The notes beneath the pieces were generated by a model. It searched no databases. It saw only the letters and a program-made list of their open reading frames with translations, and was not told the DNA's origin. The position numbers and the translations under genes were made by a program. Of a stretch of DNA of 54,031 nucleotides, positions 1 to 54,031 are shown piece after piece (the stretch's first letter is position 1; each line of letters opens with the position of its first letter). Source of the DNA: Methylocystaceae bacterium (GTDB lineage Bacteria; Pseudomonadota; Alphaproteobacteria; Rhizobiales; Beijerinckiaceae); NCBI GenBank assembly GCA_900299115.1, contig OMIO01000106.1:1-54031 (forward strand), written 5' to 3'.

Positions 1-1484
1 ATTTACATTATTCATTACGCAAATTGCATCGCGAACTCGATCGAACGCGACACGTACCGGCTGAAAATGACCAGGACAAGGCGAAAAAAAAACACAAACT
101 TGCGCTTTTGCTAACGACGGTAAATACGCTCCAAGACAAACTGATTGAAACGACCCAGCGCTCTGACGCTTGGAAAATTAAGCGCTTTAACCCTGACCCA
201 GGAAAAGCCAAGACCTCTACCGCCTCTGCAGAGCAACACGCGGTCTTCAAACAGCCTTCGTCAAAACGAATAGCAAAATTGAGAGAAGAAGACTTAAGTC
301 CGATCTTGAAAAATTTATCGAGAAAACTCGCGGCGATAGAGAGCCGTCTGGAGAGAATTGCGGCACCAGAGAAACATCAGATATCAACTTTGAATGAAGC
401 TGCGATCCAGCTGGATACAATTTGCGATCAAGACAGACTTGAGATCAAAACTGCGGACGGATGGAAGAAATTTGAATTAAAATTAGCTGAACTTGCTCAG
501 CAAATAAGATTATCCTCCAATTCAAAGCACCATTTAAAAGATAGTGAAGCAGCGCAAAGCTTCAATATTTTGACTAAAGAAATATTAAGGCTGGATGAAA
601 AAATCAGCCAGTCTTTATTAGACAAAGAAATAAGTCATAGTAATATCCAAGCGTTTTTTACAGAAATCTCTCAAAAAATTGATCACGCCTTTAATTGTAG
701 CGAAACTCTCGAAAAGCAGAATAAAGATAATTCTGTTCAAGCCGATATTCTTCAGATGATTTCTGAAATAAAGTCTGAAGTGTTACAGAATAAAAAATGT
801 ATGGAACTAAGTGAAAATCATCACTCAGCGCTGATCAAATTAATTAGCGATCTAAATGAGAAGCTTGAGATTATCGTAAAGGATAAAAACACGACATCTT
901 CTCTGGAAAATCTTAAGACGCAAATCGAAGGCTTAACGCAAGCAATCCAAGCCCATCAATCTAATGGCGGGGATAGGAACATTCTTGATGCGCAGTTTAA
1001 AGAGCTGAACAATCAGATAAAAATGATGCAAACTGATACCTCCCTTACAATACAAGAGAGCTTTAAAAGCATTCAACACGCCTTGCTAGAACTTCAGCCT
1101 AAGCAAACGTCTCCGGCAGGCGCGGCCTACGAAGCACAGCTTAAATCCGACAGACAGACAGAGGCGGATACTGATTTTACATCAGTTGAAAAAAATACTT
1201 GTTCAATGGCTGAAGATTTTTCGCTCAAGAGACCTTCATCCATTCAAAAAGAGTTTATTGCCGCCGCTCGCCGAAGCGCGGATCAAGAACGGTTTGTTGA
1301 TCTCGCCACTCCCACCGCGACACACCAGTCCACTACACAAACCTTGTCCCTATTTAAGGTTCTCGAAGAGAGGAAGAAATCTCTACTTCTTTGCTTTGGA
1401 CTTTTTGGCATATTAATCGCTAGTGAGCCGGTTCACGAAACCAAAAATTATATTTCAAATCTCCAAAATCTAGCGCCAAAATAA
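1..1484 (+). CDS. Coiled-coil protein with C-terminal TM segment, 5'-truncated by window edge; possibly PodJ/Sel1-like polarity scaffold N-terminal part
   Basis: Frame is open to base 1 upstream of the TTG at 24; long charged heptad-like regions; segment KEFIAAARRSADQERF before a hydrophobic SLLLCFGLFGILIAS stretch, then stop. Confidence 0.6.
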   Translation, partial: LHYSLRKLHRELDRTRHVPAENDQDKAKKKHKLALLLTTVNTLQDKLIETTQRSDAWKIKRFNPDPGKAKTSTASAEQHAVFKQPSSKRIAKLREEDLSPILKNLSRKLAAIESRLERIAAPEKHQISTLNEAAIQLDTICDQDRLEIKTADGWKKFELKLAELAQQIRLSSNSKHHLKDSEAAQSFNILTKEILRLDEKISQSLLDKEISHSNIQAFFTEISQKIDHAFNCSETLEKQNKDNSVQADILQMISEIKSEVLQNKKCMELSENHHSALIKLISDLNEKLEIIVKDKNTTSSLENLKTQIEGLTQAIQAHQSNGGDRNILDAQFKELNNQIKMMQTDTSLTIQESFKSIQHALLELQPKQTSPAGAAYEAQLKSDRQTEADTDFTSVEKNTCSMAEDFSLKRPSSIQKEFIAAARRSADQERFVDLATPTATHQSTTQTLSLFKVLEERKKSLLLCFGLFGILIASEPVHETKNYISNLQNLAPK

Positions 1485-1700
1485 GCTAACCTCCCCTATC
1501 TATCAAATCATATGACTTGAGCTTACCTCCAACAGACACGCTTTTTGATAAAAAGGACGCGAATTAATCAATTTTTTCACAATAACAAATAACACAATTC
1601 AACCGACTAATAGATCCAAATCCAATTAGCGCCGTTAGAGAGATGAGCTCACTTGCCTCTGAACTAGGCACAAGGCACAATCAGGAATTTTCTACAAAAA

Positions 1701-1721
1701 AATAATGATAAAATCATTATT
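1701..1721. repeat. Perfect inverted repeat resembling a Fur box
   Basis: AATAATGAT-AAA-ATCATTATT. Confidence 0.7.
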
Positions 1722-1899
1722 GATTGGCGATTTTTCACATATGCAACAATAGAGAAAGATCCAAAACCTTTAATTAGTGAATTGATTTAGTAAATATCTC
1801 AGATATTTTTTCAAGATTGAGATGAAGCGCAGTCACAATTTCAAAACTACTTCATGAATTCTGTTCATGAGCATCTGACGCACGCATAAGGGCAGCGAG

Positions 1900-2778
1900 C
1901 TATCGCTCTTTATTCATAACCTCTGTTTTAATTTGGCGCGTTACGAGCCAATCCGCCAATTTCGTTGGCAGCATTGGCGGCAAAATATAATCAACAAAGC
2001 GATTTTGTACGACAGCGATGCGCGCTGGCGGATTTTTAGCCACCAAGGCGTAGAACACCGCATCAGCAACCTTATCTGCTGAGGGCGCATGGCGTCCTTT
2101 ATTGATGATCCACTCGCGCATGCGCCTTGCGGATGCCGCGTAGATTGTGTGGTCATACGGCGAGAAGTCGACAGCCTCCGCCTTGTCCCATATCGGCGTT
2201 GCAATCATACCGGGTTGAACAACGGTTACTTTGACGCCAAAGGGAAGTAATTCGCGCCTTAAGGCGTCTGACAGCGCCTCAAAACCGAATTTAGAAGCGC
2301 TATAAGCCCCAAGAAAAGGAGCGGCAAACCGACCTGCAACTGAACTCATGTTAACAATGCGTCCGGGCGGGCCGCTTCTCGTTTGCCCGCCAGCACCCAA
2401 ACAGGACGCAAAAGCCTGGATAACTTGCAACTGGCCAGTGAGATTAACGGCAATTTGCTCACGAAACTTGCTGAGAGGAATGTGTAAAAGAGGCCCGGGC
2501 GCGGCCATGCCTGCATTGTTTACAAGACCAGCAAGCGTCGCGCCGGCTAATTTTTTATCAACATACTCTACTGATCGTAAAATATCTCGATCATTCGTAA
2601 TATCAAACATCAGAGGCGAGAAATTACGCCCAAAGCGTATTTGTAATCGCTCAGCATCTGCCTCCGTGCGCACGGATCCAAACACAAAAAAACCAGATGT
2701 GATGAGTTTATTTACGCATGCCGCGCCAATTCCCGTGGATGCGCCAGTAACTAAAATCACCCGCGCTGTTGATGGCAT
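1900..2778 (-). CDS. SDR family NAD(P)-dependent oxidoreductase
   Basis: N-terminal VTGASTGIGAA, NNAG, catalytic S...YSASK motifs. Confidence 0.9.
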   Translation of the reverse strand: MPSTARVILVTGASTGIGAACVNKLITSGFFVFGSVRTEADAERLQIRFGRNFSPLMFDITNDRDILRSVEYVDKKLAGATLAGLVNNAGMAAPGPLLHIPLSKFREQIAVNLTGQLQVIQAFASCLGAGGQTRSGPPGRIVNMSSVAGRFAAPFLGAYSASKFGFEALSDALRRELLPFGVKVTVVQPGMIATPIWDKAEAVDFSPYDHTIYAASARRMREWIINKGRHAPSADKVADAVFYALVAKNPPARIAVVQNRFVDYILPPMLPTKLADWLVTRQIKTEVMNKER

Positions 2779-4142
2779 GAAATTTCCTGACGCTCTAGAA
2801 GCCGAGACAACGTTTCGCTTGTTGATATGTCAGCTTGCCCATCGACGCGCGCTGGACGGAAATGACGTTGAAAGGCTGCAACAGTTATACGCGTGTCCTC
2901 ATCATAAATCCCGGTTATCTCCAAACGATAGCCAAATTGCACAAGCTTTTGCTGTAATCCGCAGACATCAGATCCTTGTGCGCCAATAGTTAACGGCTGC
3001 TTGTCGTCTGGCGGCGCTGCTTCTACGTAACTCCCGACGCCAGCTTGAGCCAAAGCATCCCATGGAAAAAATTCTCCAGGATCGATTTTACGCTTTGGCG
3101 CAATGTCAGAGTGCGCCAATACGCGATGTTGCGATATGTTTCGACGCCGACAAATATCCCTTGAAAGCTTAATGACTGACTCAATTTGTCTTGGCGGGAA
3201 GGGATGGGCGTCTTTATGGCCAGGATGCGCAATCTCAATACCTATAGAGCTTGCGTTGAGATCTGTTTCGCCCGCCCAATAACTCACCCCGGCATGCCAG
3301 GCCCGCCGTTCTTCAGGCACAAGCTGAAGAATTTTCCCATCCTCTTCAACAACGTAATGAGCTGAAACCTGAGCAAGGGGAGAGCATAATAATTCTAAAG
3401 CGCTCTCTGCAGTAGGCATGCCTGTATAATGCATCACTAAGGTTGAAATTGAGCGGGAGCGCGCTCCATGGTTTGGTGAGGGTAAAACACATGCGTCACT
3501 GTAGTCAGGTAAAAAATCACGACATAATTCCGGCGTATCGCGCCAGGGAGCTGTCGCCGTTATCCATTCTTTTGTTCGGCTCTCCGGTTCTGAATTCTTC
3601 AATATATCTGTAACAACGCAGGCGCTATCTGCGCCAGAAGCAAGCGCCAAACATGCGCGCGCTGGGGTCAACCCACCTATTGCAACCAGAGGAATGGAGC
3701 CTATCTGCTTCTTCCATCTCTTGAGACGGCCTAGTCCTTGAGGCGCAAATTTCATTTCCTTCAGAATAGTTGGCCAGATTGGACCAAGCGCAATATAGTC
3801 CGGCAAATAAGATAATGCGCGCTCCAATTCTTCTTCATCATGGGTGGACACGCCAATGCGCACACCATGTCTACGCAACGCGTTCACATCGGCTGTCTCT
3901 AAATCAGACTGCCCAAGATGGACGAATTTACATCCTAAATCGATCGCATGATCCCAATAATCATTGATGATGAGCTGGATATTATTTGCATGACAAAATT
4001 CGCGCGCGAAGGAAATTTGTGTTCTGATATCGCGTTCATTACAATCTTTCATACGTAGCTGGACAAGCCTCACCCCCATCGGAGCGAGCCGGGGCAACCA
4101 CTCAGCATGATCGATAATGAGATAAAATGGATCAAGCGTCAT
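2757..4142 (-). CDS. Fusion protein: thiamine-phosphate synthase (ThiE) domain + AmpD/AmiD-type N-acetylmuramoyl-L-alanine amidase + peptidoglycan-binding domain
   Basis: N-terminal ~200 aa: VQLRMKD, INDYWDHA, VHLGQSDL, ALGPIWPT, VAIGGLTP (ThiE). C-terminal: SPNHGAR, LVMHYTGM, WHAGVSYW, IGIEIAHPGH, LAHSDIAPKRKIDPG (amidase_2), LQQKLVQFGY...ITVAAFQRHFRP (PG_binding_1). Confidence 0.88.
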   Translation of the reverse strand: MTLDPFYLIIDHAEWLPRLAPMGVRLVQLRMKDCNERDIRTQISFAREFCHANNIQLIINDYWDHAIDLGCKFVHLGQSDLETADVNALRRHGVRIGVSTHDEEELERALSYLPDYIALGPIWPTILKEMKFAPQGLGRLKRWKKQIGSIPLVAIGGLTPARACLALASGADSACVVTDILKNSEPESRTKEWITATAPWRDTPELCRDFLPDYSDACVLPSPNHGARSRSISTLVMHYTGMPTAESALELLCSPLAQVSAHYVVEEDGKILQLVPEERRAWHAGVSYWAGETDLNASSIGIEIAHPGHKDAHPFPPRQIESVIKLSRDICRRRNISQHRVLAHSDIAPKRKIDPGEFFPWDALAQAGVGSYVEAAPPDDKQPLTIGAQGSDVCGLQQKLVQFGYRLEITGIYDEDTRITVAAFQRHFRPARVDGQADISTSETLSRLLERQEISCHQQRG

Positions 4143-4240
4143 TTAGCTTTTTTCCTGCACAAAGCGCCGATCCGATGCGGCTGTAATCTCTTAGCGTAAT
4201 CTTATCTCTACGACGTAACCAGCGCGTGCTTATAAAGTTC

Positions 4241-5035
4241 TTATGACAGTTGATCAAAGGGCCTACCAATAATCGGCGTTGAGGGTTCGGCCATATCGCG
4301 TGGAAGCATCGGTTTGGCAAAAAAAGCGCTGCGTCCTGCTTTTATCGCCAAGCTAAAGGCGCGCGCCATTTCAACGGGATCGCCTGCGCGAGAAATAGCT
4401 GTATTGAGCAAGATCGCGTCATATCCCATTTCCATGACCGCAACTGCATGCGAAGGCGCTCCAATACCTGCATCAATGATTAATGGCGTATCAGGAAAAT
4501 GGGCGCGTAACGCCCGCAAGGCGAATGGATTATTGACACCCCGACCTGATCCAATTGGCGCCGCCCATGGCATAAGCGCTTGACACCCAAGATCCAACAA
4601 CTTTTCTGCAACAACGAGATCATCTGTCATGTAGGGCAGGACATAAAACCCTTCCCTAATCAGCGCGCGCGTCGCTTCAATAAGGCCAAAAACATCGGGC
4701 TGAAGCGTATCCTCTTCACCAATGACTTCTAGTTTTATCCAATTTGTAGCAAAGATCTCACGCGCCATTTGCGCTGTTGCGATGGCTTCTTTAGCTGTGC
4801 GACAGCCAGCGGTATTAGGTAATACTTTTACACCTAGATTACGAATAAATGACCAGAAACTCTCTCCTGAGCGCGTCCCTCCCGCTTCACGGCGCAAAGA
4901 GACCGTCACCATTTCACACTCGGAGGCGCGAATGGACTCCTCAAGCGCTAAAGGGGAGGGATAGCGCGCAGTTCCAATAAATAATCGCGATCCAAATTCA
5001 GATCCATATAAGCGCAGACGATCCGCATCAGGCAT
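4241..5035 (-). CDS. thiG: Thiazole synthase ThiG
   Basis: [57 protein letters not shown] motifs. Confidence 0.95.
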
Positions 5036-5046
5036 AATTAAAATTC

Positions 5047-5244
5047 CTAACCGCCTTGTCTGGGAGTGACAATTTCAACTGCATCATCCTCTTTTAATTT
5101 AATCCCGTCTCGATCTTTGCTACGGACAAACTCTTGATTAACTGCGGTTCCAACTTTCTGATCTTCATAGCCAAGTTCGTTTAATAAACCTCCCAATGTC
5201 GCCGCTCTTACGTCACACTGAAGTCCATTCACGAGAATCCGCAT
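5047..5244 (-). CDS. thiS: Sulfur carrier protein ThiS
   Basis: 65 aa ubiquitin-like protein ending ...[10 protein letters not shown] (C-terminal GG). Confidence 0.93.
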
Positions 5245-6226
5245 TCATTACCTCCGGAAAAAAGGCATCTTCCAACAAGACACGCGCCGCACGTTTCGCC
5301 AATGCTGGCGCAAGCAAGAAACCATGACGATAGAGACCGTTGATGTATAGAGTTTTTTGACGCCGGATAAGCTGCGGCAGGTTATCTCTAAATGCAGGCC
5401 GAACGTCCGAGCCAGTTTCAATAATTTCCGCCTCGGCAAAAGCGGGGTGGATCGCAAATGCGGAGTTAATGAGCTCAACAATTGATCGAGCGGTCACACG
5501 CGCCCGCTCTTCATTTTCAATCATTGTCGCCCCAATCATAAAATACCCCGCTCCGCGCGGCACAATATAGACGGGCCGACGCGGATGCAGCATGCGGATT
5601 GGGCGCGATAATGCAATCTCGTCGCTATGCAAGATCAACATCTCTCCTTTCACGCCTCTCAATTGCCGAAGGTGATCTTTGGCAAGGAAGCCGCGACAGT
5701 CCACAGTCCAGTCCTGAGCCGGCGCGAGCGCTGTCGCATCAACGCCATAGCACTGCGTGACATTCGGCATTTTTTCTAATTGGCGCGCCAGAAAATTTAA
5801 TGCCTGTCTTGGATCAAGATGCGCCTCTTGAGGATAATAGAGGGCAGTTTCGAAACGTCCGCTGAGCTGTGGCTCTAACTGACCCAACGCTGCCGCGTCC
5901 AAATTTTCGAACCGGCTTGTTCTGCGCGCAAAGTCGATTAACTCAGCGCCTTGCCTTGGAGGCGCGACGACGAGCGTGCCGGCGCGGGTAGCAATCGCAA
6001 GTTCCTCCACCCAAAACTCGAGCGCCTCCTGGCCGAGCGAGGCGACAATTGGCTCTGCGGACTCAAGCTCACACCATGGCGCGATCATCCCGCCCGCGTA
6101 ACGTGAGCATCCAGCGCCATGCTGAGGCATGCGCTCTATCAACTCAACGCTAAGGCCCGCACGCGCAAGCACATAAGCCGTGCATAACCCAGCCACGCCT
6201 GCGCCTAATACGCGGACATGCATCAT
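5213..6226 (-). CDS. thiO: Glycine oxidase ThiO (FAD-dependent); likely start MMHVRVLGAGVAG inside the longer ORF 5213..6301
   Basis: GAGVAGLCTAYVLARAGLSVELIER FAD-binding N-terminus, RPAFRDNLPQ, between TPP riboswitch and thiS. Confidence 0.9.
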   Translation of the reverse strand: MMHVRVLGAGVAGLCTAYVLARAGLSVELIERMPQHGAGCSRYAGGMIAPWCELESAEPIVASLGQEALEFWVEELAIATRAGTLVVAPPRQGAELIDFARRTSRFENLDAAALGQLEPQLSGRFETALYYPQEAHLDPRQALNFLARQLEKMPNVTQCYGVDATALAPAQDWTVDCRGFLAKDHLRQLRGVKGEMLILHSDEIALSRPIRMLHPRRPVYIVPRGAGYFMIGATMIENEERARVTARSIVELINSAFAIHPAFAEAEIIETGSDVRPAFRDNLPQLIRRQKTLYINGLYRHGFLLAPALAKRAARVLLEDAFFPEVMNADSREWTSV

Positions 6227-6249
6227 TGAGCGTGACTTTGGAAGATTGA

Positions 6250-6390
6250 AGACACCATCCCTCCGCCAGCATGAGACTGGATCAGGTTCAAAGGGTCGCA
6301 ACGCCCGCGTTCGTTTTACGCGCTTGCCGCCTCTCAGCCCCTGGTCGACGCTCCCCGCGTCAATTCCCGGCAGGGCTCCCCCGGTTTAAC
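6250..6390 (-). promoter_or_regulatory. TPP riboswitch (THI element) upstream of thiO
   Basis: Reverse complement contains GGGGCTGAGAGG ... ACCCTTTGAACCTGATCCAGTCTCATGCTGGCGGAGGGA, the canonical thi-box; located just 5' of thiO. Confidence 0.95.
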
Positions 6391-6539
6391 AACAGCCAGG
6401 GTTGCGCTAAAGCCGCAGTGAGGTCAAGCGCGGCCCCCCCGCGGTTGAGGCCAGACCTTGCCAGATCCACCCAGGTGAACCAGTTCTATCTATTGTCATT
6501 GCGCTCTGATTTCCTGCGCATCCACCCAGGAGTAAACTC

Positions 6540-7124
6540 ATGAATCTAACCCAGGCGACAGCCGCCGGCCGCGCGCTCCTTTTCGCAACGCTCCTGTGTG
6601 GTTCGGCGGTTTTCGCCAATAGCGCTGCCCGGGCGGCTGCCATCGGCCCCTATTTCCCGCTCCCAAATGGCTTCAATCTTACCGGCATCGCTAAAGACGC
6701 ATTGCTCAACATCCAGTCCACATGGCTGCAAAACGGCTTAGACAATCTTGCTAAAGCCCGCAAAGAAGCTGACGCTAGTCTTGAAAAAGCAAAAAGCAGC
6801 GCACAAGATCAAGTCGCGGCGATTGAAGAAAAAATAGAAACAATCGACAAGGCAATGGCGGATACGAAGGCGGAACTTGCGCTTGCAACTAATGCCGATC
6901 CCCAACACGATATTCAAATAGAACGCAAAAATAAGTTAATGCTAAATCTTAATCAGTGGATTAACGAGTTAAATCGCTTAGCGACTGAGCAAATGAAAAT
7001 TGCTATTCTTAAAGATGGTAATGAGGCAATGGCGGCGCAGAACCGTAATTACCAACTCTCCGAACAAGCGGATAATCTTGAAAAAGCCAAGCAAGATCCG
7101 AGCATCGAGAATTGGGGAAAATAA
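6540..7124 (+). CDS. Hypothetical exported coiled-coil protein
   Basis: Signal peptide-like ALLFATLLCGSAVFANSAARA; charged helical body; preceded by AGGAG. Confidence 0.7.
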   Translation: MNLTQATAAGRALLFATLLCGSAVFANSAARAAAIGPYFPLPNGFNLTGIAKDALLNIQSTWLQNGLDNLAKARKEADASLEKAKSSAQDQVAAIEEKIETIDKAMADTKAELALATNADPQHDIQIERKNKLMLNLNQWINELNRLATEQMKIAILKDGNEAMAAQNRNYQLSEQADNLEKAKQDPSIENWGK

Positions 7125-7126
7125 AA

Positions 7127-7510
7127 CTAGAGAAAATCATTTCGCGCCACTGCCTGCTTATTCAAAGCAGCGATGGCGCGCTCCACCCTAGCGGTTGATT
7201 CAGAAATGATTTTCATATGCTGGGTCATTTCGTCTTGGCGCAAAGCTTCAAGGCTGGCCATTTTCTGGCGAAGTTCTTTTAACTCTATTTCCAGCGCTTG
7301 GGCCCTATCCCGAGCATCAGCGGCCTCATCTGCAATTGCGATCGCCGCCATCACATTTAATCGCTGTTCGCCTATTTGACCAAAACTTTCATGCATCGAA
7401 AAAATTTTGGATTCCACATAACGCACAAGCTCTTCAAGCCGCGCTTCTTCGCCATCCCCACAAGCGATGCGATAACTTCTTCCAGCTATGGAGACGACAA
7501 GCGCAGCCAT
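7127..7510 (-). CDS. zapA: Cell division protein ZapA
   Basis: VSIAGRSYRIACGDGEEARLEELVRYVESK...RLNVMAAIAIADE typical of ZapA. Confidence 0.9.
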   Translation of the reverse strand: MAALVVSIAGRSYRIACGDGEEARLEELVRYVESKIFSMHESFGQIGEQRLNVMAAIAIADEAADARDRAQALEIELKELRQKMASLEALRQDEMTQHMKIISESTARVERAIAALNKQAVARNDFL

Positions 7511-7518
7511 CTTTGCTC

Positions 7519-7812
7519 CTAATTGTCCCTTGAGGCGCGTCCCGCGTCCAGAACTGCTGAAACATGCGCGCCAACGACATCTAGTCGCCGCAATACTTCT
7601 TCATTTGTTTTTTCTAATATTGACGCTCGCGCCAAGGCTGAATCGAGATCTAGAGCCAGACGCGCACGATCATCTTGCATGATCGCAAGCTCTTCCTCTC
7701 GCTCTGCGCTCGTCCACTCGTTTTCCAGGCGCGCCGCCACAGCGCTTTCGAGCTGGTCTAAAGCACGATTGAGCCGCAACAGCGTCGCCTCATAATTTTC
7801 TTGATCCGTCAT
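7519..7812 (-). CDS. DUF4164 family coiled-coil protein
   Basis: Short coiled-coil protein directly upstream of zapA, as in Hyphomicrobiales. Confidence 0.7.
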   Translation of the reverse strand: MTDQENYEATLLRLNRALDQLESAVAARLENEWTSAEREEELAIMQDDRARLALDLDSALARASILEKTNEEVLRRLDVVGAHVSAVLDAGRASRDN

Positions 7813-7963
7813 CGCCGGGTGTCGCCTGGAATGGAAATTAGGGGATCACGACCAAAACCGAAGGGGCCGATTCGACAATAGGCATTTGGTAGCACGATTT
7901 GGCTAAATCCCAATTTCCTAGGACGATCTCTTTAGGATTAATAGCATGGGACGCCACGACGCG

Positions 7964-7991
7964 TTGACAGGGGGGCGCGAGGTGCTATCAC
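7964..7991 (+). promoter_or_regulatory. Candidate sigma70-type promoter for gap
   Basis: TTGACA (7964-7969), 16 nt spacer, TATCAC (7986-7991), about 90 bp upstream of gap. Confidence 0.45.
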
Positions 7992-8079
7992 ACCCACGCC
8001 TTATGAGCCCGGCGTCTCGCGCCTGCACTAAGAACTATGCCGCTACGTTTTCCTTTTAGCGGTTGCAAGGAGTTTTCAA

Positions 8080-9087
8080 ATGACCGTGAGAGTGGCGATC
8101 AACGGCTTCGGACGCATCGGACGCAACATCCTGCGCTATATCGTTGAGTCTGGCCGCGCGGATCTTCAAGTCGTGGCGATCAATGATCTGGGCTCGGTTG
8201 AAACGAATGCGCATTTATTGCGTTTTGACTCTGTGCACGGCCGCTTCCCCCATGAGGTCAAAGTCTCTGGAGAGACGATCGATGTCGGCCAGGGCCCCAT
8301 AAAAGTTACTGCAATAAAAAATCCAGCTGAGCTTCCCTACAGCGCGATCGGCGTTGACATCGCGCTCGAATGCACCGGCCTCTTCACTGCGCGCGACAAA
8401 GCAAAATCTCTCCTTGATGCCGGAGCTAAGCGGGTGTTGGTTTCAGCGCCAGGAGAAGGCGCAGACATTACGATTGTTTATGGCGTCAATCATCATAAAC
8501 TCGCTAAAGAGCACCTCGTTGTCTCTAACGCATCTTGCACGACGAATTGCCTTGCGCCCGTAGCAAAGGTTCTCAATGAAGCCATTGGCATTGAGAAAGG
8601 CATTATGACAACGATCCATTCCTACACTGGCGACCAACCTACGCTTGATACCTATCATAAAGATCTCTACCGCGCCCGGGCGGCAGCCTTGTCAATGATT
8701 CCAACATCAACTGGCGCAGCCAAGGCGGTCGGACTGGTTTTGCCTGAACTTAACGGCAAGCTTGACGGCTACGCGATCCGCGTGCCGACGCCTAATGTTT
8801 CCGCTGTTGACCTTAAGTTTGTTTCCAAACGTCCAACGTCAAAAGAGGAAATACACGCAGCGATTAAAGCGGCAGCTGACGGCCCAATGAAGGGAGTCTT
8901 AGGCTACACCTCTGAAAAGCTTGTCTCGATTGACTTCAATCACAGCCCGCTATCTTCATGTTTCCATCTTGATCAAACAAAGGTAATGGATGGCAATCTT
9001 GTCTCCATTCTCAGTTGGTATGATAATGAATGGGGTTTCTCAGGACGAATGACAGATACAGCCGCGCTCATGGGCAAGTTGATCTAG
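8080..9087 (+). CDS. gap: Type I glyceraldehyde-3-phosphate dehydrogenase
   Basis: [24 protein letters not shown] active site, WYDNEWGFS. Confidence 0.98.
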
Positions 9088-9142
9088 AAATCACTAAAAA
9101 TTGAATTTGGACGAATAGGCTGATTATTTTAGGAGCGCGCTC

Positions 9143-10336
9143 ATGGCCTATCTGCATACGCTTGATGAAGTGGATGTAAAAGGCAAACGCGTCCTTTTGC
9201 GCGTTGACTTAAATCTGCCTATGGAAAATGGCCGCGTCAGTGATGCAACGCGCATTGAACGCGCTCTCCCAACCATCACAGAACTCAGCAAAAAGGGTGG
9301 CATAGTTATCTTGCTCGCTCACTTTGGCCGCCCAAAAGGAAGCCGAGTTGAAGCAGATTCATTACGCCAAGTTTTACCTGCTTTAGAACACTATCTTAAG
9401 CAGCCAGTCGCGTTCGCTGACGACTGCGTCGGTCGGTCCGCTTCTCAGATCATCGACGCGCTTAAGGACGGCCAGATCGCGTTATTAGAAAACACGCGTT
9501 TTCACAAAGAAGAGGAACAAAACGACGCATCTTTTGCCGCTGAGCTGGCAAAAAATGGCGATATTTTCGTTAATGACGCCTTTTCCGCAGCGCATCGCGC
9601 ACATGCCTCCACAGAGGGACTTGCGCACATTCTTCCTGCTTATGCCGGAAGATCTATGCAAACAGAGCTCGAGGCTCTTGACCAAGCGCTCCTAAACCCA
9701 CAGCGGCCTTTAATTGCAATTGTTGGCGGCGCTAAAGTCTCAACCAAATTAGATCTGCTCGGCAATCTTGTCAGCAAGACACAATATCTTGTCATTGCCG
9801 GCGGCATGGCGAACACTTTCCTTGCAGCGCAAGGTTTCAATGTCGGGAAGTCGCTTTGCGAGTATGAGCTTGCCCCAACTGCGCGGGACGTGCTTGCAAA
9901 AGCAAAAACGGCTCATTGCCAAATCATATTGCCGATTGATGTCGTTGTGGCGAAAAAATTTGAAGCGCATGCGCCCAGTAGCGTTTGTAGCTTAGATAAA
10001 ATTGGCGCCGACGATATGGTTCTTGATATTGGCCCAAAATCAATCGCTCAGGTCGATGCAATCCTGCGCAACTGTAAGACGCTTGTTTGGAACGGACCCT
10101 TCGGGGCTTTTGAATTACCCCCCTTTGACCAAGGCACAAAGCGCATCGCGCAAAGCGCCGCACAACTCACAATTGAGGGAAAAATACGCTCAATTGCCGG
10201 GGGTGGCGATACAGTAGCGGCGTTAAGTCAAGCAGGGGCGGCCGAGAAATTTTCATACGTCTCGACTGCCGGCGGCGCTTTCCTGGAATGGCTGGAAGGC
10301 AGAACCTTACCCGGCGTCGCGGCGCTCGAGAAATAA
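9143..10336 (+). CDS. pgk: Phosphoglycerate kinase
   Basis: [52 protein letters not shown]. Confidence 0.98.
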
Positions 10337-10405
10337 ACACGCTTTCTGCACGCCGTTGACGACGCCGGCGCGGCTGGGTTACGAGACGGGCGTTTTGTTT
10401 TTGCG

Positions 10406-10756
10406 TTGATGGGCGTTAGTGGAATGCCGCGAGAGAGTATCGCTAAATTTGCGATTGGACAGGTCGTCAAACACCGTCGCTATCCTTTTCGCGGCGTAAT
10501 TTACGACGTCGATCCCGAGTTCGCAAATACAGAAGAATGGTGGCTTTCCATTCCTGAGGAGTTGAGGCCGCGCAAGGATCAGCCATTTTATCATCTCTTC
10601 GCGGAAAATGCTGAAACAGAATATGTCGCTTATGTTTCAGAACAAAATCTTGTGCCAGACACTTCTGGAGATCCTATCCGCCATCCTCAAGTGGAAGAGA
10701 CATTTGAACGAGATACAGATGGCGTTTATCGGGTGCGCGCGCCTATTCGACACTAA
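10406..10756 (+). CDS. hspQ: Heat shock protein HspQ (start may be the internal MPRES)
   Basis: AKFAIGQVVKHRRYPFRGVIYDVDPEF...QPFYHLFAEN...YVSEQNL. Confidence 0.92.
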   Translation: MMGVSGMPRESIAKFAIGQVVKHRRYPFRGVIYDVDPEFANTEEWWLSIPEELRPRKDQPFYHLFAENAETEYVAYVSEQNLVPDTSGDPIRHPQVEETFERDTDGVYRVRAPIRH

Positions 10757-10782
10757 TTTAAAAATCAAATCTAATAAGGAAA

Positions 10783-10820
10783 AAAACGCCCGCACAAATC
10801 GCGCGGGCGTTTAATTTTTA
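10783..10820. terminator. Intrinsic (possibly bidirectional) terminator
   Basis: AAAAACGCCCGCACAAATCGCGCGGGCGTTTAATTTTT hairpin with flanking A/T tracts, between convergent hspQ and ialB-like genes. Confidence 0.85.
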
Positions 10821-10848
10821 GCCTTATCCAACAGGCATTGACGAACTG

Positions 10849-11583
10849 TTATTTCGCCGCTGGAGCTGGGCCCTTGCCCTCAAGACGCTTGCGCTCTTCT
10901 TCGGCCTTTTTCTGCAACTCAGCCTGAAGCTTCTTCTGCTGGTCTTCGAGCACTTTTGGATCGATCGGCGCGCCATCAAAAGCCTTGCCGAAATTATCAA
11001 GCGGCAAGAAGAATGTTACTTCTGCATTCGCTTGGTTTTTGACAATGACTGTCATTTTTTCTGCTTTTTTCATGCCGTCAATGACAGCCTTTTTCACCTT
11101 AGCTTCAGCGAAACAGCCATTTCGAAAACAAATTTCAAATGAGCCCGTTTCCATTGCGCCCTTGTCAATTGCAAAGCGGAAACCTGGCTTGAGCATTAGG
11201 CCCGGCGGCAGCAATAGTCTGATGAGCTTTTGATCATCGCCTTTTGGGTCATAAACAGCCAAAGCTAACAAAGGCTGCGGAGGATCCTCCGGCTTTGCGC
11301 CTGGGACGCCAAAGTCACGGGTTGTGTAACAAATCTCTTTCTTTGTCGCCGGATCGGCGCCGCAGATTTTAGTCCAATCTGGCTGAACCGCGGTCAGGGT
11401 CGCAGCGACAGGACCACCTGGAGCGGCGCCTTGAGGCGGCGCTACGCCAGCAGGCGCGGCGGCAGGCGCTTGCGCCCCTGCAGCGGGAGCGGCGGCAGGA
11501 GCCTGGGCTTGCGCCTGCGCGCCAGCCAGCAGGAAGGCTCCAGCTAAGGCGATCGCGCTAAGGCGCGAAACTTGGATCGACAT
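10849..11583 (-). CDS. Invasion-associated locus B (IalB) family protein
   Basis: Signal peptide, Ala/Pro-rich linker, WTKICGADPATKKEICYTTRDFG...FEICFRNGCFAEAKV; start trimmed to MSIQVSRLSAIALAG with good SD. Confidence 0.88.
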   Translation of the reverse strand: MSIQVSRLSAIALAGAFLLAGAQAQAQAPAAAPAAGAQAPAAAPAGVAPPQGAAPGGPVAATLTAVQPDWTKICGADPATKKEICYTTRDFGVPGAKPEDPPQPLLALAVYDPKGDDQKLIRLLLPPGLMLKPGFRFAIDKGAMETGSFEICFRNGCFAEAKVKKAVIDGMKKAEKMTVIVKNQANAEVTFFLPLDNFGKAFDGAPIDPKVLEDQQKKLQAELQKKAEEERKRLEGKGPAPAAK

Positions 11584-11905
11584 CGGAAATCCTTTCGATT
11601 TTCGGCTCGGCGACGCCAGGGAGGCGCCACAAACAGGCGGTATTGCCTCCTTCTCACAGCGCATGTCCGACGAGCGGACACGACTTTCCTGCAAGGGCGA
11701 CACGTAGCCCGAAACCGCGATTGCTTTCGACAGGCCAAGCTGTCGAAACGACAAGCTGCTCATACATGGTCGCGCGGGTAAATTCCAGACTATCCGGAGC
11801 GTTCAGAGGCTGCTTGTGATCCTTTTCACTGAAAAAACTGAAATTACGAGAGGATTGGGCCCCTCAACGCCTTAAAGAGGTCTCAGCTTTGACTATTGTT
11901 ACCGC

Positions 11906-13816
11906 ATGACACGCGTTGCGATTCGCTGGCTAACCGCCAGTTTTAGGCACACTTCACGTTTTGGGCTCAGTCTCGTGCTGTTCGCCAGCATTTTCAGCTC
12001 GCGACTGCTGGCCGCCGAACCCTCCGCGCCCCTTGCGCCACCCCAGGAGCGTAAGCTGAGCCCTGCCCATGGGCTCGCGATGCACGGCGATCCCGCCTTG
12101 GCTGCGGACTTTCATCACTTTCCATATGCCGATCCCAATGCTCGAAAAGGCGGACAACTCAGAATTGGCCTTTCTGGAACCTTTGACAGTCTGAATCCGT
12201 TTAATCTGAAATCTGGTTCTGCCGCTCAAGGTTTAGTGGGTAATGTTTTTCAAAGCTTAATGGCGCGCTCGCTTGACGAGCCCTTCACGCTTTATCCGCT
12301 GATCGCCGCCTCGATTGAGTTAGACCCTGCGCGCAGCTTTATCGTTTTTCACTTGAATCCTCGCGCGCATTTTTCAGATGGCGCGCCCATAACAGCAGCG
12401 GACGTTCTTTTCAGCTTTAATTTGCTCAAAACGAAAGGGCGCCCCCAGCAACGAGGCGCATTCTCGCTGGTTAAAAACGTAGACGCGCCGGATCCTTTGA
12501 CGGTCCGCTTTGATCTAACAGGCGTCAGCGACCGAGAGTTACCTTTGATTTTGGCGATTATGCCCATCCTACCAAAACACGCGACGGATCTAGAGCGCTT
12601 TCCTGACGCGAGTTTAGCAAAACCATTAGGATCTGGCCCCTATATTGTTGCTGACGTTAAAGCTGGCGCCCGACTTCTCTTGCAAAGAGATCCAAATTAT
12701 TGGGGCGCAGATACGCCAAGCCAACGCGGCTTTTATAATTTTGATGCAATAGATATTCAGTATTTTCGCGATGGCAATTCACTTTTTGAAGCCTTTAAAG
12801 CGGGACTGCTTGACTATCGAGATGAAACAAGCACGACACGCTGGTCCACGGGCTATGAATTTCCTGCAGCTAAAGACGGGCGCGTCATTAAAGAAGCATT
12901 GAAAAATGACATGCCTAAAGGCTTGGAAGGGTTCGTATTCAATACCCGCCAATCACTATTCAAAGATATAAAATTGCGCGAAGCGATTGGCTTAATGTTC
13001 GATTTTGAGTGGGTCAATGCAAATCTATATTCAGGTCTCTACACGCGTACAAAAAGTTTTTTTGACGAGTCAGAACTCTCCTCTTCGGGCAGAGCCGCCA
13101 GCCAAGAAGAACTGAGGCTGCTTGCGCCATATTTGAGTGACGTCAGAAAGGATATTTTAGACGGTCAATGGAAACCCCCTATTCATGATGGATCGGGGCG
13201 AGATCGAGAAATCGCCAAGAAATCGCTCGATCTTCTTGCTCAGGCTGGCTATCGCATTAAAGGCGATGTCTTAACCAAAGACGGCGCGCCAGTACGTTTT
13301 GAAATTATGGTAAAGGATCGCAATCAAGAACGTTTAGCGCTGAACTTCTCATCCTCTTTGCAAAGGATTGGCGTTGAGGCGCAGGTGCGCTTAGTAGATG
13401 AGGTCCAATATCAACGTCGACGTCAGAAATTTGATTTTGATATGATGATTGGCCAATGGATTGCGTCAGCCTCTCCGGGAAATGAACAAAGAAATCGATG
13501 GGGTTCGGTCAGCGCGACACAGGAAGCTTCTTTTAATCTTGCAGGCGCAAGCTCGCCAGCTATTGACGCCATGATATCGGCCTTGCTCGCTGCACAAACG
13601 CATGATGAATTTATCACAGCTGTCAGGGCTTATGATCGCGTCTTGCTCTCGGGATTTTATGTTGTGCCCCTGTTTCATGCCTCTGAGCAATGGAATGCCC
13701 ACGCAGCGGCCATCATTCATCCAGCGCAAACCCCGCGCTACGCCACTCCCATGTTTGGACCAACTTTGGAAAGCTGGCAGATGACTCAATCTTCTAGCGC
13801 TACGCCACGAGAATAA
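11906..13816 (+). CDS. Extracellular solute-binding protein family 5 (YejA-like)
   Basis: HGLAMHGDPALAADFHHFPYADPNARKGG, GTFDSLNPFNLK, YW...SQRGFYNFD. Confidence 0.92.
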   Translation: MTRVAIRWLTASFRHTSRFGLSLVLFASIFSSRLLAAEPSAPLAPPQERKLSPAHGLAMHGDPALAADFHHFPYADPNARKGGQLRIGLSGTFDSLNPFNLKSGSAAQGLVGNVFQSLMARSLDEPFTLYPLIAASIELDPARSFIVFHLNPRAHFSDGAPITAADVLFSFNLLKTKGRPQQRGAFSLVKNVDAPDPLTVRFDLTGVSDRELPLILAIMPILPKHATDLERFPDASLAKPLGSGPYIVADVKAGARLLLQRDPNYWGADTPSQRGFYNFDAIDIQYFRDGNSLFEAFKAGLLDYRDETSTTRWSTGYEFPAAKDGRVIKEALKNDMPKGLEGFVFNTRQSLFKDIKLREAIGLMFDFEWVNANLYSGLYTRTKSFFDESELSSSGRAASQEELRLLAPYLSDVRKDILDGQWKPPIHDGSGRDREIAKKSLDLLAQAGYRIKGDVLTKDGAPVRFEIMVKDRNQERLALNFSSSLQRIGVEAQVRLVDEVQYQRRRQKFDFDMMIGQWIASASPGNEQRNRWGSVSATQEASFNLAGASSPAIDAMISALLAAQTHDEFITAVRAYDRVLLSGFYVVPLFHASEQWNAHAAAIIHPAQTPRYATPMFGPTLESWQMTQSSSATPRE

Positions 13817-13837
13817 TTTTCGGAGAAAAATGATAAA

Positions 13838-15640
13838 ATGGTCGTGAGGCGGCTTGACCCAATTCTTATTGATCAAATCGCCGCCGGCGAGGTCATAGAG
13901 CGTCCCGCATCAGCAGTAAAAGAACTTGTCGAGAATGCGCTCGACGCCAAAGCTAAACAAATCGATATCGCCATCGAAGGAGGCGGACGCAAACTTATTC
14001 GCATCATCGATGATGGCTGCGGAATGAATAAAGAAGACCTTGCTCTGGCCATCGAACGCCACGCAACGTCGAAGATTCCTGATGGCGATTTGACCAATAT
14101 CCTCACACTCGGCTTCCGTGGAGAAGCGCTTCCCTCTATTGCAGCCGTAACAGATTTAACGATTGATACACGCAGCCACAATCAACCTCATAGTTACAAG
14201 CTCCGCGTAGAAGCCGGCCAAAAAAGAGAATTTTTGGCCAGTAACTGGCCCCGGGGCACACGCATTGAAGCACGCGCGCTCTTTGCTGCAACACCCGCGC
14301 GACTTAAATTCTTAAAAACTGAACGAACAGAAACCGCAGCTGTCGCTGATGTCATCAAACGATTAGCAATGGCTCATTCTCAGGTAGGCTTTAGTTTTGC
14401 AGCTGACGCTGGAGCATCTTTTGATTATGCGCCCTGCGAGGCGGGGCCTGAAGGGAAGCGGCGACGCATCGCACAAGTACTCGGAGATGAGTTCCGAGCC
14501 AATTCTATAGAGATCGACGCTGCACGCGAGGATATCACGCTAACAGGCTTTGCAAGTCTGCCAACCCATAATCGCGGCAATGCGCAAATGCAATTTGTGT
14601 ATGTGAACGGCAGACCAATACGAGACAAATTATTTACTGGCGCAATTCGTGCAGCTTATATGGATTTTCTAGCTCACGACCGTCATCCATCGCTCGTTCT
14701 CTATCTTCATTGCGATCCGAAAATCGTTGATATCAATGTTCATCCCGCTAAAGCAGAGGTCCGATTTGCTGACCCTGGACTAATCCGCGGTCTCGTTGTT
14801 GGAGCGATAAAGCAGGCGCTGGCGCGTGAAAGCCATCGTAGCACGAGCGCAAACGCCCGCTCCGCCATTAATTTGATTGCAGAAAAATACGCTCATCGAA
14901 ACACCCCGCCAGTAAATTGGGATATTCACGCTTCTCCCTCAGCGCCCAAAGATTTTAGATTAAATCACCAAGAAGCATTTCAAAATATCCCGCCTTCTGC
15001 TGACGCTCGACCGCATGAAGCAATAAGACAAGATATCGAGAACATATCAGAAATTGATTATGCGCCGCTCGGCGCAGCACGTGCGCAGATACATGAAACC
15101 TATATTATTTCTCAAACACATGACGGGCTTGTTATCGTCGATCAGCACGCAGCTCATGAGCGTCTTTTATATGAAAATCTCAAGCGTCAGCGCGAACAAA
15201 ATGGCGTGGCAAAACAAATGCTGCTCATTCCAATTGTCGTTGAACTTGATAGCGGTCGACTGCAGGCTATTTCAGCTGTGATTACGGAACTGGCAAGCTT
15301 AGGCCTGGTTTTAGAGCCGTTTGGACCAGGGGCTATTCTTGTTCGCGAAAGCCCCGCTATCCTCGGAGACATTGATCATAAGAAACTCATCGCTAATATA
15401 GCCGATCTTCTTGCGGAAGAGGGCGATACGCGTGGACTTTCGCGCCAATTAGATCGGGTCTTATCTACCTGCGCATGCCATTACTCTATTCGTGCCGGCC
15501 GTCGACTCAGCGCCCCAGAAATGAATGCTTTGTTAAGAGAAATGGAAACGACGCCAGGCGCTGGCCAATGCAACCATGGACGACCAACATATATAGAATT
15601 AAAACTCAGCGATATTGAAAAATTATTTGGCCGCAAATAA
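13838..15640 (+). CDS. mutL: DNA mismatch repair endonuclease MutL
   Basis: LDPILIDQIAAGEVIERPASAVKELVENALDA, TLGFRGEALPSIAAV, VNGRPIRD, DQHAAHERLLYE. Confidence 0.97.
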   Translation: MVVRRLDPILIDQIAAGEVIERPASAVKELVENALDAKAKQIDIAIEGGGRKLIRIIDDGCGMNKEDLALAIERHATSKIPDGDLTNILTLGFRGEALPSIAAVTDLTIDTRSHNQPHSYKLRVEAGQKREFLASNWPRGTRIEARALFAATPARLKFLKTERTETAAVADVIKRLAMAHSQVGFSFAADAGASFDYAPCEAGPEGKRRRIAQVLGDEFRANSIEIDAAREDITLTGFASLPTHNRGNAQMQFVYVNGRPIRDKLFTGAIRAAYMDFLAHDRHPSLVLYLHCDPKIVDINVHPAKAEVRFADPGLIRGLVVGAIKQALARESHRSTSANARSAINLIAEKYAHRNTPPVNWDIHASPSAPKDFRLNHQEAFQNIPPSADARPHEAIRQDIENISEIDYAPLGAARAQIHETYIISQTHDGLVIVDQHAAHERLLYENLKRQREQNGVAKQMLLIPIVVELDSGRLQAISAVITELASLGLVLEPFGPGAILVRESPAILGDIDHKKLIANIADLLAEEGDTRGLSRQLDRVLSTCACHYSIRAGRRLSAPEMNALLREMETTPGAGQCNHGRPTYIELKLSDIEKLFGRK

Positions 15641-15697
15641 TTTACTACGCTGTTTATTCAAAAAATATAACATATCATTATAAATCGGAGATATCTC

Positions 15698-16234
15698 ATG
15701 CCTAATCAGTGGTCTCGTCGCAGGCTTGTCTTTGGAACTGCGCTGACTTTGAGTATGCCCTATCCGGCATATAGTGAAACAAAAGTTGAAATTGAGGATT
15801 TTGATGATACAGGCGTCAGCAAAGGCGTTGCTTTAACAAATAAGCTTATTAAAACAGACGCTCAATGGCGCAAAGAACTCTCAAACCAAGCCTATGAGAT
15901 TATGCGTAAAGAAGGCACGGAGCGGCCTTTTACAGGCGCATATTGGGACAATCACGCAGCAGGACTCTATCTTTGTATTGGTTGCCGAACAAAGCTCTTT
16001 AACGCTAATACAAAATTCGACTCAGGTACGGGTTGGCCGAGCTATTGGGCGCCAATCTCACAAAAAAATATTATTGAAATATCCGACACTTCATTTGGCA
16101 TGCGGCGCATTGCCGTATCTTGCAAACGCTGCGATGCGCATCTTGGGCATGTTTTTACCGACGGACCAAAACCGACTGGCTTGCGATATTGCATAAATTC
16201 AGCGGCTCTAGACTTCTCGCCTCTTAAAAAATAA
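15698..16234 (+). CDS. msrB: Peptide-methionine (R)-S-oxide reductase MsrB, probably exported (RR-containing signal)
   Basis: [60 protein letters not shown]. Confidence 0.96.
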
Positions 16235-16285
16235 GTTTATTGAGTATCAGGCCGCGCTTTTTATCTCTAACAAAACAAAAATGAA

Positions 16286-17623
16286 TTAATAGCGGGGGAT
16301 GTCGACTAAGGCTTTATAATTAAGCAAATTCTCTAGCGCCTCAGCACGATCCGGCGGGAGCCAAAGGCCTTGCTCATAACCATTAAGGTAATTGATAATT
16401 TCGTTTGCTGATTTTTTATCATCGCTTTGTTCAAAAAAATTCAATGCACGCTTAAGTAGGACCCTGTCATTCAATTTATGCGCGACCCTGGTAAGAGATG
16501 AAAGCCCCTCTATCTCATCAGGCAATGATATCCTCGCCTGACGCAAGACTAATAGATCTTCATCTCGTTTTAGAGCAAGCAAAGCGCGCGCTTGTTGTCT
16601 TAAGGTCATCGTCTTTGACGCCATGCCGTGGGCATCGCAAGCGGCTAAATATCTCTGAAGGAGCGCGCCGTTCTGGCGTAATTCTGACATAGGCTTTGGC
16701 GACTCTGCCTCACCAAATACCCCGCTTGTTGCTATCGCTGCAATCAAGCTGGGATCAGAAACATAGGCTGAGTACCCGCCTAATGCATAAAGTCTTTGAC
16801 GTTTCATTGGCGCAATACGCCTAAGTAACCGCGCATAACTCAATTGCGCCAGCGGATCTAATCCTTCCCAAGCGCCCACCTGATCGAATGGAGGCAGCGT
16901 TGAAATTTCTGCCAGAGATTTGTTGAGCAAAGCGGTCAAGCGTTCTCGACATTTGCGGAGCTGTGCGTGAAGGGGGGTTGTTTGAGATAATTGCGCCGCC
17001 TGATTGATAATTTCACTAATCAGCGGATCGTCCTCTTTGACGCGCAATGGCTGGAGACCATCTGAACCAAAACGCAATAAACGAAGCTTTTCTTGTCCGC
17101 CAGGATCAATTGGCGCGACAAGCAGATCACCCAACATTGCGCTTGGGCACACAAGGCCTACGTCATCGCCTAACGCTGCTGCAAAAAAATCTATTTCTAT
17201 AATCTCGCCATTTTTACGATTGCCTTCGCTTACCGCCACTCTTCTCACAGCAACGCCATGCCCAGCATATTTTTCTGGATCTAAAATCAAGCGTAAGAGA
17301 TTAACGATACTGACTGATCCATCCATGGCGACAGCGTCAGGACATTCATCCTTTCTCCCTGTTGCCGCTCTAAGATCTGTTAAATTAAGAGGATCAATTA
17401 GCGGCGCGCCGTTAAGCTTTTGCAACTGGTTCCAAATATCTAACCGTTGTCGTTGTCGCATCGCGATAAAAGCATATACTCGACGCAAGAGCTGCGTATT
17501 GTCCTGTAATGTCTGAGTTAGACGGATCTGTAAAATTGCCCGAGGAGCGCCATTCTCATTGAGCCAATGCTGCATGATCGAAAAGGGCGCCTGACGCATA
17601 TCGGCTTTGACACGCAAGTCCAA
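16286..17623 (-). CDS. Hypothetical protein; in-frame continuation of 17651..18178 after a TAG codon
   Basis: 445 aa ORF initiating only at TTG; nine sense codons separate it from the upstream TAG in the same frame. Confidence 0.6.
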   Translation of the reverse strand: MDLRVKADMRQAPFSIMQHWLNENGAPRAILQIRLTQTLQDNTQLLRRVYAFIAMRQRQRLDIWNQLQKLNGAPLIDPLNLTDLRAATGRKDECPDAVAMDGSVSIVNLLRLILDPEKYAGHGVAVRRVAVSEGNRKNGEIIEIDFFAAALGDDVGLVCPSAMLGDLLVAPIDPGGQEKLRLLRFGSDGLQPLRVKEDDPLISEIINQAAQLSQTTPLHAQLRKCRERLTALLNKSLAEISTLPPFDQVGAWEGLDPLAQLSYARLLRRIAPMKRQRLYALGGYSAYVSDPSLIAAIATSGVFGEAESPKPMSELRQNGALLQRYLAACDAHGMASKTMTLRQQARALLALKRDEDLLVLRQARISLPDEIEGLSSLTRVAHKLNDRVLLKRALNFFEQSDDKKSANEIINYLNGYEQGLWLPPDRAEALENLLNYKALVDIPRY

Positions 17624-17650
17624 CGGCTGAGGGTGAATTGTAATACGCGC

Positions 17651-18178
17651 CTATGCGCTGGGATAAACGCGCGTTGCCGGCGCAAGCCATAATAGCCAAT
17701 CATTATCCTCAAAACGTTCGCACACGCGCCTTTGGCTTATCGCCCATAATAAGGCTGAAGAATTTTGGGAAATTTGCTGACGAATTTCACTGATGCCCTC
17801 ACCCCTATTTTCGATGAATTTGGCCTCAAGTATAATCTCTCCACTTGCTTCACGCTTTTCTTCTCGCGCCATCAAAAGTTGAATTTCTGGTTGCGCTGGC
17901 AGTGCGCTCTCCGCCACTAAGCGCACGGTCACGGTCTTTCCATCGCCCGACGTCAGTCTCAAAAAGCGATGGCCCTCTGGCAAAGCGATAACGAGAATAT
18001 CAGCGCTCCACCGGGAAACGTCTATAACATCAACAAGCGTTGCATTCTCGCGGAGGAATTCATCTGATGCTGAGACAATGGTGAGATGAGGTAATGCGCT
18101 ATCAGCAGGTAAGTTTAGCCGACCGATCGTTAAACGATCTTGCCCATCCCAAAAAAAATCTAGCTGCTCTCGCCACAT
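17651..18178 (-). CDS. Hypothetical protein; N-terminal portion of a possible 630-aa product interrupted by TAG (17651-17653)
   Basis: 175 aa ORF ending ...ATRVYPSA*; same reading frame as 16286..17623. Confidence 0.55.
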   Translation of the reverse strand: MWREQLDFFWDGQDRLTIGRLNLPADSALPHLTIVSASDEFLRENATLVDVIDVSRWSADILVIALPEGHRFLRLTSGDGKTVTVRLVAESALPAQPEIQLLMAREEKREASGEIILEAKFIENRGEGISEIRQQISQNSSALLWAISQRRVCERFEDNDWLLWLAPATRVYPSA

Positions 18179-18330
18179 GCGCCTTGCGCCTAATAACTAG
18201 CATGGCGCTACCGCCATGCAGAGGATGCCTGAGTTGAGCGCTAGAAACCTATTTCACGCACTCAAATTAAAAAATATCCCATGATTAAGGAAAAAGCGCC
18301 ACAAAAGACTCCCGAGCATTCTCTTTGGAC

Positions 18331-19407
18331 TTAACGACTCCGCGGCGGAAGAATTGGCAAGGTCACCTCAGGTTGACGGCCCGTTAAAGATTTCAGGAAA
18401 GCGACTATTTTCTTGGTTTCCTCATTCGATAAAGCGACGCCAAGCTGACTGGAACCCATAACAGACACAGCTTTTGATAAATCATATGTTGACCCATTAT
18501 GAAAATAAGGCGCCGTTAATTCGACATTACGCAGCCCAGGAATTTTAAATACATAGCGATCCGCTATATCCTTAGTAACGCCAAATCGACCTTGATCATC
18601 TGCGGGAAGATGCTCAACCGCTGGCTGAGCCACAACGCCAAATTTTGCATAAGCGCCGCCGCCTAAATTAATTCCGTTATGACAAGACGCGCAGCCCTTA
18701 TCGATGAAAAGCTTCACGCCGGCTTTTTCTTCATCTGATAAGGCAGCGTCATTTCCAACAAGCCATCGATCAAAAGGCGCATCTGGCGTAATCAACGTTG
18801 CTTCAAAAAGCGCGATAGCTCGACCAATATTTTCATAAACGAGCGGATCAGCTTGGTCTGGAAATGCTTTTTTAAACGCATTAACATAAGCAGGCATTGA
18901 CTGCAGCTGATCAATTGCATGTTGCTTTGACGCTGTTAGTTCAACTGGATTAATCGCCATCGGCCCGCCGCGGGACTTCAGTAGGGCCTTGGGATTGGCC
19001 ATCACTGAATTCACAACTTGATCTTTAAGATCGCTGGCGCGCCCGTCCCAATATTGTGATTTATTGAAAACTGCATTGAATACCGTTTGCACCTCTCGCC
19101 CCGCCAATTTGACGTTACGATCTCCTGACAGCTCACCGCCATCAACTCCGCCAATGCTAATGTTGTGACAGATTGCGCAACTAATGCCATGCGTGTCGGA
19201 TAGCCTTGGCTCAAAGAAAAGCATTTTGCCCAAAGCAAGCTTTTCAGGCGTGGCGGGATCATTTGGCGTCGCTGGCGCGGTTTGGGGAATAGGCTCGAAT
19301 AATTTTTTAGCCTGATCCCTGAGCGTTTCCTCCGCCTGAACCGAATGAGCGCTTAATGTAGCGCAAAGGAGAACCGCCGCGAGGCGAAGGAATATGCAAA
19401 TCCGCAT
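18331..19407 (-). CDS. Di-heme cytochrome-c peroxidase (CcpA/MauG family)
   Basis: Signal peptide, two heme c motifs CAICH and CASCH, LFFEPRLSDTHGISC, PYFHNGS. Confidence 0.94.
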   Translation of the reverse strand: MRICIFLRLAAVLLCATLSAHSVQAEETLRDQAKKLFEPIPQTAPATPNDPATPEKLALGKMLFFEPRLSDTHGISCAICHNISIGGVDGGELSGDRNVKLAGREVQTVFNAVFNKSQYWDGRASDLKDQVVNSVMANPKALLKSRGGPMAINPVELTASKQHAIDQLQSMPAYVNAFKKAFPDQADPLVYENIGRAIALFEATLITPDAPFDRWLVGNDAALSDEEKAGVKLFIDKGCASCHNGINLGGGAYAKFGVVAQPAVEHLPADDQGRFGVTKDIADRYVFKIPGLRNVELTAPYFHNGSTYDLSKAVSVMGSSQLGVALSNEETKKIVAFLKSLTGRQPEVTLPILPPRSR

Positions 19408-19569
19408 CTTAGAGACCTTTGCTTCAGATAAACGAGACCTTGAATCGGCTTATAGCATGTTTCCGTCGCCGCGCAGACGCTTTGACAGTCAAATGCGCCC
19501 TCCGTGTTTATTCCCTCCATTCCATCAGCCGCAAGGCCAGCTTTTGAGTTCTGCTGAGCGCAAAACGAC

Positions 19570-21414
19570 TTAGTCAGAACGTTGAGCCTTAGAGGAAGAT
19601 GTGGATTGGTGGTTTTGTAGACGCCGAGGACTGCTACGACGCGCCCGTTGACGGGCGCGCGCCTGTTCATTCCTTGGCTGGAGCATTTTACGAAATTCAT
19701 CTCTTTTCTCATGTATCGACGCAATGACATGTCCCATTGGCACGCCAATATCAACGAGCACCGTTTCTGCAAGTTGCAGGCTTGCCTCAATCGTTTCAGG
19801 AATCGCGTCGCTTGCACCCAATCGATAGAGCTCTGTGGCGTGACGCGCGTCGCGCGCGCGCGCCACAATAATGAGCTCATTATGAAGCTCATGAGCCAGC
19901 CGAACGATTTCTTCAGTCGCCGGCGGATTTTCAATTGTAACAACCAGCGCCTTAGCTTGCGCAACGCCACATTTTAATAAAAAATCGCGTCTTTGGGCAT
20001 TACCCCAATAAATCTCGACGCCATTGAGACGCGCCGCAGAGACAATCGAGACAATATCATCAACCGCCACAAAAGGAATTTGGTGACGCGTCAACATCTC
20101 GCCAACAAGTCCGCCAATTCTACCAAACCCAACAATCATCACTCTATTTTCAGCAATCTGCGCAACCGGTAGAAGATCTGCGTGACGCGTTAGGTCGTCA
20201 TCTTTAATTTTAGGTTTCGTCAGACGCGCGCCAAACCGGCCTATGAGTGGTATAAAAAAAATACTGATCGTTACGACGACCATTGCATCGGCGCCAAAAT
20301 GACCTGGTAAAACGCCTGCGCTCATTGCTGATGTTAACAGCGCATAAGCAAATTCGCCTCCTGGCGCCAAAAGCATCGCCGCCTCCAAAGCAGCAGAGCG
20401 CTCGACGCCAAAAACCCAAGCCAACAAAAAAACGATCATCGCCTTAACGGCAATAAGCCCAAGCGCATTTATAAAAATAAGATGCGGATCTGACATGACA
20501 GCGGCGATATCCAGACCGGCGCCAATAGAGACGAAAAAAAGCCCAAGAAGAAGCCCCTTAAAAGGCTCAATGGTAACCTCTATTTCTCTTTTGAACTCTG
20601 TTTCAGCCAAGAGCAATCCAGCAACAAACGCCCCTAGACCCATTGATAAACCAGCCCAGGCCGTCACGAGCGCTTGACCAACAATGACGAGAAGACACGT
20701 CGCCATAAAAAGCTCGGTTACTTGCGCGGAAGCCACTAACCGAAACAATGGACGAAGCAACCAACGCCCAAGTAAAATAAGTGTCGTCAAGGCAAGCAGC
20801 GCTGGCCCCAAGGCCCAAAAAGCATCAGCTAAACTGAAACCGTGTTTCGTATTCGCCAACACTGAAACAAAGAAAAGCGTTGGCGCAACCATCAAATCTT
20901 GCAGCAGCAAGACTGAAAAGGCGACACGTCCGGCCATTTTATTTAAACGACGCTTTTCCGCTAAAACGGGCATAACAACGGCTGTTGACGACATTGCAAG
21001 AGCCACGCCCATTAAGAGTGACGGAGCGACGTCAATCTTAAACCAATAATGGCCGATTAAAGCCAATATACCGGCGCAAAATACAAGCTGCGCTAGTCCA
21101 AGCCCAAAAACCAGTCGACGCAAACGCACCAACCGTTCCCAGGTTAATTCCAGACCGATCATAAATAAGAGAAAGACTAATCCTAGCTCAGCGAGCTTCG
21201 ATACCCCTTCGACATCTGCAATGGAGATTTTTGCGGCCCATTCATATTCTCTCGCTAACTGACCAATCCCAGAGGGACCAAGAACCGCACCAGCGACTAG
21301 AAAACCTAAAACTGGACTTACTTTGAGCTTATGAAATACAGGCACAACGACGCCTGCCGTCGTCAGGAAGACCACTGCAATGCGATAAGATTCGTAATCG
21401 AGGGAATTTGTCAT
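19570..21414 (-). CDS. Monovalent cation:proton antiporter-2 (KefB/KefC-type) with TrkA-N domain
   Basis: Multi-TM antiporter with GFLVAGAVLGPSG; VMIVGFGRIGGLVGEML Rossmann RCK domain. Confidence 0.94.
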   Translation of the reverse strand: MTNSLDYESYRIAVVFLTTAGVVVPVFHKLKVSPVLGFLVAGAVLGPSGIGQLAREYEWAAKISIADVEGVSKLAELGLVFLLFMIGLELTWERLVRLRRLVFGLGLAQLVFCAGILALIGHYWFKIDVAPSLLMGVALAMSSTAVVMPVLAEKRRLNKMAGRVAFSVLLLQDLMVAPTLFFVSVLANTKHGFSLADAFWALGPALLALTTLILLGRWLLRPLFRLVASAQVTELFMATCLLVIVGQALVTAWAGLSMGLGAFVAGLLLAETEFKREIEVTIEPFKGLLLGLFFVSIGAGLDIAAVMSDPHLIFINALGLIAVKAMIVFLLAWVFGVERSAALEAAMLLAPGGEFAYALLTSAMSAGVLPGHFGADAMVVVTISIFFIPLIGRFGARLTKPKIKDDDLTRHADLLPVAQIAENRVMIVGFGRIGGLVGEMLTRHQIPFVAVDDIVSIVSAARLNGVEIYWGNAQRRDFLLKCGVAQAKALVVTIENPPATEEIVRLAHELHNELIIVARARDARHATELYRLGASDAIPETIEASLQLAETVLVDIGVPMGHVIASIHEKRDEFRKMLQPRNEQARARQRARRSSPRRLQNHQSTSSSKAQRSD

Positions 21415-21503
21415 GAACCCTTTGCTGATCGGATTTAAAATAGAGATTTAAGATAAGAAGCTTATATCGTTCAATATTTTTATCATATCAGGAAGAGGCC
21501 TGA

Positions 21504-22730
21504 CTAAAAACTCTTTAAGAGATTACGATAAACATCAAGAGTTGATCGTTGCATTTTCTCAATTGAGAAATTTTTATGGACATGTTCGCGCGCATAATGC
21601 GCCAGAGTCTGACGCGCTGACGCACGCATAGATAAGGCTTCCTCAATAGCCGACGCGAGCGCATCAGCGTTTCCAGGCGGCACGCGCCATCCTGTAGCCA
21701 TCTGTGCAGGCGGCCTTGAAGACCCTACAATGATTTCTGGAGCAGCGCCGATATCAGAAATAATTACAGGAGCACCCATCGCTTGCGCTTCTACGCCAAC
21801 GCGTCCGAACGCCTCAGGCACAATTGCTGGAGCCACGACGCAGGCAGCAGCAAGATAAGCTGCGGGCATATCCTCGCAGTGTCCAACACAATGAACAAAT
21901 GACGCAAGATCTGCGCGCATCAGTTGCGCCTCGAGTGTTTTACGGAAGGATTTACTATGCGCATCTCCCGCAAGAATAACGCGTAAATCTCGAGCTGCGC
22001 CTCGACTAAGAAGTAATTTGATCGCATCAATAAGCGTCTCATGGCCCTTACGCGCTGAAAGCCGCGCAGGCATGAGCAAAATCCGTTCGTGAGGCGCAAC
22101 ACTCCATTGATCTCTTAAGCGCTGAACGCGCGAGGGCTCGATCTGCGAGGGACAAAATAGATTTAAATCTATTCCGCGCGGAATTACAGTGACTCGATCT
22201 TGAGCAGCGGGATACAGCTCCTTAATCCGGCGCGCCATATAATTTGAATTCGCAATGATCATATCGCCCGACGCCATGATAGAATTATATTGCAGCTTTA
22301 TTGGCGATGAGGCGGCATAGCTACTGTGGTAAGTTGTTACAAATTTTATTCCAACGCGACGCGCAGCATAATAAGCGGCCCATGCTGGCGCGCGTGAGCG
22401 CGCATGTATAAGATTGACTTGCTCCGTTTTTAAAATCTGTGTCAAACGGGAGATGTTCAGCATCATTTCAATTGGATTTTTTGTCGCTGCAGGAAAGGGG
22501 GTCCACAATCCGCCTTTCGCCTGTAGTTCGCTAACCAATCTTCCACCCGAGGCCGCGACGAGCCCCCGCGCGCCTTCACTGGCCAAAGCGGCGGCGATAT
22601 CAACGCATGTTCGTTCAGCTCCTCCAGAATGAAGCGCTGGCAAAATCTGTAAAATCGTACGACCTAGGAGGGTGTGATCCGACAGGTCAAGCGCGCGCGT
22701 GGGGTTTATCATAGAGCCTGCATGAAGCAA
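21504..22730 (-). CDS. Glycosyltransferase family 4
   Basis: LPALHSGGAERTCVDIA, ARLSARKGHETLIDA, PEAFGRVGVEAQAMGAPVI. Confidence 0.9.
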   Translation of the reverse strand: MLHAGSMINPTRALDLSDHTLLGRTILQILPALHSGGAERTCVDIAAALASEGARGLVAASGGRLVSELQAKGGLWTPFPAATKNPIEMMLNISRLTQILKTEQVNLIHARSRAPAWAAYYAARRVGIKFVTTYHSSYAASSPIKLQYNSIMASGDMIIANSNYMARRIKELYPAAQDRVTVIPRGIDLNLFCPSQIEPSRVQRLRDQWSVAPHERILLMPARLSARKGHETLIDAIKLLLSRGAARDLRVILAGDAHSKSFRKTLEAQLMRADLASFVHCVGHCEDMPAAYLAAACVVAPAIVPEAFGRVGVEAQAMGAPVIISDIGAAPEIIVGSSRPPAQMATGWRVPPGNADALASAIEEALSMRASARQTLAHYAREHVHKNFSIEKMQRSTLDVYRNLLKSF

Positions 22731-22831
22731 CGAAGATGCCGAAAGCTAATTTCAGTCTGAAGCATAATCCTTTATCAACTATGAGCATTGCGCTATTTTT
22801 ATTCTCTTAAACTGCGGAAATCGGCTGGCTA

Positions 22832-23656
22832 ATGTGCGAAATTCCCCTTGATTATATAGACGCGCCCCAAAGCGCGGGGGTCAAATCTTGGTCTATCGCT
22901 CGCCGATTGCGCCCCGCACAGGGGCAAGGGATCTCTCAGCCCGGCCTCGTTTGGCTTGGCGGCTTTGCCTCTGACATGAGCGGCTTAAAAGCCCAATTCG
23001 TGGATGACTGGGCAAAAAAAAATGGCCAGGCCTTTTTACGATTTGATTATTCTGGACATGGCGCATCAAAGGGTGAATTCATAGACGGTTCTATTAGCAA
23101 TTGGTTAGAACAAAGCCTCTATGTGTTTCATCAATCCACGCAAGGTCCTCAGATCTTAATTGGGAGTTCTATGGGCGCATGGATTGCTCTGTTGATGGCG
23201 CGCCGACTCGGGTTAGTTGAAAATTCTAAAAGATTAGCTGGGCTGATTTTACTTGCACCTGCGGTAGACTTCACAGAATGCTTAATCTGGTCTCAGCTCG
23301 ACAACCCAACTCAACGCATGATCATGGATCATGGACAGTGGTTGCGTCCTAGCGCTTATGCTTCAGAGCCAACGCCAATCACGCGTCTCCTCATTGAAGA
23401 TGGCCGCCGCCATCTCTTACTGGGCGATATCATCAAGACACATGCGCCAGTGCATATTATCCACGAACTACGCGACACATATGTTCCTTGGCGTCATGTC
23501 TTAAGCTTACTCGAACATATCTGTGCTGACCCCGTAACCTTGAGCTGTATCGCCGACGGCGACCACCGCCTCTCGCGTCCTGAAGATCTTTCCCAGTTGG
23601 GCGCCGCCTTAGATCAAATGCGCGCAACCATCCAGTCCGCCGCTGGAAAGGAATAG
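22832..23656 (+). CDS. Alpha/beta hydrolase
   Basis: LGGFASDMSGLKA, FDYSGHGAS, IGSSMGAWIA nucleophile elbow, GDHRLS. Confidence 0.88.
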   Translation: MCEIPLDYIDAPQSAGVKSWSIARRLRPAQGQGISQPGLVWLGGFASDMSGLKAQFVDDWAKKNGQAFLRFDYSGHGASKGEFIDGSISNWLEQSLYVFHQSTQGPQILIGSSMGAWIALLMARRLGLVENSKRLAGLILLAPAVDFTECLIWSQLDNPTQRMIMDHGQWLRPSAYASEPTPITRLLIEDGRRHLLLGDIIKTHAPVHIIHELRDTYVPWRHVLSLLEHICADPVTLSCIADGDHRLSRPEDLSQLGAALDQMRATIQSAAGKE

Positions 23657-23750
23657 AGGCTTGACAGCATCGCTCGAGACATCGATGTTGCCGAACAAAT
23701 CGTTCTTACTACCGAACGCGCCGTGACGGTCTGGGTTTGCTGAGGGCTTC

Positions 23751-24923
23751 GTGACCAATTTTTCTCATGCGCAACAAGAACAGAGCGGATCAGTTGGAAA
23801 AACCGTGACTTTTTCCTCCGATCAAGGGCTTCTGACGGACGGCGGCGGCGCCATCGCGCCGCTAACTTTGGCCTATGAGACCTATGGACAACTGAACCAG
23901 AATAAAAGCAACGCAATCCTATTGTGTCATGCGCTGACAGGGGATCAATACGCCGCTGGCGTTCATCCAGTCACAGGCAAGACTGGTTGGTGGGATGCGA
24001 TGGTGGGTCCCGGCAAACCTTTTGACACAGACCGATATTTTATTATTTGCTCCAACGTCGTTGGCGGATGTATGGGCTCTACTGGACCCGCATCGATCAA
24101 TCCGCGCTCAAACAAGCCCTATGGCCTTGATTTTCCCGTTGTCACCATTCGCGATATGGTGCGCGCACAATTAATGCTGATCGACTATCTCGGCATTGAT
24201 ACTTTATTTTGCGTCGCGGGCGGCTCCATGGGCGGCATGCAAGTATTACAATGGGCCGCGAGCTACCCACAGCGGGTGTTTTCCGCCATGCCCATCGCCA
24301 CAGCGGCAAAACATTCCGCACAAAATATCGCTTTTCACGAAGTTGGTCGACAGGCGGTTATGGCGGATCCTGATTGGCGCAGCGGTCGTTATTTGGAACA
24401 GGGCGTACGGCCGGAAAAAGGATTAGCGGTCGCACGCATGTCCGCACATATCACCTACCTGTCAGAAGCCGCGTTACAACGTAAATTCGGACGCAAATTA
24501 CAAGATCGGAGCGCGCCGACCTTTTCTTTTGACGCCGATTTTCAAATCGAAAACTATCTTCGCTATCAAGGACTAGCCTTCGTTGAACGCTTTGACGCCA
24601 ATTCATATCTTTTCGTTACGCGCGCATGCGACTATTTTGATCTTGCCGCCGACTATGGCGGCGTTCTAGCCCGAGCTTTCAAAGAAACTAAAACACGTTT
24701 TTGTGTCGTCGGCTTTGATAGCGACTGGCTCTACCCAACGTCAGATTCACGATCTATCGTGCATGCGCTCAATGCTGGCGGCGCTTCGGTTTCGTTTGTT
24801 GAGATTGAGTCCGATAAGGGCCATGACGCCTTTTTACTCCATGAGCCAATGTTCAACGCTACAACGCGCGGATTTCTGGAGTCAGCAGCGGCGGCGCGTG
24901 GGCTTAGAGATAATCGAAAATGA
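23751..24923 (+). CDS. metX: Homoserine O-acetyltransferase MetX (GTG start)
   Basis: [52 protein letters not shown]. Confidence 0.97.
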
Positions 24924-25552
24924 CACAAGACCCTCACAACCCGCGTCTTGATCTGAATGTCATTGCAGACCTCGTAACACCGGGTTCTCGCGTCTTAGAT
25001 GTTGGATGTGGCGATGGAGCCTTGTTGCAACTTCTCGCTCAAACAAAAAATGTTGATGGTCGTGGCGTTGAACTCTCTCAAAGCGGCGTTAATGAATGCG
25101 TTGCCAAAGGTCTTTCAGTCATTCAAGGCGACGCCGACACAGATCTTGCGGATTATCCAGACGATGGATTTGATTACGTTATCTTATCCCAAACGCTCCA
25201 GGCGACGCGACGGCCGCGCGAAGCGCTCCGAAACATGCTTCGAATCGGGCGCCACGCAATTGTTTCATTCCCCAATTTTGGCCATTGGCGCATTCGCACA
25301 CAATTGGCGATCAAAGGCCGCATGCCTGTAACGGGAAATTTAGCCAATAGCTGGCATGACACCCCAAATATTCATCTCTGCACCATCCGAGATTTTGTGG
25401 AACTCGTTGACGAACTTGGCGCGCATATCGCGCATGGTGCGGCGCTAGACCGTTATGGGTCTCCCATTCGCGTTAATGCGCCATGGTGGATCTGGAATTT
25501 GATGGGGGAACAAGCCGTTTTTCTCTTAGAGCGCCGAGCGCCACAAAAATAA
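24920..25552 (+). CDS. metW: Methionine biosynthesis protein MetW
   Basis: [33 protein letters not shown], overlaps metX by 4 nt. Confidence 0.95.
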
Positions 25553-25746
25553 CCACAATCCTGCGACGGTTTGTCCCGCTTAGTTCGCTTTCATCGCCCT
25601 AATATTCGCGTTAGCCTTAAACTGATCGTTTAAACAGCTCCACAGTTCAGACGGCGACTCTCCCAAGAAAAAATAAACCGGGGGAATTATTACGAGCGGA
25701 GTTGTCGAGACGGCATTTTTGTTGTGGCGCGTAGGAGGCCTCAAGT

Positions 25747-26565
25747 TTGGCGACGCATATGCATAATTCTCTAGCCAGCGTCACCACTACGCCCAAAAAA
25801 GGGCGTGTCGCGCGTCGTAATGACCGCCTTAAAAACACTGAAAGCTTCTCACTGCGCGATCTCCCTCTTTTCGCAACCATCGATGAGGAGACGCTCTCAC
25901 AACTCACTCTAGAGGCTAAAATTGAGTCTTACTCGCCAGGATCGACAATATTTAGGCAAGATGACCCAGCAACAGCCGTTATTTTAATTATAAGCGGATA
26001 TATTAAGATCCTGCGTATCGCCCCTAATGGCGATGAAACCCTCATCGCTATCCGCACAGATGGCGAAACGCTGATTGAACCTTGCACTGGATCAACTGAT
26101 CTCTATGGCGTTTCTGCTGAAACAATTGGTCATTCTACGCTGGTAAAAATACCAGTGACGCGCTTTGCGCGCTTCCTGCGCGACTCTGCATCTTTAAACC
26201 TCGCGGTTATGAAAGACGCTAAAGAGAAGATGACGACGCTGATCTATGAAATTGAAGCGTTAAAATCACAAACCGCCGATCAAAGGTTGGCGCATTTTCT
26301 TGTTAAATTCTGTCCGCATAATGAAGAACGTTGCCGATTCAGACTGCCCTACGACAAGCGTTTAATCGCTGCGCAATTGGGCGTTAAACAAGAAACTCTC
26401 TCACGCGCTTTCGCGAAGCTGCGTGACATAGGCGTTCGCACAGAAACGCGCGACATATTGGTTGAAAGCGTCTCTCGTCTTAAGGCTGAATGCGATGTTA
26501 ATAGCGCCCCTCAAGGCTTGCTTCCACGCCCCAATACGCCTCTATCTCGAGATAATGCGGCTTAA
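25747..26565 (+). CDS. Crp/Fnr family transcriptional regulator (start may be internal MHNSL)
   Basis: cNMP-binding-like domain, C-terminal HTH LPYDKRLIAAQLGVKQETLSRAFAKLRDIGV. Confidence 0.9.
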   Translation: MATHMHNSLASVTTTPKKGRVARRNDRLKNTESFSLRDLPLFATIDEETLSQLTLEAKIESYSPGSTIFRQDDPATAVILIISGYIKILRIAPNGDETLIAIRTDGETLIEPCTGSTDLYGVSAETIGHSTLVKIPVTRFARFLRDSASLNLAVMKDAKEKMTTLIYEIEALKSQTADQRLAHFLVKFCPHNEERCRFRLPYDKRLIAAQLGVKQETLSRAFAKLRDIGVRTETRDILVESVSRLKAECDVNSAPQGLLPRPNTPLSRDNAA

Positions 26566-26593
26566 AGTCATTTAAAATAGCGATTATTGCCGC

Positions 26594-27034
26594 TTGCATT
26601 TGGCGCCTGCGGATCCCAATACTCCTCAGATGACTGATCTTTCACAAAAAGAGACGACACAAGGGATATCGCCTGGCGGCGTCTCAATTCTTGTCTGCGT
26701 TTCCTGCCGCGCCAAGGACAATGCTGATGACCGGCCCGGTCTCGTATTCAGCGATCTTCTCCGCAAGCGACTTGCAGAACGACAACTTGCTATTCCCGTA
26801 GAGGAAATAGAATGTTTTGCTGTGTGCAAACGCCCGATCACGATCGCCTTTGCCGCACGAAACAAATGGACCTATCTTCTTGGCGATCTTGACGCCAAAC
26901 AACATATCGATGAATTAATCGATGCCGCCTTTAACTATGGCGCTAGCGACAATGGGCTGGTGCCATGGAAAGATCGTCCAGAATGTTTTAAAAAAGGCGT
27001 AATCTCTCGCACGCCGCCATTGAGCTCGTCTTAG
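26594..27034 (+). CDS. DUF1636 family protein (start probably MTDLSQ at 26630)
   Basis: ILVCVSCRAKD...VEEIECFAVCKRPITIAFAARNKWTYLLGDLD. Confidence 0.8.
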   Translation: MHLAPADPNTPQMTDLSQKETTQGISPGGVSILVCVSCRAKDNADDRPGLVFSDLLRKRLAERQLAIPVEEIECFAVCKRPITIAFAARNKWTYLLGDLDAKQHIDELIDAAFNYGASDNGLVPWKDRPECFKKGVISRTPPLSSS

Positions 27035-27051
27035 AGCGCGATCAAGATAAA

Positions 27052-27585
27052 TTATTTACTCGCTTTAGCGCGCTCTATAGCCTTACTGATCAATTCACGC
27101 GCTGCTTGCGCATCGCCCCAGCCAGTGATTTTAGCCCATTTATTTGGCTCTAGATCTTTATAATGCACAAAGAAATGCTCTATTCGACGCCACGTCATTT
27201 CCTGAAGATCGGTGTAATTTTCAATATCCGTATATCGCGGCGTTAACCGCGCTGAGGGAACAGCAATAATTTTTTCATCGCCACCAGCCTCATCTGTCAT
27301 CCGCAAAACGCCAATTGGTCGAACAGCCATCACAACTCCTGGCGCTACGGGCGTTGTATTTGCAATCAAAACGTCACAGGGATCTCCATCATCGGACAGC
27401 GTATGTGGAATGAACCCATAATTTCCTGGATAGCGCATCGCCGTATAAAGAAAACGATCAACAAAGAGCGTTCCAGAAGCTTTATCAAGCTCATATTTAA
27501 TTGGATCGCCTCCCAACGGCACTTCAACAACCACATTGACCTCATGTGGCGGATTGGAGCCGATTGGAATAGCGTCGAGGCGCAT
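27052..27585 (-). CDS. ppa: Inorganic pyrophosphatase
   Basis: [59 protein letters not shown]. Confidence 0.97.
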
Positions 27586-27729
27586 AGAAAACTCTCTTTT
27601 CGGATTGTAGAAAAACCAAGCCTAGCGTTATCGAATGATCACGCCGATTCGATCTGGGTTTATCATAATAAAGCGCATCCGCCACGTCTTAAGGAACCTC
27701 TGCAGCGGTCCCAGTAACAAGAAAGACAT

Positions 27730-28614
27730 CTATTGCGGCTTACTCGCGCCAATAATTTGCGCAGCGGCTTTTTCAGCGGCCAATTGCATCAGATCTAAAG
27801 AAAGAGGACCGATTAACACAAATGCAAAATCCGCTGTCCGCCATTCAATCGCCGTTACGCCAGAGCCAGATTTAGATGCTTGCTGCGTGATGGTGGCAAC
27901 GGAACGCTCGAAATATAATCCAATCCGCCCGCCGTCTGCGCGCTCATAGATTAAGAAACCGGCAGGAGCCGCAACACCGGGAGCGACGCGACCGCCAATC
28001 AAGCGCATGCCTTGTTGGGAAAGATCCGGCACTTTGTAAAAACCTACACGGGCCTTCAGCCAAGTTGAAAGCTCCTCCAATCGAGAGGCATCTATTTCTA
28101 CTGGGTGCTGATCTGAGACATAAGTCGCATAAGTTAAGCCTGCGCGTGCGACGTAGCCTTGCGGCGCGCTCGTCGCCGTCATTGAACGATGCTCACTGCG
28201 GCCGGCAAAAATAAATGTCGCCAGCGCCGCAACCGCTGCAACGGCGAGAACGGCCAGCACTGAAGCAAAAATCGCCTGGCGCCTTTGCTGCGCGAGAATA
28301 TCTTCCCGCCGCCTGACACGCGGCAAAACCCCGGGCCGACCCCAATGCGTCGCGCCGGACTCAATTGCGCCCGAAGGCGCGGAAACTTGCGCGGCGGCGC
28401 TGCGCAAAGAAGGCGCGGGTATTTCGCGCAATATCGGCTCATATACCGCGCGGATAGACGCATTCTGCCGCCGCCAGCTTTCAACAAGAGCGGCATCCTC
28501 GGGATTTTGCGCGAGATGTTCCTCAACGCGACGACGCTGATCGGGATCCAAAATACCGTCCACGAAGGCGTGAAGATCCGATTCCTCGAGAAATCCGGTT
28601 GGAGGCGTTGTCAC
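27730..28614 (-). CDS. Membrane anti-sigma factor
   Basis: N-terminal LHAFVDGILDPDQRRRVEEHLAQNPEDAALVESWRRQN, single TM, downstream of sigma-like gene. Confidence 0.85.
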   Translation of the reverse strand: MTTPPTGFLEESDLHAFVDGILDPDQRRRVEEHLAQNPEDAALVESWRRQNASIRAVYEPILREIPAPSLRSAAAQVSAPSGAIESGATHWGRPGVLPRVRRREDILAQQRRQAIFASVLAVLAVAAVAALATFIFAGRSEHRSMTATSAPQGYVARAGLTYATYVSDQHPVEIDASRLEELSTWLKARVGFYKVPDLSQQGMRLIGGRVAPGVAAPAGFLIYERADGGRIGLYFERSVATITQQASKSGSGVTAIEWRTADFAFVLIGPLSLDLMQLAAEKAAAQIIGASKPQ

Positions 28615-28626
28615 AGTCGCACCAAA

Positions 28627-29166
28627 CTATTTGATGACTCGCAAATGAGCCGAGGAGCGCGCTGCGCCAACCTGAACGACGCCACTTGAGTTTGCGCTCC
28701 AGTTCTCAAGCGCAGCGCGGGCGCGCTGGAGTCGCAGAAAGAGCGTCTCTCGCGAAATGCCAGCAATATCCGCGGCGGCGGCGTATCCAAATCCCTCTAG
28801 AGACACCAGCAACAAAACAGCCCGATCCGTAAAATCTAGAGCGGCAAGGCCATGAACGATTGGCGGGTGGCGGGGACCGGGAGCAGAAGCGACTTGATAT
28901 TTATGGGCTGCGAGCGACGTGATCGCCTTATAGGCTTCGATCCGCGCCATTTCGCGATCGCTTGGCGTCACCTCGCGCGCGCGCAGTCTTGCGCCTAAGC
29001 CTTGAAGCGCGCTGTGCACCAGCCCATCGGCTACAACTAACCCGACGCCGGCACCTAAAGCCCTAGCGTAGCGACGAAAAAAGGGGGTCGCCTCGCTTAA
29101 TTCGCTAAGGATGTCCTCATAATTGCTCATCAATCTTCCTGCAAAAGCAGCCTCATTCGTCATCAA
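28627..29166 (-). CDS. ECF-like RNA polymerase sigma factor
   Basis: FTDRAVLLLVSLEGFGYAAAADIAGISRETLFLRLQRARAAL resembles sigma region 4; paired with anti-sigma; region 2 weakly recognisable. Confidence 0.7.
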   Translation of the reverse strand: MMTNEAAFAGRLMSNYEDILSELSEATPFFRRYARALGAGVGLVVADGLVHSALQGLGARLRAREVTPSDREMARIEAYKAITSLAAHKYQVASAPGPRHPPIVHGLAALDFTDRAVLLLVSLEGFGYAAAADIAGISRETLFLRLQRARAALENWSANSSGVVQVGAARSSAHLRVIK

Positions 29167-29333
29167 TGACTTCCTCTATAGGATGATAGATGAAAGCCGC
29201 GCAATATACCAAGGATTTCATTACTGGAGTTTTGTGATCAAAAAATCCCTTGGTTGAGGCGAGGGTTCCCTTCGCCGGTAAAGCAGGCTAAAGGGCGCGG
29301 ACCCTTCAATGCTACATTCGACGGATTTCCCCA

Positions 29334-30197
29334 ATGACCGAGCCTACTGCGTCCGCCATTCCCTTCGCCGGAGTTTTGACTGGAAAGAAAGGGCTCATAT
29401 TGGGCGTGGCGAATAACCGGTCGATTGCCTGGGGCATCGCCAAAGCTGCGCGAGAGGCTGGCGCAGAACTCGCACTCACCTACCAAGTGGAAGCGCTTGA
29501 AAAACGAGTCCGTCCGCTTGCCGCTGAACTCGGGGCGCATGTATTGGGCCGCTGCGACGTTTCGGAAGTGGAAACGCTCGACGCCATTTTCTCTGAAGTA
29601 GAGAAACTATGGGGGAAGCTCGACTTTGTTGTTCATTGTCTTGCTTTCTCAGACAAAGATCAGCTTGATGGCCGCTATGTCGACACGTCTGCTGAGAATT
29701 TTTCTCAAACCATGCTCATCTCTTGTTTTTCTTTTACGGCGATCGCGCAACGGGCAGAAAAACTCATGCGTGAAGGCGGATCATTATTGACCCTGTCGTA
29801 TTACGGCGCTGAGAAATGGATGCCGCATTATAACGTGATGGGCGTAGCAAAAGCCGCTCTTGAAGCCTCCGTTCGCTATCTGGCTGCAGATCTGGGAGAA
29901 AAGAATATACGCGTTAACGCAATCTCTGCTGGCCCCATCAAAACCATGGCCGCCTCAGGCATTGGCGACTTCCGCTATATCTTACGTTGGAATGAATATA
30001 ATGCGCCATTGCGTCGCGTGGTTACAATTGAAGAAGTAGGCGAAACCGCCGTCTACTTGCTATCGCCTATGTCGCGAGGCGTATCGGGAGAAATTCTACA
30101 TGTTGACGCGGGCTATCACATCGTCGGCATGATGAACCCCGCCGCTGCGCCAAAGATGGCGGATTTACTGGCGCTTTTACCACAAAGCGGGAAATAG
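29334..30197 (+). CDS. fabI: Enoyl-ACP reductase (NADH) FabI
   Basis: GLILGVANNRSIAWGIAKA, YYGAEKWMPHYNVMGVAKAALEA, ISAGPIKTMAASGI. Confidence 0.97.
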   Translation: MTEPTASAIPFAGVLTGKKGLILGVANNRSIAWGIAKAAREAGAELALTYQVEALEKRVRPLAAELGAHVLGRCDVSEVETLDAIFSEVEKLWGKLDFVVHCLAFSDKDQLDGRYVDTSAENFSQTMLISCFSFTAIAQRAEKLMREGGSLLTLSYYGAEKWMPHYNVMGVAKAALEASVRYLAADLGEKNIRVNAISAGPIKTMAASGIGDFRYILRWNEYNAPLRRVVTIEEVGETAVYLLSPMSRGVSGEILHVDAGYHIVGMMNPAAAPKMADLLALLPQSGK

Positions 30198-30232
30198 CGA
30201 TTTTGCGCTTCAGCATTTTACTAGGCGTTCGC

Positions 30233-31516
30233 TCACAAACCCACTGGGTCGCCTGCAATTGTTACGAGCAACCCGCCATCGCCGAGAAGTTTTTTTGCTG
30301 AGCGCCGGCAGACCTCTAGTTCGACGGCGGCGATTTTGTCGTTGCGCTGATCAAGATAACTTGGCTCAAAACCATCAAGCTGAAGATTGACGAGCTGGCT
30401 TGCAATTTTTGTCGATGTATCAAAACGCAGCGCGTAAGAACCGATCAGATATTTTTTTGCTTTGTCTAACTCTTCTTCACTTGGGCCCGCATCTGCAAAG
30501 CGCCGCACTTCTTCTTCAATAACTTCCAAAGCCTCTTTTGCGCGCTCATTTTTAGTTGCGGCAGCGCCGATAAACATCGGGCATTGATCATATTCATTCA
30601 ACTGCGAATAGACGCTGTAAGCCATTCCGCGTTTCTCGCGCACTTCTCGAAACAACCGTGCTGTAAAAGTCCCGCCGCCTAAAATGTGATTAGCGACAAC
30701 AACGCCAAAGTAATCAGGGTCAATTTTTGTCACGCCTGGCCGACCGAAACGAATAACTGACTGCGGCACATCAATATGAATCGTTTTGTATTGCCCGATA
30801 TTTGCGACCTGAATTGGCGGAACCGATATCAAATCATTGGTTTTAGCAAGGGATGAAAAAATATCATCAATTTTGAGCGCCAGAGTTTCAGCGTCAATAG
30901 CGCCAACAACGCCTATCTTCAAATCTTGCGTTGAGAACAAACGCTCACGCATCGCAATAATGTCTTCCCGCGTGAGCTGATCAATTGTGGCAAGATCGCC
31001 CCGCACAGCTCTGCCATAAGCATGATTGGGAAAAGCAGCCTCTCTAAAAGCTTTTGCCGCCATCGCTTCTGGATCATTAGCGTCGCGCTTAAGTTCAGCG
31101 ACAAGCTGACTCCTAACGCGAGCAACATCATCCGCCTCTAAACGCGCCTGCGTTAGAGCTAGCTTTAAGAGCTGGAAAGCTTGATCCGCATTGCGCGACA
31201 ATGTTTGCAAATGGCCAGAAATTGAGTCGCGATCTGCAGCGAACCCAAGATGGATCGCTTGATCCTCAATCGCGCGATGAAAACTGCGCGCATCAAGAGG
31301 CCCTGCGCCTTCATCTAGCATGCCAGCAAGCAAGGTGGCGGCCCCCGGCCGGTCAATAGGATCTTGCGAGGCCCCGCCGCGCAACGCAAATTCCATCGCA
31401 ACCAGCGGAACGGCATAACTTTCAACAAGCCAGACAGTTAGACCGGCGGGCGTTACAATTTTTTGCACATGTTGCGCACGCGATGCAGTTGTAACGTCAG
31501 GACCATGAGCCGTCAT
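30233..31516 (-). CDS. M16 family peptidase, non-catalytic partner (no HxxEH)
   Basis: M16 fold motifs (NHILGGGTFTARLFREVREKRGMAYSVYS) but no HxxEH. Confidence 0.9.
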   Translation of the reverse strand: MTAHGPDVTTASRAQHVQKIVTPAGLTVWLVESYAVPLVAMEFALRGGASQDPIDRPGAATLLAGMLDEGAGPLDARSFHRAIEDQAIHLGFAADRDSISGHLQTLSRNADQAFQLLKLALTQARLEADDVARVRSQLVAELKRDANDPEAMAAKAFREAAFPNHAYGRAVRGDLATIDQLTREDIIAMRERLFSTQDLKIGVVGAIDAETLALKIDDIFSSLAKTNDLISVPPIQVANIGQYKTIHIDVPQSVIRFGRPGVTKIDPDYFGVVVANHILGGGTFTARLFREVREKRGMAYSVYSQLNEYDQCPMFIGAAATKNERAKEALEVIEEEVRRFADAGPSEEELDKAKKYLIGSYALRFDTSTKIASQLVNLQLDGFEPSYLDQRNDKIAAVELEVCRRSAKKLLGDGGLLVTIAGDPVGL

Positions 31517-31569
31517 TAAAAGCCACCATTTCAGCGGAGGAATAACCGCTCTTTGAGAGAGAACCTATT

Positions 31570-32943
31570 TTAGCTTGTCGTCTCGGGGAGGAGAAAGCCG
31601 GTAACCGCGCGACGCTTATCCAGCCAATTTTTAGCTGCGGTTATTACGTCTTGCGCCGTAACCGCCTCCATCCGCGAAGGCCAAGCCTGTACATCCGCGA
31701 TCGACAATCCTGTCGCGAGAGATTCACCATACCAACGCGCAAGGGAGGCCTGACTATCCTGCGCATAAATTGCATCCGCGATTAATCTCGTTTTAGTGCG
31801 CTGCAAGCGGTCAATGGCGAGCGGATGGTCGATAAAATTCTTAATGACGCCATCCATCGTCTGGTCAAGATGCTCTAGATTTACGCCTGGCGCTGGCGTG
31901 GCGAAGATCCAAAAACGCGTATCGTCGACTGCAGATCCAGCATAATAAGCGCCTGCGCTCACAGCGATAGTTTGATCCACAACAAGCGTTTCATAAAGAA
32001 TGCTTGTTGGACCGCCGCCAAGCATGTGGGCAAGAATTTCGAGCGCCTCCGCTTCGCCCGGCTGCGCCGTTCGATAAGAGGGCACTTTAAAGACCCTTTC
32101 GTGAGCGGGTTGCTCAACTTTTGCATCCAAGAGCGTTACAAGTCGATGGGCGCGATGTGGAGGTTCTTGCGTGCGCCGGCGTTGCGGCGATTCTGCTCGC
32201 GCTGGAATTTTACCGTAAGTTTCTCGGGCTGACTTTAAAACCTCTTCAGCCTCTACGTCGCCAGCTACGATGAGAATGGCGTTTTCTGGCGTGTAGAACC
32301 GATTGTAGTAATCAAGCGCATCCTGTCGCCCAAGATTTTCAATTTCATGGTTCCAGCCAATGATGGGCGTGCCATAGGGATGATGGGCAAACAGGGCCGC
32401 CTGAACGGCTTCGTCTAATTGCGCTGCAGGATCAGAGTCTGTGCGCATGCGGCGCTCTTCTAAAACGACGTCTCGTTCCGGGGCAACAACCTCATCGGTA
32501 AGTAAAAGATTACACATTCGATCGGCTTCAAAAGCCATCAGCGCGCTAAGATGCTCTTTGCCGATACGTTGAAAGTAAGCCGTGTAGTCATAACTTGTGA
32601 AGGCGTTTTCTTGCCCTCCTAATTCAGCAACAAGATTAGAAAATTCTCCCTGGGGATGCTTTTTTGTTCCCTTAAACATCAGATGTTCGAGGAAGTGAGC
32701 AATGCCGGATTTACCTAACGGATCATCCGCCGAGCCATTTTTATACCAAATCATGTGCGTTACGACGGGCGTTCGCGCATCAGGGATAACGACCACCTCA
32801 AGACCATTGTCGAGTATGGCGTGAGAAACGTCTCCCCCAGGGCGCGCTGCGTTATTTGCGTCGCCTGGCGTTAAAGAGGGCTGTGTTGCCACATGAGGCG
32901 CAGACATGAAAACCTTTCTCACGATAGAGGGCGACAAAATCAT
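31570..32943 (-). CDS. M16 family zinc metallopeptidase
   Basis: HFLEHLMFKGT zinc motif (HxxEH), M16 architecture. Confidence 0.94.
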   Translation of the reverse strand: MILSPSIVRKVFMSAPHVATQPSLTPGDANNAARPGGDVSHAILDNGLEVVVIPDARTPVVTHMIWYKNGSADDPLGKSGIAHFLEHLMFKGTKKHPQGEFSNLVAELGGQENAFTSYDYTAYFQRIGKEHLSALMAFEADRMCNLLLTDEVVAPERDVVLEERRMRTDSDPAAQLDEAVQAALFAHHPYGTPIIGWNHEIENLGRQDALDYYNRFYTPENAILIVAGDVEAEEVLKSARETYGKIPARAESPQRRRTQEPPHRAHRLVTLLDAKVEQPAHERVFKVPSYRTAQPGEAEALEILAHMLGGGPTSILYETLVVDQTIAVSAGAYYAGSAVDDTRFWIFATPAPGVNLEHLDQTMDGVIKNFIDHPLAIDRLQRTKTRLIADAIYAQDSQASLARWYGESLATGLSIADVQAWPSRMEAVTAQDVITAAKNWLDKRRAVTGFLLPETTS

Positions 32944-32990
32944 TCCCGATAGAGTTCTATATAGGACGAAAATTCAGGCTTGTCAGAGCT

Positions 32991-33497
32991 TCATGCAGGC
33001 GTTGATGGGCCGGATGCGCTGGACGTTAGACTTTCAATGATGAGGAGGGCCGCACCAAGCGTGATGCCGACATCCGCAACATTGAATACATAATTAGCCA
33101 GCGGGCCAACGGGCAGGGAAGTATGGAAATAGAAGAAATCCGCTACAGCGCCGCGAAACAATCGATCCGTCATATTGCCAAGCGCGCCGCCAATGATCAG
33201 ACCCAAACCAAGCGCGAAAGGACGCGAAGTTGCGCGCCACAGCCAATATAAAAGTCCAAAGACAATTAAGCCCTGCACGCAAATGAGAGCCAATCTTGCA
33301 GTAACCGCATGTGTCGCGAACAACGAATAAGAAACCCCGTAATTCCAGGAAATCGTAAGATCAAGAAAGGGGGTAACGGTAATCGGCGCTCGAGCGACAA
33401 TATCGAAAATAGAAAGCATCCAGGCCTTATGGCCTTGATCCAAGATCAAGACGAAAAGCGCTGCGAGAAGGCCGAGCGTGCGGGGGCTGAACCGCAT
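32991..33497 (-). CDS. lspA: Lipoprotein signal peptidase LspA
   Basis: LGLIIGGALGNMTDRLFRGAVADFF and YVFNVADVGITLG catalytic Asp motifs; start trimmed to MRFSPR. Confidence 0.93.
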   Translation of the reverse strand: MRFSPRTLGLLAALFVLILDQGHKAWMLSIFDIVARAPITVTPFLDLTISWNYGVSYSLFATHAVTARLALICVQGLIVFGLLYWLWRATSRPFALGLGLIIGGALGNMTDRLFRGAVADFFYFHTSLPVGPLANYVFNVADVGITLGAALLIIESLTSSASGPSTPA

Positions 33498-33594
33498 GAG
33501 CAAAATTTTCTCCTCAATCCGCGCAGGGGCCCCGTGAGAGGCAGGCGAGCGCTGGCTCAACCCGTGCACAAGCTGCCTATCACAGTCTTACATC

Positions 33595-33623
33595 TTGACA
33601 ATCTAACCAGCGCACCATACTTC
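33595..33623 (+). promoter_or_regulatory. Candidate groESL promoter
   Basis: CTTGACA (-35 at 33595-33600), 17 nt spacer, TACTTC, just upstream of CIRCE. Confidence 0.5.
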
Positions 33624-33633
33624 CAGCCGGCTG

Positions 33634-33660
33634 GTAGCACTCGTCATCAGAGAGTGCCAA
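33634..33660 (+). promoter_or_regulatory. CIRCE element (HrcA operator)
   Basis: GTAGCACTC-N9-GAGTGCCAA, near-consensus TTAGCACTC-N9-GAGTGCTAA, upstream of groES. Confidence 0.9.
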
Positions 33661-33730
33661 CAGCATTCGCTTACTCTCTTTGCTGAGCGGATCAATCAGC
33701 ATCCCCAGCGCAGAAAAGGAAACAATTACA

Positions 33731-34018
33731 ATGGCGTTTCGTCCCCTGCACGACCGCGTCGTGGTCAAGCGTCTCGAAGGCGAGGAAAAGACCAAAGGCG
33801 GCATCATCATTCCCGACACAGCCAAGGAAAAGCCACAAGAAGGCAAAGTTGTCTCGGTTGGCCCCGGCGCGCGCGACGAAAGCGGCAAACTCGTTGCTTT
33901 GGATGTCAAGGCTGGCGACCGTGTGCTGTTTGGAAAATGGTCTGGCACCGAGGTCAAAATTGACGGCGATGACCTGCTCATCATGAAGGAAAGCGACATT
34001 CTGGGCATTGTCGACTAA
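33731..34018 (+). CDS. groES: Co-chaperonin GroES
   Basis: [38 protein letters not shown]. Confidence 0.98.
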
Positions 34019-34044
34019 CTCGGCCCGCCCTTCGCACCCTATAA

Positions 34045-35703
<1,659 letters not shown>

Positions 35704-35760
35704 TCCAAAAATCAACGGGACGATAAATTCGCCCGTGTCTTATCCGCTTAAATCAGTCGA

Positions 35761-35790
35761 GGCCCCGGAGTTTCCGGGGCCTTTTTCTTT
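35761..35790 (+). terminator. Intrinsic terminator downstream of groEL
   Basis: GGCCCCGGAGTTTCCGGGGCCTTTTTC. Confidence 0.9.
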
Positions 35791-35931
35791 GAACGCTCAT
35801 TCTTTCATCCTCATTTCAAGAAGCGACAAAATCACATAGCGGCAATGATTGCGGTTATCTCTCAGCTCAGCTAACCTCCAGACGTGTTGAGCCATCGGGC
35901 TTAAAATAGGACTGACAATCAGGAGAGACTT

Positions 35932-36084
35932 ATGGCGAGCAATCGCAGTTCCGCCTCAAGCGGCGAGAACGCAGACTGGAATGAGCATATTAAAACCTAC
36001 AATGGCTTTATTTGGCTGTTAAAATATTCAGCTGGATTTTCAGCGCTGACGTTAGTCGCGCTTTACTTAATCTGCGCACGCTAA
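35932..36084 (+). CDS. aa3-type cytochrome c oxidase subunit IV-like small membrane protein (50 aa)
   Basis: Translated by eye: MASNRSSASSGENADWNEHIKTYNGFIWLLKYSAGFSALTVVALYLICAR*; WxEHxxTYxGF motif; SD GGAGAG; position before pntAA as in many Alphaproteobacteria; absent from supplied ORF track. Confidence 0.88.
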   Translation: MASNRSSASSGENADWNEHIKTYNGFIWLLKYSAGFSALTLVALYLICAR

Positions 36085-36160
36085 TGAATTAGTCCCTCAC
36101 GCCTCGTCGCTGAGGGGCTCCCCTCAAGACGGCAAGGGTCTTTAAAACCTGGAGCTTGTC

Positions 36161-37291
36161 ATGCGTATCGCCGTATTAGCAGAAACGGATACGACTGAAA
36201 CCCGGGTTGCGGCGACGCCAGAGACTGTCAAAAAATTCTTAAGTCTAGGCGCTGACATAGCGATACAAACAGGCGCGGGGATCAAATCAGGCTATAGCGA
36301 TGCGGCATATCACGCTCAAGGCGCACAGATTGTCGATTCAGCCGCAACTGCGCTGGCGCATGCGGATGTAGCCCTATCCGTCCGCCGCCCAAATGCATCA
36401 AGCCTCATCGGCGTTAAAGAAAATCTTGCTGTCATTTCTATTATGGATCCCTTTGGCAATGAGAACGCCATCGGTGAATTAGCAAAAAAAAATATCATTG
36501 CCTTTGCTATGGAATTTATGCCGCGCATTACGCGCGCACAAACGATGGATATTCTCTCTTCGCAGGCGAACCTCGCGGGCTATCGCGCGGTCATTGAAGC
36601 AGCAGCCGAATATGGACGATCCTTCCCAATGATGATGACTGCAGCTGGCACAGTGCCAGCTGCAAAGGTCTTTATCATGGGCGTAGGCGTAGCCGGTTTG
36701 CAGGCGATCGCAACCGCACGCCGCCTTGGAGCGATCGTTACAGCGACAGATGTGCGCCCTGCTACAAAAGAGCAGGTTGAGTCGCTTGGCGCGAAATTTA
36801 TTGCTGTTGAAAATGACGAGTTCAAGCAGGCTGAAACGTCAGGCGGCTACGCAAAGGAAATGTCGTTGGACTATCAAAAAGCGCAAACCGAACTTGTCGC
36901 TTCCCATATTTCAAAACAAGACATTGTTATTACGACCGCGCTCATACCCGGTCGTCCGGCGCCAAAACTTGTGACTGAAGAAATGGTTTTGAGCATGCGG
37001 AATGGCTCAGTTATTGTCGACCTTGCCGCTGAGCGCGGCGGCAATTGCGCCCTCACGCAAGCTGATAAAATTATCATTGTTCATGATGTTAAAATTATTG
37101 GCGCTAACAACCTAACTTGTCGAATGGCCTCTACAGCGTCGACTCTTTATGCAAAGAATTTATTCGCTTTTGTTGAAACGATGATTTCAAAAGAATCCAA
37201 AACCTTTTCAATTGATTGGGATGATGAACTGGTTAAAGCCACCGCGCTGACGCGCGATGGCGTCGTATTAGATCATCGTTTTGTAACGTAA
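36161..37291 (+). CDS. pntAA: NAD(P) transhydrogenase subunit alpha part 1
   Basis: RVAATPETVKKFLSLGADI, GVGVAGLQAIATARRLGAIVTATDVRP. Confidence 0.96.
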   Translation: MRIAVLAETDTTETRVAATPETVKKFLSLGADIAIQTGAGIKSGYSDAAYHAQGAQIVDSAATALAHADVALSVRRPNASSLIGVKENLAVISIMDPFGNENAIGELAKKNIIAFAMEFMPRITRAQTMDILSSQANLAGYRAVIEAAAEYGRSFPMMMTAAGTVPAAKVFIMGVGVAGLQAIATARRLGAIVTATDVRPATKEQVESLGAKFIAVENDEFKQAETSGGYAKEMSLDYQKAQTELVASHISKQDIVITTALIPGRPAPKLVTEEMVLSMRNGSVIVDLAAERGGNCALTQADKIIIVHDVKIIGANNLTCRMASTASTLYAKNLFAFVETMISKESKTFSIDWDDELVKATALTRDGVVLDHRFVT

Positions 37292-37330
37292 CGGAAGCGG
37301 CGACAATCGCCAACAGAAAGGCGCGCGACT

Positions 37331-37780
37331 ATGACCGACTCTGTTCAACAACTACTTGAGAAAGCTCAAGCTGCAGCAGATCATGCGCAGCAAATGGCGC
37401 AACAAGCGCAACATTACGCAGATCAAATCGCTCAGACCGCCGCTGCTATTTCGGGACACGGTCTGGGCAGTGGAATGATTGACCCTGTCATTTTCCGCTT
37501 AGCTATTTTCGTCCTAGCGGTTTTTGTTGGTTATTATGTTGTCTGGTCAGTCACGCCAGCCCTACACACACCCCTCATGTCTGTCACAAATGCAATTTCA
37601 TCTGTAATTGTGGTTGGCGCCTTAGCGTCAACAGGCGTTGAGATATCAGCCCCACCTCAAGACGGAGAAAATTGGGCGCGCTGGCTTGGATTTATTGCGC
37701 TGATCCTGGCTTGCGTGAATATCTTTGGCGGCTTACTGGTAACCGAACGCATGTTGGCGATGTATAAAAAGAAAGGCTGA
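37331..37780 (+). CDS. pntAB: NAD(P) transhydrogenase subunit alpha part 2
   Basis: [32 protein letters not shown]. Confidence 0.95.
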
Positions 37781-37784
37781 TCCA

Positions 37785-39182
37785 ATGAGCGCGAATCTCG
37801 CAGCCCTTCTGTATCTTTGCGCAGGCATTTTATTTATTCTTGCACTACGCGGCCTCTCCTCGCCAGCAACATCTCGACAAGGCAATCGTTACGGCATGAT
37901 GGGCATGGCGATCGCGGTTGCGACAACGCTCTTACTCCATCTTCCGCCAGTATTTGGATTTGTGCTGATTATCATCGGCGCGGGCATTGGCGGAGGCGTC
38001 GGCGCTTATCTCGCACGCCGTATTGAAATGACCAAAATGCCCGAATTGGTCGCCTTCTTTCATTCGCTGGTTGGGCTGGCGGCCGTATTAGTAGCGGGCA
38101 GCGCTTTTTTCGCGCCACAGGCTTTTGGTATTGGCGCGCCTGGGCATATTGAAGCAGGCAGTCTGTTTGAAATGTCTCTGGGAGCCGCAATCGGCGCAAT
38201 CACATTCACGGGTTCAATCATCGCGTTTCTAAAACTTTCTGAACGTATGAGCGGCAAACCAATTCTACTGCCGCATCGTCACAAAATTAATATTGTGTTG
38301 GCGACTGCATTAGCTGGGCTCATCCTATTTTTCGCGCTCACGGAAAGCGGCGGATGGTTGTTCTTGATTATCCTCGTTTCATTTACCCTCGGCGTTACAT
38401 TAATTATCCCTATCGGCGGAGCGGATATGCCGGTTGTTGTGTCGATGCTGAATTCTTACTCAGGATGGGCTGCAGCAGGTATCGGTTTCACACTTGGCAA
38501 TCTCGCATTGATTATAACCGGCGCCTTAGTGGGATCCTCTGGCGCAATTTTATCCTACATCATGTGTAAGGGCATGAACCGCAGCTTTATCTCTGTTATT
38601 CTTGGCGGCTTTGGCGGCGAGAGCGCTGATGCAGGCGGCGCGAAGGAAACGCGAAATGTCAAACAAGGCTCTGCAGAAGATGCAGCCTATATCATGCAAA
38701 ATGCTGGAAAAGTGATCGTTGTTCCAGGCTATGGAATGGCTGTCGCTCAAGCACAGCATGCGCTTCGAGAAATGGCGGATCTATTGAAAAAGGAAGGGGT
38801 TGAAATACGCTATGCTATACATCCCGTCGCTGGTCGCATGCCCGGACATATGAATGTTTTACTCGCAGAAGCAAATGTACCTTATGATGAAGTGTTTGAG
38901 TTAGAGGATATCAATTCCGAATTTGGTCAGGCTGACGTCGCTTTTGTTATTGGAGCTAATGACGTTACTAATCCAGCAGCAAAGACAGATAAGAGCTCTG
39001 CAATTTTCGGCATGCCCATCCTCGATGTCGAGAAAGCTAAGACAGTATTATTTCTCAAACGCGGCATGGGCTCGGGATATGCCGGCGTTGAGAATGAATT
39101 ATTCTTCCGTCCAAACACGATGATGCTTTTTGGAGACGCCAAAAAAACAGTTGAGACGATCGTTAAGGCGCTTGGCCATTAA
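37785..39182 (+). CDS. pntB: NAD(P) transhydrogenase subunit beta
   Basis: GGADMPVVVSMLNSYSGWAAAGIGF, VPGYGMAVAQAQHALRE, RGMGSGYAGVENELFF. Confidence 0.97.
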   Translation: MSANLAALLYLCAGILFILALRGLSSPATSRQGNRYGMMGMAIAVATTLLLHLPPVFGFVLIIIGAGIGGGVGAYLARRIEMTKMPELVAFFHSLVGLAAVLVAGSAFFAPQAFGIGAPGHIEAGSLFEMSLGAAIGAITFTGSIIAFLKLSERMSGKPILLPHRHKINIVLATALAGLILFFALTESGGWLFLIILVSFTLGVTLIIPIGGADMPVVVSMLNSYSGWAAAGIGFTLGNLALIITGALVGSSGAILSYIMCKGMNRSFISVILGGFGGESADAGGAKETRNVKQGSAEDAAYIMQNAGKVIVVPGYGMAVAQAQHALREMADLLKKEGVEIRYAIHPVAGRMPGHMNVLLAEANVPYDEVFELEDINSEFGQADVAFVIGANDVTNPAAKTDKSSAIFGMPILDVEKAKTVLFLKRGMGSGYAGVENELFFRPNTMMLFGDAKKTVETIVKALGH

Positions 39183-39231
39183 ATTGGGTCCTTTGATAAA
39201 GACAGATAGATCAAGGCGCGGCGCCTTAGAA

Positions 39232-39555
39232 CTATGTCCAAGCCACGCCTGAGCGCCATGGACCTGACCGCCATGGATCTGAGCGCTGAGGAAAGAATTG
39301 CGCCCAAGAATAGTCTTTGCATTCTGAGCGTGGCGTTTTGGGCGTATTAGGCTTATGGGGCGCGTCCGCCAACACGCGCCACCAAAGCGCGGGATAGCGG
39401 ACGTCTTTGCCCTGATTAACGACCAGCGTTTTGTCCAAACTTGCGTCGTCGATTGCGCTCACAATGCCGCTAGTCGGGAAATTTTCCAAGATGTAATGCG
39501 TTGTCAATGAATGAATTTTCCGATATGAGACATTTATGTCACAGTTGCGCGTCAT
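39232..39555 (-). CDS. Possible hypothetical protein with short C-terminal repeat (DPWRSGPWRSG)
   Basis: ORF 39232..39690; internal MTRNCD start minimises overlap with the divergent + strand gene; no recognised family. Confidence 0.3.
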   Translation of the reverse strand: MTRNCDINVSYRKIHSLTTHYILENFPTSGIVSAIDDASLDKTLVVNQGKDVRYPALWWRVLADAPHKPNTPKTPRSECKDYSWAQFFPQRSDPWRSGPWRSGVAWT

Positions 39556-39970
39556 GCTTGAGTGGGTTCGTAGGGCGATCATCGCCGCCTGCATCTGCGC
39601 ATTATGGACGGGCGGCGTTATCTCGAGCGCCGCTGCGCATTCACCAGAATCCCCCGACGCAACACGTCTCGCCCAAGCCTCCCACAGCATTGCCTGCGAC
39701 CATCATGCAGGAGTGTATTCCGACACACTCGCATCAAATCAATCTAACGTTTCGCCAGAAAATAAGCGTGGTGAACGACGCCATTGTCCAGACTGCTGCT
39801 TTTTTGCCGACTCCAGCGATATCGTATTGCCTGAACGTCCCATTGCGGCGATGCGATTTCTTATTAATCCCGCGACAAAGCCAAATGATGCGTTTCGTCG
39901 AAGGGATAAAACTGACGGTCTTTCGTCCCGACAAGCGCATGGCGCCCGCGCGCCGCCAACTCTTTCCTAA
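39536..39970 (+). CDS. Exported Cys/His-containing protein (DUF2946-like context)
   Basis: Signal peptide-like IIAACICALWTGGVISSAAA; CDHH and CPDCC motifs; immediately upstream of exbB. A competing frame (39501..39980) exists. Confidence 0.5.
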   Translation: MSQLRVMLEWVRRAIIAACICALWTGGVISSAAAHSPESPDATRLAQASHSIACDHHAGVYSDTLASNQSNVSPENKRGERRHCPDCCFFADSSDIVLPERPIAAMRFLINPATKPNDAFRRRDKTDGLSSRQAHGARAPPTLS

Positions 39971-40084
39971 ATCCTCGTAGACCACGCTGAACCTCAGCGT
40001 GCGTTTTACGCTCTTGGCTGCATTAGGCGCGCGTCCTATGCGAGTCGCTTTCTTTAAGTCACTTAAATAGGCCCAAACGTTTGG

Positions 40085-40768
40085 ATGCGTGACACGGGCC
40101 AATCATCGAAACGAGCTCAAAAAATGGATCACACCTCGCTCTCGCCGCTTGCCATGTTTTTAAATGCTGGCCCGGTTGGCAAATTAGTCATGGCGCTTTT
40201 ACTTGCCGCCTCTGTTTGGACATGGGTTTTAATCGTTGAGGGCATTGTTGCTGTCCGACGGATCGGCAAGGCGACGCAATCTGCGCGCGCCGGTGGCCTC
40301 CTTGATGTCTTGGAGCTAATCGCCGAGGCAGGTCGAGAAGCCTACGCCCTCCATTTAGCGGATGAAACGATTGGAGAAAAACGCGAACGCGTTGCGGAAT
40401 ATATGAGCAGAACCGCGCGAGAATTTCTCACTCAGGCGGAAGGCGGCTTGCCGAATCTTGCTGTCATTTCATCTGTTGCGCCTTTTATCGGATTATTCGG
40501 AACTGTATGGGGCATTATGACAAGCTTTGCCGGCATTGCGCAGTCGCAAGACACCAGCCTTGCTGTTGTCGCGCCCGGCATTGCTGAAGCCCTTGCCGCA
40601 ACTGCATATGGTCTAGCAGCCGCCATTCCAGCCTCAATCGGCTATAATCGAATTGGATCTTCTTTTGCCCGTCTAGGCCAGGAAGTCGCTCATTATATTG
40701 AAGATGAAGCGCTTCACATGACGAGCGGCGCCGGACCGCGCGCTAAACATCAGAAGGAGGCTGCGTAA
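40085..40768 (+). CDS. exbB: Biopolymer transport protein ExbB/TolQ-type (likely start MDHTSL)
   Basis: [49 protein letters not shown]. Confidence 0.95.
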
Positions 40769-41250
40769 TGGCGCTTCCTGCTCGTTTTAAAAAGAACAAC
40801 GATCTTTATCAACCGCTCGCAGATATTAATGTGACGCCATTGGTTGACGTCATGTTGGTGCTGCTGATCATTTTTATGGTGACAGCGCCCTTGTTAGCCA
40901 AAGGCGTAAAGGTCAATCTCCCACAAGCAAGCGCCGCTCAACCACTCAATCAGAAAGATCCGATTGTTGTGAGCGTTGGCAAGGATGGCAAAGTTTCACT
41001 CGGCGGCGACGCCGTCACAATGGAAACATTGATTGATGGCATTCGCGCGATGATGGGCGGGGACACATCCCGCGTTGTACATGTGCGCGGCGATACGGAA
41101 GCCGTTTACGGCGAGGTTGTTGGCGTTATGGATAAGCTTGCCACAAATGGCATTACACATATCGCAATCATGACGAATTCTCGCAGCAGCAAAACCGGAG
41201 CCTTGCTCAAAACGCGCGAAACGCCAACAGCGGGAAGCGCCCCAAAATGA
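40768..41250 (+). CDS. exbD: Biopolymer transport protein ExbD/TolR-type
   Basis: [27 protein letters not shown]. Confidence 0.96.
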
Positions 41251-41957
41251 CGGAATACGCCATGACGCAGACAGCGCCCAGACACAAACTGGAACAGTCT
41301 GCCAACATGTCGCCCTTACAGCCGGCATGGTTGCGTCCTGCTGCAATCACGCTGATCGTCATTGCGCATGTTGCGTTTTTTGCCGCTTTCATAGCTTGGG
41401 AAAAACCCTCTATTGTCGCGCTGGAGTCTCTGACAATGGACTTAGTGCAAGAGGGTGATTTTTTTGAAGCCGAGGAAGTTGCAGAAGCAGAAGATCGCCC
41501 GCCGCCTGTTGTTGTAGAGGATCCTGAATTAGCGTTGCCGCCGCCAGAAGTAATGGCGCCGGACGCAATTCCTTTGCCTGCGAAACGCGACACTTTAGAG
41601 AAAGTAGAAAAGCAACGCGAAGAGCAGCAAACCGAACAAGCCACTCAAGCGCGCGAAGCGCAAGCGCGGCGTCATGCAGGAGCTCCTGATGGACGCTCAG
41701 GATCTGGCGCGTCGCAATCCGTTTGCTTGGCTCATGTCGCTTCAGATCTCAGACGTCATACGCCAGGCTCAACAAGTCTTGGCGCTGGACATGCGCATGT
41801 AACTTTTCGCGTTAATATGGGCGGGGGCATTTCAGACATCAGCGTTTCAGCCTCTACGCCTGCTCATGCAGCGCTTGCGCGTCGCATCGTCGCCTCATCG
41901 CGTGGGCCAGGAAGCTGCAGTTCCGCTTTTGTTAGTCAAAGCTTCGCTTTCCATTAA
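41247..41957 (+). CDS. tonB: TonB-like energy transducer
   Basis: N-terminal [18 protein letters not shown] with SxxxH-like His, Pro/Glu-rich middle, C-terminal [33 protein letters not shown]; overlaps exbD by 4 nt. Confidence 0.85.
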
Positions 41958-42027
41958 TATAATTAGGATGGCGTGAAGCTTTTCGCCCTCCTCCCGCCTG
42001 TTGGGCTAAAAATTTGAAAGCGCGTGA

Positions 42028-42507
42028 ATGCTCAGCCAAAACTCTCTTGCATCTTCATTGATGATTTACATAATGCTGACAACACCCAGCGCGGCTCAAA
42101 ATATTGCGCCTAGCGTTGGCGCTCCGCGCGCCCAAGCTTCTCCACAAATTGGCGCGCCTCCCTCTTCTAGCTCCAGCGCTAAGATTGATACGTCGCCGCA
42201 AACCTCATCACCTCTAACATCTGCGCCTCAATCAACCTTGTCTGAAAGTAAATTTCTAAGCGCTTTATATGCTGAAATTGCGCGACACACGCCTCAAGAC
42301 AACGCCTTAGGAGAAGGCGAAGTAACAACAAGTTTTCATATCAACGCCAGCGGTCGGGTAGATAAAGTGACGATTGAAAAGTCCACTAACCCGATGTTCT
42401 CTGAAGCAGTAAAAAAAATTCTCGCCAGCGTAGAAGCCCCGCCGCCGCCAGGCGGCTCTATGGATATTGGCCAAACATTCAAATTTCATCAATCAGCGCC
42501 TGAATAA
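42028..42507 (+). CDS. Stand-alone TonB C-terminal-domain protein, probably exported
   Basis: N-terminal hydrophobic signal ending TPSAAQN; Ser/Pro linker; VTTSFHINASGRVDKVTIEKSTNPMFSEAVKKILASVEAPPPPGG TonB_C-like. Confidence 0.8.
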   Translation: MLSQNSLASSLMIYIMLTTPSAAQNIAPSVGAPRAQASPQIGAPPSSSSSAKIDTSPQTSSPLTSAPQSTLSESKFLSALYAEIARHTPQDNALGEGEVTTSFHINASGRVDKVTIEKSTNPMFSEAVKKILASVEAPPPPGGSMDIGQTFKFHQSAPE

Positions 42508-42549
42508 TTACTTATGCTCTGATGAACGTCTAATCTTTTTGGAGAGAGT

Positions 42550-43809
42550 GTGATGACTTATTGGCGTCTTGTGTTGTTCGCTTTGCTTGCAACCGCCTCA
42601 AGCGCTCGAGCGCAAGAGTCGCTGCAGCCAAGCGTTAATGGAGCAGAAGGCGTGAATAAGCCGCCCATGGCGAAACACGCGCCGCCAGCATGCTCGGATC
42701 CTAAACCAGATTGCGCTATGACAATCTACCCTGCATTTGATAAAAAGGGACTTTTATGGGTCGCTTATTCTGTTGGCAAAACACTCTATGTCGCCTCGTC
42801 TCACGATCAAGGAAAAACATTTTCCGCGCCAACGAAAATTATAACGCTCTCCGATGGGATTATCGACGCACATGGCGATGCGCGCCCTAAGATTATTCCA
42901 CTTAACGACAATTCTTTGTTGGTAAGTTATACGACGCGTCCTGATAAAATGATGATTGGAACAATATTTACTGCAAAATCATCTGATAACGGCAAAAACT
43001 TCTCAACGCCACAACCGATGCTGACGTCAGGTGGTCAGCGTTTCGACTCTTATGTTGTCACACCGAAGGGGCGTATTTTTGCTGGGTGGTTGGATAAGAC
43101 TCATGCAGCGCAAGCAAAAGCAGAGGGCAAAGAATTTGCCGGCAGCGGCGTAGCATTCGCCTCGTCAGATGATGGCGGCATAACGTTCAAAGGCAAGAAT
43201 ATTTTGATGGATCACGCTTGCGAATGCTGTCGCATGTCTGCGGCGCTTGGGCGCGATGGTCTACCAGTTTTTGCTTGGAGACAAATTTTTGAAGGCGATA
43301 TTCGCGATCATTACGCTGCGAAGCTAAGTGTAAATGGCGATAAACTCATTGGCGGTCGGGTGAGTAATGATGATTGGGCAATCAATAGCTGTCCACATCA
43401 AGGTCCTGCGCTAGCAGTCGATATCAAGGGGGTGTGGCACATAGCCTGGTTTACTAAAGGCAAAAACAGACAAGGCCTTTTTTACGCATATAGCCGAGAC
43501 GAGGGCAAATCATTCTCAACGCCGGAAAAGATCGGCGATGATGCACATGCGCCAGCCTTTGCCACTTTGCTCGCAACCAAAAAAAGGCTCTACCGCGCTT
43601 GGAAAGAATTTGATGGGGCGATTACAACTATCCCAGCGCAGCAATCAAGCGATGGCGGAAAAAGCTGGAGCGCGCCACAAATTCTGGCCTCAACGACAGA
43701 AGCGTCTGATCACCCTATTTTAGTTGAGTCAAAGAAGGATGTATTTCTGTCCTGGGGAACGCATCAAGAAGGCTATCGTCTGATTCCTCTCCGTCTTGCA
43801 AAAAAGTAA
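42550..43809 (+). CDS. Exported BNR-repeat/sialidase-like protein with HACECC motif
   Basis: Signal peptide, Asp-box-like SHDQGKTFSAP, SSDNGKNFSTP, SSDDGGITFKG, SRDEGKSFSTP, SSDGGKSWSAP; DHACECCRMS. Confidence 0.88.
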   Translation: MMTYWRLVLFALLATASSARAQESLQPSVNGAEGVNKPPMAKHAPPACSDPKPDCAMTIYPAFDKKGLLWVAYSVGKTLYVASSHDQGKTFSAPTKIITLSDGIIDAHGDARPKIIPLNDNSLLVSYTTRPDKMMIGTIFTAKSSDNGKNFSTPQPMLTSGGQRFDSYVVTPKGRIFAGWLDKTHAAQAKAEGKEFAGSGVAFASSDDGGITFKGKNILMDHACECCRMSAALGRDGLPVFAWRQIFEGDIRDHYAAKLSVNGDKLIGGRVSNDDWAINSCPHQGPALAVDIKGVWHIAWFTKGKNRQGLFYAYSRDEGKSFSTPEKIGDDAHAPAFATLLATKKRLYRAWKEFDGAITTIPAQQSSDGGKSWSAPQILASTTEASDHPILVESKKDVFLSWGTHQEGYRLIPLRLAKK

Positions 43810-43826
43810 GAGGAGCTGGGATAAAA

Positions 43827-44333
43827 ATGCCACGCTTTCGTTCTTTTCCTTATACGCTCAGTCTGACGCTCCTCAGCTTTATTTTAATGATCGGCACTGG
43901 GCGCAGCCTTGAGTTTAAGCCTTATGGGCGCGGCGATTTTGACCAAATTGCGCATTTACGCGAACAACGCGCGCGGATCATTCACTACTGGTCTGTAACC
44001 TGCCCAGCCTGCATTGCAGAACTCGGACAATGGGCCAAATTTATCAATGATCATCGGGATATGGATATTATTTTTATTAATACCGACGATGATGAAGACC
44101 GTGAACGCGCCGCCGCACGTTTAGAAAAAAATGGGCTCTCGCAGGCAACACATTATGGTTTTTCTGATAGTTTTGTAGAAAAGCTCTACTATGAAGCAGA
44201 TAAAAATTGGCGCGGCGAACTGCCTTTCACAGTTTTGATCTCTGCAAATGCACCTCGCGTCAGCGTAACTGGCGCCCTTGACGATCCGCATTTTGTTGCT
44301 TGGCTCAGTCAAGTTACGAGCATAAAAAAATAA
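43827..44333 (+). CDS. TlpA-like thioredoxin-fold protein, exported
   Basis: Signal-like N-terminus; HYWSVTCPACIAELGQW (CPAC); LPFTVLI cis-Pro region. Confidence 0.85.
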   Translation: MPRFRSFPYTLSLTLLSFILMIGTGRSLEFKPYGRGDFDQIAHLREQRARIIHYWSVTCPACIAELGQWAKFINDHRDMDIIFINTDDDEDRERAAARLEKNGLSQATHYGFSDSFVEKLYYEADKNWRGELPFTVLISANAPRVSVTGALDDPHFVAWLSQVTSIKK

Positions 44334-44378
44334 CCCCCTGCAAAATTCTCAAGCGCTTAGGGCGGCGGAACAAGAATT

Positions 44379-44669
44379 TTAAGCTGCTTGAATTTTTCGA
44401 GGATTTAACATTTTCGATCTCTCTACCCCCACAGCTAGCCCGAGCACAATCAACAAATCCGCAGCCAATAGCTTTGACCCAAGTCGGAGCGCATCACGAA
44501 TGTCCTTAATCAACATTTGACATAAATCTTCTTGGGCGCGGCCATAATTATTGCGATAGGAAAGATACAGCACGTCGTGTCGCCGCGCATGTTCGACCTT
44601 AGGGATCGCGCCTAATGCGCAATTCTTCATCAAATCAGCATATTGCTCCAAACAACTCGTAGACGTCAT
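44379..44669 (-). CDS. Hypothetical protein
   Basis: 96 aa ORF in otherwise empty interval; no recognised family. Confidence 0.35.
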   Translation of the reverse strand: MTSTSCLEQYADLMKNCALGAIPKVEHARRHDVLYLSYRNNYGRAQEDLCQMLIKDIRDALRLGSKLLAADLLIVLGLAVGVERSKMLNPRKIQAA

Positions 44670-44805
44670 AGCGGCAATCCCAGTTTATTCAATAAGTTAT
44701 GCTTATTGATCGCTGTCAGTTCTGGAGCGGAGCGAACCACTCGTAATTTCCAGAGCAGGATTGGCGCCAGTTAAGGGAGAGTTTGGGTAAACGAAAAATA
44801 AAAAT

Positions 44806-45390
44806 TTAACGCGTTGCTCCCGGCTCCCACAAGACATCGCCTCGATCACGATTCACAAAACGCGACGCAACGAAGAGAAAATCAGAAAGCCGATTGATGT
44901 AAGCAAATGCGGTGGGAGATAATTCTTCTCCCTTTGTTTCCCCAAGGGTGACCATTACGCGCTCTGCGCGTCGGCAGATTGTCCGCGCTACATGCAAATG
45001 CGCCGCCGCTGGCATACCGCCGGGCAACACAAATGATTTTAACGATGATAATTCGCCATTCAGAAGATCAATGTCTTTTTCGACATGCTCTACTTGCGAT
45101 GGCGTAATAACCAGACGCATCTTTGGATCTATCGGCTTTTTTGGATCTACTGGAGTTGCTAATTCCGCGCCAAGATCAAATAATTCATTTTGAATCCGCG
45201 CAAGCATCTCATCTAGCGCGGCGTCTCGCGCTTCTATCGCTAAACGCGCAACGCCAATCGCTGCATTCGTTTCATCAATAACACCAAAGGCCTCGACGCG
45301 AATATCATCTTTTCGTCGCCGCGCGCCTGTTGCCAGAGAAGTATCTCCGCCATCGCCGCCGCGCGTGTATATTTTATCCAGCTTAACCAT
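44806..45390 (-). CDS. Cob(I)yrinic acid a,c-diamide adenosyltransferase (PduO type)
   Basis: KIYTRGGDGGDTSLATGARRRKDDIRVEAFGVIDETNAAIG...ARTICRRAERVMV. Confidence 0.96.
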   Translation of the reverse strand: MVKLDKIYTRGGDGGDTSLATGARRRKDDIRVEAFGVIDETNAAIGVARLAIEARDAALDEMLARIQNELFDLGAELATPVDPKKPIDPKMRLVITPSQVEHVEKDIDLLNGELSSLKSFVLPGGMPAAAHLHVARTICRRAERVMVTLGETKGEELSPTAFAYINRLSDFLFVASRFVNRDRGDVLWEPGATR

Positions 45391-45394
45391 CTTA

Positions 45395-45586
45395 TCAGCG
45401 TCCTTTGGCGTAAATGACGATCATCGCTACGATAAGCGCCACAAATTGCAATCCGACCCGCCACCGCATCAGAATTTGAGAACGATTAGCATCACCGCGA
45501 CGAAACATATTATAAAATCCTGCAACGAGCACGAATACAACCGCGCCTACTGCAATGCCAACAAGAAGATTAAACACAAGCGTCAT
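45395..45586 (-). CDS. Twin transmembrane protein (HIG1-like small membrane protein)
   Basis: Two TM helices with GFYNMFRRGDANRSQILMRWRVGLQ loop. Confidence 0.8.
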   Translation of the reverse strand: MTLVFNLLVGIAVGAVVFVLVAGFYNMFRRGDANRSQILMRWRVGLQFVALIVAMIVIYAKGR

Positions 45587-45642
45587 ACTGCCTCATACGT
45601 CTGAGCACCCGCTGTAAGGAAGCTCATCAGAGAGCACAAGTC

Positions 45643-48093
45643 TTAAGGCTTTAACAAGCGCTGGAGATAGTCGAGCTCCTCCACGCCTCGCTCCGGCTGA
45701 CCTAATCGCCGCCTCAATTCTTCTTGCAGTTGATGCGCCCGCTGGGCGGGCGGCAATCCAAGCGGATCATATTTCTCCTTTGTGGATTGTTGCCCGCCAG
45801 AGGTGCGACCCAAAGGATCGCGCCCCATTCCCTGACGCCGTCGACCAGCCCTCCCGCCAGGCGCGCCGCCCTCTTGTTGTGCGCGTAATTTTTCTGAAAG
45901 GGCGTCCGCTGTTTCACGCAAAGCCTCCAAAGTCTCTTGCTGAGAGTCTAGCGCGCGCTCTAAATCCTCATTCTTCGGCCCCAGCGCATCTTCTGCTTGT
46001 TTCATAGATTTGCGGGCTTTTTCTAACTCACTTGCGCTTTCTGGATTATCATTGCGCCAGTTATCTTGCGCGCGCTCTAACCGCTTACGCAACTCCTCCT
46101 GTCGCTGTCGAATTGTTTCCTGACGATGTTTCTTCTGATGATTTTCTTCCTCTTCTTTTTGCTGAGGCTGCAAACCTGGCGTCTCGCGAGCCGCTTCAAG
46201 CGTCTCATCTCGAAGCGCTTGTTCATCGCGTGATAATTGATCCAATTCTTTTAGCTGTTTCGCGGCATTCTGCTGCGCAGAGCCCTCCGCTTCCTCGCCA
46301 GCTGACGCCTGAAGATTTTCCATCATCTCTTGCAATTCAGAAAGGAGTTTTTCTGCTTGCGTATGATCGCCTGATTTTAAAGCATCCTGTATATTTTCCA
46401 GTAAATTTTCTATTTGCTGTTTTGTTATCAGCTCATTTTCATCACGAGCGGCCTCAGACGAATGATTGTCCTTAGAGCTTGCAAAGAGCTCATTCATAAA
46501 ATTATCCAGCGCGCGACTTAATTCTTGCAAACGCTGCGACAGCGCCTTTTCATCTTCATGATTTTGGATTGCCTCTTGAAGCGATTTCTCGCTTATGCGT
46601 AAATCCTTTTCCGCCTGAGCGCTTTTACCTGCTTCAATATCCAAGGCGATCGCCCAAAGCAGATCAACAACGCTGCGCAATTCATCGTCGCTTCGCTTTC
46701 CATCTAGACTGTTGCGCGCTGCACGCAACCCTAGGTAAATCTGGGCTGGAATCTCAAAAATTTCTGGCGCTAACGTCAAAGAATCTAGTGCTTGCGCTAC
46801 CATAACCCGCGTTTGCGGATGAAGGGCAAGGTTGCGTCTTTGCTCAATTAATGACCGAGCAAGCGGTTCTTTGAACACGCGCTGAGGTAAAGTAATATTA
46901 AGTGTTTTAGAAACGCCAATATTTTCCCCAGCATCCTTGGCAATCAAACGCATCTCAAGCGACGTTCCAGCAAAAGGGCTTTCGGAAAGATCTATTGTCG
47001 CTTGTAGCGGCTCATTGCCAGCATCACGCGTAGAATTGATTAGAGCCGCACGCGGCGCATCATAGAGCGCCTTACTATTAGGCGCTCTCATACTAAAGGC
47101 GGCCTCTATGCTCACTACGCCATAATCATCAGTAGCGGCATATTCAATTATCATGGATCCTGATGCATTCTGTCGAATAGCCTCGAGTAGAGTAACAACT
47201 GGTGGTTGATCGAGAATTGGCGTAATTTCATATTTGCGGCCGTCTGCAAGCGTGAAATGCCCAAGATTACTAAGTTTATAAACCGGTTGTTTGTTCGTTT
47301 GCGCTGATCCATCATTATCAGCCAACCGAACAAAACCATCCTCAACAACTACCTGCGCCGTGTCAGGACTCATCCGCAAAATAGAATTTATTGGCACAGA
47401 AATTTCGCTGCTTTGCAATGGCAGCATTAACGCTGGACGTAACGTATAAGCAGGCGGATCAAACCAAGCTTCAACTCTTTCACTAGATCGCAAAAGATTT
47501 ACTGAGCGCCAATCCAAAGCCGCCATTAATCTTTGGCGTTTTTCGTCGCCTGCTACAAAAGCCGCCGCAATGGCGCAGACCAACGCAAATGCACGCAAGG
47601 CGAATGGATCAAAACGCGGTAAATCCGTCTTAGGCCACGCTATCGGCAGTTTCTCTAGCGCATCGTGCAATTTTGTTTGATGCAATGCCCAGAATACACG
47701 CGTTTTTGGGTCGGTCTCTGCGTTTGCCAGGCGATCTTGCAAAGATTGAGCGGGGAGCAGACCTGGGAGCGCTTCAGAATCAAGCCGCTTGATTGCGGCG
47801 CGTGGCGATGGAAAACCCTGAACGATTTCTTGCACAATGAGGAACAAGGCCGCAAATAAGAAAAGGGCTTCTCCGAGAATGCGCAAGCCTAATGGCGCAA
47901 TACGCCAAAGATCTAGCCAAGTTATAGTCAGAAAAAAAAGCGCAATGGTCACCAGCCCGGCGCTTAAGCGCAACATGCGCTCAATGAGCAGAACCAGAGA
48001 ATATCTAAGCAATAGCTGCTCTAGGCGCTTCATCTTTCTCCTTGGCGATTGTATCAAAAGAAGCGTAAGCTGATCCTCGCTTCGCCTAATCAT
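45643..48093 (-). CDS. DUF4175/TIGR02302 family membrane protein
   Basis: Three N-terminal TM-like segments, RVEAWFDPPAYTLRPALML, long Gln/Glu-rich coiled C-terminus with DPLGR, YDPLGLPP motifs. Confidence 0.9.
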   Translation of the reverse strand: MIRRSEDQLTLLLIQSPRRKMKRLEQLLLRYSLVLLIERMLRLSAGLVTIALFFLTITWLDLWRIAPLGLRILGEALFLFAALFLIVQEIVQGFPSPRAAIKRLDSEALPGLLPAQSLQDRLANAETDPKTRVFWALHQTKLHDALEKLPIAWPKTDLPRFDPFALRAFALVCAIAAAFVAGDEKRQRLMAALDWRSVNLLRSSERVEAWFDPPAYTLRPALMLPLQSSEISVPINSILRMSPDTAQVVVEDGFVRLADNDGSAQTNKQPVYKLSNLGHFTLADGRKYEITPILDQPPVVTLLEAIRQNASGSMIIEYAATDDYGVVSIEAAFSMRAPNSKALYDAPRAALINSTRDAGNEPLQATIDLSESPFAGTSLEMRLIAKDAGENIGVSKTLNITLPQRVFKEPLARSLIEQRRNLALHPQTRVMVAQALDSLTLAPEIFEIPAQIYLGLRAARNSLDGKRSDDELRSVVDLLWAIALDIEAGKSAQAEKDLRISEKSLQEAIQNHEDEKALSQRLQELSRALDNFMNELFASSKDNHSSEAARDENELITKQQIENLLENIQDALKSGDHTQAEKLLSELQEMMENLQASAGEEAEGSAQQNAAKQLKELDQLSRDEQALRDETLEAARETPGLQPQQKEEEENHQKKHRQETIRQRQEELRKRLERAQDNWRNDNPESASELEKARKSMKQAEDALGPKNEDLERALDSQQETLEALRETADALSEKLRAQQEGGAPGGRAGRRRQGMGRDPLGRTSGGQQSTKEKYDPLGLPPAQRAHQLQEELRRRLGQPERGVEELDYLQRLLKP

Positions 48094-48224
48094 TGGTTTA
48101 TGAGTGTCGTCTTTTTTTAAGCTCCATGATCCTTTAGCACCCTAATAACCAGAGCCGCACCCTGACCTTCGCTAAAATACGATCCCAAGACACGATCTCT
48201 CCTCCAATATCAGATCTTCGTCTC

Positions 48225-48668
48225 TTGCCAGCTCAAGTAGCGGCAATACGCAACAAGATACTCTGGGCGCTTGAAAAAAATGACCTGGAAGCATTGCGCA
48301 TCCCTATTGACTGGAACGAGATGCGCCCGCTCTTTGCTAAAAGCGGCGCCTTCAAAGCGGGAACGGATCCAATTGAGATACTCAAAGCGCAATCTTTTGA
48401 TACGAAAGGACATGAGATATTACGGATCTTAAGAAATATTCTCGCTCAGCCTTATGTCAAAATCACCCGCGGTCCCACCACTCTTTTTGAATGGCCTGCT
48501 TTTGCTCGGCGTAGCCTATCGCCTGAAACTGAAAACGAACGCCTGGAACAATGGTCTTGTGTGCGCTTTGCCGATTTAAAAGAATCTAACAGGCTTGGTC
48601 GACCACGCATCATGCGCATTGGCATCGCCGCCGATGGGGTTTGGCATTATTTCTGGAGCGAAGATTAA
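48225..48668 (+). CDS. Conserved hypothetical protein
   Basis: Coding-like ORF, 147 aa; overlaps convergent dihydroorotase by 4 nt. Confidence 0.7.
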   Translation: MPAQVAAIRNKILWALEKNDLEALRIPIDWNEMRPLFAKSGAFKAGTDPIEILKAQSFDTKGHEILRILRNILAQPYVKITRGPTTLFEWPAFARRSLSPETENERLEQWSCVRFADLKESNRLGRPRIMRIGIAADGVWHYFWSED

Positions 48669-49990
48669 AGGGCGGCATGAAATCTTATTGGCGCACCAAC
48701 AGATTGCGCAACAAGCTCTCCTTCCCACATTACTTTACGACCGCGAACGAGGGTCCCAATTGGCCAGCCTTGCACCGTTTTGCCATCATAAGGCGTCCAT
48801 CCAACTCTTGAACCTATCCATGAATTACGGATGATTTCTCGTCGTTTTAAATCCACAATTGTTAAGTCTGCATCATAACCCACAGCGACGCGACCTTTTT
48901 GCGCAATGCCAAAAAGCCTTGCGGGGCCAGCGCTTGTAAGGTCAACCAATCTCGCCAAGCTTATGCGCCCTGCATTCAAATGATCCAACAGCAAGGGCAC
49001 AATGGTCTGAACGCCTGTCATCCCTGAAGGACTTTGAGGATAGGGCCTAGCTTTCTCTTCTAATGTATGAGGCGCATGATCAGATCCAATGACATCGACA
49101 ATTCCTTGAGTAATCCCGCGCCATAGCGCTTCACGATGCCGAGCGCTTCTTACTGGTGGGTTCATTTGCGCAAGGGCGCCAATCCGCTGATAATCTGTGT
49201 CGTCCATCGTCAAATGATGTGGCGTCACCTCTACAGAGGCAATGTCTTTACACTGCGCGAGTAACTCGATTTCTTCTTCCGTGGTGACATGAAGCACATG
49301 AATCAATGCGCCTTTTTGCTGGGCAATTTTAATCAATCGGCGCGTTGATTGCACAGCCGTTTCAACATCGCGCCAAATTGGATGCGATGATGGATCGCCC
49401 TCTCTGCGAAGATGCTTGCGCGCAATCAACCGCTCTTCATCTTCGCTATGAAAAGCGACCCGACGACGCGTGTGCGACAATACCTCTGCAATACCGGCGT
49501 CATCCGCAATCAATAATGAGCCAGTAGAAGAGCCCATGAATACCTTAACGCCTGCTGCGCCGGGCAAGCGCTCTAGCTCAGCGAGATCGCGAGCATTTTC
49601 ATGTGTTCCGCCAACCCAAAAAGCAAAATCACAGTGCATTCGGTTAAGTCCGCGGCGGACTTTGTCAGCCAACGCCTCCGGCGTCGAGGTTAAGGGATCG
49701 GTATTCGGCATTTCAAAGACTGCCGTAACGCCGCCAAGAACTGCGCTCCGTGAACCAGATTCGAGATCTTCCTTATGCGGCATGCCAGGCTCACGAAAAT
49801 GAACTTGCGTATCGATCACCCCAGGCAAAATGTGCAAGCCCCGACAATTAATTTTTTCAGCTGCGTCACAGCTGGAAAGTTGCCCTATTTCAGCAATTTT
49901 TCCATCGATTACGCCAATATCCCGCTCAGATTCGCCATCTTGATTGACCAGCGCCCCGCCATAAAGAACAACATCAAAAGATCGCCTCAT
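48665..49990 (-). CDS. pyrC: Dihydroorotase (class I)
   Basis: PGVIDTQVHFREPGMPHKEDLESGSRSAVLGGVTAVFEMPNT, HVLHVTT, VEVTPHHL, IGSDHAPH. Confidence 0.94.
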   Translation of the reverse strand: MRRSFDVVLYGGALVNQDGESERDIGVIDGKIAEIGQLSSCDAAEKINCRGLHILPGVIDTQVHFREPGMPHKEDLESGSRSAVLGGVTAVFEMPNTDPLTSTPEALADKVRRGLNRMHCDFAFWVGGTHENARDLAELERLPGAAGVKVFMGSSTGSLLIADDAGIAEVLSHTRRRVAFHSEDEERLIARKHLRREGDPSSHPIWRDVETAVQSTRRLIKIAQQKGALIHVLHVTTEEEIELLAQCKDIASVEVTPHHLTMDDTDYQRIGALAQMNPPVRSARHREALWRGITQGIVDVIGSDHAPHTLEEKARPYPQSPSGMTGVQTIVPLLLDHLNAGRISLARLVDLTSAGPARLFGIAQKGRVAVGYDADLTIVDLKRREIIRNSWIGSRVGWTPYDGKTVQGWPIGTLVRGRKVMWEGELVAQSVGAPIRFHAAL

Positions 49991-50049
49991 AACGCTTTGC
50001 TCCGCTGATCGTGATAGATTTAAGATAGAGGCTTATTGCGCGCTGGCCA

Positions 50050-50904
50050 ATGGCTGACCTTGCTGGAGAAAATGAAGCGATGACTGCATCAATATTTCTT
50101 GAAGATCGCAGTGTGATTGACGTTTCTGGCCCAGAAGCAGGCAAGTTTCTTCATAATTTAGTGACAAATGACGTCTTAAACCTATCGCCTGGCCAGGCCT
50201 GCTTCGCCGCGCTCCTCTCTCCGCAAGGGAAAATACAAGCAGATTTTTTCATCTTCATGCTGGCGCCGGATAGCTATTTTCTAGATTGCCCAAAACAGTT
50301 AGCATTAGATCTTATCCAACGCCTCAAACTTTATAAATTACGTATGTCCGTCACAATAAATGACCGAAGTGCGGAATTATGCGTTTATGCCTTTCCTGAC
50401 GCTCCTGAGCGACCATCAGCACCCAGTGTAACCTCAGCGCGCGATCCTCGCGCGTCCTTTGGTTGGCGCGCAATTGCATTGAAAAATTCTATCTCCGCTT
50501 CAGAAACATTTGCGTCTTATGAGGCGCGCCGCATTCTTCTGGGTCTTCCCTCAGGAGGCTTAGATTTTGCCTATGGCGACGCCTTCCCACACGAAACAAA
50601 TATGGACCAGCTTTGCGGCGTTGATTTTAACAAAGGCTGCTATGTCGGTCAGGAAGTTGTCTCACGCATGAAACATCGCGGCGAGGCGCGAAAACGCATC
50701 ACCCCCTATCTCGCGACGCCGCAAGCTCCCCCTCCAGGAACGCCGATCAATGCTGAAGGGATAGAGATTGGCGTAACAGGATCTCACTCAGGCGTCACAG
50801 GCCTCGCTATGATCAGACGCGATCGACTGGCCCAGGCGATCGCAAGCGGTAAAACGCCAATGGCGGAACAAATGCGCATCGACTTTCAGCTCGAGCCGAG
50901 CTGA
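50050..50904 (+). CDS. ygfZ: Folate-binding protein YgfZ/GcvT-like (start perhaps 50080)
   Basis: KGCYVGQEVVSRMKHRG signature, SGPEAGKFLHNLVTNDV. Confidence 0.95.
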   Translation: MADLAGENEAMTASIFLEDRSVIDVSGPEAGKFLHNLVTNDVLNLSPGQACFAALLSPQGKIQADFFIFMLAPDSYFLDCPKQLALDLIQRLKLYKLRMSVTINDRSAELCVYAFPDAPERPSAPSVTSARDPRASFGWRAIALKNSISASETFASYEARRILLGLPSGGLDFAYGDAFPHETNMDQLCGVDFNKGCYVGQEVVSRMKHRGEARKRITPYLATPQAPPPGTPINAEGIEIGVTGSHSGVTGLAMIRRDRLAQAIASGKTPMAEQMRIDFQLEPS

Positions 50905-51011
50905 ATCTTGAAACAATGCTTTCGTTCGCCAAAAAAGCCCGATAAGTTCCCGCTCGCCATGTGGGGCGTGAGACCCGGCGGCGCAGAAAATCAACTTGAA
51001 AGGAACGCCAG

Positions 51012-51992
51012 GTGAGCGGAAGCCAGAATACAGACGGCCGGACAACGGCGAGCGTTAATGCACTTGCTGGCGGAATTGTCGACCGCTTAGTTGCTGAGGC
51101 GGATCGTTTCCGCGTTGCTGTCACCCACGGCAGCTTAGGAGAATTATTGATCGACGCTGGCGCTAAGGCGTCAGGCGGCGTCGATGTAGGCCTTCTCCTG
51201 ACGGAAATCTGTATGGGTGGCCTGGGACGCGTTTCCCTGTCGCCGGCGCCAGGCGCTTCGAAATGGCCGTTCTGGCTCACTGTTTCGAGTAACGATCCTG
51301 TCGTTGCCTGTCTTGCGAGCCAATATGCGGGCTGGAGTCTGCAGCATGAAAAGTTTTTTGCGCTGGGATCAGGACCTGGACGCGCGCAAGCGCGCGTTGA
51401 AAAATTGTTTGATGAGCTCTCATATAAAGATCAAGCTAAGCGCGTAACAATCGTGTTGGAAAGCGCTTCGCCGCCGCCAAAAGAGGTGGTCGAAAAAGTT
51501 GCCGCAAAATCCGGCGTTGATCCAAAACATGTCGCCTTTATTTACGCGCCGACACAATCGCTTGCTGGCAGCGTACAAGTTGTTGGACGCGTGCTTGAAG
51601 TCGCCCTACACAAAGCGCATGAACTCCATTTCCCCCTTGATCATATCGTTGACGGGGTCGCAACAGCGCCTTTATCTCCTCCACATCCGGATTTTATACA
51701 GGCGATGGGACGTACGAATGATGCAATCATCTATGCGGGGCGCGCGCATCTTTTCGTAAAGGGCCCGGCCTCTGCGGCAAAAGAACTTGCTGAAAAATTA
51801 CCCAGTAGTAATTCCAAAGACTACGGACGGCCATTTGCTGATATTTTCAAAGCATATAAAGGCGATTTTTATCAAATTGACGGTAGTCTGTTTTCACCTG
51901 CTGAAGCACTGGTCACCGCCATTGAAACAGGCGAAACCTTTCGGGCAGGTAAAATCAATGAAAGCTTGCTTGATAAATCTTTTGGAGGCTAA
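51012..51992 (+). CDS. mch: Methenyltetrahydromethanopterin cyclohydrolase (GTG start)
   Basis: SVNALAGGIVDRLV, EICMGGLGRVSLSP, SSNDPVVACLASQYAGWSL, GRTNDAIIYAG. Confidence 0.97.
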   Translation: MSGSQNTDGRTTASVNALAGGIVDRLVAEADRFRVAVTHGSLGELLIDAGAKASGGVDVGLLLTEICMGGLGRVSLSPAPGASKWPFWLTVSSNDPVVACLASQYAGWSLQHEKFFALGSGPGRAQARVEKLFDELSYKDQAKRVTIVLESASPPPKEVVEKVAAKSGVDPKHVAFIYAPTQSLAGSVQVVGRVLEVALHKAHELHFPLDHIVDGVATAPLSPPHPDFIQAMGRTNDAIIYAGRAHLFVKGPASAAKELAEKLPSSNSKDYGRPFADIFKAYKGDFYQIDGSLFSPAEALVTAIETGETFRAGKINESLLDKSFGG

Positions 51993-51994
51993 GG

Positions 51995-52909
51995 CTGACT
52001 TATCGTCTCCTCGGAAAGTCAGCGCTCAAACCTCGCATTGCTGTTTTCACGGATAAGTTAGATTGGCATGTTGAGGCGACACTTAAGGCTTATAGCGCGT
52101 TAGGAGCGCATCCTATCGCCGTACGCCTATCTGATTGTCGCTTCGACAGCTTGCGCCCATCCGGCGTTGCGATCCCTGGCTTTCACCAACTTCCAGATCT
52201 CGTTATCGTGCGCGCCATCGGAGATGGCTCGTTAGAAGCGGTAACGATGCGATTAGCGATTTTGCATGCGCTTGAACAATTAGGCGTGCGGGTCGTCAAT
52301 AAAGCGCGCGCTATCGAAGCATGCACTGATAAATCCTTGGCAAGTTTTCTTTTGCAAAGAGCAGGGATTGCAACGCCACAAACATTCACCACGCAGAATT
52401 TAGCTCAAGCGCGCGCAATAGCTCGACGCGAATGTCCCAGTGGCCCCATGGTTTTGAAGCCCCTCTTTGGCGCACAAGGCTGGGGAATTAAATTAATCGA
52501 AAGCGAAGTGGACATCCCAACCGCGCAAGAAGCGCGAGGCGTTTTCTATTTGCAACGTTTTGTTGGTCCGTCACGCCCGCCCTATGAGGATATGCGGATT
52601 CTTATCGCTAACGGAACAATTATTGGCGCAATGCGACGACGCTCCAGCCATTGGATCACGAATGTGCGGCAAGGCGCAAAGCCTCTTGCCGTCATTCCTT
52701 CACAAGAGGAGGGGAGATTAGCTCTCGCCGCAGCGCATGCTCTGAATGCAGAAATTGCTGGGGTAGATTTAATCGTCCCTGCCCATGGCGCGCCCCTGGT
52801 GCTAGAGGTCAATAGTATGGCTGGGTGGTTTGGTTTACAAAAAATTACTGCTTTCTCGATAGCGGAACGTCTTGCTCAAGCGACGTTAAATTTAACTCCC
52901 CAATGTTGA
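51995..52909 (+). CDS. ATP-grasp (RimK-like) protein, Orf5 of methylotroph H4MPT cluster; probable CTG start
   Basis: GGAGG at 51984-51988, 6 nt, CTG at 51995; continuous frame TYRLLGKSALKPRIAVFTDKLDWHVEATLKAYSALGAHPIAVRLSD into the listed ORF 52151..52909 (PSGPMVLKPLFGAQGWGIKLI, VLEVNSMAGW). Confidence 0.85.
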   Translation: MTYRLLGKSALKPRIAVFTDKLDWHVEATLKAYSALGAHPIAVRLSDCRFDSLRPSGVAIPGFHQLPDLVIVRAIGDGSLEAVTMRLAILHALEQLGVRVVNKARAIEACTDKSLASFLLQRAGIATPQTFTTQNLAQARAIARRECPSGPMVLKPLFGAQGWGIKLIESEVDIPTAQEARGVFYLQRFVGPSRPPYEDMRILIANGTIIGAMRRRSSHWITNVRQGAKPLAVIPSQEEGRLALAAAHALNAEIAGVDLIVPAHGAPLVLEVNSMAGWFGLQKITAFSIAERLAQATLNLTPQC

Positions 52910-53775
52910 AATTTTCCGTTGCTTCAGAGCGCGTCGCACAAGCTTTCATCACCGCTTGCGAGGCTGAGTTACAGGCGCCCAAACCTGGCAATGTCCATAT
53001 TTTTGCGTCTGGACATGGCATGGCGACACAAGACTTTGTTGACAGCGCGCGTGTCGCCGCGCCTTTCAGCGCCGATCCAAATTTGTCTGTTGGAGCAAAA
53101 ATACTCGCCGCAACTCAAGCCACATGGGCGGCTGTTGGACAAAATACAAATTTGGGGATCATTCTCCTCTGCGCGCCGCTCGCGCAAGCCGCCCTTAACG
53201 CCGCCACAGCAGATCTGCGTTATGAAACATCTCAGCTGTGTAAAACGCTTGGCCGTGATGATGCGCGTGACGCATTCCAAGCCATTCAACTCGCAAATCC
53301 AGCGGGACTCGGCGCGTCTACAAAAGACGATGTACGGGCGCCTGCGCAAACAACTTTGGCTGCGGCGATGGCCCACGCCGCGCCATACGATCGAATCGCC
53401 TATCAATACGCCAATGATTTTCGCGATATTTTTGATATTGGCCTCAATAGCCTCGCCCGCGCGCGCGCAGCGGGTGAAGATGAAGTTTTGTCTACATTAA
53501 CGGTTTATCTCACCTTTCTAGGCAGCTTCCCTGACAGCCACATCGCCAGAAAATATGGTCCCCATAGAGCGCAAAGCCTTCTATTGGATGCGCGCGGCTT
53601 TAACGCCCAATTTTCGAGCGCTGCGCGATCAGATCGCATCGCATCCGCCCTGAAATGGGACGCCGCGCTTAAGCAAAATAGCCTAAATCCGGGGACGAGC
53701 GCAGATCTCACTGTCGCCACGCTTTTTGCAGATAAGCTAGCGCAGAGCTTGGCAAACGTCCCCAAAAATGGTTGA
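52903..53775 (+). CDS. Triphosphoribosyl-dephospho-CoA synthase-like protein, Orf7 of methylotroph H4MPT cluster
   Basis: ITACEAELQAPKPGNVHIFASGHGM...GKNTNLG-like GQNTNLGIILLCAPL; start ATG overlaps orf5 stop by 7 nt. Confidence 0.9.
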   Translation: MLKFSVASERVAQAFITACEAELQAPKPGNVHIFASGHGMATQDFVDSARVAAPFSADPNLSVGAKILAATQATWAAVGQNTNLGIILLCAPLAQAALNAATADLRYETSQLCKTLGRDDARDAFQAIQLANPAGLGASTKDDVRAPAQTTLAAAMAHAAPYDRIAYQYANDFRDIFDIGLNSLARARAAGEDEVLSTLTVYLTFLGSFPDSHIARKYGPHRAQSLLLDARGFNAQFSSAARSDRIASALKWDAALKQNSLNPGTSADLTVATLFADKLAQSLANVPKNG

Positions 53776-53910
53776 GTCGCCGCCCGCGCGCATGCGTGTC
53801 GCGGCTCTTGGCCAGTGGGCCAGCGTCGCCGCTCGGCGTCGAAAATAATGAGCGGATGGTTAGTGGCAAACCACAGGACCGTCCAAAAATATTTTGAGGA
53901 GGAGATGAAT

Positions 53911-54031
53911 ATGGCTTTGATTAATAAGATGCTTGTTGGCGAGTCGCTTGTTGGCGAAGGTAATGAAGTTGCGCATATCGACCTGATTATGGGCCCACGC
54001 GGCTCAGCGGCGGAACTGGCGTTTGCGAATG
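53911..54031 (+). CDS. fae: Formaldehyde-activating enzyme (partial, runs off window)
   Basis: SD GAGGAGGAG then [40 protein letters not shown]. Confidence 0.95.

Follow-up and report, generated by a model that had tools for sequence, protein, structure and literature searches.

What is a thiamine phosphate synthase (ThiE) doing in the same reading frame as a peptidoglycan amidase? The question arises from a 54,031-nucleotide contig of a Methylocystaceae bacterium (OMIO01000106.1; hereafter the window), in which a first-pass annotation had pointed to a single open reading frame, of unspecified strand, carrying a ThiE domain, an amidase and a peptidoglycan-binding domain. We find that the frame is continuous and recurs across most of Methylocystis, a methane-eating genus, and that its product, ThiE-AmiR, is probably a true bifunctional enzyme of the cytosol with a role in each of two unrelated pathways.

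A single frame with two enzyme halves

The fused gene lies on the minus strand of the window and encodes 461 amino acids (Table 1), with gtgcaggaaaaaagctaa immediately before its start codon. Pfam places TMP-TENI at residues 12-180 (3.6e-45), Amidase_2 at 230-357 (8.3e-38) and PG_binding_1 at 389-444 (1.4e-11), each well in excess of its cut-off. An AlphaFold2 prediction of the whole chain reached a mean pLDDT of 93.5 and a pTM of 0.89 (46 sequences); the high pTM suggests, as a hint only, that the two halves hold a defined mutual placement. Foldseek searches with this model returned AmpDh2, AmiD and thiamine phosphate synthase.

Table 1. Features of the fused gene and its surroundings in the window.
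Feature	Position	Strand	Basis
TPP riboswitch aptamer	6241..6367	minus	RF00059, 47.8 bits, E 1.7e-7
thiO	5213..6226	minus	likely ATG 6226, ORF open to 6301; DAO domain
thiS	5047..5244	minus	TIGR01683 above cut-off
thiG	4241..5035	minus	Pfam ThiG 5.3e-102
fused gene thiE-ampD/amiR	2757..4142	minus	461 aa, ATG at 4142; ORF and Pfam/NCBIfam
ThiE half, residues 1-201	3540..4142	minus	NF000734 above cut-off; PDB matches 1g4t/2tps
junction, residues 194-228	3459..3563	minus	alignment with separate ThiE and AmpD; dN/dS; pLDDT
Amidase_2 domain, residues 229-365	3048..3458	minus	Pfam; aligned to AmpDh2 and AmiD
PG_binding_1 domain, residues 389-444	2811..2978	minus	Pfam
short-chain dehydrogenase (sdr)	1900..2778	minus	Pfam adh_short; overlaps 3' end of fused gene

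The ThiE half scores above the cut-offs of NF000734, the NCBIfam thiamine phosphate synthase model (residues 1-201, 308.9 bits against 252), TIGR00693 (147.3 against 145.1 bits) and PF02581 (154 against 27 bits). Residues Q28, R30, K32, N60, D61, D80, S99 and K128 are invariant across 23 fusions, and K128 aligns with the active-site Lys159 of the B. subtilis enzyme (3o15). Judged from its sequence, this half would join HMP-pyrophosphate and thiazole phosphate into thiamine phosphate, and it is the only strong ThiE in this genome.

In the amidase half, alignment to AmpDh2 and AmiD identifies the zinc ligands as H238, H344 and D354, which are invariant in the 23 fusions, as is E303. The order of an Amidase_2 domain followed by a C-terminal PG_binding_1 domain is the AmiR architecture, and the classical AmpD equivalog NF008758 scores 111.8 bits, below its cut-off of 143. 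The Caulobacter AmpD homologue has the same composition, to which it owes the name AmiR, and experiments there established its recycling role and showed that it cuts anhydro-muropeptides and not sacculi (PMC13046382). On reading the sequence we found no signal peptide, as had been noted before, and no lipobox of the AmiD/AmpDh2 envelope type: the chain opens directly with ThiE, leaving no space for an export signal ahead of the amidase. Separate alphaproteobacterial homologues of this half start with M-x-F-x-PDY and also have no signal sequence, so the amidase stayed in the same compartment when it was fused. The first-pass assignment to a recycling-type cytosolic amidase, as opposed to an outer-membrane AmiD, thus stands with a refinement: the domain order is that of AmiD and AmpDh2, in the cytosolic form that alphaproteobacteria have as AmiR. 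Classed in this way from its sequence as an AmiR-type cytosolic recycling amidase, the amidase half would, by analogy, cleave the stem peptides off (anhydro)muropeptides that the cell has imported.

The fusion is also this genome's only Amidase_2 protein. A NagZ-type, NagZ-sized GH3 protein is encoded elsewhere in the genome (C79), and a TIGR00901 search of the genome did not find AmpG, so the importer must be another; Rhizobiales usually have no AmpG, in line with this absence (PMC9790009). Within the genus, an AmpG-type permease exceeds the cut-off in a minority of genomes (6/39), and the Methylocystis rosea group encodes an additional Amidase_2 protein, about 207 residues long, that is absent from this genome.

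We favor the bifunctional ThiE-AmiR reading because the active-site residues of both halves are kept, because AmiR and AmpD offer precedents, and because the fusion is the sole Amidase_2 protein and the sole strong ThiE in the genome. Three results count against it, namely the missing AmpG and, both described below, a deletion that splits the two frames in one nested genome (G212) and a midpoint-rooted ThiE tree in which the fused proteins do not form one clade. We infer both activities, the cytosolic location and a lack of functional coupling: the two active sites are most likely independent, with no shared substrate, and the fusion was therefore probably fixed as a tolerated change that was then hard to undo. 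The simplest account is that the fusion was fixed neutrally and then retained, and nothing we found demands the union.

The thi operon and its riboswitch

The fused gene follows three thi genes on the same strand, in the order thiO-thiS-thiG-(98 nt)-fusion; thiO scores slightly under the cut-off of TIGR02352 (240.2 against 250.8 bits). The operon had been described in the first-pass annotation as controlled by a TPP riboswitch. The aptamer is indeed present, 15 nt ahead of the likely thiO ATG, but its score of 47.8 bits is below the Rfam gathering score of 54.3; in relatives L016, L024, L149, L153 and L157 the aptamer exceeds the gathering score, in L016 and L024 at the homologous position.

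This arrangement raises an alternative in which the halves are functionally coupled, with wall recycling following thiamine status through the riboswitch and rising when TPP is scarce. Such coupling draws on the position of the aptamer directly before an operon that runs into the fusion on the same strand, and on the passing scores in L016 and L024. Against it, three genes separate the aptamer from the fusion, which in this half of the genus is itself preceded by a gap of 60-130 nt. Another gene stands between thiG and the fusion in L009/L118 and L016/L089 (on the opposite strand in L009), and in unfused relatives the TPP aptamer controls no genes other than thi genes. We consider coupling unlikely, and quite unlikely the stronger version in which a tie of recycling to thiamine status, through shared riboswitch-controlled expression and a fixed 1:1 dosage, was selected in Methylocystis.

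Several neighboring genes were recorded along the way. By eye, the gene inserted after thiG in L009 (4817-5929, minus) resembles a phage tail sheath protein, and that in L016 (4930-5955, plus) a phytanoyl-CoA dioxygenase. Divergent beside the thi operon of the window lies a gene kept in fused genomes (6540-7124, plus), encoding a conserved 194-residue protein with a signal-like N-terminus, a coiled-coil look and no Pfam match. Likewise without a Pfam match is a 486-residue coiled-coil-like frame at 24-1484 (plus), which has a single hydrophobic segment close to its end and whose relatives are confined to the nearest genomes (L002-L004, 48-63%).

The junction and its conservation

Looking for the same domain order in related genomes, we found it across most of the genus. 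The same in-frame fusion is present in 33 of 39 Methylocystis genomes; stops flagged inside some of these matches proved on checking to lie at the C-terminal end, where the first stop falls in every case. When 84,980 species genomes were scanned, thiE adjoined the amidase gene at 23 loci, all in Methylocystis or its relatives; 22 are in one frame, on public contigs from many laboratories. These results also settle the earlier concern that a frameshift or stop had been missed. Among the remaining congeners, G089, G199, G207 and G209 (4/39) have separate thiE and ampD genes, far apart or on different contigs, G224 (1/39; 490 contigs) gave no clear match, and G212 (1/39; locus L024) has lost 37 nt at the junction, so that its two halves are no longer in the same frame. 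No fusion was found in about 160 genomes from 42 other genera of the family, and no convergent fusion appeared at E<=1e-100 in a sample of 120 further genomes of the order. Methylosinus keeps separate thiE and ampD.

Comparison with separate proteins indicates how the junction is composed. Separate ThiE proteins end in EWLxATA..R-stop (in close relatives ...EWLQATADRRG, ...EWLHATAEWRR and ...EWIAATRA), and the separate AmpD of close relatives begins with MTFLPDYPLARVVPSANHGERLR and the like. The fusion reads ...EWITATAPWRDTPELCRD-FLPDYSDACVLPSPNHGARSR, that is, the C-terminal tail of ThiE, about 8-10 new residues, and the original N-terminus of AmpD minus the ATG; as both the ThiE end and the AmpD start are kept, only these ~8-10 residues are new. 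Across 23 fusions, W193, T197, P199, R201, F210, A217, P221, S222, N224, G226 and R228 are invariant, and the sole length change in the linker is a step of three residues. Nei-Gojobori counts of synonymous and non-synonymous differences inside two clades gave dN/dS values of 0.17 and 0.15 for residues 194-228, compared with 0.12 and 0.18 for ThiE, 0.22 and 0.20 for PG_binding_1, and 0.06 and 0.12, the lowest, for the amidase domain. The junction is protein, and it is under purifying selection. AlphaFold2 models its blocks at pLDDT 84-96, with the last ThiE helix running to residue 202.

These properties bear on whether the amidase is also made alone, either from an internal start or through proteolytic cleavage of the junction. 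The first-pass annotation had found no ATG, GTG or TTG in frame in the linker, which holds: such codons occur at residue 181 and next at 236, so the linker it quoted contains none. The TTG at residue 181, kept in 15 of 23 fusions, is what could serve a separate product, but it is the Leu codon of a conserved ThiE motif, VVTDIL, and is CTG or CTA in eight fusions; no Shine-Dalgarno-like stretch precedes it, and initiation there would add about 40 residues. We rejected TTG181 as an internal start for its lack of conservation and of a Shine-Dalgarno-like stretch. With a junction that, in this genome, lacks all the usual start codons and is modeled as ordered, a separately made amidase is very unlikely.

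The split in G212 is a case of its own. The deletion, in the region L024 6576-6840 (G212:C5), leaves an ATG 39 nt ahead of the amidase domain, the distance seen in separate ampD genes, and would extend ThiE by some 80 unrelated residues. Because L024 sits deep inside the fused amidase group, the split is either secondary or an assembly fault; the union may thus be dispensable, or that metagenome assembly may be wrong. Although L024 does have separate adjacent frames, the idea that a missed stop or frameshift has joined two separate genes in the window is vanishingly improbable, since dozens of independent assemblies concur, isolates and near-complete genomes included, the other junction frames of the window contain stops, and the junction is under purifying selection; the 33 congeneric genomes rule out a sequencing error.

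Origin and relation to known systems

Gene neighborhoods and trees point to a single origin. The sdr gene that follows the fusion is an ancestral neighbor of ampD, as it also follows the separate ampD of Methylosinus, G089 and G207. Both Methylosinus and G207 have another gene ahead of ampD and sdr (in Methylosinus one for an M20-type peptidase) and, further downstream, a shared conserved gene that matches L012 8816-10114 (~86%). Fused genomes have the same ampD-sdr side and a different upstream side, zapA - ... - thiOSGE, and thus a rearrangement broke at the fusion point. The amidase tree unites the fused proteins in a single clade (95/74), with Methylosinus and the separate proteins of G089, G199, G207 and G209 outside it. 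The ThiE tree in which the fused proteins are not one clade is midpoint-rooted with no outgroup, and we give it less weight. The best reading is that the fusion was born once: in an ancestor of most Methylocystis, a rearrangement would have brought thiOSGE next to ampD(amiR)-sdr, a pair already in place, on its upstream side, and the thiE stop codon and ampD start codon would then have been lost, giving one protein from the thiE start site.

The first-pass annotation knew of no standard ThiE-amidase fusion, and the literature we searched has none: queries for a ThiE-amidase or ThiE-AmpD fusion, for Methylocystis ampD and for TMP-TENI with Amidase_2 gave nothing relevant in the open-licence full texts searched, and the combination was not found among solved chains in the PDB. 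It may stand unremarked in automatic domain listings. Both halves belong to known families by sequence, and their combination appears new relative to the literature searched. The locus shows cleanly, and in a way that can be dated, how a rearrangement welded two housekeeping enzymes of unrelated pathways into a protein that a genus has since retained, and living relatives with the pre-fusion arrangement are there to compare. There is also a practical consequence: if the protein is annotated by its first domain alone, as thiamine phosphate synthase, the amidase goes unseen and these methanotrophs would seem to lack ampD/amiR. Shared thiamine control, if true, would connect the turnover of the cell wall to vitamin status in a new way.

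Among known proteins, the amidase half is best matched, in both structure and sequence, by AmiD of E. coli (2bh7/3d2y) and AmpDh2 of P. aeruginosa (4bj4/4bol), which share its two-domain order; both are exported envelope proteins, unlike the signal-less amidase half described here. AmiR of Caulobacter crescentus (CCNA_02650) has the same two domains and is likewise cytosolic with no export signal, but stands alone, with no ThiE half (PMC13046382). By description, AmpD of Agrobacterium tumefaciens (Atu2113) is also an alphaproteobacterial cytoplasmic amidase of muropeptide recycling, whose deletion makes muropeptides pile up in the cytoplasm; it differs in being treated as a gene of its own (PMC9790009). 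On the other side, the ThiE structure 2tps matches fusion residues 23-192 with the active-site residues kept and has no amidase partner. ThiE or ThiE-like domains do occur in longer chains, namely yeast/Candida THI6 (3nl2), the ThiDE-type NF007070 and the Nudix-linked NF006530. In THI6 and ThiDE the partner comes from thiamine metabolism, whereas in the Methylocystis fusion it comes from an unrelated pathway.
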